Below the pieces are notes generated by a model. The model was given only the letters and a program-made list of their open reading frames with translations. It was not told where the DNA came from and searched no databases. A stretch of 64,000 nucleotides of DNA from Rhodamnia argentea (Eukaryota > Streptophyta > Magnoliopsida > Myrtales > Myrtaceae): contig NC_063157.1 in the NCBI RefSeq assembly GCF_020921035.1, positions 3,906,001 to 3,970,000 on the forward strand, written 5' to 3'. Shown piece after piece: positions 1 through 64,000 of this stretch (its first letter is position 1; each line of letters begins with the position of its first letter). The position numbers and the translations under genes were made by a program.

Positions 1-803
1 TAGGCTCTAAAATGACCCGTCCCGCCATGTCTAATGCATTCGTCCACCACATAAAGATCACCACTTGACACCACCAAACGCTTTGTGTGGCCGCGACGGC
101 AACGGCAGCCGCCGTCGATTGATGGTGAGAACCTTTGAAGTGTGAAAGATGAATCGACCCAGCAAACCGACCCAAACCGATCGACGGCGCAGACTTTGCC
201 TTGGTAGACTACAATGTCGTCATAACCCCGGCCTAAATGACTCCAATTCTCATCCCCACACTTCCAACAACATAATTGCCTTTCTACATCAATAAAATAA
301 ACCAAACACTGATCTTGATCAGTCCATACACAATCCGGATGCACCACTACTTTCTGCATACCTCCTCCAGTTCTACCTCCATATTCGAGCGTGTATTCTC
401 TACAGATTTCAACGATTCGGAATTGGAGACAATCGAGTACCGGCGGGAGCTCGCGGGGCAGGGACGTGATCCGCCGCCGCGAGAAGAGGCTGAGGATCCG
501 AATGTCCCCAAGCTCCGACTCCTCGAGATTCACTAGCCACCGCGCGTGACTGGAGGCCGCTTCATCCACTGTTTCGAGGGCGTAGACTGTGCTCTCGCTG
601 AGGAAGAGGGCAGACCTCTGCGAGTGAAGGATTTGGAAAGGGAACCCCGAAGCGTCGCGGCGAGGTGGGGTGATCGAGGAGCGGAACGAAGAGCAGATGC
701 TTCGGAACCGGAGGACGTCCATGCGAGTGTGGAGCCGAGTGCCGATTATGGAGAGAAGCTCCGGCGGGAGATCGGACCATGGACGTTTCGTGGTTCCCTC
801 CAT
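1..803 (-). CDS. F-box/DUF295 protein, SKIP23-like (partial, runs off left edge)
   Basis: An uninterrupted reading frame starts at the ATG at 803 and runs 267 codons to the window edge. The N-terminus has an F-box (WSDLPPELLSMI-like, here with SIIGTRL, residues about 9-45). The following part matches the DUF295/KIB-type beta-propeller of SKIP23-like F-box proteins, with hallmarks such as LFLSESTVYAL, VVHPDC and RLVVSSGDLYVVDE. Family members are about 350-400 aa, so roughly the last 100 residues lie outside. F-box proteins act as substrate adaptors in SCF ubiquitin ligases; the substrate is unknown. The broken paralogue at 6120-7159 supports the start, because both share the same ATG context. 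An AAACCCTAG telo-like motif lies upstream at about 966-975. No frame break is seen inside the window, so I treat it as a live gene. Confidence 0.82.
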   Translation of the reverse strand, partial: MEGTTKRPWSDLPPELLSIIGTRLHTRMDVLRFRSICSSFRSSITPPRRDASGFPFQILHSQRSALFLSESTVYALETVDEAASSHARWLVNLEESELGDIRILSLFSRRRITSLPRELPPVLDCLQFRIVEICREYTLEYGGRTGGGMQKVVVHPDCVWTDQDQCLVYFIDVERQLCCWKCGDENWSHLGRGYDDIVVYQGKVCAVDRFGSVCWVDSSFTLQRFSPSIDGGCRCRRGHTKRLVVSSGDLYVVDECIRHGGTGHFRA

Positions 804-3800
804 GTGGGCTCCAGCGTTTTCTGCACAAGCGATCGCAGATGTTGCAGGAAGAAGAAGACGACTGCCGCAGATTAGAACGGAGAGCGTAGCGTGTGTTCGC
901 AGAGATCAAACCGGAAGTGTTAGTAGATGGTTTTGCGAAGAGGGTTTCTGCTTCCACATTTGGACAAATTGAAACCCTAGCTTTCCTTGAGGAATTAAAG
1001 GGGATTTTCATTCGAATATCTTTAGGATTTTTCCGTTCGATTTTGATCCTGATTATCAAAATTTCTTTCCCTTTTGGTTCCAACACATCCGACAAAATTT
1101 TCAATTCATTTCTCAAAGTAATCGAAAAGGTAACTTTGTCATCTATATTTTTTTTCCATCGTAATAGCCACATTCATGCCCCTAACAGGCGAAGTTCTAT
1201 CTCAAGATAGTTCTTTCTTTCTCGATAAAACTTGTGAAAAACAATATTGTAAGTCTAGTACGAATCCATTCTCTTCCACGTCCGAGATGAAATAATAGCC
1301 AGCATAAGTAGCAGACAAGAGGGATAACTCTGTATGTAGGTCTAGTCAAGAAGGTTCCGACAAGCATTGTGATCTCAAGCACGTTATGACTCGAACGAGA
1401 TCTTTCCTGCACCATTGTCACAAATGAGACGTTCACACTGTTTGACCGAGCCCAAAGCATGAGTCCACTATAAAGACACTGATGGGTCAAACCAGATCCA
1501 AACAGTGCACTTAACTCATAAGACAGACTTGATAGAAAAGCGTGTCGATCGTAAAGGTCACCCATGAAACCGTTGATGGGATGTCTGAAGGGGTTGTTGA
1601 TCGTAAGTTCTCTAGTGGACGGAGTTTAAATGGAAATTCAACACGTGGCAGAGCATCGATCGACTTAGCCATGAAAGGAAGTTTAAGTCCCAGTCAAGAG
1701 GAATTTATCCATCGAGGGATAAACATGCCTAAAGGATCGGATCGATTAGCATGCATACCGAAACACTCATTAAAGATATGGAGGAATCAAAGGCAGAGGA
1801 AGCTCCACATTATCTAGAATACAGTAGACAAACCTCTGAAGACACTTAAAATACTTTGAGCAATAATTGTACAACATCAATCGATGAGTCCATGTGGTTT
1901 TGAAGAAGATAATTCGCACTAGATGTTCACTTAGTTTTTAATTTCAAATCGGATTAAAATTATATTTCCTAAGTTCAGCATTTGTCCTTGAGTATAAAAG
2001 CTTTTAAGTTGAGTGTTGCAAGCTTTTCACTTCCCTTTCGTATTTCGTATTCTCAATAAAAGTTCTTTGCAATTTCCATTTTTACTTTTCCAATTTTGCT
2101 TGTGTGTTGTCTTAGTAATTCAAATTTGAGATTTCAAGCTCTATAAGAATCCATCTACCTTTGATTTGAAGTCTGATTTTATATTTTAATTGGTTATGTA
2201 TCAATATCAATCGGGCTTTAACCATAGATATTATTTGACTATAATTTGATAAAAACACACGTAACTTAAACTCATAATCATCATTAAACATGTCTTCTTA
2301 CAGTTAAGAAAAATAAAAGCAAAGAGGCATAAAAGAAAAGCAGAAGGATCAGTCAAGCTTCTATAAACAAGAAGTCAAAAATTGCGGAACTGAGACGCCT
2401 TCGTTTCATTCTCTGCAGTCCTTCTCCATTTTTCTTTTCTCGTGCATGCCGATTGAGAGATACTTTGACTCCCACAACCCCAATCCGTAACTGCTTACTA
2501 TATTGATCATTATATGAAAACGAGAAAAATTACGCGATATTACCCCGACACACCGTGACGGCAATACCGTCTAGCTTTCAGGTTGGTCATATTTGACGCA
2601 CTTTGTTGTTATGTTGTTGAATTTTTCCCAGTAGAAATTGGTCTGTTTGCTCCGTGAGGTGATGCGCATTACCCATTATTAGCTTCTGGCTGCATTATCA
2701 GTCTCAAAGATAGCAACTTTCCTTCTTTTTGGAGGAAGTTTGTTTAGATGCAAATCAAGTCAATTCTGAATGCTCTCTCCTTTGCTATCTTACTGGATCA
2801 TTTGACTGTTCACCAACTTCAAGTTTTTGGTGCCTTGCATTTCAATCCAGCTTGTGAACACAAAACATGGATAGCTTCTAACAAGAAGTATAGGGCTGCC
2901 CGCCATGCGATTATACTATCTTGGAAGGTCATACCAGCTATTACGGTGATGTGATATGTGATCATTGATGCCCTTAACTCACGAGCAAGCTAAAGTATAT
3001 GGCAACAGGCGTGGCTAACATTGGGTAACTGTAAACTCTGTGACTAGGTCTTTGATATTCTTCCTCAAGGATCGGACCATATGAAAACCACTATGGCTGT
3101 GTTTGGTAGTTAGGATAAAAATCATGATAGGATAAGATTTATCATATCATGTGTTTGGCTTCTGCCTAGGATAGAATAAAAGGTGATATAAGGGGGATAT
3201 AGCCTGATATAATTATCCCATGGGAGAGGTAGGATAATGGTGGATATGATTTATTATTTCCATGATATAAAAGCTATTTATTTCGAATAAAAAAATTCTT
3301 AAATAATAAAATTAAAATAATAATTAATTTTGAATTATATTTGAATTCTAATATTAATGCTAACATCAAAATAAAAAATAATTTTTTTATATATACCTAT
3401 ATGTATTTATAAATTTGAGTTTCTTTCTACTTTATAATATATATTTTGTGTAAACACATACTTCATATCCCACATCATTACATATTTTAAGTATGGTAGT
3501 ATAGTTTATTCTTTAATAAAATCTTTATTAAGAAATGATGGAACGAAATAAAAATAATGAAAAAAGAGATATAAAAAATTAAAAAATAAGTAAATAAAAA
3601 TGAAGTAGAAGAACCATATTTTAAATGAACAAATTCGAACTTGAAAATGATCTTTCTAATTCTCGAAAAATGTAGGACAATGAAATTCCTATATATATAA
3701 ATGAATCTCCATCTTCTTCTTTTATGTATCTCTGGTTTATGTGGAAGTTTCAACGTTTCATTGTAGTTTTTTAGTTCACGTCAAAACTTTACGAAAACTG

Positions 3801-4266
3801 TGAAAGAGTCGAAACTGCTTCTTGATAGTAGGTTTTTGGTTCACGTCAAAAGTTTATAAAAGAAGAAAGAGAGTCAAAATTCATAATCTTGTGAAAGAAG
3901 TGTGGCCCCTTTATCATCAGACGAACTATATTGCGACCTCCTTTGCCACGTTGCACACCCCTTCATTCTAAAAAGTCCTAACTCTTATTTTTCTACGCTT
4001 TTTTATTTACCCAGTTAGGCTTTGGAAGTGGACGGTGCAATGCTAGCCACATAATCTTCTGTCACTGGCACATAACAATAAAAAAAAAACAATTGTGAAA
4101 CTTTTTTGTGATAAGCATAACAAAGTTACACCGTCCTGCAAGCTTTTTCCTTTGTTTTTTTGTCCTCCTTTTGCATTGCTTTAGAGGTATGGAAAGTCAG
4201 AATTTCAAGGGGGGCTCTCATTTCCTTTTGCCTTCTTGGTCTGTCACACACGCACACACGGATACA
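804..4266. other. Intergenic part of copy A, no gene recognised
   Basis: The first 200 bp are the F-box upstream region. A small frame at 2748-2954 is not kept in copy B and looks accidental. From about 3095 there is an AT-rich stretch that starts GGCTGTGTTTGG and holds repeated GGATAA/TTATCC words; it resembles a hAT-type MITE, but I cannot fix its right end. The rest is AT-rich and has no coding signal I can support. Confidence 0.5.
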
Positions 4267-4473
4267 TTAAGCTGCAACAACCACAGCGACATCTTTCCTA
4301 GATCTGTTGTACTTCATGTGGCTGTTGACAAGCCAACCAGCAGCGAGAGCAGACATGAGAGAGCTCTCCTGCAAGAACAGCTCCAGCAACAATGGCTGCC
4401 AAGGCTCTCGAGTTTGAACCCGGTGGCGAATCTCTGCTTGCCCCGTCCACTCCCAATAGATTCAGACATGCTG
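4267..4473 (-). pseudogene. HMG-CoA reductase last-exon fragment
   Basis: This is homologous to the last exon of the intact HMGR gene at 22146-22394. It runs from the stop codon (TAA at 4267-4269) back to the codons for ACLNLLG and then breaks at 4473. A 2-bp deletion in a GA run (GAGAGAG here, GAGAGAGAG in the intact gene), just after GELS, shifts the frame, so the conserved catalytic His region is lost. No upstream HMGR exons are present. It is a relic left by the tandem duplication. Confidence 0.88.
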
Positions 4474-4479
4474 GCTGTG

Positions 4480-4652
4480 AAGGAAAATAAATGGACGAAT
4501 TTTTTTTCATTATTTATGAAAATATTTAGACATATATTGTTGTAGACAATAATTTTTCTTTTCATTGGCTAATTATTTAGAGCGATACGAGCGATCATTT
4601 TTAGAAAAATATTTTTCAAAGTCATTCATTTTTCGTGAAACAAATGGAGCCT
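4480..4652. mobile_element. MITE, same family as 43588-43822
   Basis: The right end reads TCATTTTTCGTGAAACAAATGGAGCC. Reversed, it matches the left end of the element at 43588, which also shows the GCGATAC and ATTTTTCAAA words. It is AT-rich with no coding capacity. The left end is unclear, and it abuts the HMGR breakpoint at 4473. Confidence 0.55.
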
Positions 4653-6119
4653 TAACTCGAATAAATTTTCAATGATGGATAAGAAGATAAGATATCGAGC
4701 TTTAGTTAGCTTCAAATATTCTCTTGAATGATACAGTTTATCCTCGAAATAGCTTCTTAAGTTATAAAGAAATACATATATTTTTTATTGAAATGAAAGC
4801 TCATCAACGTCAATCCAAATAAAATTATGTATAAATTGAACTTAACGAATAATAAAATAAACCGGAAAATATGTACACATGTTGCTTACATGGAAGAAAC
4901 AGATATTTTTTAATATTAAGAAGGTAACAGTTATCCAAATATTTAAGCATGATGTAGATGTAGCAAATTAAACATTGTGATATGCTTCTCACTCTGTCCA
5001 TGGGCAAGCGATTTGTTGTTTATTAGGCTATTAACATTTTATTATTCCTATATTTGAGATTTACCATGTTTTAACAACATTTACTTCAGTTTTTATAAAA
5101 AGTCCCTGGGTGACGACCTCACGCACGACTGGCGACCCTTGCAAGCCAAAGATAAATTTCAGAAAAAGAAAAAAATTAAAATGATTTTTAAAAAAAATAT
5201 TATTATAAATGTTCGGATCAGCACCTGTCATCTATGTGGCATCGCCGGCGTTCATATCAACGATTTTCGGCTAAAATTGGCCGGATGTACTAAATTGGTA
5301 CTAATGCAAAAAAGGGTTAGGACTAAATTGACACAATTAAAAAGTTTAGGACTTAATTGATATCAATACAATAGGTTTAGGACTTCTTTGGTACTTTTTC
5401 CTGTTTATATCCCTAGAAGAACTGGGATGCAATGAACTTAATATTTATAGATACCCTTCCAATACTATAATTTACTCCCACATTTTTTCCAAGCATCTTC
5501 TTCTTTTTTTTCCTTATGCCAAGCTTGATTGGTATAAAGGTGGGGCGGGCGACTAGCTCCGCCTGGTTGAGCCGTTGCTCACAACGCGAATCAAATTTGT
5601 AGTCTCGTGAAACACATGTGACCCCTTTATCACCACCACACGGATACATTAAAGTTTACCTGCATGTGTGCACGTTTACCCCCCAACAAATCGTGTTCCC
5701 TGTGTATACTATTCATGGTGAACTTCAAATTTAACTGACTGAAAATTTCTTGCTATGTGAAGATGATATGATATCGGGGATAGCTGGGAAAAACCTCAAG
5801 GAAAAACCGTGTTTGGAGGTCTCGACCAAAGCAGTCTTGGCCAACAAATTTTCAGAGCTCTAAAGGTGAGTAAGATAAACGAATTTTCCTGTAAAAGAAT
5901 GAGCTACTTCTTGCGGATCCTTCCTCTTGTTGTGACTTTTTCACTTGTTTGATCGGATAAAGTGACTAAGAAATATTTCAATGACCACAGGAAGCGTATT
6001 CAACTTCCAAGTTCATTCTGAAGTAATCTTAACAACATGCTTTTTTTTTTCTAAATAAAGTCTAAAGAACCGATTCAAGCCTCAAGTTCTTATTTTCAGT
6101 ATTCCAAAGACTACAAAAC
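4653..6119. other. Intergenic spacer between duplication copies
   Basis: No gene is recognised. About 5100-5400 is a truncated member of the inverted-repeat family seen at 52268, 54224 and 55690, listed separately. About 5520-5660 resembles 3880-3960 in copy A (shared GACCCCTTTATCA-like and CACGGATACATTAA words). The rest is AT-rich. Confidence 0.45.
5100..5400. mobile_element. Truncated inverted-repeat element (window family 1)
   Basis: It carries the family's right terminal region: GGTTTAGGACTT near 5370, preceded by words shared with other copies such as TGTGGCATCGCCGGCG and TTTTCGGCTAAAATTGG. A short GC-rich core piece lies near 5105-5145. The left terminal repeat is missing. Confidence 0.5.
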
Positions 6120-7159
6120 ATAAATGCATCCCACATAGTCTCATCCCCATAACCTAATCGGGCTTCTTCACCAACGATATAAACCAGAAAAGTCCGGGCA
6201 CTCGTGCCTACGATGAGCCAAGTTGAACAGCCCAACGTCGTCCCCCGAAAGATAGGAAAAGGGCCTCTTCGCATAGTAGATGCAATCCCCTTTATACCAG
6301 TCGAGATCGTGCGCCGAGACCGCGAATGAAGAGAAGTTGCTGAGGAAGAAAGCCGAATTGCCCAATCTTCTCACCTGCTCCCATCTCCCACATTGCTGAT
6401 CCAATCTATAGGCTCTAAAATCAGGCGTCCCGCCAAGTCTAAAGCATTCGTCCACTGCATAAAGATCACCACTTGACACAACCAAACGCTTCCAGTGGTG
6501 GCAACAACAGCTATGGTCAATTGGCATTGAGAAACTTTGAAGTCTGAAAGATGAATCGATCTGCGAAACTGACCCCGAGTTATCGACAACGCAGACTTTG
6601 CCTTTGTAAACTACAATGTCGTCATAACCGCTGCAGCCTTAATGGCTCCATACTTCCCTTACCATAATTGCCGTCTTCCATCAATGAAATAAACCAAACA
6701 CGGATCTTGATCAGTCCCTGCACAATCCGGATGCACCACTACTCTCAGCATACCTTGAACGATGCCTCTTCCAGGGCCATATTCGAGCGTGTATTCTCTA
6801 CAGATTTCAACCAATTGGAGAGAATCGAGTACCTCTGGGAACTTGGGGGGCAACCACACGATCAGCCTCCGGGAGAAGAGGCTGAGGATCCGCATGTTCC
6901 CGAGCTCCAACTCCTCCAGCTTCAGCAGCCACCACATGCGACCGGAGGCGGTTCCGTGCTCTTGCAGATGAAGAGGCCGAGCCCCGGCAAGTGAGGTATT
7001 CAGAAAGGGAATCGTGGGGCGTCACGGCGAGGCAGGGGGATCAAGGAGCGGAACGCTGCGGAACCGGAGGACATCTATGCGAGCTTGGAGTCGAGTGCAG
7101 ATCATGGAGAGAAGCTCTGGCGGGAGATCGGACCATGGACGTTTCCTGGTTCCCTCCAT
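6120..7159 (-). pseudogene. F-box/DUF295 SKIP23-like pseudogene
   Basis: It is a close paralogue of the gene at 1-803, with the same start (ATG at 7159) and the same F-box (residues 9-30). An 11-bp deletion after codon 37, found by direct comparison with copy A, shifts the frame and gives TGA at about 7022. A further TGA replaces a CAA near 7000, and another small deletion follows near 6950. Fragments of the propeller domain then appear in different frames: residues like VVHPDC in 6659-6937 and LFNLAHRRHE in 6168-6527. The 3' end is approximate. A telo-box (AAACCCTAA, 7312-7320) remains upstream. Multiple lesions make it non-functional. Confidence 0.85.
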
Positions 7160-8040
7160 GTGACCTCGCGATCGAAGATGTTGCAGGAAGAAGAAGATCT
7201 GTCACCGTCACAGATTAGAAGGGAGAGTAGCGTATGTCGGCAGAGATCAAACCGGAAGTGTGGTGGCTGGGTTTGCGAAGGGGGTTCGTGCTTCCACGTT
7301 TGGGCAAATTGAAACCCTAACTCTCTTTGAGGCGTGCAGGCATTTACTAGGTAACAATATCATCACAAATTGAACGGTCGCTATTATTTCATATTTTGAA
7401 TCAATAATACTTCACCAAATTTCTATTAGATGGTTAGAAAATCTAATCCAAATTAGGGATTTATTTCCCTACTGACGATGATTATGTCGATGGCCGGATC
7501 TCGATCATGAAATGCCGATAATGCGGGAATCGGACAGTCCAATCTAAGCTACGTAGATCCTATTCGCAGATTCGATTTGGTGCGATGCATTCTCATCAAA
7601 TAACCCTTTTTTTTCCTCATCAAATAACTTCCCCAAGTGAGTTCTGTTCTATTTTTAAGGGAATTGACTTGACCACGATTGTTTATCTACGATCATTATA
7701 ATCACCGTCACATGAGATTGACTTGTCCCCGATTGGTTACCGTAGAGGTGTCGATCGAAGATTCGTTTGTTGTTTTCATGCCGAAGTCTAAAGATAGGGA
7801 GGAATCAAAGGCAGAGGAAGCTCAACATCATCTGGAACACACTAGACAAATCTCTGAAGACAATTAAAACACTTCGAACAAAAACTGTCCAACCTCAATC
7901 AATGAGTCCATCTGGTTCTGAAGAAGATAATTCGCACTGGATCTTCAGTTAGGTTTTCAATTTCAAATCGGATCAGATTATATTTCCTAAGTTGAGCATC
8001 TGTCTTTGAGTATAAAAGCTTTTAAGTTGAGTGTTGTAAG

Positions 8041-9490
8041 TGTTGACGCCTAAATTTTGATTAATCTATTTTTTGCATAAAAATTATAAAAAATCATCTC
8101 ACATATTTATTTTTAGCGTACATTGCATTGGCATATAATCGGGCAAGCAGAACACTTAATTTAGCATGCATCTAGACTAGGCACGGGATGGAAAAATACA
8201 CCGAGAAGATTTGAAACTTCAAGGACTGTATTGCAAATACTTAAAATTTCGGGGACTGTATTGCAAATACTTGGAACTTCAGGGACCGTATTGCAAATAC
8301 CAAAAGAAGATGAAGAAGGGAAGATGATGAAGGGAAGATAATGAAAAGAAGATGAAGAAGGGAAGATGATGAAGGGAAGATAATGAAGGGAAGATGAAAA
8401 TGGAAGGTGAAGAAATGAAGATGAAGAATGGAAGATGAAAATGGAAGGTGAAGAAATGAAGATGAAGAAGAGAAGATGAAGATGGAAGGTGAAGAAATGA
8501 AGGTGAAGAACGAAGGATGAAGAACTTTGCCTATAAAAGAGAGAGCTCTTGAGAAGAGTTTTAGAAGGGGGAAGTGGAAGAGAATTGAGAGAGAGAGTAG
8601 AAGAGAATTGAGAGAGTTTTTTTAGGAAGAGTGGAAGAGAATTGAGAGAGTTTTGAGAGAGTTTTTGAGAGGAATTTTTAGAGAGGAAAAAGAGAGTTCT
8701 TGAGAAAAATCAGAAGAGAAAATTCGAGAGTGAAGAAAAGTGTTTTAGTCGAGCATCATCTTCGACGAGTCCCGACACATATTTCGCCCCTCGCAACCCA
8801 ACAACGCCATTGCTTGCCATTTTCGACGACAGCCGCGTTCTTCCAGCTCCGAGATCTTGAAGGGAACTATAACGTGTATGTGAGTAAGATTTTGTGTAAT
8901 AGAAGGTAATCCTTTCCATCTCGATCTACAAAAATGTAATCGTTTGGTGTGAACATTCGTTTGTTTATTTTAGACATGCCACGTGTTCCAAATTTTAGCA
9001 TTATTACATGTTAATTTATTTCTGTAAATACTCGTGATTGGCTGCGTTTTCTTTCTTTCTAAATCACCCATGGTGTATATCGTACAAAGTTCAATGTTTT
9101 ACATCCCCATAAAAAAGAAGAAAAAACCAAAAAAAATTGCATCTTTGAATTTCAAGTAAAATCCATCAAAATTGCCAAATCAAATATTTTTCATGAAAAT
9201 GGTACCGAAAGGGCGTTAGAGAAATCTGACGTAACCAAATCCCCGAATTCAAAATCTCCGGTTCGCGGAAATAAGATAGTTTTCTCCCGCTATTTTATTT
9301 AGGTTTCTAATCAACCTACCGAAAATGATTAGTGGCGACTCCAAATTCAAATCACATTGCATGTTAATTATTTGAACCTTAAGTTGCGATTTGGTATGGA
9401 CTTGGGAGAGTCCGAGTTAGGTTAGTTAATTAATTAACCTGATAATCCATTAGCCTGGAATTTAACCAGTTTATTTTTTAGGTCGCGACA
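8041..9490 (+). repeat. Left LTR
   Basis: It has TG...CA ends. It contains three copies of a 30-bp unit (GACTGTATTGCAAATAC at 8224, 8254 and 8284). A long purine-rich GAAGATGAAG-type stretch spans about 8300-8720. A TATA box (8532-8538) precedes the GAGAG-rich likely transcript leader. The small open frames on both strands near 8700-8919 recur identically in the right LTR and are not genes. Confidence 0.95.
8532..8538 (+). promoter_or_regulatory. LTR TATA box
   Basis: TATAAAA within GCCTATAAAAGAGAG, about 490 bp into the LTR. It is the likely Pol II core promoter of the element, and the right LTR has the same motif at 20657-20663. Confidence 0.6.
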
Positions 9491-9493
9491 GCT

Positions 9494-9510
9494 TGGCGAC
9501 TCCATTGGGG
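9494..9510 (+). other. Primer binding site (tRNA-Arg type)
   Basis: TGGCGACTCCATTGGGG lies 3 bp after the left LTR. It is complementary, with one mismatch, to the 3' end of a plant tRNA-Arg (UCG) ending ...CCCCAGTGGAGTCG-CCA. A tRNA-Arg primer is typical of Ogre/Tat elements. Confidence 0.75.
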
Positions 9511-10829
9511 ACCCAAAGAGGACTTAGGCCAGATAATTTCATGAAAAAGGAATCACTTGATTTGGCAAACTTTGGTTGAATTCTCATTCTTAGGTGTTAA
9601 ATGTTTTTGCAGATTGGGAGTTATAAGGGGAGGAGTGATTGGCTAACCCTTTGTTTTGCAGGCTTGGTGAATTGGAATTGTGATTTAACTTTTGAATCAT
9701 TGAAGCGGTGTTTGCTTTTAATTGTTGTGCATGATTTATCGTCTTTGCACTACATTGCACACAACCCGTGACCGAACCCGGGTCACACTAATAGTTTTAA
9801 GATGGTATTTAGATGGTCCTTTAACCTTGGCGGTAAGGCTTCGCTAAAGGTTATCCCATCCGGATCCCGAAATTTTTTTCTAAAAATGGCTCAAGGGTCG
9901 TTCTTATGCACGTGAGGCTACGATGCATGAGAATTGCCCTTGTCGACCGAACCAAGCCGAAGTGATTGGACCCGACTAGTCATGACTATTGTACGCGAGG
10001 TTGCGACTAGTCATGATGACTGTGCGCGAGGCTGCGACATGTCGTTTCGTTCATCATTTCACTTTGCAAAAGCCTTTTGGATAGATAGAATAAGATTTAA
10101 ACTCACAATTCATGCGCATGTCTTTGTGATTGGCATTTTCTTCGTATGAGAGGTAATTTCTTGTCTCTTGTACCATGTTATCTCATTTTTATTTTGGGCG
10201 GGTCCATGGTTTAGGTTGATTGTTTAGAAGTTTCATTGTCTTATTTCCAATTTCGCACTTTGCTTCCGTAGCTTTTACAATTTCATCAGTTGTCCTCAAT
10301 TCTGATTTGGCTTATTCCTGTTGTGCGATTTTTACTAAATTCTACGATCGAGCTTTGAGTAAGTGCCAAACACGAAAGTTGTAGACCTATGTTTCAACTA
10401 ATATCTTGCAAAATTTCAGAATTAAATTCATAATTTAAGATGGCCCTTCGTTTTTTCAACAACATGCGGTTATAACAGTTTTCTGAACGTGATTTTTTTG
10501 GAAAGACACATTAAACTGATTTGATCCGTGCATTTCTAGTCTGATTGGCCAACATAAAAGTTGTTCATCATCTTCTCAACTACAAGCTCGTAAAATTTGG
10601 ACATGTTTTGATCAACGTACGAATTAATACGAATTTTTTCGTAAAAGCGGACAAACTGAAAATTACATGTTTCAATCCTTTGGTCATAATCACTTTGTTC
10701 ATTTGAGTCTAGAGGGATGCCATGGGCCGGCTCGCTATTCTTGCTCCCTGTACTAATTTTGGGTTTGTTACTGTGTACAGGTAATTTATCACGGATCCTC
10801 CACATATTACTCGATCGGTCGCAAAGAGG
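9511..10829 (+). other. Retrotransposon 5' leader, untranslated
   Basis: No long frame is present. Two copies of a roughly 33-bp unit (GACTAGTCATGA...GCGAGGCTGCGAC) lie at about 9974-10040. A long leader before gag is usual for this lineage. Confidence 0.6.
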
Positions 10830-11094
10830 ATGGCCGACATTAACGATGCCGTTAGTGCTGCCCTAGACGAGAAACTTGGCTCCTTAATCGAGCGCTTTGA
10901 AGGGATGATGTCCCGAAAGATGAAAGAAATGATGGCCGCCTTCACCGCCAAATTTCAATCATCCGCCGCCAGCCCGCCGCTTCCTGCTCTAGTTCCCCCT
11001 ACGGACAACTTCGGTCACGGTGTCTAGGAGAAGTTCAAGATGCCCGACTTCGAGAAGTATGATGGGACTTCCAACCCGGTTCAGCATGTCCGAA
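10830..11094 (+). pseudogene. gag N-terminal remnant
   Basis: The frame starts at ATG 10830 (MADINDAVSAALDEKL). It contains the Tat-type Gag stretch EKFKMPDFEKYDGTSNP, with an in-frame TAG at 11025-11027 just before it. After QHVR the sequence passes straight into the integrase zinc-finger words CHKC. The bulk of gag and all of PR, RT and RNase H are therefore deleted, with the junction near 11094. Confidence 0.75.
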
Positions 11095-12025
11095 GCTGTC
11101 ACAAATGTCGATTCATGGTAACAAGATTAATGTCCCTCCAAACGAGTTGCATCGATTATCTGAACCATGGCCGTTTTCTATGTGGGGCATTGATGCTATC
11201 GGCCCTATCAACCCTAAAGCATCCAATGGCCATCGATTCATCTTGGTGGCGATTGACTATTTCTCCAAATGGATCGAAGCCGCATCCTATTTAGCGGTCA
11301 CGGCACGAAATATCGTGAATTTTATCCGCCGGGATATCATTACTCGATACGGTTCACCTGAAGCTATAATCACCGACAATGGCTCGAACTTAAACAACAA
11401 GCTAATGGACGAATTGTTCAAGATCAAGCATCCGAACTCTTCCCTATATCGTCCTCGGATGAATGGAGCAAGAGAAGCCGCCAATAAGAACATCAAGAAA
11501 ATCTTAGCGAAGACGGCTGAAAATTATCGCGATTGGCATGAGAGGTTGCCATTTGCACTTATGGCGTATCGGACCTCGATCCGGACATCTACTGGGGCAA
11601 CCCCGTATTCTCTTGTATATGGAATTGAGGCTGTTCTACCGGTTGAAGTGGAAATTCCTTCCTTACGTATACTGTCTCAAGCTATGCTGACGGAAGCTGA
11701 ATGGATCCAGCAGAGGGCGAGCCAATTGAATCTGATCGATGAAAAGAGACTTAAGGTTATATGTCATGGCCGGTGTTATCAGCAGAGGGTTGCTAATTCA
11801 TTCAACAAAAAAGTTCGGCCTCGATATTTTCGGATCAATAACCTGGTCTTGCGAAAATTGTTGCCAATGGTCCCACTCCTAGAAGGGAAGTTCGCTCCAA
11901 ACTATGGTGGTCCATATATAGTAAAGAAGGTGCTCCCTGGTGGTGCTTTAATTCTAGCCGAGATGGATGGTCGTGTCTTTACCAATCCAGTCAATTCTGA
12001 TGCTGTAAAAAAATATTATACTTGA
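11094..12025 (+). pseudogene. Integrase (Ty3/gypsy), fused to gag stub
   Basis: The CHKC of the HHCC zinc finger lies in the gag frame, and the remainder (from about 11105) lies one frame away, so a single-base deletion separates them. From there a 306-codon frame covers the catalytic core: Asp in MWGIDAIGP, Asp in IITDNGS, and Glu in NGAREAANK. It continues to the C-terminal domain ending LAEMDGRVFTNP...VKKYYT, which is typical of Tat elements. The second Asp and the Glu are separated by 32 residues instead of 35, so about three residues are missing. The enzyme is probably inactive. Confidence 0.88.
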
Positions 12026-12410
12026 TTTACTCTCATGTTTTCATAATCGAGTTATAATATTAAGACAGATTCGCGAGTTGTTCACATTCGGGCATTCGTT
12101 TGTTGAGAGATTATTTCAAATGGGGGTTTCTCTGGCCCAATTGAATTGATCATCGGGAGCGTGAGATTTACATATCCACAAAGTAAAGGGGTTATCTTGC
12201 AAAAAAATATGACGACCAAGATAAAATCCGTCAGCACATGGAAGAAGGAATAATGCGAAAGCGAAATGCAAATCGGTAAAAACTTGCATTTATTCCATCC
12301 ATCGGGAAACCTTACAAACAGATCATCGGGGTGGGAACGTAAAGCCAAACCGAGCCCTAATGAGCATCACAAAGGAGTTTAACCGACTCTCCATACGGTT
12401 GATGCTCCGC
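12026..12410 (+). other. Spacer between integrase and antisense ORF
   Basis: No coding signal I can support. A small minus-strand frame at 12082-12348 has no recognisable features. Confidence 0.4.
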
Positions 12411-13052
12411 CTACACCGATCGCTTCGAGAATCGAGATCCGCCACTTAAAGAGGAGGAGCTCACATTTCTCTTTAAGCTTGGCCACCCCTGTCCTCGTGA
12501 TACTCGGCGTGATTCCAAGTCATGGATCGGCATTCTCCCGCGGGCTATATCCAGGGTCGGATCGTCCAGCCTTTCTTCCAGCCATGAGCATTGAAATTTC
12601 AAAACAATATCGAGCGGATCGCGCTCGAAGATGGTCCGGGACATGGCCAAGCGTTCCACCAAGTTCCCCCTCTCACGAATCAGCAGTGAGACTTGATCAT
12701 TACCGTAGTCAAGGGCCTTCTTATAATTGTCGGCTACAAGATCGGCCAACATCAAGTTATCCGACCGATCCCGATAGCGTGCCCTCACAAGATAGGCCAA
12801 AGTAACATCTTGATAAGCATGATTGTAAGCCTCCGGGAAGTTAGTGAAGAGGGTAGGGAAGATCCTATATTCCTCTTCTAACTTGGTACCTTGAATAGAA
12901 ACGGTGTCCATATCCGTAAACATGAGACGGATTTCGGTTTCGACCTCCGGATGGTTGGCTATATAAGAGTAGCCCTGGCCTAAGAGATTATAAAGTTTCT
13001 CCCATTTGGCCAAAACTTCAGCCGAGAAGATGCGTGCGGGGAGGGAGGCCAT
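12411..13052 (-). CDS. Antisense ORF of Tat-type retrotransposon
   Basis: A 213-codon frame runs opposite to gag-pol, from ATG 13052 to a stop at 12411. The protein is soluble-looking, mixed-charge and probably helical, with an MASLPARIFSAEVLAKWEKL start and a Ser/Arg-rich tail (LKRNVSSSSLSGGSRFSKR). I recognise no domain. Extra antisense ORFs downstream of pol are a known trait of several Tat-lineage elements (for example gene 23 in Grande), which supports a real element gene rather than chance. Its function is unknown. It sits between the integrase and the captured HD-ZIP segment. Confidence 0.55.
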   Translation of the reverse strand: MASLPARIFSAEVLAKWEKLYNLLGQGYSYIANHPEVETEIRLMFTDMDTVSIQGTKLEEEYRIFPTLFTNFPEAYNHAYQDVTLAYLVRARYRDRSDNLMLADLVADNYKKALDYGNDQVSLLIRERGNLVERLAMSRTIFERDPLDIVLKFQCSWLEERLDDPTLDIARGRMPIHDLESRRVSRGQGWPSLKRNVSSSSLSGGSRFSKRSV

Positions 13053-13539
13053 TGTTGCTGAAGTTGCTGAAAAAGAGTGGATGCGAAAGAGTGCTTAGAA
13101 GGTTGGAGATGAGGATATGGAAGCGATAATCGTCTCGGCGTTAAATCCTAATTTAAAGGACAGAAAAAGTCATAGCAATAATTATTGTGGGGGCCGAGTT
13201 AATTATCCGGGTAAAACTACGGACGTTTCGTCCGTGAATCACGGATCTACCATCTCGAGGCTCACGAAATTCGAAAAGTTGCGAAATGACTTAAAGGTTC
13301 CGCCATATTAAAAGAGGGACAATCATACTGCAGAAAAGATTTGAGGGTCCCACCATGTTAGAAGGAAATGAAGAAGACAGAGCGGGAAACACGGGAGAAG
13401 CACCGGCTTAGTGGTTTTCATCCACGTTAAAAGGGAGGCTCCGGAACATGCATGTTTACTCGGAAGAATTTGGAGAGAGTAAGCATACGGCGGAGAGTAG
13501 AGTGAACAAAAGGCAGTAAGAAGTATTTCAATCCAACAT

Positions 13540-14135
13540 GTTTGGAGGCTACCAGCACTTACTGGAGGCAACCAACCTAGACATCCCCGAGAATGAACTG
13601 CTGAATTTCGAGGCCGGATCCAGCCGAAGGCCGTAAAACCCAACTCCCTTGGCGGTGAAGTTCAAGATCTCGATAACAAGCAACAACAATAGCAGCGAGC
13701 AGCAGCCGTAGTCAACCCCGTAAAAGAAAACATCAAATCAAAGAGCTCGAAGCTGCCTTTAAGGAGTGCCCTTACGTGAACGGGAAACGAAAAAATGAGT
13801 TGAGCCGGAAGCTAGGAATGGAGCCCTTGAAGGTCAGGTTTTGGTTTCAAAACAAGCGGGCCCGAGTGAAGGTTCGAAGTGAAAGTCATGAACTTGCGTC
13901 TCTAAAGGAAGAAAATGAAGAGCTTCGAGCAGAGATCAAGAGGTATAGGGATGCTCTTAACATCGCTATTTGCCATGTCTGCAGCAACCCCATCACCTTT
14001 GGTGGCATGTTCCTTGATGAGCCACATCTGAGCATTGAAAATGCTCATTTATCGATTCATCCTCCCGAGCAAGTTCTCGCACAATCGGATTTCGTTGGGG
14101 ATACATCCCGGAATGTCGGCCTTGCGGAGGCGTAA
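13540..14135 (+). pseudogene. Captured class IV HD-ZIP fragment (homeodomain + zipper)
   Basis: From ATG 13540 the sequence reads MFGGYQHLLEATNLDIPENE, like the native N-terminus of class IV HD-ZIP proteins (GL2/PDF2/ROC), then loses frame. A frame open from about 13705 to the TAA at 14135 gives the homeodomain (KRKHQIKELEAAFKECP ... LSRKLGMEPLKVRFWFQNKRA) with the recognition-helix core WFQNKR. It continues into the leucine-zipper loop with the family's CxxC (CHVC) and ends after HLSIENAHL. The START domain that follows in full-length members is absent. It lies in the sense of the element, without introns, suggesting capture through a spliced RNA. DNA binding could be retained, but no function can be assigned. 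Confidence 0.8.
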
Positions 14136-14515
14136 CCGATGCCCTTCGAGGGAAGTGACATGCATCACTACAATTGGAGTTTCCACGATGTCACGATCGG
14201 CCAATTCAACGATGATGAAACTACGAATCTGTAGCCTACATGAAGCTTGAGTTTTTTTTATTATGGGCTCTCAAAATATCGCTCTTTTGAGCATCACTAG
14301 CCAGCCCTTACGAATCCTTAAGAAAAGTAGGGACATGCACGAATGAATGTACTGTTTGTTACAAAGTCCCCATGTGAGACATTCTTCTTTTTACGCCTAG
14401 AGTTAATCTGGGGGCAAAGAGCGATACTATCCACGAATATCATCATGCTTAAATGCGCGAATTCCTTGTCAGATTTGGTTGAACGCCGAAAGGAAAAGCA
14501 TTAAAAGCTTTCACA

Positions 14516-14675
14516 TAGGTAGATGCAAAAAGATTCGAGGAAATAAGCGCCTCGGGAGGAAGCGAAAAGATTTGAGGAGGGAAATAACCGCCTCGTTCGT
14601 AGGTAAATGCGAAAAGATTTGAGGAGGGAAATAAGCGCCTCGTTCGTAGAGAAAGCGAAAAGATTTGAGGGCTCC
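14516..14675 (+). repeat. Short tandem repeat inside retrotransposon
   Basis: Units containing GCGAAAAGATTTGAGGAGGG...GCGCCTCGTTCGTAG start at about 14525, 14562, 14609 and 14655, with spacings of 37, 47 and 46 bp. It lies between the two captured gene segments. Confidence 0.65.
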
Positions 14676-14843
14676 TCCATATCGGAAAAGAAAAAGATGA
14701 CAGATTGAGTGAGAGATAAGAGTTATTGCGAAATGGATCCAAGGCACCAAGACCGGAAATGAGAGAAAAAGCTGTCATCTTTCGTAGAAAAAGCGAGAAC
14801 CTATATGCGAGACTAACGGATCAGAAAAGTTTATAAAGTCTCC

Positions 14844-15853
14844 ATGCACCTAATGACCACCCGAACTCGTCACGAAAGACCACCATCACTTTGTGATTTT
14901 CGGGCAAATTGTTTTGCAAGTCCGAGAACATCTAAAGCTCGGTCTCTAGTCGAAACAGCCATTTTCGGTCTACATATGGAAGGCTTTAAAAGAAAAACAC
15001 GTTCATTCCAAGCGGAAGTATGGGAACCTTCCTATCCCGAGGATCTGCGAGTCATGGCCATTGATGGCAACCCCGTTTCCCTCTCAATCCTTGTTGCTAT
15101 GCTGAGAAGTTGCATGTACGGGGTTTTTGCTTATGCGAAGGCAACGGATGCCTTAGAAGTGCTGAGGCGGTACAAAGAGGAGTTTGACATCGTCGTCACA
15201 GCCGTGGTAGGGATCGATATGGACGGTTTCGATCTCTTAAAGATAATTGATTCTGAGTTAGACATACAGGTCATCGTAGTATCGGCAAGTAATGATCGGC
15301 AGTTCATAACGAGGGCCACATTGCATGGTGCTCGAGACGTCCTACAGAAGCCGGTCTGCGTTCGAATGCTCCAAAACATTTGGCAGCATGCTGTAAGGAA
15401 GCAATTACTCGAACAAAAAAACTACGACCAAGCCGATGACGACGATTTTGTCCAAAAGAAAAGGCCCCTTTGGTCCGCCAAGCTTCATTCTATATTCATT
15501 GAGGCGGTTCGACGGCTAGGAATCAATTCAAGCACGACCAATGGTCTGTACACTGAATAATGAATATAGACGGACTCACCATGCAAAGTGTCACGAATCA
15601 CCTTCAAAGGGTTAGAGATAAGGCGAGGAAGCATGATGCAGGTTGGGACCAACACGACAGGACCAAAGTTGATTGGAAGATCAATACCGGGAAAATCTAC
15701 CGAGCAAAAGGTACTCGGCCACTTCCCAATCAAGAATACATGTCATACCAACCTTCCGCTGGTGGTTCTAGCAGCAGAGACCGGTTGATCATCCCTACAA
15801 GTTTCCGAGCAACGGCGGAAGTTCAAGCTCAAGGGGTCGATCGCTCACGGTGA
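14844..15853 (+). pseudogene. Captured type-B response regulator fragment (receiver + GARP)
   Basis: A frame at 14844-15560 encodes, from about 15035, a receiver domain (DLRVMAIDGNPVSLSILVAML ... WQHAVRKQL). This is followed by an acidic linker and the start of a GARP/Myb-like domain (KKRPLWSAKLHSIFIEAVRR). The rest of GARP (MNIDGLTMQSVTNHLQRVR) continues at 15560 in another frame. The order matches type-B ARRs of cytokinin signalling. The phospho-acceptor Asp is replaced by Ala (codon 15201-15203, in VVTAVVGIDMDGF), while the late Lys (QKPV) is kept, so it resembles a pseudo-receiver. No introns interrupt it, suggesting an RNA origin. It is probably non-functional as a full protein. Confidence 0.82.
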
Positions 15854-18800
15854 AAACAAAGTGGGAAATCCGTCGCTAGTGTTAGCAAGTAACACTACCC
15901 AATTCGAGTATCAATCGGAAGATTACTTTGATGATGAGCTCACCACATTGATCGCCCGGTTCGGAGTGAAGGACCTCCCGAGTTGTGATCCGAAGCAAGT
16001 GATTATGGATCCTTGAACAACGATCGTTGGTGTATAATCCAAGACAAAATCAGTCGATCATTGGAATGGCCAGCAAGAGAGGTGGAACCAATCTCGCATG
16101 AATACTTCTTTGATTCCATGTATAGTTCCCCTGCGTGGGATATTTTTTTTACTTTCTAGCTGTCTAGAATTTGCCTAGAGTTAAAGGGCGAATTTTCTCC
16201 TCCCTTATCAAATGCGTGAGTTCCTTGTTAAGCTAGGCCTCGTAGAAAATCAATTTGTGGACGACGCCCCTGAACGCCCGTAAAGAGAGATTCCGAATAG
16301 CCTTACTTGGGAGAATACGAGTAAAAGGCCAAGCGGACTCAAAGATGGGTAACTCCGTATCGTCCCAATTGGCTCTCAATCATTTCAAACTCGATTTAAG
16401 CTTATTTCATTCTCGACGGGAGATTGCCAACTGTTTTGAGAACAATATAGCAAAAAGCGAACCAACCGTGGACGCCAACATCACCACGGCCTAGTGGTTG
16501 GGGGAATGACAGTGGTCCGAGGCGTCCCGGGTTCGATCCCGGGATTTGGCATCAATGTACAAAGATTAATAAAAACCTTTTTGCTTCGTAGTTCAATGCC
16601 GATTGAAACTCAGCCCAGATGGTTACAAGACCGGAGAGATAACATCCCGGACATACAATCCAATCCAGATGAGTTGATCCTTTCAATTCAAAGTTCACAA
16701 GAAATTCGTACAAGGGTAAAGCGGTATCGTTTCAACTCGTTTAGAACATGAGAACGTACATTGATGCTTTCCCTTTTGATTTTTACGAGGGTCACCGCCT
16801 TTCCGGATACGGAAGTATCCCTTCTCCCCGAGAAATTAATGAAATGAGAAATTCCCGGAGCCTTTGACAATCTCATGTCTCGAACCAAATAATGAAGTTT
16901 TGCAACTCATTTGCATGAGCAGGGGCAACTCACGATCCACGCCCCTAAGAAGTTTCTTATGTGCTTGCAAATTCTATCCACCAAGATAAAAAGTTGCTGC
17001 ATTTTATATGCTCGAAAACACTCATACATTGCATAGTTTGTGCATGATTGTTCCTCATGTTTAATTTATCAACTCGAATAAGGAACATGAACTACATAAG
17101 ATACACCAAATGTATGGAATGGGGCAAGACGGGATGATGAAAGGCAATCTTTTTCCAAACACGTCCCATTTTTTCAAAGCGAGTTGAACGGTGGCTAAGT
17201 TCCGCATTCCCCGAGGTAAAGAGTTTTCTCGCGAAAGGTACGTTAGCCGAAATGACAGAGGCATTCAATTCTCTATCCCAAACACTACAGGTGATCCATT
17301 GATTACCCCTTTTGAGCGGTGGTTTCATTTCTTTACCCCTGTCAAGAACCACCCCACATCGGGGTCCCAGACGAGTTAATTCCAGCGGCAACACGAGGTA
17401 AATGGTTAGAAATTTTCTTGCTTGGGACTAACATTAATCTTCGGGTGTTTCTTTGCATTTATACTCGAATTTTAATTCAAGTGCCTTAGGATGATGAAGA
17501 GCATTCACTTCTCTATCCTATACACTTCATTCTTTGCATAGCCCACTTGAGCCTCGCAAATTCATTTCTTAAACCCTTGTTGGTGATCATTTGCTCATTC
17601 CAAAGACGAAGATAGCATTTTCCCAAGGATTAGAATTGGAGATGGTCGGGTCAACGAGACAATTCCCGAATGGACTCATTTCTTGTATGCTAGATTTTTT
17701 ATGTTTACATAATTTTTCTTTGTAAATGTTTATGTTTGTTGTAATTCCTGGTTCAAAATCATGGGATTGTAAAAAAAGGAGAGGCAAACTCAGCTTAAAG
17801 GAGAAGGGCCCGCTCTCAAAAAAAAAAAAACAAAAAAAAAAGCAAAATAAAGAGATGTCGAAGGGCTCTCAAAGAAAAAGGAAAAGAAATCTTTTCTCGA
17901 AAAAAAAAGAAAAAAAAGAAAAATGAGAGTCGGGAGTAAGAAAAGCAAAGGTCGATCTCATATGAAAATTTCAAGCATAGGAAAAGCAAAGTGCCTACCA
18001 AAAGTAAGGCCAATGCACATTCATTTGTAAAGTACTTCTGAATTTTGAATGTACATTTTTGCATGTTAAGTTGTAAATTCCATGTACATGTTTGCATTGT
18101 GTCTCTTGCAAATCCTTGACGAGACACTTGTTGTGAAGAAGACTCCCCAAGAAATCGGTTTGTAAAGTGCAATTTTCAGTAGAAAACTACCATCCCTCAT
18201 TCAATGATGGTATTCTTTCTGAAGACATTTCCAAAAGACCAAGATCGGTGACTAGTCGGCGATGATCACCAACGTCAAGCCCCTTCTCATTTAATTTCGA
18301 GCCAAAACGAGCCTTTTCGTTCCTCGGTCCCCAATCCTAGCCTACGTTATAACCCTCCAAAGTCTCTTCGATTAGGGCACTTGAGTTAACGTAGAGTTAA
18401 ATGATTTTAAGCATCACTCGAAGAAGTTCGAGCAAGATTATTTCTCTCTCATTTTTGCAGGATTCTTGACTTGTAAATCCGGAGCAAATGATGAAGAAAT
18501 TCATTTCAAGCGACCTTGACTCAACTGGAGTCCCCTTTGTAAACCTTTGACCTAGCTCTCATTACGGTCCTAATCAAGACCTCCGGATCGACTCGGTCGT
18601 ATCAATTGCGAGATTACTTGGATCCTTGTCGAATGCGATGATGGAAAGATTGAGTGATTTCTCTTGAATCCTGCAGACGGGATAAATAGCTTTTCTCGAG
18701 AGTGAGAGAAAGCCCTTTCGGACTGAAGTCCCCCATTCAGCTCACATTCGAGGTATTCGTAATGTGAGAACCTCCCTGGACAAAATTGGTAATGCAAACT

Positions 18801-19194
18801 TGACAGAATGGTTATGCATGAACCATAGTATGAGTGATTGCATTATACTCATTGTTGAATATGTTTGTGTGTGTTACCTCCGACATTCTATGATAGGTAA
18901 TACATTCCCGATGTTCGAGTTCCCTCCCAAGGTCTCGAAATTCATCCAAGGATTATTGAATGAGCAAGTTTTGTTGGCAAATGCCTACCAGGTACGATAC
19001 AAGCAATCGCTTCGTTCCTTGATTAATCGTTTGGAGAACCCGGGTAAGTTTTCGAACCCCTTTTCAAATTAACAACTCTTCTCATGATAGTTGTTATGAT
19101 TCAATTCGAGCAATATGCCCCTTTTGTACTTATCGATTCCATTCGATGGTGCTCCTATCAAATATTGTTCAATTCATGCAATATGCCTCTTACG
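15854..19194 (+). other. Retrotransposon 3' non-coding region
   Basis: I see no convincing gene. It contains a tRNA-like piece (16474-16550) and an A-rich run (about 17817-17925). Short frames on both strands (for example 17092-17394 minus) have no recognisable domain. Long non-coding 3' regions are usual for Tat elements. Confidence 0.55.
16474..16550 (+). ncRNA. tRNA-like / SINE-head remnant
   Basis: The 77 nt have tRNA-like ends (GCCAA pairing with TTGGC). An A-box-like GGCCTAGTGGTTGG lies at about 16488-16501. A perfect T arm (CCGGG-TTCGATC-CCGGG) contains the B box GGTTCGATCCC. The anticodon arm cannot be folded cleanly and two acceptor pairs are lost, so it is not a working tRNA gene. 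A tRNA-derived SINE head inserted in the retrotransposon is the best alternative. Confidence 0.5.
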
Positions 19195-19830
19195 TCAAGT
19201 CGTGTAGACATATGCACTGGCGATCTTGACATCTTATCAAATCATAACGACGTAGCTCTTATGGTTTCAATCTCGGGACGTGAAGACATATGCACCGGCG
19301 ATTTTGACATCTTATCAAATCATAACGACGTAACTCTTATGGTTTCAATCTCGGGACGTGAAGACATATGCCTGGCGATCTTGACATCTTATCAAATCAT
19401 AACGACGTAGCTCTTATGGTTTCAATCTCGGGACGTGAAGACATATGCACCGGCGATCTTGACATCTCTTCAAATCATAACGACGTAGCTCTTATGATTT
19501 CGAGTATCGGATCACGAAGACGTATGCACCGGTGATCTTGACCTTTAGTCGGCTCATAATGACATAGCTCTTATGATTTTCGGCTCCTTTATCAAATCAT
19601 GAAGATATAAGCACCCATATTTTTTATCCAAACCAAATCATAACGACGTAGCTCTTATGATTTTGGTTCCCCCTTTATCGAATCGTGAAGACATATGCCT
19701 TTGGCGATTTCGACATTTAATCAACTCACAACGACGTAGCTCTTGTGAACTTGATCCCACTTCTTTCGACTCACAACGACGTAGCTCTTGTGATCTCAAA
19801 CGACACACATATCTTGCGCTGTCTTGCATT
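19195..19830 (+). repeat. 78-bp tandem repeat array near 3' LTR
   Basis: Units containing GACATATGCACCGGCGATC ... CATAACGACGTAGCTCTTATG start at 19207, 19285, 19363, 19440 and 19519, with spacings of 77-79 bp. Decayed copies continue to about 19830. Tandem repeats between pol and the 3' LTR are characteristic of Tat-lineage elements and can seed satellite DNA. Confidence 0.88.
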
Positions 19831-20149
19831 AGGGAGAAGTCTCGATAACGAGATAGGCCAAATACCTTAAAATCCTTGCATCCGCAAAAAGAAGCTTGGA
19901 AATTAAGAGAACCATTAGCTTACGAGAAATTTGGTAAAACAGGTATTCTTGTATGCGATCCATGTGCAGTTTCTCTAACATGAAAAAGGGAAATTATGAC
20001 ACGTGTTATTTACGGTCTTGCATATCATGCATCACTTCATTAAATAAAAAATGGGATTAAAACTCCCGCCAAAAAGTTCATCCATAATTTGCACTGTCAA
20101 AATTTAGGATTCAATTTTGTCTTTGAGCGGAACCTCTACGAGCCTCCAC

Positions 20150-20164
20150 TCAAAGAGGGGCAGC
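20150..20164 (+). other. Polypurine tract
   Basis: AAAGAGGGGCAGC directly precedes the right LTR. It is the expected plus-strand primer, slightly interrupted by the terminal C residues. Confidence 0.7.
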
Positions 20165-21615
20165 TGTTGACGCCTAAATTTTGATTAATCTATTTTTTGC
20201 ATAAAAATTATAAAAAATCATCTCACATATTTATTTTTAGCGTACATTGCATTGGCATATAATCGGGCAAGCAGAACACTTAATTTAGCATGCATCTAGA
20301 CTAGGCACGGGATGGAAAAATACACCGAGAAGATTTGAAACTTCAAGGACTGTATTGCAAATACTTAAAATTTCAGGGACCGTATTGCAAATACTTGGAA
20401 CTTCAGGGACCGTATGTGCAAATACCAAAAGAAGATGAAGAAGGGAAGATGATGAAGGGAAGATAATGAAAAGAAGATGAAGAAGGGAAGATGATGAAGG
20501 GAAGATAATGAAGGGAAGATGAAAATGGAAGGTGAAGAAATGAAGATGAAGAATGGAAGATGAAAATGGAAGGTGAAGAAATGAAGATGAAGAAGAGAAG
20601 ATGAAGATGGAAGGTGAAGAAATGAAGGTGAAGAACGAAGGATGAAGAACTTTGCCTATAAAAGAGAGAGCTCTTGAGAAGAGTTTTAGAAGGGGGAAGT
20701 GGAAGAGAATTGAGAGAGAGAGTAGAAGAGAATTGAGAGAGTTTTTTTAGGAAGAGTGGAAGAGAATTGAGAGAGTTTTGAGAGAGTTTTTGAGAGGAAT
20801 TTTTAGAGAGGAAAAAGAGAGTTCTTGAGAAAAATCAGAAGAGAAAATTCGAGAGTGAAGAAAAGTGTTTTAGTCGAGCATCATCTTCGACGAGTCCCGA
20901 CACATATTTCGCCCCTCGCAACCCAACAACGCCATTGCTTGCCATTTTCGACGACAGCCGCGTTCTTCCAGCTCCGAGATCTTGAAGGGAACTATAACGT
21001 GTATGTGAGTAAGATTTTGTGTAATAGAAGGTAATCCTTTCCATCTCGATCTACAAAAATGTAATCGTTTGGTGTGAACATTCGTTTGTTTATTTTAGAC
21101 ATGCCACGTGTTCCAAATTTTAGCATTATTACATGTTAATTTATTTCTGTAAATACTCGTGATTGGCTGCGTTTTCTTTCTTTCTAAATCACCCATGGTG
21201 TATATCGTACAAAGTTCAATGTTTTACATCCCCATAAAAAAGAAGAAAAAACCAAAAAAAATTGCATCTTTGAATTTCAAGTAAAATCCATCAAAATTGC
21301 CAAATCAAATATTTTTCATGAAAATGGTACCGAAAGGGCGTTAGAGAAATCTGACGTAACCAAATCCCCGAATTCAAAATCTCCGGTTCGCGGAAATAAG
21401 ATAGTTTTCTCCCGCTATTTTATTTAGGTTTCTAATCAACCTACCGAAAATGATTAGTGGCGACTCCAAATTCAAATCACATTGCATGTTAATTATTTGA
21501 ACCTTAAGTTGCGATTTGGTATGGACTTGGGAGAGTCCGAGTTAGGTTAGTTAATTAATTAACCCGATAATCCATTAGCCTGGAATTTAACCAGTTTATT
21601 TTTTAGGTCGCGACA
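20165..21615 (+). repeat. Right LTR
   Basis: It is the same sequence as 8041-9490 apart from three substitutions (two near 20375-20381, one near 21565) and a 1-bp insertion near 20415. The ends are TG...CA and the target duplication GTAAG follows at 21616-21620. Confidence 0.95.
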
Positions 21616-22145
21616 GTAAGCTTTTCACTTCCCTTTCGTAAAAGATAGCAACTTTCCTTCTTTTCGGAGGAAGTTTGTTTAGATGCGAATCAAATGATGC
21701 TCACTCTTTTGCTAACTTTTTTGATCATTTGACTATGAGAGCTCCTAGCATGATAGTCTAAAAATACTGTTATTATATTTTGCTGCACGATTTTTTAATT
21801 AATGAGTATTTTATGCAAAACACGCGATGATAATATATGGATTTACGGTCTGAAATTTTATGCGATGTTTGTATGGAATTATGTTCGTTTCGAATTATGG
21901 GAATTAGTTTGAGATTCGGTTGAGATACAGTATGTTCTCGGAATAGCTTCTTAACTTATCAAGAAAGGCATATTTTCATTGAAATGACAGCTTCAACATC
22001 TATTCAGATAAAATTATTTGTATTTAAGGGTTTCGCACCATTAGTCTGCGAAATGTCTGGTTGAGCAACTGGAAACCGGATAACGAGGTTTACAATTTTT
22101 TAGCCATAAAATAAGAGTTGAAGTCGGAATTTCGAATACGTTAAG

Positions 22146-24552
22146 CTAAGCTGCGACAACCTCAGCGAGATCTTTGCTAGATCTGTTGTACTTCATGTGG
22201 CTGTCGACGAGTTGACCAGCAGCCAGAGCAGACATGAGAGAGAGCTCTCCTGCAAGAACAGCTCCTGCAACAATGGCGGCCAAGGCCCTCGAGTTTGACC
22301 CCGGCGGCGAATCCCTGCTTGCCCCCTTCACTCCCAATAGATTCAGACATGCTGACTGGGACGCCAGCTGGGTCCCACCTCCCACCGTACCCACCTGAGT
22401 TATCGTTTGAAAAGAGAGTTAAAACTTGCCGAAAGTGAACGACGTGGGCTTTGCCCAGATAAGGAAGGGAATTGATGGAAGGTTGACTAATGGTGCAATT
22501 TAATTTAATGATTACCTCAATCGAGGGCATAGTGACAGAGACGTGGAGGTCTCTGCCATCGTTCACCGCTTCCATCATGGTGATGCAGTGAGAGCTCTCC
22601 ACATTCTGGGCGGGATCTTGCCCAGTGGCGATGAAGATCGCCGAGACCACGTTGCTGGCTTGGGCGTTGAACCCGCCGACTGCGCCGGCCACCGCCGACC
22701 CGGCCAGGTTCTTGAGCACGTTGAGCTCCGCGAGCGCCGCCACGCTGGTCTTCAACACTTTCCCCACCACTTCCTCCTTTATCACCGCCTCGCACACCAC
22801 CGACTTCCCCCGCCCCTCAATCCAGTTCACCGCCGCTGGCTTCTTATCGGTGCAGAAGTTCCCTGTGTTCAGTCGATGTACACAACATCATACCAGATCA
22901 ATTCATGTCGATAACGAGATAATTTCTCCATCGCAAGTGACTGTTTCTGTTTGGGGGTAATACCGGAAATGGCAATAACATCCATGTCGGAGAAGTCTTG
23001 TCGGAGGAACTCGAGGACGTTTTGGACGCCTTTGGAGGCCATGTTCATGCCCATGGCATCTCCAGTGCTGCAGCTAAATCTGACGTACAAGTTCTTTCCT
23101 GCAACTCCACATTTTATCCCTTGCAGTCTAGCAAATCTGCTTGACCTGCACGAAACACAAAGCTGCGTTGGCGACATATTCAACAGAAAACAGTTGCTGT
23201 AAAAACTTGTAATAGTGAATAAAACTCAACGGAGAGAGAGGCAATAAGAAAGTCATTAGGAGAAACAACGAGATTTATTCATCGGTCCATTCTCATAAGC
23301 AGAAAAAGAAAATAAAATCAAACACATCATAACACACACCTGTTGAAAACAACCGCAAGTGTCTCAAAATTCGCGGGATCCTCCAGGAACACCTTCAGCT
23401 GAGCCGCTCTCGCCGCAGTCGCGAACCTCACCACCGGAGCTCTCGTCATCCCGTCCCTCAGCACCGTCACTATGGCGCCGCCAGAGGAATAGATTGCCTT
23501 GCACCCTCTGTTCATGCTCGCCACCAAGCAGCCCTCCGTCGTAGCCATCGGCACCATGTACTCCCTCCCATCAAGCAGCAGAGGCCCGGCGATTCCCACT
23601 GGGACCTGCACGTACCCGATAGGCATCTCGCAGCACTGGCCTAGTATCGAGTCGTAGTCGAAGCCCTCAATAGGGAGGCCCTCGAGGGACTTTCCCGTGG
23701 TCCTCCGGAGGGCCTCACGGCGGATCGCCACCGCCCGCTTGCAGTCACCAAGCTTGGATTCGAGAGAGTACGACGGGGTTGAGCCGGAGATGACGGAGTT
23801 GATGATGCTTTCATCGTCTTCGTTGAGAAGTGGTGGCGATGCTAGGCGAGACAGCTTCTTTGGCGATGGAGGTAATAAGGGTTTTGTAGCCTCATTAGCT
23901 TGTAAAACGAACTGTTTAAAATTAAGTCATTCTCATAAGTTAGAAACTAAAAAATACTTCAGTTCTGGAACAGCATTTTCTATACTTGTAATCGTAGATA
24001 CGAATACTAGCAAACATTATTCTAAACTCAATTTGAGCTGTATACATTTTCATATTCATGTTTCATAGGATATAATCGAACCAAAGAGGGGAAAAAATAA
24101 AAAAAACCCACGCTTTGAAATCCTGAAGCACAAGGTGTGGAACGACTATCTTTCACGACTATAAGTTCCTCCGCCGCAGCCACGTCGTCCTCGTCCACGG
24201 TCCAGGCGTCCCTCAAGCCACCGCACGACACGAAAGATGGGACGAACTTGACCCCGAAGAACCCAAGCAAGTATATGACCGAGGCGATCAGAGAGGCAAT
24301 CGCGGTGATCTCTGGGAGCGTCACGACGTGCAAAGGGGTCGAGTGCCGGATCTTGTCGCGCCAGCTGTGGAGCAAGAAGTAGGTGACGGAGAAGAAGAGA
24401 GCAAAGAATAGCCCGTTGGTGATGTAGAGAGGTACTGGGCGTGAGTCGGAGGCTTTGAGGAAGTTGTGGGGGTAGAGGAGATTGACAGCTTCGCCCGTGA
24501 CCATGGCGGAGGGTTTTCTTGCTGAAGCGGGTGGTCGCAGGCGAACGTCCAT
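22146..24552 (-). CDS. HMGR: 3-hydroxy-3-methylglutaryl-CoA reductase (HMGR)
   Basis: It makes mevalonate from HMG-CoA with NADPH and is the committed step of cytosolic isoprenoid synthesis, anchored in the ER. The exons are 24552-24112, 23911-23340, 23145-22964, 22862-22516 and 22394-22146; all junctions are GT-AG and in phase, giving 596 aa. Two membrane segments lie at residues 41-61 and 82-104. Catalytic positions are present: Glu273 (TTEGC), Asp367 (STGDAMGMN), Lys in DKKPAAVNW (405-406), Asp481 (GQDPAQN) and His580 (SHMKYNRS). The MDVRLRP start at 24552 is preferred over an ATG five codons upstream (24567), because plant HMGRs begin MDVRR. Plant HMGR genes normally have three introns; the 200-bp intron 24111-23912 inside the usual first exon is extra and must be spliced, because reading through gives a stop. 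The gene is otherwise intact. Confidence 0.93.
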
Positions 24553-24701
24553 TGCCGGGAATGTCACGGCGGAGGTGGGTGGTGGTGTTCTTTTCTCTTC
24601 TTCCCTCGTTGGTGGTTGCAGAGGCTAACGATGGGAGCGAGAGAAGTTTGATTTCTTGACGAGGGAAGGTTTAGGAAGCTCTCTTTGTCATGTCGTTTTG
24701 G

Positions 24702-24708
24702 TTATATA
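24702..24708 (-). promoter_or_regulatory. Possible HMGR TATA box
   Basis: TATATAA on the minus strand, about 150 bp upstream of the HMGR start. Spacing fits a short 5' UTR. There is no other support. Confidence 0.4.
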
Positions 24709-25499
24709 AAGTTCACTGAACTAAATCAGATTAAAAAAAGATAAACCCACTTTTAATTGGTGGCCGCATGTCTTTAGAGTTCATTAGCACAAATAATTAT
24801 TTAAGAGAGTAACGTGAATAGGACAAACGACGGTCACCCACGATACAATAAAACCATAGTTGACTAAAACCATCTCGAAGCATGATATGAAATTATATAT
24901 AGCATGTTACCCTAACTGTCTGATGCATAATGTGAGTATGTTCATACTATGGTCATGTCACATCGAGCTACTTTTCAAATGCATGGATTCCACAAACGAC
25001 GGATTCGTTTTGAACCTGCTTTTTTTCCCATAAGCATATTTATTGAATGAGAAATTGCGATCCCGATTCATTCAGCTAAAATAAGTCCGATCACATTTCA
25101 ACTAATAAATCTACAATTTTTATGTGAAATGACTTGTTTTGTCTATCACATCCTTCTCTCCCATACTTTTGTGGAGATAAACATAACATTCCGTCCAATA
25201 AATAATAGTGGAATTTGCCCTGTTTGTCCATACAACAACTTCGCCGGAAATATTGTACCTCACATTAACAAACCCACGTCTCATATAATTATTTGCACCG
25301 TTTATAATATGTATATTCTCTTGGACGATGTACCAAAGAGATGTCCTCATTCAATGGGATTATTTTGTACCCTTTGTTTATCGTTTTAATAATTTCAACT
25401 TGCTCTATGGTCTTAGGTCGAGCTATGTATTATATCATTTACAAGTGTGAAAATGCAGAAATTAATTATGGCGGCTAATGTCTGACTTTGTTTTTTGTG

Positions 25500-25500
<1 letters not shown>

Positions 25501-25554
<54 letters not shown>
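25501..25554. repeat. (TATATG)n microsatellite
   Basis: About nine head-to-tail hexamers, nearly perfect. Confidence 0.9.
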
Positions 25555-28500
25555 CGTGCTTACAGATGTGTAAACTACATGTGTCGTGCATTATATTCTA
25601 TGTTTTCATATTTCTTTTTGTCCTTATGATGCGATGCGCGGTTGACATTTCGGTTTGGTTAATCATAGTTTAAAAAAAAAAACCAATTTTAAGTCATCAA
25701 GAAAGTAGTATAATTGACTTGGCATCGCCCATATTAAGATGAAACGCGATGTTGATGCATAAGATATATTACCATGACTGGGGACGCATCGCTTAATACG
25801 TATAGTTGACCATTTATTTGCTTTGCCTGATTAAATTATCTCAAGGCCGGCGAGCCAATGGTTGGTGAAGCTTGGAACATTACTATATAATGTCATTTAT
25901 GCCCCCCCAAGAAGAAGGGATAGTAACATTGACCATTTGAATTAGATTAGAGTATATCGGCTGATACACATTGGAGAGTATAGTGGTTGATACACAGCAT
26001 CAAACTCCTGAGTTTTAGTTGTACTTTAAAAAAAAACTTCAGTAATGATTATTTGATAAGAGCTTGAGGAGACTTTATAAATATTGATGTGCTATTCATG
26101 AAGCGAAACGTACGCGCCTCAATTACATATTTTGGATCCTCATGAGTGACATAATTTTCCTTATTTAAGCATACTTTTTGATCACCTTGGAAATCGATCT
26201 TGGTCATCATTGCTACCAAATTCCAATAATTAATCCTCTCGCATACAGTATGAACAGGCCCCATAATTAAATTTCTGTTGTAAGGGCAGGCCCATGGCTA
26301 TCAACGTGGAAAAATACACTGCTTGTGCCCACAGAATCGTCGCATTGGATTCGACGAACCTAGTCAAATTTCAAAATGTAAGCTAATTTGGAAAGCAACG
26401 CAACCGACGGCCGAGAAGAGCGGCCCCATCTAGAATAAGTCATCGATTGAAGAATTGAATTCAAGGGGGAAAATGAGACCGAAGCGCAGCAAGGCAAGTT
26501 AAAAGACATGGTGTGAGATATGACTGGAAGCTTCTAATTAATTGATTCTGTGGTTTGATGTCTAGTCGAACACTTTGCATTGAAATTAAAAGCAAGGTCT
26601 AGCACATGATGGCCAAGATTAGAACTTTGAATTTGGGCTTCATTTGCTATGTTTCATATGCCATTGGGGCTTCTCCATTCACCAATCCATTTAAGCATTT
26701 AAATAATGTTGTTGCAGGCTTGGCCCAACCTTGTTTGGGAATGCATTCTTTCTTTGTTCTTTGTTGTAAAAATGCATACATTATACATTATCTTAAAAGA
26801 CGGGAAAAAAAAAAAAAGAACTTGAGATTTGATGCTGGAGGATTGCTGTTGCATTGGAGAATTTCAGCTCATCCGTGGCACCAAAAAGATCAATTTTCCT
26901 TTACATCATCTACTTATACTGAGTATTTCTTTAATTCTTTATGAGCTTGTGCTGACGTTAGGGTTTGGGAGTAGCGTAAATATTACTTTTCTCGAGTTAT
27001 TAGGTTAATAAGCAGAGACGGAATAAGCTTAGAGCCTCCTTTTGCAATCCTTGAATTTTCAGAGTGGATTCTGCTTCTCCTCTCCTTGCAATTTTTTTCC
27101 CGCAAAGGTTTTCACGTAAATATTTGTGTTCGTTTCTTCTTTCTCGGTTTTAATTCCGCTATTATTTTCGCGTTAGTCATGCAATTTAAATGGCTATATT
27201 AAGAAGATACTAATATCAAATAAGCAGTCTCCATTTATGGCAAAATGATGCGAAGGAGAGAGTTAACGTTGAGCGTGGTGTACAATAGTAAAGGTTAAGG
27301 ACAAGGAACACGATTTCGTATGCGATTGCAAATAAAGTTTTGAATACCGCGTCGTTCGGATGATCTCGAATCTTATAAAAATCGCAATGACAAACTTCTC
27401 TTAATTTTATAATTCGAAAATAAAAACTAAAGTCCCTGCATTTAAATGTCAAAAAGCTATTGCTGTCTTTTTTACTGTCTTTTTCCTCTCTATCTTTTTT
27501 TTTTTTTTTTTTTTGTGGGTGGGGACATGAAGGCTGTCTGGTTTGATTGGTCATATGTTAAGTTACTACAGAAGTTGGACCATCCTTTGTTCTGGCCCAC
27601 CAGAAAACAAGCCCTAGCCACATACTTCAACTTTCGGCTTGACCCATTGCGACAGTGAGAGAGACTCGGAACTCTCTTCTCGTCATCTGCAAAGGACCCG
27701 ACCCTATTACTTCGAAATCGGGTCGACCCGCTAAGCACCAATTTGGATTATGGACCTCCGAAATGGCCAACACTTCGTGGATGACAGTGATTCTCTTTCT
27801 TTATTAGGAAACTAGTGGGACACACGTAATTATGAGCGATGGCAATGGGGTGATTTGGCTTTAAAGATTCTAGATATTCAAACCAACGCCACGCGATTTA
27901 TCCAAACAAAAAAAACAAAAAATTAAAATAGCAACGCATTATGTGCTTGAAGCTTTGATTTAGCATGTCTTTTGTGTAATTTTGCTCGTTCTTCGGAGTT
28001 GACTTCGAAGTGTACGGGGCTCATTCCGATGCCGACCGAGGCCACGGGGTCATTTTTCGAGGCAAACGGAAGTGAAAAATCGTAAAACCCATCACGTCCA
28101 CATGTTTGAGAAGTCTTGAAATTCGACAATCTTGTGATGTAAAAAGTATGTAGAGACAAATCAAGGTTTTCAGAGTTCGCTATGAATGGTGCTGATAGAT
28201 TTTTTTTTTTTTTTTTGTTTCATTTTTGTTGGTTTCCAGATTCAAGAGGTGGGGTCTTGGGACATTAGTGGATTTTAGTATTAGGCAATTGGAAAAGTCT
28301 AAGTGGATTTGACCAATAACCTATTATATATTTTATTGAATCCAACATGTTTTGAAAGGTATTGTCAATTCATCGGATATGTGCTTTCGTGTTTTTTGCG
28401 AGTATTGAGTCGAATTCAAATTAGAAATAGTTATGAGCAAAAATAATTTTAGACCATTAATTATTCGACGGCTTCAATCCAAAGATCGATGGAAATGTTT

Positions 28501-28899
28501 TTTTTTTTTTGTACTCAAACTATCTTTTTAAATAAGTTTTCACGAGAAATCAAGCATCTCAATAATAAACGGATGCTTTTCATTGTCGGAAAAGAAGAAG
28601 AAGTAACTATCGAAATTGATGGTATGCTTCGGTAAAATTCTTACTATAGTTTAGTAGCTCTGGTAAAATATAATGGTAGCATGGCTTGAATCATGTAGAC
28701 AAATTGATATCCTCTCCATTTTTGGGTGGTCATTATCCAATTCACATCTGGCTGTTTTTGCTAAGAGCAAGATGACAAAATTTGTCGGCATCACTCTATC
28801 GAAGACTCCACTTCTTTAACGAAGGAAAACGAAATTAAAAGTTAGCTTCGTGGTTAAGAATTATTACATCCGGACAACAAATTAGAAAATTTGGACAAC

Positions 28900-28900
<1 letters not shown>

Positions 28901-28943
<43 letters not shown>
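28901..28943. repeat. (GA)n microsatellite
   Basis: About 20 GA units with one slip, in the promoter or leader region of the RRM gene. GA repeats in plant leaders can bind BPC/GAGA-type factors; that role here is inference. Confidence 0.85.
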
Positions 28944-29528
28944 TAGATTTTGATGAGTGTGTTTTGGTTTGGCGAATAGTGTCCCGAAGATTCTGAAAAT
29001 GCAAGCTTTGATCGGCTTTTTCACACGGCAAAAGCAAACCAACCATGCCATAACTTCAGCGGATCCCTTCATGTCCACCTTCCCCTTTTGATCCCGTCCC
29101 TCGAAATCCGAATCCCAAGTTCAATCCTTCCTCTTTTTGTCTCGTCACAATCTCTCCTTGTTTCTTGCATAGCACTGTGCTCTGTTACTCTATCTGCTAG
29201 GGTTTTGTCCGAAAGTCTTCTTCTTTTCCTGTTCTTTCTCTTGGGGTTGATTGATCGGGGGTCGCCTCGAGGGGCTGACTTTACATTCTCTGGCTAGCTC
29301 TTGTGGGCTCTTTCTTCGTTTTGTCAAGTTGGGTTGTTTGCTAATCTTGCTGCCGTCTTTGACTCGGAGAGGGTTTTATTGTTTTGTCCCAGTACGTTGA
29401 CTATGCGATGATGAGGAAGCTCGAGCTCTTCTGGGTCTACCTTTATGTCACGTGAATTGATCCCATCGAGTTGCTAATGGAGGAAATTTTAGCTTTAGAT
29501 TGATTCTTCGCGGTCTTGGTGAAATAAG

Positions 29529-32500
29529 ATGGCATTTTTCCAACCAGGACATAGTTCTCCATTCACTGGTTTTGGGGACACGACTTATACGAAGGTGTTT
29601 GTGGGAGGATTGGCATGGGAGACTCAGAGTGATACTTTGATGCACTACTTTGAGCAGTTTGGGGACATTCTCGAGGCTGTTGTTATCACTGACAAGAACA
29701 CTGGCCGATCCAAGGGCTATGGATTTGTAAGTATTGATGTTCTGTAACTGTGATAGTTTAGCGGTTGTTATTTGGAGATGTTGGTTTTATTTATTCCTTC
29801 TCAGTGGGTGTGTTTAGGTTTTTTTCTGGTTCAATATGATGGTGATGGGTTATGGCTATCGTGTTTTTATTCTTGGATTGGATTTATACGGAGGTTAGGT
29901 GACATTCCGCGATCCCGAATCTGCGAGAAGAGCTTGTGAGAATCCCAGCCCAGTTATTGATGGCAGAAGGGCTAATTGCAATTTGGCTTCTCTTGGCCGG
30001 CCTCGGCCACCCCTTCCTTATGGTACTTTCTGTTTTGATCCGCAATACTACCTGTATGTAAACACTGCATGCTCCAAGTGCTTTGATGTAAGACTCGAAT
30101 CGTTTATACAGTGCCGTGTGGTATTTGATCTCTTGGGATGATGGAATTTAGTTTCCTGCTAGTCTTTTGGAGTGTTGCATCCTAGGAAGAACTTTTTCGT
30201 ATTGTGAGGGTACCGATGGTAGTAAGTAGAGAGCAAGCTAGGTTTACCAAGAACTCTTAAATTAATCTGTCCATTGATGTGATGAGAATGGGTGTTAAAA
30301 CCAGTGGATCTATGCACCATTCAGATGGCTTGTTCAAAGATACAATCGCTCAATATAAGTTTCTTCCAGACATTGGTAACACAGTCAAAGTATGCTGAAA
30401 ATCTGCATTTAGGGTGCAGTTGGTGAGAAAATAGTATGTGCCCTCAAAGTCTGTTAAATGACTGCCAAATGAATTGTGAAATTTGGCGTCTTGTATGTTA
30501 ACCACCAAATAAATTCCTCGCATTGTAAGCCGCATGATGCGGTTCTTTAAGTAAGTACTGGTGAGCAGGGTCCTTCTTTGGCATGTTCATGAATCATGAA
30601 TTTTACAATGTACTGATATTCCATTTTTGATCCGCAGTAGCCACTTTTTAGACTTTCTAGTTCCTGTTTCTTGATCTAATTGATGCTCCTTTTATTGTCC
30701 TAGGGCGCTTGAGACCTTTACCACATGTGATTGGAAATGTGCAAACTCCCAGGGGGAGTTACGTGGGGAACCCTGTCTACCACCATCCTAGTTCTTATGG
30801 TTATCAGCCAGGATATGTCTATCCTCCGTATGGGTAAGTCCAAAGTCATGTCATTTCCTTGAAGGAACTTACAGTTATTAGTCCGAGCCAGAATTGGATG
30901 CTTGCACTGCTGTGCAATCTGGATTTCAACAGATATAGCAGTTAGCATACCATTCAGAACTTTCAAAATCAGAGAGTAAATTTGTTGATCACATGCAAAA
31001 TCGAAAGTCATATATACATAAAAGCATGGAGGATCTTCTTTTTTGTTTACTCAAAAGAAATATTGCGTGAGCAAAGTTAAAGATCGCCCGGATTTTGATT
31101 GGAAGCTTTGTTCTTATCTTAAGATTGTCAAATTCATTCAACTTTTTTTCTGGCCACTTGCAGTATGAAGGACGGCATATTGATTTAACTGGTCAAATCG
31201 ATGCCATCTTCAACACATTATTTGACAGGAAAAGATTCCTGTTGATGTATACCTTGATGTGTCTTTATCTTCTGAAGTGATTCAATCACTTTCTTTACTG
31301 CAGGTACACAACATATGGGCCTGAATATGTCTTTCCACAGGTTAATCCTAGATATCCTTTTGTCGAAATTTCAACATTCCTTAGAAGTTGTAGCATCTTT
31401 TAGAATCCCATGTCAAGCTCTCTGATATGACTTTATTTACTTCCTCTTCCAAATTGCAGGGCGTCTATAATCCTTACGTGGCCCAGCATTACCTACAAAT
31501 GTATGGGGCACCATCCACAGATAGCACTGACATGTACCCATTTGCGCAATCAGGTCATCTACCTCCTGGTAATCATGGGTATACAATGCTTCGTGGTTAT
31601 AGGATGCCAGGTCAGCATGTTATGCAACTTGGGGGACCTAATATAACTGGAGGAACTACTGCTGCAGTTCCCACCATTCAAGTACCTTACCCGACTGGTA
31701 TTTTTTCACTCTCTTCTAAGTTGACAAAGTGATGTTTCTGGAGTTCCTATAATGTCAGAAATGTATATCGTCAAGTTTATGTCATCCATTGAGACCTTCT
31801 ACTCCTTCTACTCTTAACACTTTTGGTTACCTGTTTATCATGCACTTCTGGCGGTCTTTCCTACGCTTTGTACACTGTAGTTGCTTTCAAGGGGAATTTA
31901 CTTGATACAACAAGGATCTTTAAAATTATTTAGGTTTATTTATTAACAAGTCGTCTCGACTATTAAAGATTGTCAATTATTGGTTTTTGAGGGTGAGCAT
32001 GATGCCTTTGCCTTGCTTACTAAGTTCCAATTTACCAGGTGTCCTGATATGTCGACCCATCTTGTGGCCTAGCTTCAGCTATCTCTGAGTAGAATGAATA
32101 GAGCAGAAGAGAAACTTCTGTTTGCTAGCACTTCAGATATGAACGTGTATATATACATGCAATAGAGTGGCTTGTCCTGATATGTCGACCCATCTTGTGG
32201 CCTAGCTTCAGCTATCTCTGAGTAGAATAAATAGTGCAGAAGAGAAACTTCTGTCTGCTAGCACTTCAGATATAAACGTGTATATATACATGCAATAGAG
32301 TGGCTTGCTACAGAAAAGTCCAGAAGTCACTTGTTCTTAAGAAAATGCATCTACCTCTCTAATCCAATGGATTCCCCTTTTACCACCACTCACATCTACA
32401 CATCTACACATACACATAATGGTGGCACTCGGAATCCCTACTTTTATAATTAGCAGCTTGATGCTGAATCGCAAACGAGAAAAGACTGCTTTATCCTGGT

Positions 32501-32718
32501 CTGTTGGGGAATATTCATGTGCTAACTCTTGATCTCTGTGTTCCTTACTTCATTTAACTACTTGCAATGACTGAAATTTTTAGATGTGCTTTACTTTAAT
32601 TATGTGAGCTTCCTTGTGTTCGTCAGGTATAGTAGCTCCTGCTCCTGGACAGACCCAGATGAGACTACCAACTCATTCTCCTCAGTTCACCAACACTTCT
32701 GATCAAACAGCTGGTTGA
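29529..32718 (+). CDS. RRM RNA-binding protein (ARP1/RBM24-like)
   Basis: The exons are 29529-29726, 29899-30022, 30704-30833, 31304-31340, 31460-31697 and 32627-32718. All are GT-AG and in phase, giving 272 aa. One N-terminal RRM spans residues about 20-95, with RNP2 KVFVGGL (22-28) and RNP1 KGYGFVTF (62-69, split by intron 1). The rest is low-complexity and rich in Tyr, Pro, Gly and Gln ([16 protein letters not shown]), typical of the plant ARP1/RBM24-like family that binds mRNA in nucleus or cytoplasm. A long leader (about 29090-29528) carries an AGGGTTT telo-box-like word near 29199-29205. Exon 4 is only 37 nt. The gene converges on RRN3. Confidence 0.9.
32041..32306 (+). repeat. 133-bp tandem duplication in RRM gene intron 5
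   Basis: Two nearly identical copies, 32041-32173 and 32174-32306, begin GTCCTGATATGTCGACCC and end CAATAGAGTGGCTT. A handful of substitutions separate them. Confidence 0.92.
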
Positions 32719-33700
32719 GGGGGAGATCAAAGAGTCATAATGTCAGGTAGAGTTCATACGCGGAGCTATATTTTCCTCGTAACATTACGGCTATATCACT
32801 GTTGGAACTGCCTTGTTGACCCTGTCGCAGGTAATCCTTAGATTGCAGCAGGACTAAGAGCAGCAGCTCTGCTACTTGAGTGGCAAGCTTCAAATCTAGC
32901 CTTGCAAGTTGTCATATTTGCATTCTAGAGGTAACTTACATGTTCTCATTAGCTTGTTAGAAAATGGAATAGATGGGGCAATCTAAAGCAGACTTATTTA
33001 AGGAGTTGAACTGGAAAGAGAGTGCGTATGCTTTACGTACTCTCTTAGGAATGGTTGCTTAGCACAAGATGCTTAGTTACATTTCTGAACTGATACTTGT
33101 TCGCTTGTAAGGCTCGTGTCACATGTGCGATAGGAGGTTAGCCAGCTTTAGGCTTGGGAACAAAAGGGCTGTACCAGCGAATTGGAGTTGTCTGATAACT
33201 GTTGCATGTCATCGTATCATTGCTCGACTTGAATGTTTTCTAAAGTTACTTCCTTTCTAGCTCAATAACGAGGATTTAGTGATGCCTTCCATTTTCTTTT
33301 CAAGCCATACTTGCAAAGGGGTGATTATGAATTTGTGTTTGTTTCTTGCAGGTACCTTTGTCATATCCACCAAAATTCCACCAAAGTCAGTTGTAAGATG
33401 TTTCAAGTCAGTGAAAGAGCAGCAAGGGGTTGCTTTTTCATCTGTGTCTGTCATGGGCTCAAGCTAGCAGCAGAGCAAGTTCGATGTTTTCTGCCGGAAA
33501 TATTTCCGGCAACCATGTAAATAATGTAAATTTGTAAATGCTGTACCAAAGAATCAAGATATGATTCTTTAATTGTGTGAACCCTAGGCAAGGGTTCTTG
33601 GTCAATTCTTAGCATGTATGATATCTCCAATGACTTTGTTAATAAAAATTCCATCATTTCTGACGCAAAAAATTATGTTTTGAGCAATAGCGTGTGACAA
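32719..33700 (+). other. 3' UTR region of RRM gene
   Basis: No coding frame is supported. A long 3' UTR, possibly spliced (candidate GT-AG pairs around 32932 and 33352), runs to a polyadenylation signal AATAAA at 33641. Confidence 0.45.
33641..33646 (+). terminator. Polyadenylation signal candidate
   Basis: AATAAA in a T-rich context about 920 bp after the RRM gene stop codon. It is the first strong signal there. Confidence 0.4.
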
Positions 33701-33812
33701 TACTCAGTACATACCATGTTTCACAATGTATATAATAAGAAGTAGTACTATCGAAAGTACATAGGAACCGGTAAAGATGATGAATGAGATTTCTGGCTTA
33801 TATGTTACAGAA

Positions 33813-34138
33813 GCAGCACTGTTCACACTATGTTTCACAATGTCACCTTACAATCTAAACTTCCTTCTCAGACCAAAATTTTAACACTTAAAAACTACAA
33901 CACCAGAGTCACCACGACAAAAATTTTGCACCAAGTCGAAATCGTCGTTCCAGCATGGCCCTTATCCTGTGGCAGCACTGTTCACACTATGTTTCACAAT
34001 GTCACCTTCCAATCTAAACTTCCTTCTCAGACCAAAATTTTAACACTTAAAAACTACAACACCAGAGTCACCACAACAAAAATTTTGCACCGAGTCGAAA
34101 TTGTCGTTCCAGCATGGCCCTTTTCCTGTGGCAGCACT
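33813..34138. repeat. 159-bp tandem duplication between convergent genes
   Basis: Units start with GCAGCACTGTTCACACTATG at 33813 and 33972, and a third begins with GCAGCACTAT at 34131. The two full copies differ at only a few bases. The array ends about 40 bp before the RRN3 stop codon, so it is probably in the RRN3 3' UTR. Confidence 0.92.
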
Positions 34139-34179
34139 ATCTTCAAGCTTCTGAAAGAATTGCTGACCATCGACAGATT

Positions 34180-37100
34180 TCACAATGACTCCGGACTAGT
34201 AGATGGTCTTATCCTTGACGGCATTCGCACAAGCTCCTCTAGTCCTCCACCGAACTTGTACATCAAGGACTGCTTTGGTGTAATGGACATTTTATTCAAC
34301 GCATAGTCAAATTCTTCGATATCAATATCTTGCTCATTAAAGCTTGTAGCCATTCTGTCACGTCTGTCCTCCCCTACGCCATCAACAGACTCTTCACCGT
34401 CTTCGTCACCACTACCTTCCTCATCTTCGTCTCTGTCTTCATCATCATCATACGTAGTTTTGACCATTGACCAAAATATGAAGTTTGGCCGGATGAAACT
34501 GCAGAACATAATTTTCAAAAGAAGAGAAAAGTATGGTCAGCACTCCCTTCCCCTACAGTTACAGGTTAACGACATTTAACTTATTACAGTCCACACTGGT
34601 AGCAATCCCTTAAGAAGTCAAAACCAGAGTAAGCGACCAATAGTATTGGTTCTCTTGAAACTCAACTCTAACAATCAAGAATTTACACTTGAGAGAGAAA
34701 ATGTTCTATTTTATGCAGGAACTGAGCCCTTCCATTATTCTAACATTTTCACATTCTACTAACACGAAGAAGCATTCCAGTAATTAGCCTAGGAAGGTTT
34801 TGCGTTCTCCAACCAAATCCAACAACAAAGAGCACATCTCAAACAGATGCCAGCCAGACTCTGATTGTGGCAACTATGCAAAGACCACCTCCTTTGATGT
34901 AACTCTTACATTTCCTCCAACATTCTTTTGGCCCATAATTACTAATATGCAAACCTTTTAGGTAAGAGAATGAACCTGTCGCTTTTCTTTAATAAACATG
35001 GGTCAAAAGGAAAGAACGAGTCTAGCCTCTCCAGTCCACCAAAAGCCCTTGAGAGTTCAGACTCCAGGATGTCATCAAAGATAAATGTCTTGGTCACTGT
35101 AAAAAGCCTAGCTGCTCTTGCCTGTTTAAGAAATTCCCCCACTACAGATGGCAGGCATACCTGTAAGAAGATGAGAAAAGCTGAGGCTGTAAGTCAAGGA
35201 TGAAAAACACTAATATGATTGAAAAAAATTCTTGTATGTGAAATGCTTTTGATGGTAATTGCAGATTCACAAGAGAGAATGCATACAAAAAAGTTCAAAA
35301 AGGTCAGAAGAAATTATAATTCATGGCAAATCTATAATTATATAAGATAGCAAAGCTCACCTTTAATGGATCTGATTTGTGCTTTAGGATTGTTTCTATT
35401 GGCATGAGGAAAAGCTGCGACTTCAGCCGTGGAATGCTCATTATTGACGTCATTCGAAAGCAAAGCACGTACATAATAGCCTGTGATATAGAAAGCTAAC
35501 ACATCAGCACTTCCACCCTAATATTCTTTCCTGTTACGCATTATCTCAAGAGATATGGTCCCAAGACCCCAAACAATCGGCTGATAATTTTTAAGGTCGT
35601 CTCAGCAAAACGCTCTATAAGCGCATCTGTGGCAGAGAAAATGAGGAAATTCTAAACCATTGTTAATTATCCCCAAATAAAATTTCCTTATGCCGAGGGT
35701 ACGGGAAAACACATCTGTTGATAAACACAATTTCATAAGGCTCCACTGAAAAGAAAAGATGCATAAAGGCTCTCAATTGTCCTAATAACAGTGAACACCA
35801 AGCTTAATCTCAACTTACAATCTAACTAAGCTAGGATGTTACCTGGCAGCCAGCATAGAAAACTCGATGAGCGAATGGATTAACGTCCCCATCCTGAACA
35901 TTGCAATAGTCCAAACACCAATCAACCAACCTGAAGTGTTAATAGTCGCAGAATAATTGCATCAGTAAATTTTCTTCATATAGACCTATGGTTATACCAA
36001 AAGCTCTCTCATGGTAGCCTCTAGAGAAACTCAAATAAATTTCACAATCATAACCTTTTCAACATTGTAGTGATGTAATTGGCAGAGAGGAACTTTCCGC
36101 GAGACAGATAGCTGGCAAGATATGCAACTGCACTCATCCTGCAAAAGACGGGACATAAAATCAATCCCTAGAGCAATAAGCTTTAAGCAGTAGCTGCCAA
36201 GTTCAATAGAGATACTAAAAAGATGTTAATATTAACATCAGTTCTGCCTCTTCAAAAGAAAGCGAAATTAAGATCATTCATAGGACAAGAAAACCATAAC
36301 ATTGGGAATCCACGGCATGCTAAATTATTTGTTGTATATAAAAAGGATATAGTTTTTAGATAAGCAGTGCACACCATTTTCAGTCAACTAACAATTGCGA
36401 TGGAACTTCAAAGGATAGGCCATATTACCTTGTCATCGGCGGGTGATCATGGCAAACAAAAATATCTACAAGCATTCGAGCAAATCTCACACCACAATTC
36501 TCAGGATCCAGCGCGCACGCATAGAACATCACAAACTGCACTATGCAGAGTTGATAAAGCTCAGAAAGGGAGTAATGAAAAGTCTGTCTCTCTAAATAAA
36601 TCTGGAAGCACATGTCCATTACCTGCGCAAACTTGGACTTGTATGCATTCAGAACAGTGATTCGAAAAGAATGGAGAAGAGTCTCGAATACCTACCCAAC
36701 AAAAGATTAAAAATGATCAATATACCAGACTAAAAAGTTAGGAACATTAGTGAAGCCAAAACCAATTATAGTCAGCAAAAATTTATTAGAGTCCAGATAT
36801 AACCTCAAGCAACCGGCCATGCCCTTGACAGGATTCGAGATACTCAAAAGTCAACACCAATAAGCTATCCAATTTCTCAGCAATTACATTTCCTCGCAGA
36901 CTGTTTCTGCTTAAATGTTTTCCTGGAAGCTGTGCAAGTAGCTTAATCAGTGCCTTGCGTAAGGTGAGACTATTGATCAAACTTATAGCTCAAAAAACCA
37001 ACGAAAAGGATAAAAATAAACAGTAATGGAGAGAATGGATCAGTATTTGTCGCACAATGCAATGTCATATTCCACAAAAGGCGCAAGACTACCCGACCAA

Positions 37101-39415
37101 CAACTTCCGTTGATCAATTCCGGTTGGGAAGTTATATATTAGGTTAGCAACACCCATAAACGTTACCTATTTTATAGTTCATTATTACAAAGAAACAGAA
37201 CAAATAGTAAAGTTTCTAAAGATTAAAGAAGCACGACTCTTTCGGTCAAAAAAATTTTATGCATAGCTTTGGATATAGATCAGGAACTTATGTGCACTCG
37301 CAAATTTGCCTTTTAAGGACCTCCTATGTATAGGCACACAACAACAATTCTAATAACTAAGGCTGCAATGCCCTCCGGTCAACATAAACAACTAATCTTA
37401 TTCACACACAACGTCATCTGAGCTTTCACCAATCATATCAAATAAACTAGAGTGAATCAACAACAACCTGATCCAGTTAAATCTGTAATGCCATCTTACC
37501 TCATCGCCTTCGTCATTCAAGTCCTCTTCATCTTCTTCCAAGTCTTCTAATTCCATCTCAAAAATGCCTTTGCTAGAGTCATCTTGTACAATATCCTCCC
37601 ACCCGATCTCCAACTACAAAAAGCGGAAAATTGAATTAACATCGTGCAAACCCTACAAGCGGAGTTTTAACAATGAAACTTTACTACACTTACATCCAAA
37701 TCTAATAGCCTGTCCACCACTGCGATAAGCATTGTGCTCCCAACAAGTTGTCCCATACTACCACTCTCCAGCTTGAACATGTTCTCCACGTATGTCATCA
37801 TGACCTACAAAAGAATAAGGTTTATCTTCACATACCTTACCAACATCAATTAGCTCACTGAAGCACCATCAGATCCTACTTGAGGAAACTGAACGAGGAT
37901 TGTGCTCATTTATCAACAAAAGTCAGAGCAGGGAAGTTGAGCCACATCAAAAACATGTAAACATAAAATATCAAAGAAAACAAATGAAAGAAAGCACGAC
38001 GATATTCACCAAGGACGGAGCAAGGACGTTATGGACCAAAGATAATACATACAAATATATATACACACACACACACATGATCCAACATATAGAAGTGACA
38101 AATATAGCTACTCTGTTGGTGACACTCAAGAATACTGAGTTGAGCTTTTTTGAGTTAAAACTATTCTCTTTTTCAAAAGCATTATTATCAAAATTTGCAA
38201 GTTGGTGAAGGCAATCTAGAAGTTTCTGCATCCCTTTCAATCAAAGAAATTTATACATGAAGAATCAATCAACCAAGCCATAAATATCAAAAAGCATCCC
38301 GACTTAGTGGTGTTAGTTAACATCAGCATTCCAAAGGAAACTGCACTCACAGTTTCATTATCATTTTGCCTTGGCATTCTTTGGATGACTAATGACAATA
38401 ATCTCATCGGAGCAAGAGGAACCAAATGACTAATACTTTCTAGAGCTGAATGAACCCGAGAAAGAACTTGGTCTTTTCTTGAGAGGCCCCGTGGCTGCTT
38501 TAACAAGGCCAGGTACGAATATGGCGGGACAAAATTCCTTATGAGCATATCCAAGCAAGAATCGACAAATTTTCCACTCGAAGCAGCCTGCTCCAGCATA
38601 AAATTACAAAAGAAAAGGTAAAATAAATGAGACCTGGCCAAGCTAAATTGTATACTACAGAAGCCAATGACAGGCCAAATGGAAAATTACCATACCAGAG
38701 ATATGATTAAGTCAACCAATGCATCCATGACTTCAGGTCCATAATTCCACATGCTCATTCCAAATATCTGAAAATTAGTCCATTCTTCAGAAAGCTAGTT
38801 ATGAGAACAAGATTAAAGTAAATGAACATATCACCAAATCGATTACTTACAGAAGAAAGAAGAGACTCGTGATGCACCACATCTATGCAAGAAACTGTAC
38901 CTGATAGCGCCTTTAAACAAGTCTATCAAACAAACAAATGGAACAATTCAAAATCCACGTAGGCAAATCAACAGTAAGAAGTAACCATTAGACAACTGAG
39001 AAAATATAAATGTACAGGGAAACCTACCACTAGCATAGCCACCTCATCAGGCGAAAGTCGTTCTCTGTGATGCATGACGCCAATGAGCTCATCATAACTT
39101 TCGCTATCACCCTGAACCAACGGATTTGGAGAGATCTCATTAGTATACCGATAGAGCAGCATATTTCAGCATGCTTAACCTCAGAAAATTAAACATGATC
39201 AGATCTGTCATACCATCTGGAAGAGCAATAAAAGGAGAAAAAGCGGTGAAAACATCAGAGCAAAAGCAGCACACCGCAGTCTACTGATTTGCAGGGCTTA
39301 CCGAAGACGCTGATTTCAGAGCAGTCCTAACGTGATAAACCAACTCATTGTCGGTGAAATTAACTTCCTCCATCTCGAGAAACTGCGCCCTTTCGTTGGC
39401 CAACTCCACGCCCAT
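34180..39415 (-). CDS. RRN3: RNA polymerase I-specific initiation factor RRN3 (TIF-IA)
   Basis: It recruits Pol I to rDNA promoters in the nucleolus and links growth to rRNA synthesis. Coding exons are 39415-39302, 39111-39028, 38922-38851, 38767-38696, 38587-38351, 37804-37694, 37613-37500, 36929-36804, 36691-36623, 36535-36429, 36138-36055, 35930-35843, 35480-35361, 35160-34976 and 34498-34180. All junctions are GT-AG and in phase, giving 633 aa. Family landmarks are VHHESLL, VVDRLLDLD, LEIGWEDIVQDDSSKG, VMFYACALDPE, and SDSFFPFDPCLL-like residues (here LDSFFPFDPCLLKKSD). Acidic tracts lie in the exon with DDSSKG and in the last exon. The start is MGVELANERAQF; an upstream exon (about 40130-39828) joins by a GT-AG intron to position 39482 and is taken as 5' UTR, with a 58-codon uORF at 40112-39936. 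No break is seen. Confidence 0.92.
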
Positions 39416-39827
39416 GTTATTTGACCCAGACCCAACTGAGCTACTTAATTCAGCAGGGTCTGGGGCTGATAAATTATTGGACCTGAAAAGGAAGGCAACG
39501 AAATTATTCACCATACACGAAATTCAACTCCTCTTCCACATTGCCAGAAAAGTTCTACCAGTTATCCTATCCATCAACAATAACTTGACATCAACCCAAT
39601 TAATGAATTCGATCAAGCATTCTTATTGTGCAAATCCTCTCCGAAACTACCAACACAACTCATACACAACCACTTGAGCACAACATTCTTCTTTTCGGCA
39701 TAAACAGACTTCAAATGCAGCTGACTCACACGCATATGTAAGCCAATTAGCCGCACTAAGACAAAAATATTACACGACCATCTCCGAAACCATCGTACAA
39801 CAGACTAAACAGAAATCACTAAATTAC

Positions 39828-40200
39828 CTCTCAGAGCTAAAACAGAAGCAAGAAACTTCGGGAAAACGACAAAGAAGCAGGGCACATACAAAAGGAAGCG
39901 CCGAGCTTAAAGCCTCCAAACGTAGCGTCGACGAATTACAAAGAAACTCCGCTTCGAACACCGACCAGAGCCGCGAGCGTGCCGGGGACGACGTCGTCCC
40001 AAGTGGGTTCACACTGCGCCGATGAGACTCTCTTCTCCTTCTTCTCTCTGTCGGCCGCGAAGTGCGAGGACGGAGGCTCAGGACCGAAGGAGGGTTTCGG
40101 AGCAAGAGGCATTGAAAACGAAGCGAAGGTTTCGTTTTATACGTTAAAAATTGTCTTATTTGCACGTCGGTCCTTGAAATTCTATGTATTTCCGCCAAGT
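39828..40200 (-). other. RRN3 5' leader exon with uORF
   Basis: A donor AG/GTAATT at 39828/39827 pairs with the acceptor TTTTCAG at 39483, just before the RRN3 coding exon. A uORF of 58 codons lies at 40112-39936. A second frame open from ATG 40198 runs in phase across the splice into the RRN3 frame and would add about 146 residues. That extension is low-complexity and Arg/Ser-rich, and I doubt it is translated. Confidence 0.5.
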
Positions 40201-40845
40201 GCCGCGTTGATAGGCCACTGCTCGGCGCAGAAAGCCCTTCCTACTTCCAACGAACTCGGGAGTCGAGCCTCAAGAGTTTCGTTTCGTAGCTTCACATATT
40301 GGATCCAAAAATTCATGATCTGACAAATAATATTGATTATCTCTATTTCTAAGATTGTCATAGATTACTAATCCTAACGACTAATTAAAGTGCTCCGTAC
40401 AATTTCCTTATATTTTTCTCGAAAGAACATAATGATTCAGTTAGCTAGATTTAATCTCTATCGTGATTTGACCATCCAATAGATATTTATTGACGAACGT
40501 ACCTTTAAGAGTCGCCTCTAAAAGCGACGTGTAAAATCTAATTTACAATGGAATTGACGCAACGAGCACTTTTCTTGCACTCCCGGCTCATTTTGCTTTC
40601 AACTAGGATTTGTAATTACATAAAAAACATTGCAAAATTAGCATTTATCAAGAATAACATACTCGGTAACTCTCCTATTAAGTACTTTCTTGAAATATCC
40701 ATATTAAACTTTCTTACTATTGCAATAATGTTGTCGAATCCATACACAATTCTCTCATGCCGTGAAATAAAGACAATTAGGACTTTTTGTTAATTTTGCA
40801 AGTGCGATTAACAAAGTGATTATGAGTTCGAATGGACTCGGCCCA

Positions 40846-40925
40846 TCATCTCATTCGTGGTCCCATTGGGCCATTGCCATCTGTCGGAAAAGCCCAGAAA
40901 CGAACGATAACAGGGCCCAAAGGGA
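40846..40925. promoter_or_regulatory. Site II (TGGGCY) cluster, possible bidirectional promoter
   Basis: CGGCCCATC, ATTGGGCCATT, AAAGCCCAG and AGGGCCCAAA occur within 80 bp, between divergent RRN3 (-) and the small gene at 41477 (+). Site II elements are TCP-bound motifs common in growth and ribosome-related plant genes. Confidence 0.5.
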
Positions 40926-41375
40926 AGCGGCGTCGTTTCGCAGCATGCGCCTCACGGACCGGGAGACGGAAGAGGCAAGAAAGCGTCACGTGAATCGCAC
41001 GGGGACGCGGCGGATTCATCGGCGCCCCTCGTCTCGTTGGCAATTCGCTGTTTTTTCCTTAGCGTCGACGGCTCGTCATCCGTTTCGTCTTCATCTTCTT
41101 CCTATCGGATTCTTCGTGGGAAGTTTTATCATATTTTGTGATTCCCGAGGTCAAAGGAAAAGCCCATGAAAATACAGAAGAGAAGCTCGCGAGCACAACA
41201 GTGCAGCATCGTCTTCGATCTCGCATTCACGAAGCGCTCGCCATTGCTCACGCTGCAATCCAAACCCCATTAAATTAGACATTTAACATAAATTAAGCAG
41301 ACCATCATCGCACCACCTTCCCCGCTTCTCCCGCTGCTTCACACTGACTTCTGATACAACCAATGGCGATCAAAC

Positions 41376-41379
<4 letters not shown>

Positions 41380-41418
<39 letters not shown>

Positions 41419-41473
41419 CCCTTATATTTATGACTTGAATCGATGTCCATTTGAGAGAGAGAGAGAGAGAGAG
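41380..41473. repeat. (CT)n and (GA)n pair in 5' leader
   Basis: (CT)17 spans 41380-41414 and (GA)10 spans 41453-41473, separated by 38 bp. Being complementary, they could form a hairpin in the transcript just before the ATG at 41477. Confidence 0.85.
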
Positions 41474-41476
41474 CAA

Positions 41477-41848
41477 ATGGAGATCGCTTACCGTTTGAAG
41501 TACTCGAGAAACGACGCATTGTCCGACCGGGCGGCAACGGCGTTCTCGTGGAGGTCGGCGGCGAAGAGGGCGTGGAGGCGGTTCGCGAGGGGGAGGAGGA
41601 AGCTGGCAGTGAGGCTGGCGAGGAGGATAACGCGGGTTTCTCTGCAGGTGAGGAGAAGGGTCCTGAGGGTTGCGTCGGCGGCGGGCGACTATCAGCAGGT
41701 CGGCGACCACGAGGCGGTGAGGTACGACATGTTGAGCTACGCCAAGAACTTCGACGACGGAGAGTGGCGGCAGGAGGAAGAGGAATACTACAGTAGCCGG
41801 TCCTTCGCCTCCAGATTCGGAAGAGCTGTAGATGAATCTACAATATAA
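41477..41848 (+). CDS. Small basic protein of unknown function
   Basis: A single-exon frame of 123 aa. The centre (residues about 25-65) is strongly Arg-rich (KRAWRRFARGRRKLAVRLAR), and the C-terminal half is acidic with YDMLSYAKNFDDG and a Glu run. The SYAKNFDDG stretch is reminiscent of small uncharacterised plant proteins, but I cannot name the family. An in-frame upstream ATG at 41363 would prefix a Ser-Leu repeat encoded by the CT microsatellite; the ATG at 41477 is preferred. A (TTC)n run (about 41865-41897) follows the stop. It is intact, GC-rich compared with the flanks, and probably real. Confidence 0.65.
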   Translation: MEIAYRLKYSRNDALSDRAATAFSWRSAAKRAWRRFARGRRKLAVRLARRITRVSLQVRRRVLRVASAAGDYQQVGDHEAVRYDMLSYAKNFDDGEWRQEEEEYYSSRSFASRFGRAVDESTI

Positions 41849-41864
41849 ATAACACCTGCAACAA

Positions 41865-41897
41865 CTTCTTCTTCTTCTTCTTCTTCTTCGTCTTCTT
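41865..41897. repeat. (TTC)n microsatellite in 3' UTR
   Basis: About eleven trinucleotide units, one changed to GTC, 17 bp after the stop codon of the small gene. Confidence 0.85.
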
Positions 41898-42695
41898 GAG
41901 GTTTATTGCATCTGATCGGTCGATTCTGTTTTGCTGCCGTGATTGATTCTTTTGATTCTGTCGCACCATGACCAGCAATAAATGCACGAATCGAGTGCAT
42001 TGCTTTGCTTGTCCACTTCATGAATTTTTCCAATCCGATGAACTTGGTTCACTAGATCCGGTGTTTTCTTTTTCCTTTCTAAATGAGACGTCCCTCCGAG
42101 AGCTGAATATCCGAACCAGCCCGATCGAATCAGACCCAGACCGATTCGGTCATTCGGACCCGAATATATCTTTTTCGAGCCTAGGAAATAGAAAACTGAT
42201 GGTTCTAGCCCAGCTCGAGCAACAATCGGATTAGGATTCGTTTTGGATGAAATGTCTTAGTAATTGGACGCTTGATCTAGATGCTAACCGGGTTTTGTTT
42301 ACCCTGGTATTACTCCTTCTGTTAAGTCTATAGCATTTTGACTTTGTTCGAAACGAAGAGTGCGAGATGAACTTTCTATTGGGTAACGCGCGAGTTTCAA
42401 AATCCCAGGTGGAAAGACACGCCGAGTTCGAAAATTTTCTGAATATGAACTTAGTGCACCGGTTACATCATGCGATTCGATAACTTACGCAAATCTGTAA
42501 AGAAGCAGCTGAAGAAGCTCGAGAGCTTGATCCGGCTTGCACCTATTCGGTCGTTTCAATCCTTATTCGATGCGTGCGGATGGAACTCCATAATCAACTG
42601 CATTTGCCATATTGATGGAGTCTAATAACGTCCAAATATCCCATGTCGATAGATTTTTTTTTTTTTATTGGTGTCCAGAGAAATTATTCTATCTA
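41898..42695. other. Intergenic region, nothing recognised
   Basis: No supported gene. A short frame at 41968-42234 has no domain. Confidence 0.4.
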
Positions 42696-43142
42696 GTGTT
42701 AAATACTACGAAAAATTTCAAACCGGTACATTTCTCACGGTATTCCCTCAGACTAATTTTTTGACCACCCAAAGATCACAAAATGGTACACTTGTGATAA
42801 ATTTATCTTAAACTAATTTTTTAACCACCAAAAACTTCAAAATGCTACTACGCCTGTGACAAATTTAACCTTCGTTGGTTTCCATTAAATTGGATTAACA
42901 CCACGAAAAATACAAAACTGAAGCAACCGTGACAAACAAAGGGTAAGACCCAAAACGGGTATACCCCCGTCAATCGCTACGTGCCATCAAACTCAACAAT
43001 TTGACGGTAATATTTAGCAAAAATTAATGGATAGTAAATTTGTCATATGTGTGCCGGTTTGTGATTTTTGCTAGTCAAAAAATTAGTATAAAGTAAATTT
43101 ATCATAACTATATCAGTTTTGAATTTTTGTGGTATTAACCTT
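42696..43142. mobile_element. Mutator-like MITE with long inverted repeats
   Basis: Terminal inverted repeats are over 100 bp and imperfect. The left words AAATACTACGAAAAATTTC and ACTAATTTTTTGACCA recur reversed at the right end. Flanking TTCTATCTA at 42687-42695 and 43143-43151 is a 9-bp target duplication, the hallmark of Mutator superfamily transposition. There is no coding capacity. Confidence 0.8.
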
Positions 43143-43587
43143 TTCTATCTAATCATGCATGGTCCAAACTAATTCTATTCTTTTTCTCTGTGGCCACGGC
43201 TAGATGGCAAATCCAAGGCTTTGATGGATTGAAACCCTGGGGCACATCCTTTATCATCACCCGAATCTCATGCCACCAAGGTCCTTTCTTCATCCTTCAA
43301 AATCTTCCAAGAAAAATATCAATTCCAGGAACTAAGAAAAGGAATTCGCCAATCATCGAGTACATTGGATTGGAGAAAGGCATGAACCAATGAATTGGCA
43401 AATCAAATCTGCTGAAGCGTTTGGCTAAATCAAGGAGAGGGAAGATATAAGTTTGCCATTTCGCAATTGAACGAATTTTTCCATGGAGAAAAATAAAATA
43501 ACGCTTTCGGCGTTTGGTAAAACCTCGAGACATCTCCACCCCTTTCGCACCGCAAAAGCTTCCTTCCATCGCTAGGGGAGCAATAAC

Positions 43588-43822
43588 ACGTTTGTTCCGC
43601 GAAAAATGAATGATTTAAAAAATATTTTTTCAAAAAATTATCATGTATCGCTTGAAATAATTAGTTAACGAGAGACGTGTTCATTGTCGCCAACAATTTA
43701 TGTGTACGCATTTTCGTGGACGACGAAAATATTTTTCGTTCGCTAATTTTATAAGCGATACAATCAATTATTTTTCAAAAAAATATTTTTCATTAAATCT
43801 TCGCAAAAAACTAACGCGGCCC
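43588..43822. mobile_element. AT-rich MITE
   Basis: The left end CGTTTGTTCCGCGAAAAATGAATG and the right end (reversed) GGCCGCGTTAGTTTTTTGCGAAG form an imperfect inverted repeat. Inner words ATTTTTCAAAAA and GCGATAC are also mirrored. The same family is partly present at 4480-4652. The target duplication is not clear. Confidence 0.6.
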
Positions 43823-45510
43823 ATACTCTAAGCCTTTTAAAATTTTAAGAGCTTGGGCGCACAAACAATGCAGAATTTTTAGCTCACGTGACGTTTGGGT
43901 GGCGGTTATTTCATGGAGGAAGTACCAAAAGCTTTTCTTCCAACGAGGGGAGGCCAATTCTAATCATCTCCAATTTCAGGTGGCAGAGTTTAGAGGTAAT
44001 ACTAAAAGAAAGACTCGGAGACAATGTTATGTTCGAGAATCGCACAACCTCGTGCCTAGCTATCTGTAAATAAGACGTTATGATCAATGCGAAAAACAAT
44101 ACAAAACAAAAAACGGTTTTTGTAGAAACCCTCGCAACAAAAAAAAAAATCACTGGAATGAGAGAAGTAAAATCCACTACCAAATCAAGGATTATAAAAA
44201 GCGACTCTCAAAAAAATAAAATACACTTTCGATTTCCATTTCTTAATATAATAGCTTGAGGAAGAATAATATTTATATTACTACTTTCGAACTTTAATGA
44301 TTGGCTCAAATCCATAAAAAATTAAAGATACATTCACCATAAGGACACGATGGGAACGGAAGGTCTAGCGTCAATCGCATGAAATCCAAGCTAGTCCTGA
44401 TCACAGACGTGATGGCAACCACCTCGACGCATTCGGACGAGCAGGAAGAGCGATTGTGGATTGGAGGCCATTTAGCTCATAAGATCCGACAAAGACCGAG
44501 GAATCTTCCTTCGACTTCGGGGTGCTCGGGCGGGGCCCGCGCTCTGCCCCGCTTCTTTTCTTGCGGGTCAAGTTACGTGAGCAAGAAGTCCGTTGACCAA
44601 CTGGAACCCACGTGCCCAGACAAGGTTAATCTAGGGGGTGTGACAAATGTCGGACCTCCACGTGATATGTGAAGAACGTGATTTTTCTTTCGTATTTATA
44701 CCTCGTGTTTATTTCCCGAATGCTACATTTGCCATTCGCTTTGGATTACGTTTTCACAAAAAAATTGACACGAATGATTCGTGAATTTTGGCTCAATATG
44801 TAATATGATTTTTGAATTTTTACTTTATTTAATGTGTTTTTTAAATTTTAATTTAATTGTAATGTCATCACTAAATTTTTAATTTGTTCAATGTAGTCCA
44901 TAAAATTTAATTACTTGATTCAATGTTATCTTTTTATTAATTTAAATTTATTGGAAAAATATTGATTACTTTCGGTGTAGTCTAGAAACTACATTAAAGA
45001 TGTTCCAAAATTTTAAGATGCGCATGATAACCATTCTATTTCTCTATTTCGGTCCAAACCTATTTTTTGGAACATAAACTCGTTTGGTAATGTAATTCTA
45101 TTTTTTCATTTCCCGAAACAAATTCTCGTTCCAAAAATATATTTGAAATAGAAATGAGAAACTAAAATTTTTAGCTTCTCTGTTAAAAAAATAGAAATGA
45201 AAAGTAACCTACCAAAGCCTTTCATTTTTTCTCAAAGTCCTCGTCGCACTCTCTTTGTTTAGGCACCACATTATACATTAAACAAAAGTTGAATCCGGAT
45301 CTCATAAAAATATACGTGGTTAGATACATTAATTGCTTTGATTTTTCTCAATTTACCTGAAAATTTTCGCGATTCTTTTATTTGGCAAATAAATTTGATA
45401 TTTTTGCCAAAGTAATGTTTTTTTTTTTTTGCAAGACTTTGTCAACAAACCGACAAGTTTGCACCAACAAGATGTCCCCTTCATGGTCCAACGTGGCAAG
45501 GCAAAGCATA
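43823..45510. other. Intergenic region, nothing recognised
   Basis: AT-rich. A 97-codon frame at 44379-44672 is GC-rich compared with its surroundings but has no domain I recognise and no clear gene context. About 44790-44990 is degenerate repeat-like sequence. Confidence 0.4.
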
Positions 45511-45516
45511 GCCGCA

Positions 45517-45588
45517 TATAAAAGTATCTCCTTTCCTGCCCCGGTTTTCCTCACTCCCTTCTCCGATTCTCTCTGGTCTAAACCCTAA
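45517..45588 (+). promoter_or_regulatory. eIF6 core promoter: TATA box and telo-box
   Basis: TATAAAAG lies at 45517-45524 and AAACCCTAA at 45580-45588. Telo-boxes near the start site are typical of plant translation and ribosome-biogenesis genes, which fits eIF6 downstream. Confidence 0.6.
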
Positions 45589-45894
45589 AAAAGTAAAAAC
45601 CCTGATTCAAACGGAGGAGAATCCCTCAACAGCCTCCTCTTTAAGGGCGGTAGCATTCACCCTTGAGCTACAGCCCGGATTCTCGCATCGACTTGTAAGT
45701 TTTTTTTTCGACTGGAGGTTGTTCGTCGATCATTGCAAGCGTATGTCGGGTTGGATTGTTTTTCGTTTGATGGGTTTGTGCTGTTTCGGATCTTCGTTTC
45801 GATTGTGCTGCGGGTTTGCTGATTCGGGTTTTCTATGTGTGGTGATTCTTGGCATCTGCAGGTTGTTCTTTGTATCTCCTGAACGCACGCTGAT

Positions 45895-48151
45895 ATGGCA
45901 ACCAGTGAGCCCTTCCCCGATAGTTTTATTGTCGTTTCGCTAGTGATTTTCGTGTAGTTGGATTTGCGTAGATTTCGATGGAGATGATGGTTTGAACTCA
46001 ACAGGAGTAGTCGTGTTCGTGCGATTTGTATTTAACCGGAGCTGTTTTGTTCGACTTGATTGTGCTCATGTTTGGATTTTTAGTTGCGTTCGGTGCAAAT
46101 TGTGCGCAGGGCTTCAGTTTGAGAACTCATGCGAAGTCGGGGTCTTCTCCAAGTTGACAAACGCATACTGTTTGGTTGCAATTGGGGGATCGGAGAACTT
46201 CTACAGGTTCGTCGAATGGTTTTACCGCAGTCTGACGATGTTCTTTCGCTGTATCTCGCTTTGAAAATTCCTGTCTTTTGCGCAGTGCGTTTGAGACTGA
46301 ATTGGCTGATGTTATCCCGGTTGTTAAAACGTCCATTTCGGGCACTAGGATCATTGGGCGACTTTGTGCAGGTAAAGATCATTGTTTCCCCCTTGCAAAC
46401 GTCAAATGTCCACGGGCTGAAGCTGCTTTTGAATCTAAATTTGTACTAGCTAATGCCAACTTTTAATAACGTGATATTTTGACATCTCATGGCAGGAAAC
46501 AAGAATGGGCTTCTTGTGCCACACAACACTACTGACCAAGGTTAGTCTTCTCTGGACGATTCACAGCTTGTTGTAACTTTTTGTTGATTAATAGCGATGC
46601 ATTCGATTCTTATCCTAGACTCTAATGAGACATGTGAGAGGGCGCATCAATTCCGACATATGTTTTTATAAGATACATTTGGAGGGAGCAGTCTATAGGA
46701 ATAAGGTTCTATGATTATAATGCTTTTAGTGGGAGATTAATCCAAATTTGTATATTTCTTCATATAAGCTACAATGATGCTTTGGTTGGCTAATCATTTT
46801 CAATCATACCCGCAATCTTCTATCCTCTCTATATGTTAGTAGCCCACATGAAAAAGAAATCACACAACAAATTTGTTCTCTGTGAAGTAAACTATACTTC
46901 AGAGCTGACGAAACTGCAGCTTAAACAGGAAGAATTGGTCCACTTCATCTTGTGATGTAGGTGCAAGCCGGATAAATTTTCTCGTCATTTTTGGACTGGT
47001 TTGCTGATTTGACTTCCATTCTCTACAAACTTATTTTTCTTTCTTAGAGCTTCAACACTTGAGAAATAGTCTGCCAGATCAAGTTGTCGTTCAACGTATT
47101 GAAGAAAAGCTATCTGCCCTGGGGAACTGCATAGCGTGCAATGATCATGTTGCCCTTACTCATACTGATCTTGACAGGGTAACTTCATTTTTTTCCTTGG
47201 GAATCAGTATTTTGTCAAGCAATTCCTGTCAAAATCCGAATTCTTTTGTGCAGTACGTTTGAGATTAAATTGGCCGATTTTTTTTCCTTGTGTTTTCTTA
47301 TATGGTGCACTAAATCTTAGAGTCAATTGGGTGATCTCATTAAATATGTAGTAAGTATGTTGTGGACCTCCTCAGCAGCATTCACTTTTCATGGCAGTTC
47401 CCAAAAAAAAGGTACTTCGTAAAAATATTTGGAAAAAGAAAGCATATTGGGCAGCGCTGAAAGCCTTTTCCTATGGATGATCTTTGTGTTGAAAAAATTG
47501 TAGAACTTGTGGGAAAATCACTTCCAGCTAGGATTCAGTGCCTTCCAGTGCGTGGTTTATGGAATCAAATCCTCTTGTGCCCCCTTTAAGAATTCATTGT
47601 ATGGTCTGAGTTCAGAAGAATCCTGAATTTTTTTTTTTGCTGGCCTATTTGGTTGAATCAGGAGACGGAGGAGATAATTGCAGATGTTCTTGGAGTGGAA
47701 GTCTTTAGGCAGACTATTGCTGGCAACATTCTTGTGGGTAGCTATTGTGCCTTCTCCAACAGAGGTGGACTGGTAAGATAGAACAGTCTTTCCATTGTCT
47801 TTTGCACGGTTTGGTTTACTTGGACATTCTTTATGGGCATCTACCATTACTTAAAAGTTTTTGCCTTACGAGATGCTAAATATGTTGGAGCAGGTTCATC
47901 CACATACATCCATTGAAGACTTGGATGAGCTCTCGACCCTCCTCCAGGTTCCTTTGGTGGCTGGAACTGTAAACCGAGGTAGCGAAGTAATCGCAGCCGG
48001 TATGACCGTGAATGACTGGATAGCATTTTGCGGTTCAGACACCACAGCGACTGAACTATCCGTGATCGAGAGTGTTTTCAAGTTGAGGGAAGCTCAACCC
48101 AGTGCTATTGTCGATGAGATGAGGAAATCCTTGATCGACAGCTTTGTCTAG
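45895..48151 (+). CDS. EIF6: Eukaryotic translation initiation factor 6 (eIF6)
   Basis: It binds the 60S subunit, acts in its nucleolar maturation and export, and stops premature joining with 40S. The exons are 45895-45904, 46110-46206, 46286-46371, 46496-46540, 47048-47178, 47662-47772 and 47894-48151. All are GT-AG and in phase, giving 245 aa, the standard family length. Landmarks are [62 protein letters not shown] and [20 protein letters not shown], covering the five-fold pentein repeat. The first coding exon is only 10 nt (ATGGCAACCA), and a 5' UTR intron with acceptor near 45861 is likely. The gene is intact. Confidence 0.95.
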
Positions 48152-49243
48152 TCATTTATCCTGATTTTATATGTATGTCTGAACGTGCAATTTCCAGTCT
48201 TACCAAGTTGTAGACTGCAAAAATTGAATTTCGTGTTTGTTTGCCGTAAGATCGCTTAAAATATTAAAGCCACTCTTGAGTAGTAAGTTGGGTTTCGTTC
48301 ATGCGTGCAAAAGTTCCCTGAGAGAATAATATGTATGACAGCATCTGAAGAACAAGTTTACACCTTACGGCTAAGGTCGAAATTCGAAGTTCTTAGCAAT
48401 TTGAGGGCCCTGTCAAGAGTCCTCAAAGGCAATTGACGCGAACGCTTTGATTGCTATGCGACGAGCAATTACACTGTGGTCATCCGAATATGAGTCGGAA
48501 ATACAAAGCTGGAGCACTATAAAAGTTATTTTCGAAAATTTCAGAAGTATGTCTCATTTTTCGCCAATGACTATTTATATGTCTCTACTTTTGAAAATAT
48601 AAAATGTACGCTTGAAATTTATTTTTGAAGATCACTTTACATCTTCACATCAAGTATCTCCTGGTTCCTATTTAAGAGAACATCATTTTCTTTTCAAAAG
48701 TATGGCTCTTTAAATTCTAAATTCACACTTACTCAAAACGCTCAAAATCAACCAAACAACTCAAATCCTAAATAAGATTGTAAGTCGAGTTCGCGAGGAA
48801 AGGACAATCCAGGCAACCTTACTCTCTTCTCCAAGCTACATGTCTCTGCAGGGAGCAAGTACATCCTACAAGTATATGAGAACCTAGAAATGCAGTCTGA
48901 CGCCTGAAAGTTATCAGGCAACCATATATTCTTGGCAAGAACAAGCATTCGTCATTACATTATTCAGACATATCTAAGTCAGGTTGCCGGGGGAGAGATA
49001 CTCCCATGAGCTAAAAGCAAGAACAATGAATGAGCAAACGTCTAGAACAACTAGAGCCTTAAACCACGATATGCAACGGCATAAAAAGCTGCCATCATAT
49101 CTCATGGTTTGTCAGAATCGTTCAGTAGTTGCACTGATTGTAACATTCCAGCATATTCAACGCCAGAAAAAAGCTCTAATTTCCTTACTTGGTGACGACA
49201 CCACCTCACTATCTGAAGAATGCTGCAATTGTTCCGGCATAGC
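48152..49243. other. Spacer between convergent eIF6 and phosphate carrier
   Basis: It holds the two 3' UTRs. I see no further gene; frames at 48748-48948 and 48984-49340 overlap the UTR or last exon of the minus-strand gene. Confidence 0.45.
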
Positions 49244-51892
49244 TCACTCTTTTGTACTCTCTCTCACTGGATCAGCTGAAACTTCACCACTTGTTGGCCT
49301 GCAAGACACCATCAACTTGTCATTGCGCAGAGAATTGTGAAGTGTTGAAGTTTACGAAGACTAAATCATAACGAACTAGTCCCTAATTCTTGCCAGATTG
49401 GAACAAAACCTTCATTTTATGTGGCGTTAGATATCCAGGTAGGTGAAACTGTCATTTTACGTCTAGCATACAAATGAAAGGAAGTCTGCACTTACTTTCT
49501 GTGATTACGTACTCCAGAAATTTAAGAGTTCATTACCATTATGTCCAAAAACAAGTAGACAGACAAGCATCCAAATGCTGCTAAATGGTCCAAAGAAGCC
49601 TTAGGACGAGAAACTTTCCACTTTATCATTTTCTTTCCACATACTCGAATATCCATGCCTCGGACAATCTTGGAAAAGTTGGCAATTTCAGTATCCCAAG
49701 ATCCAAACAGATGGATACACAACATATATCTCTTCAATCAATTGCAAGACAAGGATTTGTAAGACCAATACTCGAACCCTTGTAAACACAAGAATCCTGT
49801 TTGTGGGTCCGTTAGGCAATTGTCCAAGAAGAAATTCACCCACAAAGAGAAAACAAGTGAACCAGACAAGTTAATAACGAAAGAAATAGCAAAATTAGAA
49901 AGACAGAGTGCACTTACAATCCACTAAGAATCTTGATGGTATCATAGAACAACCACTGCAGAGTTACAACAGGTCCAACAAGTATAATTCTAATGGGAAG
50001 GCTCCTTGTAAACAGATTCGCAAGCCCAATATTCCTGATTGCCTGTTGCAAAATTGAAACTTATAGATCGGATCCAACTTTTCTGAGACATTAGGGTAAA
50101 TAACTGCTTACAAACATATACCAGCATGAGGCTGTCAGCTTTTTTGTTGTTTATTGAAGCAACAATATTGTCGGCAGGATTTGATATAAAGCTACCAACA
50201 GATCCAGCAGCATATCCAGCTAGGCATGTCACCCCGAGTTGTTGAACTTTTGAGCACTTCTCCTTTCTTCTTCTAATGACATTACGATACAGGAAATCCA
50301 CTGAATGCTCAAATGTCGAGAACATCACCATTGAAACTGCCTCGGGACAAAATGAAGAGACGATCAATATGCAATAATACCAGGTTTCGGGCACACAATG
50401 GTTCAACAACTTGGTTTGAGTTTCCATACTTAAATATGAACATAATATGTATTATAAACATTCAGAAGTAAAAGATGCAGGCATAACATGAGGACAAACC
50501 AACCACCTATAGACTAGTTCTCCCACCTAAGAACTTCAGGGATTAAGTTTTTAATGTCACATAGAAAGAGAATGGTCCAAGACAGCTCCCCCATAGAACA
50601 GCTTCCTTTCATCTAGCATCTTTTAGATGCAATATTCAATATGAGAAAGCTGACCAACTCTACTTAGCACAAGAAGGAACAAAAAGATTACATGGAAGAT
50701 TTCGACCCCAAAGCGGTAGAAGCCCTCTGTAAAATCTGAAAGCAAGAACAGCATTAGAATGTCCCTCCTAACTCTAACACTAGTAAACAATACTGAGGCC
50801 ACAGTAATTACCCTAGAAGGCCTTCTGATGCATATACTTTAGGGAAGCCATCAACCAAGCCTTTTGCAAAGTTGGGCTGGGCTTGAACCCGGATTTTAAC
50901 GGCTTCAAAAGGGCAAAGCGCCACATTTGCAAATGCTTCCGCAGAAGCACTGCTGAGAAAAAAAATCGAGCTCCTGTTGCTGCCGACCAAGATATCGGAG
51001 TAAACCCGTTTGAAATACTCGTAGAGACCGAATCTGCACCCACCTTGAGCACCATATCCAAAGAACTTGGTAGACCAACCTCTCCAAAAAGCAGAAGGGC
51101 CTTGCTCTCTCAATAGAGTAGTGAAACATGAGTAAATGCTGTTATACTTGATTGGATTCACCTACACAATAACAAGGATTCACGTATAAAAACGTTCAAG
51201 AGAAACAAATCTTTGCAGAAATATTAAATACATGCCAAAAAAGGAACAAAAAAGAATAAAGCCACACTGTAGAAGCATCCAATTCTCGTTGAAGATTGAA
51301 CTTTCCACATTCAATTGGATTGGACCATATCAGCGATTCAGGGTCAAAACTGTCACTAGAAAAATATCTAAACAAGCCATATAATGAATCTTGTAAACTC
51401 AACCGGTTATAGTTCAATCATTGCAGGAACATATATAGCACCACCTCTTTTATTCAATTTCTTGAGTTCATGTCATCAATAAAACCAGTACAAAAAGAGA
51501 AAGTGATTTGGGGTCTTACCTCTGATATGCTGATGAGGAAACAATCAACTGACTCAATTTATTCACTGAGCTCAACTAAAGAACAGAACATGTCGCTCCA
51601 ATTCATATGATTCACAATTTCACACTACAGCATTGAACCAAAGAATGCAAACAAAAACAGAACATCCAACACCCAGCAACCAACAACATTGTTGAAGCCA
51701 AAAATAAATAAATAAAAGCAGAGAGAGAGAGAGAGAGAGAGATGAAACCTGCATATTGACTTTCAAAACATCAAGCGGAGTAATAACCAGGTGGGTGGTT
51801 CCAGCACTGAGAACTCCTCCAACCGCACAAACTCCATAGTAATGTCCTCCTCTATTATCCTCGCGCATTCTCCCTTCCGCCACCTCCCTCAT
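49244..51892 (-). CDS. Mitochondrial phosphate carrier (PHT3;3/MPT1-like)
   Basis: It imports phosphate with protons across the mitochondrial inner membrane for ATP synthesis. The exons are 51892-51749, 51161-50812, 50735-50692, 50336-50122, 50042-49918 and 49298-49244. All are GT-AG and in phase, giving 310 aa. Three carrier repeats are visible, with signatures PLDVLK (39-44), PFEAVKIR and NPADNIV. Family landmarks are GGVLSAGTTHLVITP, GYGAQGGCRFGLYEYF, RNLPFSMVMFSTFE and LVGPVVTLQW. Overall it is closest to the short PHT3;3 type lacking a long transit peptide. A GA microsatellite lies in intron 1. The gene is intact. Confidence 0.93.
51720..51742. repeat. (GA)n microsatellite in intron 1
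   Basis: About eleven GA units, just inside the donor side of intron 1 of the phosphate carrier gene. Confidence 0.85.
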
Positions 51893-52267
51893 TATTCTTC
51901 ACCTAAAGAAAGATAAATCAAAACTTGTTGATCATAACCAAAAAACAGACGACCTCCAAAGCAGCCTTGCTCAGAGAATCTCCCCCATCGCCTCACTCTG
52001 CATCTGCAAGGCAGTTTCCTTCCTGTACTTACCCGATCGATCGAGCGAGAGAGAAAGAGAGAGGGGACGAGAAAGCAAATTCCCTGGAGAATCTACGCAT
52101 ACGTGCACGTCTCTCTGTATATTTGGTTCGGACATCCTGCGCTTAAACCCCTAAGTAAACCCCTATTCTCGGAAGGGCATCGAACGGCAATCGGAAGCCG
52201 CCACACGCTGTCGTTTTGGTTGCCGGTTTTTGGAGAGCACAGTCAATTCGTCTAATCTTCCTATTCT

Positions 52268-52840
52268 GCCAACTTTTTTTTTTTTTAAATTACTACAAAA
52301 TCTTAAATTATTAAAATTATGCCAATTCAGCTCTAAATATATTTTTTAATTGAATCTTAAATCTTTTATAATTATACCAATTCAATCCATTTGATCGATC
52401 GGCGCTAGCATTTATAATTTTATTTTATTATTATCCTTATACATACTTTTTTTTTATCTTTTTGTCCTTTCTTTTTGTTTTTTGGTTAGAGCGAGTAGAA
52501 GGCCGGCGACAACTAGCATAGGGTCATGAACCCTCATTCTCAGGTGGCGAGGGCCGTAACGTAACCCTCATTGTGGTTGGTGAGTGCTCACGGCCCTCAC
52601 CCGGTGGCCGGCGAGGACCCATGACCCTCACATAGGGGCCGACGGAGGTGGCGCCCCTAACAAAAAAATAAAATAAAATAAGAAATAGACAAAATAAAAT
52701 TATTAAAAAATAAAAAATTAATCAAAATGATAAAAAAAAATATTAAAATGTTATTAAAAGTTGTCCACGTTAGAGTCGGCCAGCCAAATGGACTGAATTG
52801 ACATAATTACAATAGGTTTAGGACTTTTTTGGTAATTTCA
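52268..52840. mobile_element. Inverted-repeat element (window family 1), near full length
   Basis: The left inner terminal repeat (TAATTATACCAATTCAATCCATTTGATC) matches, reversed, the right end region ending AATAGGTTTAGGACTTTTTTGG. A GC-rich core at 52490-52660 contains GGCCCTCACCCGGTGGCCGG-type words that recur at 55990-56100. There is no coding frame. Long terminal repeats suggest a Mutator-like non-autonomous element; no target duplication was established. Confidence 0.65.
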
Positions 52841-53798
52841 TTTTTTGCAAGTAAAGAGAGACAACCTACCACCCTTATGATTGTTTGGTTATAAGCGGTG
52901 GATATTATTCACACATAAATCAATAAATATAATTTCGGGCGATGTTCATGCTTGTAACCCGCCAATTAACATGACATTTCAACTTGAATTGGAGGAAAAC
53001 GCAATTCCTTTAATTTTCTCTGGTTATAAACTTGAGTTTTTTTTTTTTTTCAATCAATATCGTCATTTTACTCACGTGAAAAATGCGCAAGGCGTGCGCC
53101 GCCGTGTCAGAAAATAGAAAGGGCGACAGAGATCCCGAAGGCCTTCGCGCTAGGCCGAGGAATGCCGACGAGGGTCGTCGGATCGAGATAGATCCTAGAC
53201 AGTAGGCGATTAACAACGTACTTCACCCTTTTTATATGTCAAGCCCATGGGCACTAATACTGCCGTAATTTACTGGAATTACACCTGAAGCAAGGATGTA
53301 GGTTTAAAACGAATGCTCGATTTGATAAATTCTAGGTTTGATTATGCTTCTCCTGGACAAGAAAACGTTTAGGTACTTTATGGTAATTGGACAGATCCAA
53401 TTATTTTTCAACCTTAACAATGAAGGATTTATCATTATTTAGTCGCCAAAAAGATAAAAGAAACATTTCCATTGGAGACTCCAAATAATGAGAAAGTGAT
53501 TACTTGTGAAGTTAAACCACGAGGAGAGAAATTCCTCGTTTTGCTCGGATCGATTCGAAATTCACAGGGAAATTGATCTATCGACTATAGTATACCCGTA
53601 TTTTGCGATACATTAGTTCGGTTTGTCGCCGATTTTATTTATGTATATCATGGCATGTACATGTCAACTTTCATTCTAGCTAGATCTTATCTATAGCCTC
53701 CCTCTTTAAATGGTTGCAACTGTGATGAACATCAAAACCCTCTAGGGAGAAATCAGAACTATTTACCAACATTATTCAAGGTGCCATTTTTTTTCCCT
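52841..53798. other. Intergenic region, nothing recognised
   Basis: AT-rich with a GC-richer patch at about 53085-53200. Short opposing frames there have no domain. Confidence 0.4.
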
Positions 53799-54992
53799 CT
53801 AGTTTTTGCCTAGATAATACGCAAGTGAGAGTCCACTCCTTGGGGTTCCGATTGAAGCAAGCCGGAGCGAAGGCATGTAGATCGACGGACGGTCGATCGC
53901 CTCCGATGTGCTGGGCAGGGCCGACAGATCGGCGAGCTGGCTGAAACGGCGGCGATCGGAGTGGTTCTTGAGGCGTTTGAAGTACTTTTGGGCGTGGCTC
54001 GCGACTTGGGTCGGGTTCCTGGTCTTCACACAGTTCCTGGAGATGCTCTTCCAGTCGCCCTTCCCATACTTCTCCAAACCCTCGAGGAACAACCTGTCAA
54101 TTGTTTTAATCAACAATTGCACCCCATTTGTTTACAGTTGAATGATTTAACTGTAAACAACAAATCGAAAAGGGAAGGAGATGAATGAAATCTAAAACGA
54201 TTAGATTTCATTCATTAAAAAAAAAGTCATAAGCTTATTGCATCGGTATCAATTCAATCCTAAACATTTTAATTAGAACAATTTAGTCATAAATCTTTTT
54301 GTATTGGTACAAATTCAGTCCATCTAGCCAATTTAGATCGGAAACCGCTAACGTGAGCATTAGCCGTCCTACATGGCACCACCAGCGCTGATATTGATAT
54401 TATTTTATCAAGTTTTCTATAATTTTTGGTACTTTTCGAACGTGCTTGGTTAGTGATTTTTCAAGATTCAAAACTACAGAAGCGCAAAAGAACTCGTGTA
54501 AAGATCAGTTATATATCTAGTACACAAACATGAATTAGGGGGAAAAAAGTCGTACTCATGTTCTTCCCTGCTCCATGCGACTCCCCTCCTCCTTGGAGCT
54601 TGATGAGTGCTTTTACTCTCCGACGCCTCGTCCCTCGGCTTTGTCCTCTTGTCAACCATGCTCATAGATTTACCGTACTCGGGGACCGGCACTTGGCCCG
54701 ACTCGATCATCGCGACGTCCTCGACCAATGCCTCGTAGTGTCTCTGGATCTGCCCTACGCTCTTCCGGGGGATTTGTAGCGCGATCTCCTCGAAGAAGTC
54801 CCTAGACAGATGGTCAAACTCAGCAATGCATCTCTCAAAGATCTGATTCTCCTCGACGGTCCAGTGGTCGTTGATGGGCTCTGGCGGCGTCGGCGGCGAC
54901 AGCAGATAGGTCAAGTAAGAGCCGCCGTGGGGCATGGCTTCAAAGTAGTACTGTGATTCCATGTGGAGGAGACCAAAGGGGGAGAAAGACAT
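53799..54992 (-). CDS. DIVARICATA/SRM1-type MYB transcription factor
   Basis: The exons are 54992-54556 and 54093-53799, GT-AG and in phase, giving 243 aa. An N-terminal SANT/MYB domain at residues about 42-92 ([14 protein letters not shown] ... [15 protein letters not shown]) is followed by a second MYB repeat at 137-187. The second repeat has [20 protein letters not shown] and the SHAQKYF signature at 178-184. This two-domain layout defines DIVARICATA-like R-R-type factors, nuclear DNA-binding proteins of the I-box/TATCC class. The intron lies at the usual place inside the second MYB domain and holds a transposon terminal repeat (54224-54440). A TATA-like TATATAA lies about 85 bp upstream (55075-55083, minus). 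The gene is intact. Confidence 0.92.
54224..54440. mobile_element. Inverted-repeat element end (family 1) in MYB intron
   Basis: Words CATAAGCTTATTGCATCGGTATC, CAATTCAATCCTAAAC and ATCGGAAACCGCTAACG match the left ends of the copies at 52268 and 55690. Only one terminal side is present. Confidence 0.55.
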
Positions 54993-55689
54993 TTTCGGAG
55001 ATGATTTGAGTGAAGAGACTGAGAGGTAGTTCTTTGATTTTGGTGTTTGATTTATGGGTTTGTTTTTTTTTTTTTTATATAGAGCATGAAAATTGTTCGA
55101 AATTAAGGAATGGACCGACCCCTTTGTGCATATATATGGTAAGTTGAGAGGACCTAAGTTGGAAATGAAGTGGCAATTGGCATGCCAAGGGACTGTTTGG
55201 GAAACGTGTAATGGGCTTACCGTTTGCATAACTTTTTTCCATTAATGCTCATGCATAGATTTTAGATTAGATTATATTTCTGCTTAATCTGTTACGGAGA
55301 CGAGATAGAACTATTACAAAATGAAAATCAGACGATAGAAGATGAGTAAATGTGTGGAGGCATATTACCACGGTTATTATCATGGTATACGAGATGGGTA
55401 TTAACTAGTTCTAACTAGAGCAACCGCTCTTGTCGCCGCCTGCCCAACTTAGGTGGAGCACCCGTTATCCTTCGTGCTATCTTTTTATCGATAATTTTTG
55501 TCGATCGCAATTACCATACGAGAGTTCCGATACATCAAGTAATTACAATGCATGAAAAAGTATAGATTACATGCCAATATTAATTAGCTTTGACAGGGCG
55601 ATTTGCCATTTTATTACCTAGTTCTGACATATATCTTGATATTAGCTTACTCCCTATTCACTACATTATTGAAGAAATTGTCTGAAAAA

Positions 55690-56310
55690 TCATAAGCCTA
55701 TTGTACTGCGGCCAATCCAATCTTAGACTTTCCAAGTTGACTAATTCAGTCATAAATTTCCGAATGATATTCCAATGTAATCTTCTTGATCAATTTTGAT
55801 AGGAAATTGCTGACACGGCGTTCCACCGAATGCCGACCATCCACATGACATGACCAACGTTGATACGGACGATTTTTGCGATTATTTTATATGATTTTCC
55901 CCTTTTTTTATGTTTTTCTTTTTATTTGTTTTTCCTAAAACAAAGAGGGGATATTCCAATGTAATCTTTTATACTCGGCTAATTTGTCACAAGCCACTCC
56001 CCAAGCTGAGGTGCGCGGGCTGTCGCGACCCCGTGAGGCATATTACGGCCCTCACCCACTAGCCAACGACTACGTGCAGGCCCTCGCCTGTGACCCTCCT
56101 GGGAAGATGAAGGTTGGAAAGAAAAAAAAATAAAAAACATAGAAGATTAAGAAAAAGTTATAAATCAAAGAAATTATAAAAATTATTCACATTAGTGTCG
56201 GTGATGCCACGTAGAACGATTGACTTTCGTCAGCGATTTCTGATCAAAATTGGCCCGAATAACTACATTGAAAAATCTTCAGAAAGTTTAGGATTAAATT
56301 TCCTTCAGCT
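55690..56310. mobile_element. Inverted-repeat element (window family 1), near full length
   Basis: The left end (ATAAGCCTATTGTACTGCGG ... TTGATAGGAAATTGCTGAC) matches, reversed, the right end (TCGTCAGCGATTTCTGATC ... AAAGTTTAGGATTAAATT). The terminal repeats exceed 100 bp. The GC-rich core at 55985-56100 matches 52490-52660. There is no coding frame. Confidence 0.65.
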
Positions 56311-57524
56311 TTTTCTTTGTTTCTTGCGATACTCTAGTACTCTACTGATCAACACCTTGATTTGGGAGATCTTCTCTTCCCATGTTATCCTAGATCCAGG
56401 AGTTTTAGTGAATAAGCAGTAAACCTCCAGCTTCAATGGTGTTCACAGCAGCTCTGGTGTCAAATTTGTGCTCTTTCAACGTGTATTTATTTTGAAAAGC
56501 TCTGGCATCTCGCACTTGCTAAAGAGCTCACTCTCACACGCGTCAAATCTGAGCTTGTTCAAAATGCTTTTATTGCCTCCATATTGCAATGGTTTTGGGG
56601 ATGCTCAAACTAGGCACGTATCGCCGAAAGACAAAGTCGTAGCTACAGAGAGAGATCCCAGGAATGCTCATCGCTAATGGCGATGTGAGATTCGGGAATC
56701 GGTCGCCGCTCCCTTTGCTTTAGATGCAGTCATGAATATGTTCTTGAGAGAAGAGCGTGCGTTAACCCCTACTGAGCATACCTTGATTTCAGGAATTTGG
56801 CTTGGGCCTACTTTGTTGTGATGATTTTTGAAATTCGTTACGAATTCTCTCACATATCATTTTGGTATAGTGAGTAGAAAATTGCTTTCGAAAAATAAAA
56901 AATTGGTCGAATTGAAAATTTTAGAATTGAATTAATTGTATAAAATGTCTATTTCTGAGACAATTATCCCAACATTGACTATATAAAAGTCGTGAGCTCA
57001 ACCACATTCGATTCGGAGATTTGGCTACCACGAATTGAATGGAAAGTCGCGTACTTTGTGGCTGGTGAAGTGCCGAGGATCGGAAACTTCAGGAGCAGCA
57101 TTTGTTCTATTGTTATCCTGAATGAAAAGTCCTATGGTCTAAGAACTTCTGCTTATCTGAAAAAAGAACTTGTCATGTGAATATAATCAACTCCCATCTC
57201 CAGCAAAAAGATATCTCGAGTGTCAATATTTGTGTACGGCAAGTTAATTCAACGAGCTTTGGGAGATTCTGAAAATTGAGGCTGGCAAGAAATATGGTAA
57301 CTGCACAAAACTGACCAGTTCCAACAGAAATATCACTGTTACCACATAGATTATGGGTGTCACGCGAACTACAAACAGTGGGTAGAAGACCCCTGACGAA
57401 AATTCGGGTTGTCGAGCCCACAGCGGAACAGAGTTGGTTACTTCCTCCATGCTGTGCCATTCTCAACAGCCGCCGGACAACTACATTCCCTAGGCAACTG
57501 TCGCCCTCAACTGGAGTCGTAAGC
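56311..57524. other. Intergenic region and MLO 3' UTR
   Basis: No supported gene. On the minus strand about 56490-56580 reads as a short coding-like stretch (KLRFDACESELFSKCEMPE), but it ends in stops and I cannot assign it; it could be an exon relic. Confidence 0.35.
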
Positions 57525-60500
57525 CTAGCCAGCCGTTCGCGGTTCTTTCATTGGGGCAGTCTTAGTGAACGAAAATTCATCGGTATCACTGGCTCTATCC
57601 CCGTGATCAGAGTCGTTCACATGTATAACTTGATCCTCAGGATCAACTTTCGTGACTAAATTCTTTGTATCGGATGTCGGCAACATTGTATCCCCGTCAT
57701 TATCAGATAGATTGTTGTCGTCATAGTCGTACGAGCGAACTGAGTGCCCGGTCGTCTTGAAGCGGCGCAGCCTGTGGCTTGAAGATCGCACGGTCGACGA
57801 GCTTGGGCTTGGGCTCCGGCTCCGACCAAACATCCGAGTAGGGGATTTGCCACCCTGTGTGCCTTGCTTCTTTTTCACCGCCATGTGCCACTTCTTTAGA
57901 GCCTTCGATGTCTGCTCGTCAAAGATTGATTTCTTCATGCCCGAGCCCATCTGTGTTCATGCGCCAATTTTATTGCATTTAACATCAGACTCCGCATTAG
58001 ATTCTCAATGTATGTACCAAATAGCAAGATTAAAAATGACAAACACATTCTGATGAAAAATTCTTTGTCAACGAAATGAAATATACCTGAGTTACGAGGG
58101 CGTATAAGGGAAGAGTGATGTAGCTGCAGAGACATAGGACTCCTATCCTGCACAGTCCCATTAAATATTTGATCAATCAATCCAAGGTAAACCAAAAGTT
58201 TTCCTTGAGATTATATAAAGCTTCAGGACTAAATGGTGAACCCATCTGCTAGGCACTTCCAGTGACAGCTTAATTCGAATGATGCCGGCTATCAATAAAG
58301 GATTAGCCGAATTGGGGAACTATATTACGTGGTCAAATACAAATACAAGAAGGATAGCAATTTCGGCGACCAATTTTACGAGGCAATCTTCCCTTCGATT
58401 CCCATAATCTATTGGCCTTTATAAGAGACGATGATTTCAAGGCTGTTTCAATATTCATTGTGTTGTTGACATAACTAATGTCCAAGCTGTAGCAATATCA
58501 CAAAGAGAAGAAACAGCAGATCAACGGCTTACCCTAGAGCAACTTTCACGATTGCAAGCTTTACATTGTCATGGAAGCAAGTGTCCCAGCCGAAAGAGTA
58601 CTACAAAGGAAGAAACTCTTAATTGAATTGAGACAACCAAAGATGATTTTGTCAGTGTAAAAGGAAGCTTATAAAGATCAGGTCATTACCCAAATCCACA
58701 GAAAATATGTGATCTGAAATGCATTCTGCACCAAAAACAAGAGCTTAGTGAAGGATCTCAACCAAATCAAGCTAACATAAAATTATATCTGCATGCTTAT
58801 CCTTAAGAGTAACACCTATGAAGAAAAAGCTGCTCTCAACCAAATCAAGCTAACATAAAATTATATCTGCATGCTTATCCTTAGAGTAACACCTATGAAG
58901 AAAAAGCTGCAGATTACTTTTTTTGCTGTAAGAACTTGAAGCCCCCTCTCTCTAAATAGAATTGCAAAAAAAAACAAAAATAAGCATTTCAATTTACTAG
59001 ACAATTTTTTTTCAAAAAGCCTTCGCCCTCCCATTTAACAGGGCATTTATAGAAGCAGCTTCCTTCCTTGACTTCTTAGCTCAAGATTCCTTGTTCCTTA
59101 GTGTAGTCTTGGTCCATAGTTTCAGACTCTTAACAAATAATATTATGCTGCCTTAACATGCTTCTTCCAATAAGAAAACTTTCAGCAACCAAGAGTTTAC
59201 ATTAGATTGCTCTGGAAAAGAATTTAGAGAACATTGCATCTGATCGATTAGTTTGGTTATTCCAAATATAATCCGACAAGTGAAAAGAGATAAGCATGAA
59301 TACCTGAAACAAGGCGAAATGGATAAAATGAAGAACTAACTGAGGCCGACCAAACCAGAAGTATCTATCTGAGCCTTGTACCAGAGGAATTCCTTGAACA
59401 ACCGCATGCCTTTCAGTGATTTCCAGAGCCATCTTTGTCAAAACCGCTTGAAGTTCCGTTCCGACAGCTAATATTATCTGCAGTTATTTATAAGGTCATG
59501 AGATGTAGCCTCCAAGCTGACTCGGATAGTATAAACCACAACAAAGATTTTATCTCTTACAATTACAGGGATCAATGAAGCCCAAAACAGTGCATGCCAT
59601 CCTGAAATTCATATGTACATAATTTCGATCATATCACTCTCCAGTTTAGAAGAAGACGAAGAATATTTCTAAAAGCCTCTCACTGGATAGAAAGGACTCA
59701 CCATTAACATTGAGAAGCAAAAATATTACAAAGGAAGCCCACAGCACAGGACTGGCAAGAAAAGAAAGAGCTAATGTAAGAACATGGCTTCTTCTTCTTC
59801 ACAACTTCTATGAGAGTGGATTTCCAAAAACAGAATTACAAAGCCAAGCAGGCCATTACCTTACTCCAACCACGTACTTGAAGTCATCCTCTAGTGACCG
59901 CTTGATATATTTCTGGAAATTAAATTTACTCCCAGGGGCTATATGGACCTGTTTATGCATAGCATGGTCAAGTACTTATATATTAATAGTCACAAGGAAT
60001 GTCCAATTGAGGCCAAAGACTCACAGCAATGAACCCATTTCGCAATGTCAAGTAGTCTGTCTTATGAACCGACCTGAAAAACTGTCGAAAGAAACATCCC
60101 TGCAACAGAAGATGTTGGAGAGATTTCAGACTCTACCAAACACACGAAATGTATGAAACCTGGAATAGAGAGTAGAATTCAATTTGTTTTGTCCTTCTCA
60201 TTGCCTGCTGCAAGGGTTTGAGCTTTTTCAGCGTATTGATTTCTCTAGAAGCCTTGAGTTCCTTATTAATTCTCCCTTTTCTTTTTTGGCCAGAATTTAA
60301 TTCTCTCTTTGCATGGCTCAGGAACGCCTCATTCATCCTCCAGAATTTAGTCTTTGGACCAACTTTGGAATGTGGGTATTCCATCCAAAAGTTGGGCCAA
60401 AAGCTAACTACACAGCACCATTCCTAAAAGCATGTCGCTTGGGTGGCAAATGGTGCATGCCTATGACTATTAAAGGTGGTCAATGTTAGTATTAACCTCT

Positions 60501-63344
60501 ATCGAGTCATCCCATTCATATTATGAGCTGCACTGCAGACATGCTGACCCGCTGGGCATATCTCCCTATTTGACCACTAATACAATTGGAGCATTGAAAA
60601 TGAAGCCAAAAACACTAGTTGCTCAGATCATACTAAATTCACTATGTTCCTATGAGCATTGAAAGTGGTTCGAACTAAGAAACCACTGTATATCATGTAT
60701 TTGCATCTTCTCCTTGAGAAATTATGTATGTGGAATAAGATGTGTTACTCACAACGTAGAAGAAGAAAGGAATCCTTGTCCAAAAGCTGGAATGAACCTT
60801 AACGAACGATGTTTCATGAGTGAGTCTGAATCTGGAAGGATCTGCATCATGGAAGCAAATTAGATAGCTCTGATAGCAGCTCATTGCTCCTCAAGGAGTA
60901 ATAAGTTCTGCTGGATCTTTCTCAGTCATGAATAGTGAGTACCGTACCAGTAGAGAACTCGTAGTCATGAGATGAAGTTTCTTGTTCCCATTGCTTCCAG
61001 CCACGGATCTATCCAATGTTTCAGCAACATTTGGCAATTTATTATCATCATACAAAGTAACTGCTAAAAAATTGACAGTGCAATTCCAGGTGATTTAAGT
61101 TGACAGCATCTACCAACCAAAAAAAAAGTTGACAGCATCAGAAGAAGAGAATACTAGTGGCTCTTTTCGCTAATAAGGCTGCAGGGTCAAGTTACTAAGT
61201 GAATTAAATGCCTCGAGAAAAAACCACTGGTTTGAAAAAATGAGGTCATTCAATTCATTGATGTCAACCAGTGATTTTGTGGTCCTAATGCAGCCAATTA
61301 TATTTTTTCCTACAAGATAATGCACGTGACGAGCAGGATAATTCCAAGAAAAACATATATTATAATTTTCTCCTCACATGCCACTGCATTAGCAATATCA
61401 ACGTAAGTTCACCCTGCACCACCGTTGCTTGAATATTGTATTGGGGGTTGAAGCCATCGGAGCAAATTGCCATCTAATGGTCCCAATTCAAATTTGATAT
61501 AAATGACCACACGAACCAGAGAAGTAAGAAGTTCTGATCACATGAATCATAGCAGTCTAGGAGGCTTTTTGTTTGCATCGCTATGGAGAAGTCAATAAGA
61601 TTACTCGAGTCACCGTGATAGAGGGGGAATCCATACCTTTAGTCTTCCAAGCAACATGGTAACAGCACTGTACAACACATGAAAGAAGGCGAGGAAGAAT
61701 ATGAGGATGTGCAATTGATGCAATCCATTGACAGATATTAGCGGGGTTCCCTGTTGAGCAGAATTAGACAGATTGTTAAGCTTAAGGAATCATAACTGCG
61801 ACTTCTCAAGACTCTACTGAACTTCCTTGTCCGAAATATCGACGAAGACAATGAAGTGCCTAATTACAAAGAATTAGGACGAGGCATTATGGAAGTTGGG
61901 ATGGCAAAGCAATAGCAATATAATTTTGTTTGCTTCAAATTTGTTTGGAGACTAAGGACTTGAAGAACTTCTACCAAATAGAAATCAACAGACATTTGAG
62001 CACAAGTGACAATCATCTTAGCATAAGTTACAAAACCCTGTCCTCCGCTTCGTTTGTAAAGTAGAAAATGCCATTTGATTGCAGATTTTGATCAACATAA
62101 TAATCTTCACATGGATGAGTCAGGACATTCAAGGAATTATGAATACAGCTATACTTTCTTAGACAATCAGTTAGAAATGAACGAAATAGAAGACGTTTCA
62201 TAGCGATTCTCTAGAAAACAAGGAGTTTTAGCTATCGAACCAAGACATGCCCCTCCCTCCTCCCACATCCAGGCTTGGCATGGCACTGGCTTTGTACCAT
62301 TTTGTGAATAAAGAAGACGAATATAGAAATCAAGCAACTCAAGCTCTGCCCTTTTCCCTCATAAATTAGCTCAAAAAGCAATGCATGCACTTACCGATGA
62401 GCAATTAGAAGCATAGCTACCAGCCGCCAAAGATCTCCTTTCATACCATAAAAGTCTCCGCCGTCTCTCTTCAGTGGTCAAACTTTTCGCGCACGGCAAC
62501 ATTGTTTCGGCTACGCTTATTGGGATACATATCTTGGCAATGTAGCTCTGCCCAAACGTCAGAAGCAACGAAATGAAGCCTAGAATCATCAACTCTGCAC
62601 TAATGACAGCAACGTTAGACATGAAACCAAGGAATCGCCAATACTCACATGATATTCTTATTCCAACAAGCATCATCAGGCTCGCATTCTGCACACTAAT
62701 CAATTATTAAAATCATATTCTTACCACATTTGATCTTCTCCAGAGCCTCATATAAAGCCCTCTTATGCCTTTCAGTAAGCCACTGAAACACCAAAAACAA
62801 ACGAATTATGCTTGAAGTGATTAGAGAGGGTATCCTTCAGTTGAACAGAGCATCATCTTAGTACTCGTTGAACTTCAGACAGTGTCAACTTCATCAACAA
62901 ACACATGAAGCTCAAGAACGTGGACAGGCTACTGCAACAGAACTGCAAAATTTCACTCAAACTTCACATTCACAATCTCGAAGGCTATTATCTTTTTTCT
63001 GGCATTTCTGCTGGGTTCATTCAAGCCCAAGAAAATCAGAAATCTTGCTCCAGGAAACGCATGAATCAAGAAAAACCCATGTGGCACAAACAGTCGAAAA
63101 CAAAACATCAAGAAACGTACCCAAAAGCAAAAGTAAAATAAACCCACATGCTCAAAATGGAAAAAAAGAAGAAAAGGTAATGGAAGCATCGAAGCACAGA
63201 TGAAGCTCGTACCGTTCCAACTTTGTGAAGGACCTTCTCTAGCACAATGGAGATGAGAATAATAAGAGCACAAACACCAGCAACAGCCCATGTCGGAGTC
63301 TGATCAAGCTCTCTGCTTTGCGAACCACTGCTCTCCGTCGCCAT
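57525..63344 (-). CDS. MLO-family membrane protein (clade III-like), two frameshifts as read
   Basis: MLO proteins are seven-helix plasma-membrane, calmodulin-binding proteins tied to powdery-mildew response and reproduction. The exons are 63344-63213, 62782-62725, 62594-62395, 61750-61637, 61009-60948, 60841-60753, 60099-60025, 59948-59860, 59751-59702, 59601-59561, 59477-59304, 58725-58690, 58601-58533, 58147-58087 and 57950-57525. All are GT-AG. Landmarks are [100 protein letters not shown] and the calmodulin-binding [13 protein letters not shown]. Exon 5 (62 nt) has one extra base near 60960-60961, and exon 13 (69 nt) has one extra A in a run near 58560. Each breaks phase, and the first gives an immediate TGA. 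Without them the product would be 557 aa. This is decay or assembly error. Confidence 0.87.
58756..58910. repeat. 78-bp tandem duplication in MLO intron
   Basis: Copies at 58756-58833 and 58834-58910 begin TCTCAACCAAATCAAGCTAAC and end GAAGAAAAAGCTGC. They differ by one base. They lie in the intron between exons 11 and 12. Confidence 0.92.
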
Positions 63345-64000
63345 TTCTCGTCCCTGTACCTCTCGAGCCAAAAACCCAGAAGGAGGGAGGGAGAGAGAGA
63401 GAGAGTAGATTTTTTCGAAAAAGAAAACCTTTTACCAGGTAATAAAGAAAGATGTAGGAGGATGCTTCCAAAGAAAGACCCTTTAATTATTCTTTACTCG
63501 TCGTATTCACCAATCACAAAAATGGGAGCTCTGGATTCAGAGGAAGGGACTGATCACGGCTTAATAGGCGGTCAAGACGAAGCAGGGGCTAGCACGGAAC
63601 TTCCAAAAAACAAAAAAAACAAGGAAAAAAAGAGAGGGAAAAATGCTTTTCGAGCTTTGGTTATATCCCACTAAAATTTCTAACAAAGCAAAGTGAAAGC
63701 GACGAAGAACGACCTCGTTCGCGCTGTCGGTTTCTCGACACAGCGGTTTCAGGTTCTCTCGACGTCGACGTTGAATTTAAGTCCTCGTGATTTCGTGGTT
63801 TTCGTCCAAGACGAGTGTTTTTTATGTTGTCGTTTTTCCTTTTAATTCGGTCGATCTTTTCTGCTGGATCCCTTCAAATAAGGGGCAAACGAGGGAGAAG
63901 GGACCAATGCGCGGACTAATCGAAAACTATTACATTCCGGAATTAAAATAAAGATGCACTAACGCTCTCGGTAAGATGATTAGTTAGGATTTTGTGGAGA
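63345..64000. other. MLO 5' leader/promoter and right-edge region
   Basis: A GA-rich leader lies at about 63386-63410. A basic, Lys-rich frame on the plus strand to 63674 has no domain. Nothing else is recognised to the window end. Confidence 0.4.

Follow-up and report, generated by a model that had tools for sequence, protein, structure and literature searches.

Extra open reading frames (ORFs) are common in retrotransposons of the Tat clade, and those of plant LTR elements mostly lack recognizable domains, so that their roles are guessed. A described system close in layout to the element analyzed here is Retand (maize Grande, Silene Retand). According to the accessible part of the source, Retand elements are likewise Tat Ty3/gypsy elements with a long region between pol and the 3′ LTR, an antisense ORF, tandem repeats, and non-autonomous recent copies (PMC11963269). 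The same part of that source records that, in the 63 Retand clusters surveyed, none of the sense post-pol ORFs of ≥600 bp encoded a known domain, and that the antisense ORF has the TRP28 domain in 97% of clusters (PMC11963269). The present family departs from this pattern in having two sense post-pol ORFs with known domains and an antisense ORF without a TRP28 match.

Host-type domains have been found in other plant elements. A screen of 121 angiosperm genomes reported PMD, G-patch, AIR1, LONELY GUY-type, B3, ArgoL2, AlkB, and other domains, and the accessible portion of its main text mentions neither homeobox nor receiver (PMC9289625). The AlkB (2-ODD) ORF of Phalaenopsis Tat elements is, as in the present case, a host-type functional ORF fixed in a Tat-clade family; it encodes an RNA demethylase, the only extra domain, whereas our family carries two DNA-binding regulators (PMC9289625). 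Citrus elements in which a YgdH (LONELY GUY-type) domain is present offer a suggestive parallel as carriers of a cytokinin-related gene, although the domain is of an enzyme type rather than a transcription factor pair (PMC9289625). Aegilops tauschii LTR elements with B3 also place a plant transcription-factor DNA-binding domain inside a Gypsy element, in that case a single domain of another family (PMC9289625). Maize Bs1 and those rice and sorghum LTR elements that capture genes transduce pieces of host genes as well, but in the part of the source that covers them they occur in one or few copies, in contrast to the large family, including members with gag-pol, described below (PMC7264820).

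Host-type domains in Tat elements are already known. The combination of a class IV homeodomain-leucine zipper (HD-ZIP IV) module with a type-B response regulator (RR) module in one element was not found in the full text of open-licence papers, in agreement with the sequence-only reading, which knew of no such element; supplementary domain lists (PMC6317226 Additional file 4, PMC9289625 Supplementary Figure 1) could hold some. Relative to the literature searched, the pair is new. Both extra sense ORFs belong to plant transcription factor families whose binding sites, partners, and developmental roles are known. Given that the ORFs can be identified in this way and that copies are numerous, the benefit of accessory genes to plant retrotransposons becomes directly testable. 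The pair also raises the possibility that plant elements manipulate host development, in effect like some animal retroviruses.

Structure of the element

The window (the whole 64,000-nucleotide stretch of DNA that was analyzed) contains a 13.6-kb Ty3/gypsy LTR element at 8041–21615 (Table 1). Both modules lie on its plus strand, without introns, between matching LTRs, as had been read from the sequence at the outset. The paired LTRs align over 1451 columns with 3 mismatches and 1 gap; a 5-bp target-site duplication, a primer-binding-site-like sequence, and a purine tract are all present. The nearly identical LTRs point to a recent insertion: at plant substitution rates of 0.7–1.3 × 10^-8 per site per year, its age is roughly 0.08–0.15 million years. 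Most of gag-pol is gone (protease, reverse transcriptase, and RNase H are absent) and a gag stub joins the integrase directly. The window copy is non-autonomous.

Table 1. Features of the element in the window, numbered from the first nucleotide of the window
Feature	Coordinates	Strand	Remarks
Left target-site duplication	8036..8040	.	GTAAG
5′ LTR	8041..9490	+	TGTTG...GACA
Primer-binding-site-like sequence	9492..9513	+	CTTGGCGACTCCATTGGGGACC
gag remnant	10785..11081	+	approximate boundaries; ends after YDGTSNP motif, fused to integrase
Integrase remnant of pol	11082..12022	+	Pfam rve 1e-6, under curated cut-off
Antisense accessory ORF	12411..13052	-	213 aa in window copy
HD-ZIP protein, N-terminal part	13540..13635	+	frame differs from remainder in window copy
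Homeodomain, zipper-loop-zipper, and next segment	13677..14132	+	
HD-ZIP protein, C-terminal tail	14133..14235	+	beyond in-frame stop in window copy
Spacer between HD and RR modules	14236..14975	+	
RR protein, receiver and GARP first half	14976..15557	+	until stop 15558-15560
RR protein, GARP second half and C-terminal region	15560..16014	+	other frames in window copy
78-bp tandem repeat array	19201..19579	+	4.9 copies
3′ LTR	20165..21615	+	purine-rich stretch AAAGAGGGGCAGC just before
Right target-site duplication	21616..21620	.	GTAAG

Within the element, ARAGORN made no call and Rfam gave no match at E ≤ 0.1. A tRNA-like stretch at 16494–16556, called by neither program, contains GGTTCGATCC, which we take to resemble a B box.

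Copy number, clade, and age of the family

Copies were sought across the same plant genome (346.7 Mb). The two-module block matches at least 39 places at the DNA level (best 40 of 368 candidates scored). The 42 matches listed comprise 37 of near full length, the window included, four that represent two places each split in two, and one covering the RR module only. Protein queries reached further. A PDF2 query gave at least 150 matches (best 150 of 348 candidates scored), those listed having 54–67% identity, and a receiver query gave at least 156 (best 150 of 397 candidates scored). Most of the listed receiver matches run unbroken over the receiver at 36–46% identity to ARR1, and four cellular type-B RR genes match ARR1 exon by exon at 63–79%. 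Combining 144 typed RR matches with 150 HD matches yielded at least 83 HD–RR pairs, a lower bound that carries no information on unpaired matches. In these pairs the HD module sits 1205–1747 bp upstream of the RR module on the same strand; among the matches listed, none had HD on the opposite strand or downstream within 2.5 kb of RR. Twelve further copies were chosen by their open RR frame, and 11 of them have a homeodomain upstream; the other, L035, has only the N-terminal part of the HD protein there. The HD and RR modules are therefore multicopy accessory genes rather than a one-off, which disposes of the scenario, named in the sequence-only reading, of modules missing from every other copy. 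The initial description of them as pieces of genes is too narrow: both are broken in the window copy, and other copies hold complete accessory ORFs.

A complete 5′ LTR is in place in 11 of 20 stretches of 10 kb; the remaining stretches mostly have a longer pol and end before the 5′ LTR. Relatives hold up to ~4.2 kb more at the gag/integrase junction. The longest relative examined, L022, encodes gag, reverse transcriptase, two RNases H, and integrase (RT_RNaseH_2 at 324–422, RVT_3 at 502–619, rve at 786–883) together with both modules, and L016 has a weak protease-like stretch (E=0.006), so that the gag-PR-RT-RH-INT order is recovered from relatives (gag and RT-RH-RH-INT in L022, the protease-like stretch in L016). 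In L016:7756-9918 (-), a G-patch domain lies behind the weak protease match. As far as the accessible part of the source goes, a second RNase H, located after the first and before the integrase, marks Tat-clade angiosperm elements such as Ogre and Retand (PMC6317226). Because L022 has this arrangement, we place the family in the Tat clade. As in Retand, an antisense ORF lies between pol and the 3′ LTR; TRP28 (PF04195) gave no match in that ORF at E ≤ 1 in the window copy or at E ≤ 0.1 in L016. The antisense ORF is a 257-aa open frame in many copies, and a search with it returned at least 150 matches (best 150 of 537 candidates scored), most of those listed being without an internal stop. Viral contigs scanned with the HD module and with the integrase contained no relative.

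Phylogenetic trees set the element sequences apart from cellular ones with support of 100, for both the homeodomains (16 of the 19 given) and the receivers (18 of 19), the three HD and one RR sequences left out being short matches. L033 forms the deepest element branch, and the grouping of the rest without it is supported at 100 for HD and 67 for RR. Synonymous divergence (dS) between L016 and L033 is ~1.0 in HD and ~0.5 in RR, which argues that the HD–RR association in this family is old. Between L016 and L042, which also has both modules, HD dS is ~0.3.

Domain content of the two modules

The homeodomain is identified by Pfam PF00046 (E=5e-16), and the best solved relative of the module is PDF2, a class IV HD-ZIP protein (E=4.4e-24). 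A homeodomain followed by zipper-loop-zipper with CxxC, with class IV proteins as the closest kin, confirms the initial assignment. The first Cys of CxxC is kept in 31 of 32 copies; the second is absent from some (L037, L042). In the recognition helix, W48, F49, Q50, and N51 are present in 32/32 copies and R53 in 30/32. A full-length open HD ORF occurs in 8 of 32 copies. The window copy has its N-terminus out of frame and its tail beyond a stop, and its homeodomain is not preceded by an in-frame ATG.

HD-ZIP IV proteins form dimers by means of the zipper, and they contain a regulatory domain, START. START is absent from the ORFs scanned, and none of 24 START matches in the genome, compared by eye, falls at a listed HD place. 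The L016 protein aligns with the cellular gene L046 over the N-terminus, homeodomain, zipper, and CxxC loop; a second, weak alignment (E=0.004) reaches a segment further downstream in L046 that, by analogy with ATML1/PDF2, presumably lies just before the START domain.

The RR module has a receiver (PF00072, E=1e-12) and ARR1 as its best solved relative (E=2e-35), in a match that spans the receiver and, more weakly, a second stretch over the first half of GARP. In the open-frame relative L016, GARP is recognized by TIGR01557 (6.9e-12) and the protein consists of receiver, GARP, and a C-terminal region. The order of receiver then GARP (SHAQKYF) is that of type-B RRs and bears out the original call. 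Within GARP, W and H are kept in 33/33 copies, R in 32/33, and Q in 30/33. Type-B RRs become active when an Asp of the receiver is phosphorylated. This residue is found in 0 of 33 element copies (Ala in 32, Thr in one) and is kept in ARR1 and in all four cellular genes of the plant that were compared. A full-length open RR ORF is present in 12 of 32 copies (4/20 unselected, 8/12 selected); in the window copy, a stop at 15558–15560 interrupts GARP. The sequence-only reading had located both modules correctly but set their limits too narrowly: the HD protein begins near 13540 in another frame, and the RR protein extends from ~14976 to ~16014, past the end it had been given.

Domain content and most recognition-helix residues are thus common to the element modules and the host proteins PDF2/ATML1 and ARR1, whereas START, the phospho-accepting Asp, and introns are missing from the element versions. 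Judged by these alignments, both modules keep the DNA-binding core and have lost the signal-sensing part. The simplest common reading is that both would bind DNA independently of signals, competing with host regulators or standing in for them constitutively.

Selection on the accessory genes

Whether the modules matter to the element bears on the most serious competing explanation, namely that they are passenger cargo: two old captures decaying in a roomy post-pol region without benefit to the element. In-frame stops are scarcer than expected in the HD ORF (8 observed versus 16.4; P=0.017, 32 of 33 copies, one left out of the column alignment). They are scarcer in the RR ORF as well (11 versus 28.0; P=0.0002, 33 copies), a count partly biased by the 12 copies chosen for an open RR frame, a choice in which HD played no part. 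The other two frames and the spacer have no such deficit (32–33 copies). In the 21 remaining copies alone, the signal is weak: shared stops number 0 versus 2.6 expected in HD (P=0.07) and 0 versus 3.7 in RR (P=0.02), and private stops 1 versus 2.7 and 6 versus 7.0, respectively; the antisense ORF and integrase show no significant stop deficit in these 21 copies either.

Codon-based maximum likelihood gave ω = 0.82 for HD (8 open copies, CI 0.65–1.05) and 0.86 for RR (12 open copies, CI 0.75–1.00), neither different from 1, as against 0.27 for the integrase and 0.41 for the antisense ORF (10 open copies). On internal branches only, the values were 0.74 (HD) and 0.82 (RR), not significant. Constraint varies along the HD protein, with ω = 0.54 in the N-terminal part (CI 0.35–0.80) and 1.3 in the tail (0.75–2.0). 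Simple dN/dS on the open RR copies was 0.61–0.63 in frame, hardly under the out-of-frame 0.63–0.75; for the divergent ORFs, this calculation left out 4 of 12 HD sequences without a proper C-terminal tail. An earlier estimate of stronger constraint, made without transition bias (HD 0.53 and RR 0.45 versus 0.57–1.02 in spacer and shifted frames), was not upheld by codon maximum likelihood with kappa. In short, stops are depleted, but ω is not different from 1. As separate observations, constraint among the accessory genes is strongest in the antisense ORF (ω 0.41), which matches no known domain, and GARP has ω = 1.5 in the 12 open copies, with an interval from 0.90 up to the grid edge at 2.0. 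GARP may have evolved faster than neutral between subfamilies, through shifting binding specificity, or the value may be noise.

Among shared indels, 10/18 in HD, 4/12 in RR, and 5/18 in the spacer are multiples of three; among private ones, the counts are 3/23, 3/25, and 4/24. In the 21 copies unselected by frame, they are 6/27 in HD, 3/28 in RR, and 8/36 in the non-coding spacer. The integrase (6/38) and antisense ORF (0/20) look neutral in the same test, which therefore mostly registers post-insertion decay.

The cargo explanation draws on the ω values near 1, on indels no more in frame than those of the spacer in the unselected copies, on the shared RR indels, and on the recent movement of the window copy with both ORFs broken. 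It has more difficulty with in-frame stops at half of expectation or less, with the excess of in-frame shared over private indels in HD relative to the spacer, and with modules that persist together at the HD distances of L042 and L033 from L016. The helix 3 residues FWFQNK, six in succession, are also invariant when just 21% of all HD codons are. We regard passenger cargo as a real possibility, though not a probable one. The frames thus seem to have stayed open in lineages that are active, where constraint on the amino acids is weak, and many recent copies decay.

Origin of the modules

The element HD copies have 55–69% identity to the cellular gene L046, and the element RR copies 40–46% to L029, their nearest cellular gene. 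The plant's own HD-ZIP IV genes have introns inside the homeodomain-zipper region, its type-B RR genes have one inside the receiver, and no introns were found in the element HD and RR copies. Because the cellular homologues are split at places where the element copies are continuous, spliced host RNA is the likely source of both modules, as the sequence-only reading had envisaged.

That reading had left two routes side by side, two captures or one capture of a chimeric transcript, and the comparison favors the former. A single chimeric or read-through host transcript could explain why the modules, wherever both appear among the matches listed, sit next to each other in a constant order. Yet the two ORFs start and end separately, and the spacer of ~0.7 kb contains short repeats that recur upstream of HD; for instance, 14660–14704 resembles 13336–13381 upstream of the HD ORF with a score of 36 (best of 100 shuffles, 30), as one of ~35 pairs compared. 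One capture thus seems less likely, and we consider it improbable.

Among L016, L036, and the window copy, the two modules have diverged to extents that differ several-fold within one comparison (dS 0.03 in HD and 0.18 in RR between L016 and the window copy; 0.03 and 0.13 for L036). Recombination between elements may therefore have reshuffled the HD and RR modules.

Proposed role

Our working model is that the window holds a recent non-autonomous Tat copy from a family with two accessory genes, derived from spliced mRNA, that act on host sites independently of signals; we consider this about evenly poised between right and wrong. One protein would be a START-less HD-ZIP IV factor derived from the mRNA of a PDF2/ATML1-like gene, and the other a receiver-plus-GARP factor derived from the mRNA of a type-B response regulator gene. 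Made by active copies, both would enter the nucleus and bind host sites free of the usual signal control. Epidermal/meristem and cytokinin-response genes would in this way be exposed to decoys, dominant negatives, or constitutive regulators, and the altered host regulation would favor the element. Given that both genes are broken in the window copy, it would use proteins made elsewhere or need none. The early suggestion of decoy or dominant-negative regulators remains plausible for the family, with START and the phospho-accepting Asp lost, but not for the window copy, which yields no full-length regulator because both of its modules are broken. More speculative, and in our judgment rather doubtful, is the extension that the family keeps a two-gene cassette overriding host epidermal/meristem and cytokinin programs for germ-line spread.

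The proteins might instead act on the element itself: bound to its LTR or internal promoter, they would drive its transcription or set the timing, in effect like retroviral regulators. Their placement between pol and the 3′ LTR would suit such a role, and the accessible part of one source proposes a retrovirus-like regulatory role for Retand antisense ORFs (PMC11963269). The L1 box TAAATGYA is nevertheless absent from all 12 LTRs examined, and the type-B RR motifs AGATHY and RGATY, though present, do not exceed shuffled sequence in the three LTRs tested, which makes self-regulation quite improbable even with the caveat that binding specificity may differ. Host genes are on this account the likelier targets under our working model, unless binding specificity has changed; an action of the two proteins on the LTR of the element itself by way of the known sites is unlikely.

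Genomic surroundings

A later insertion of host genes into the element, complete with introns and promoters of their own, can be dismissed, since introns are absent and the modules hold a constant position relative to the integrase and antisense ORF in copies that keep those parts. At the locus itself, positions 1–2022 and 6409–8040 belong to a duplicated region, in which 6168–6527 matches the KIB1-4 beta-propeller. Homology of the duplicate halts exactly at the left end of the element and restarts past its right end, so the element cut one of the duplicates. Exons of an HMG-CoA reductase lie ~0.5 kb past the element, at 22177–23731 (-) (Pfam E=8e-42, 6e-35), and 4268–4480 repeats part of them.
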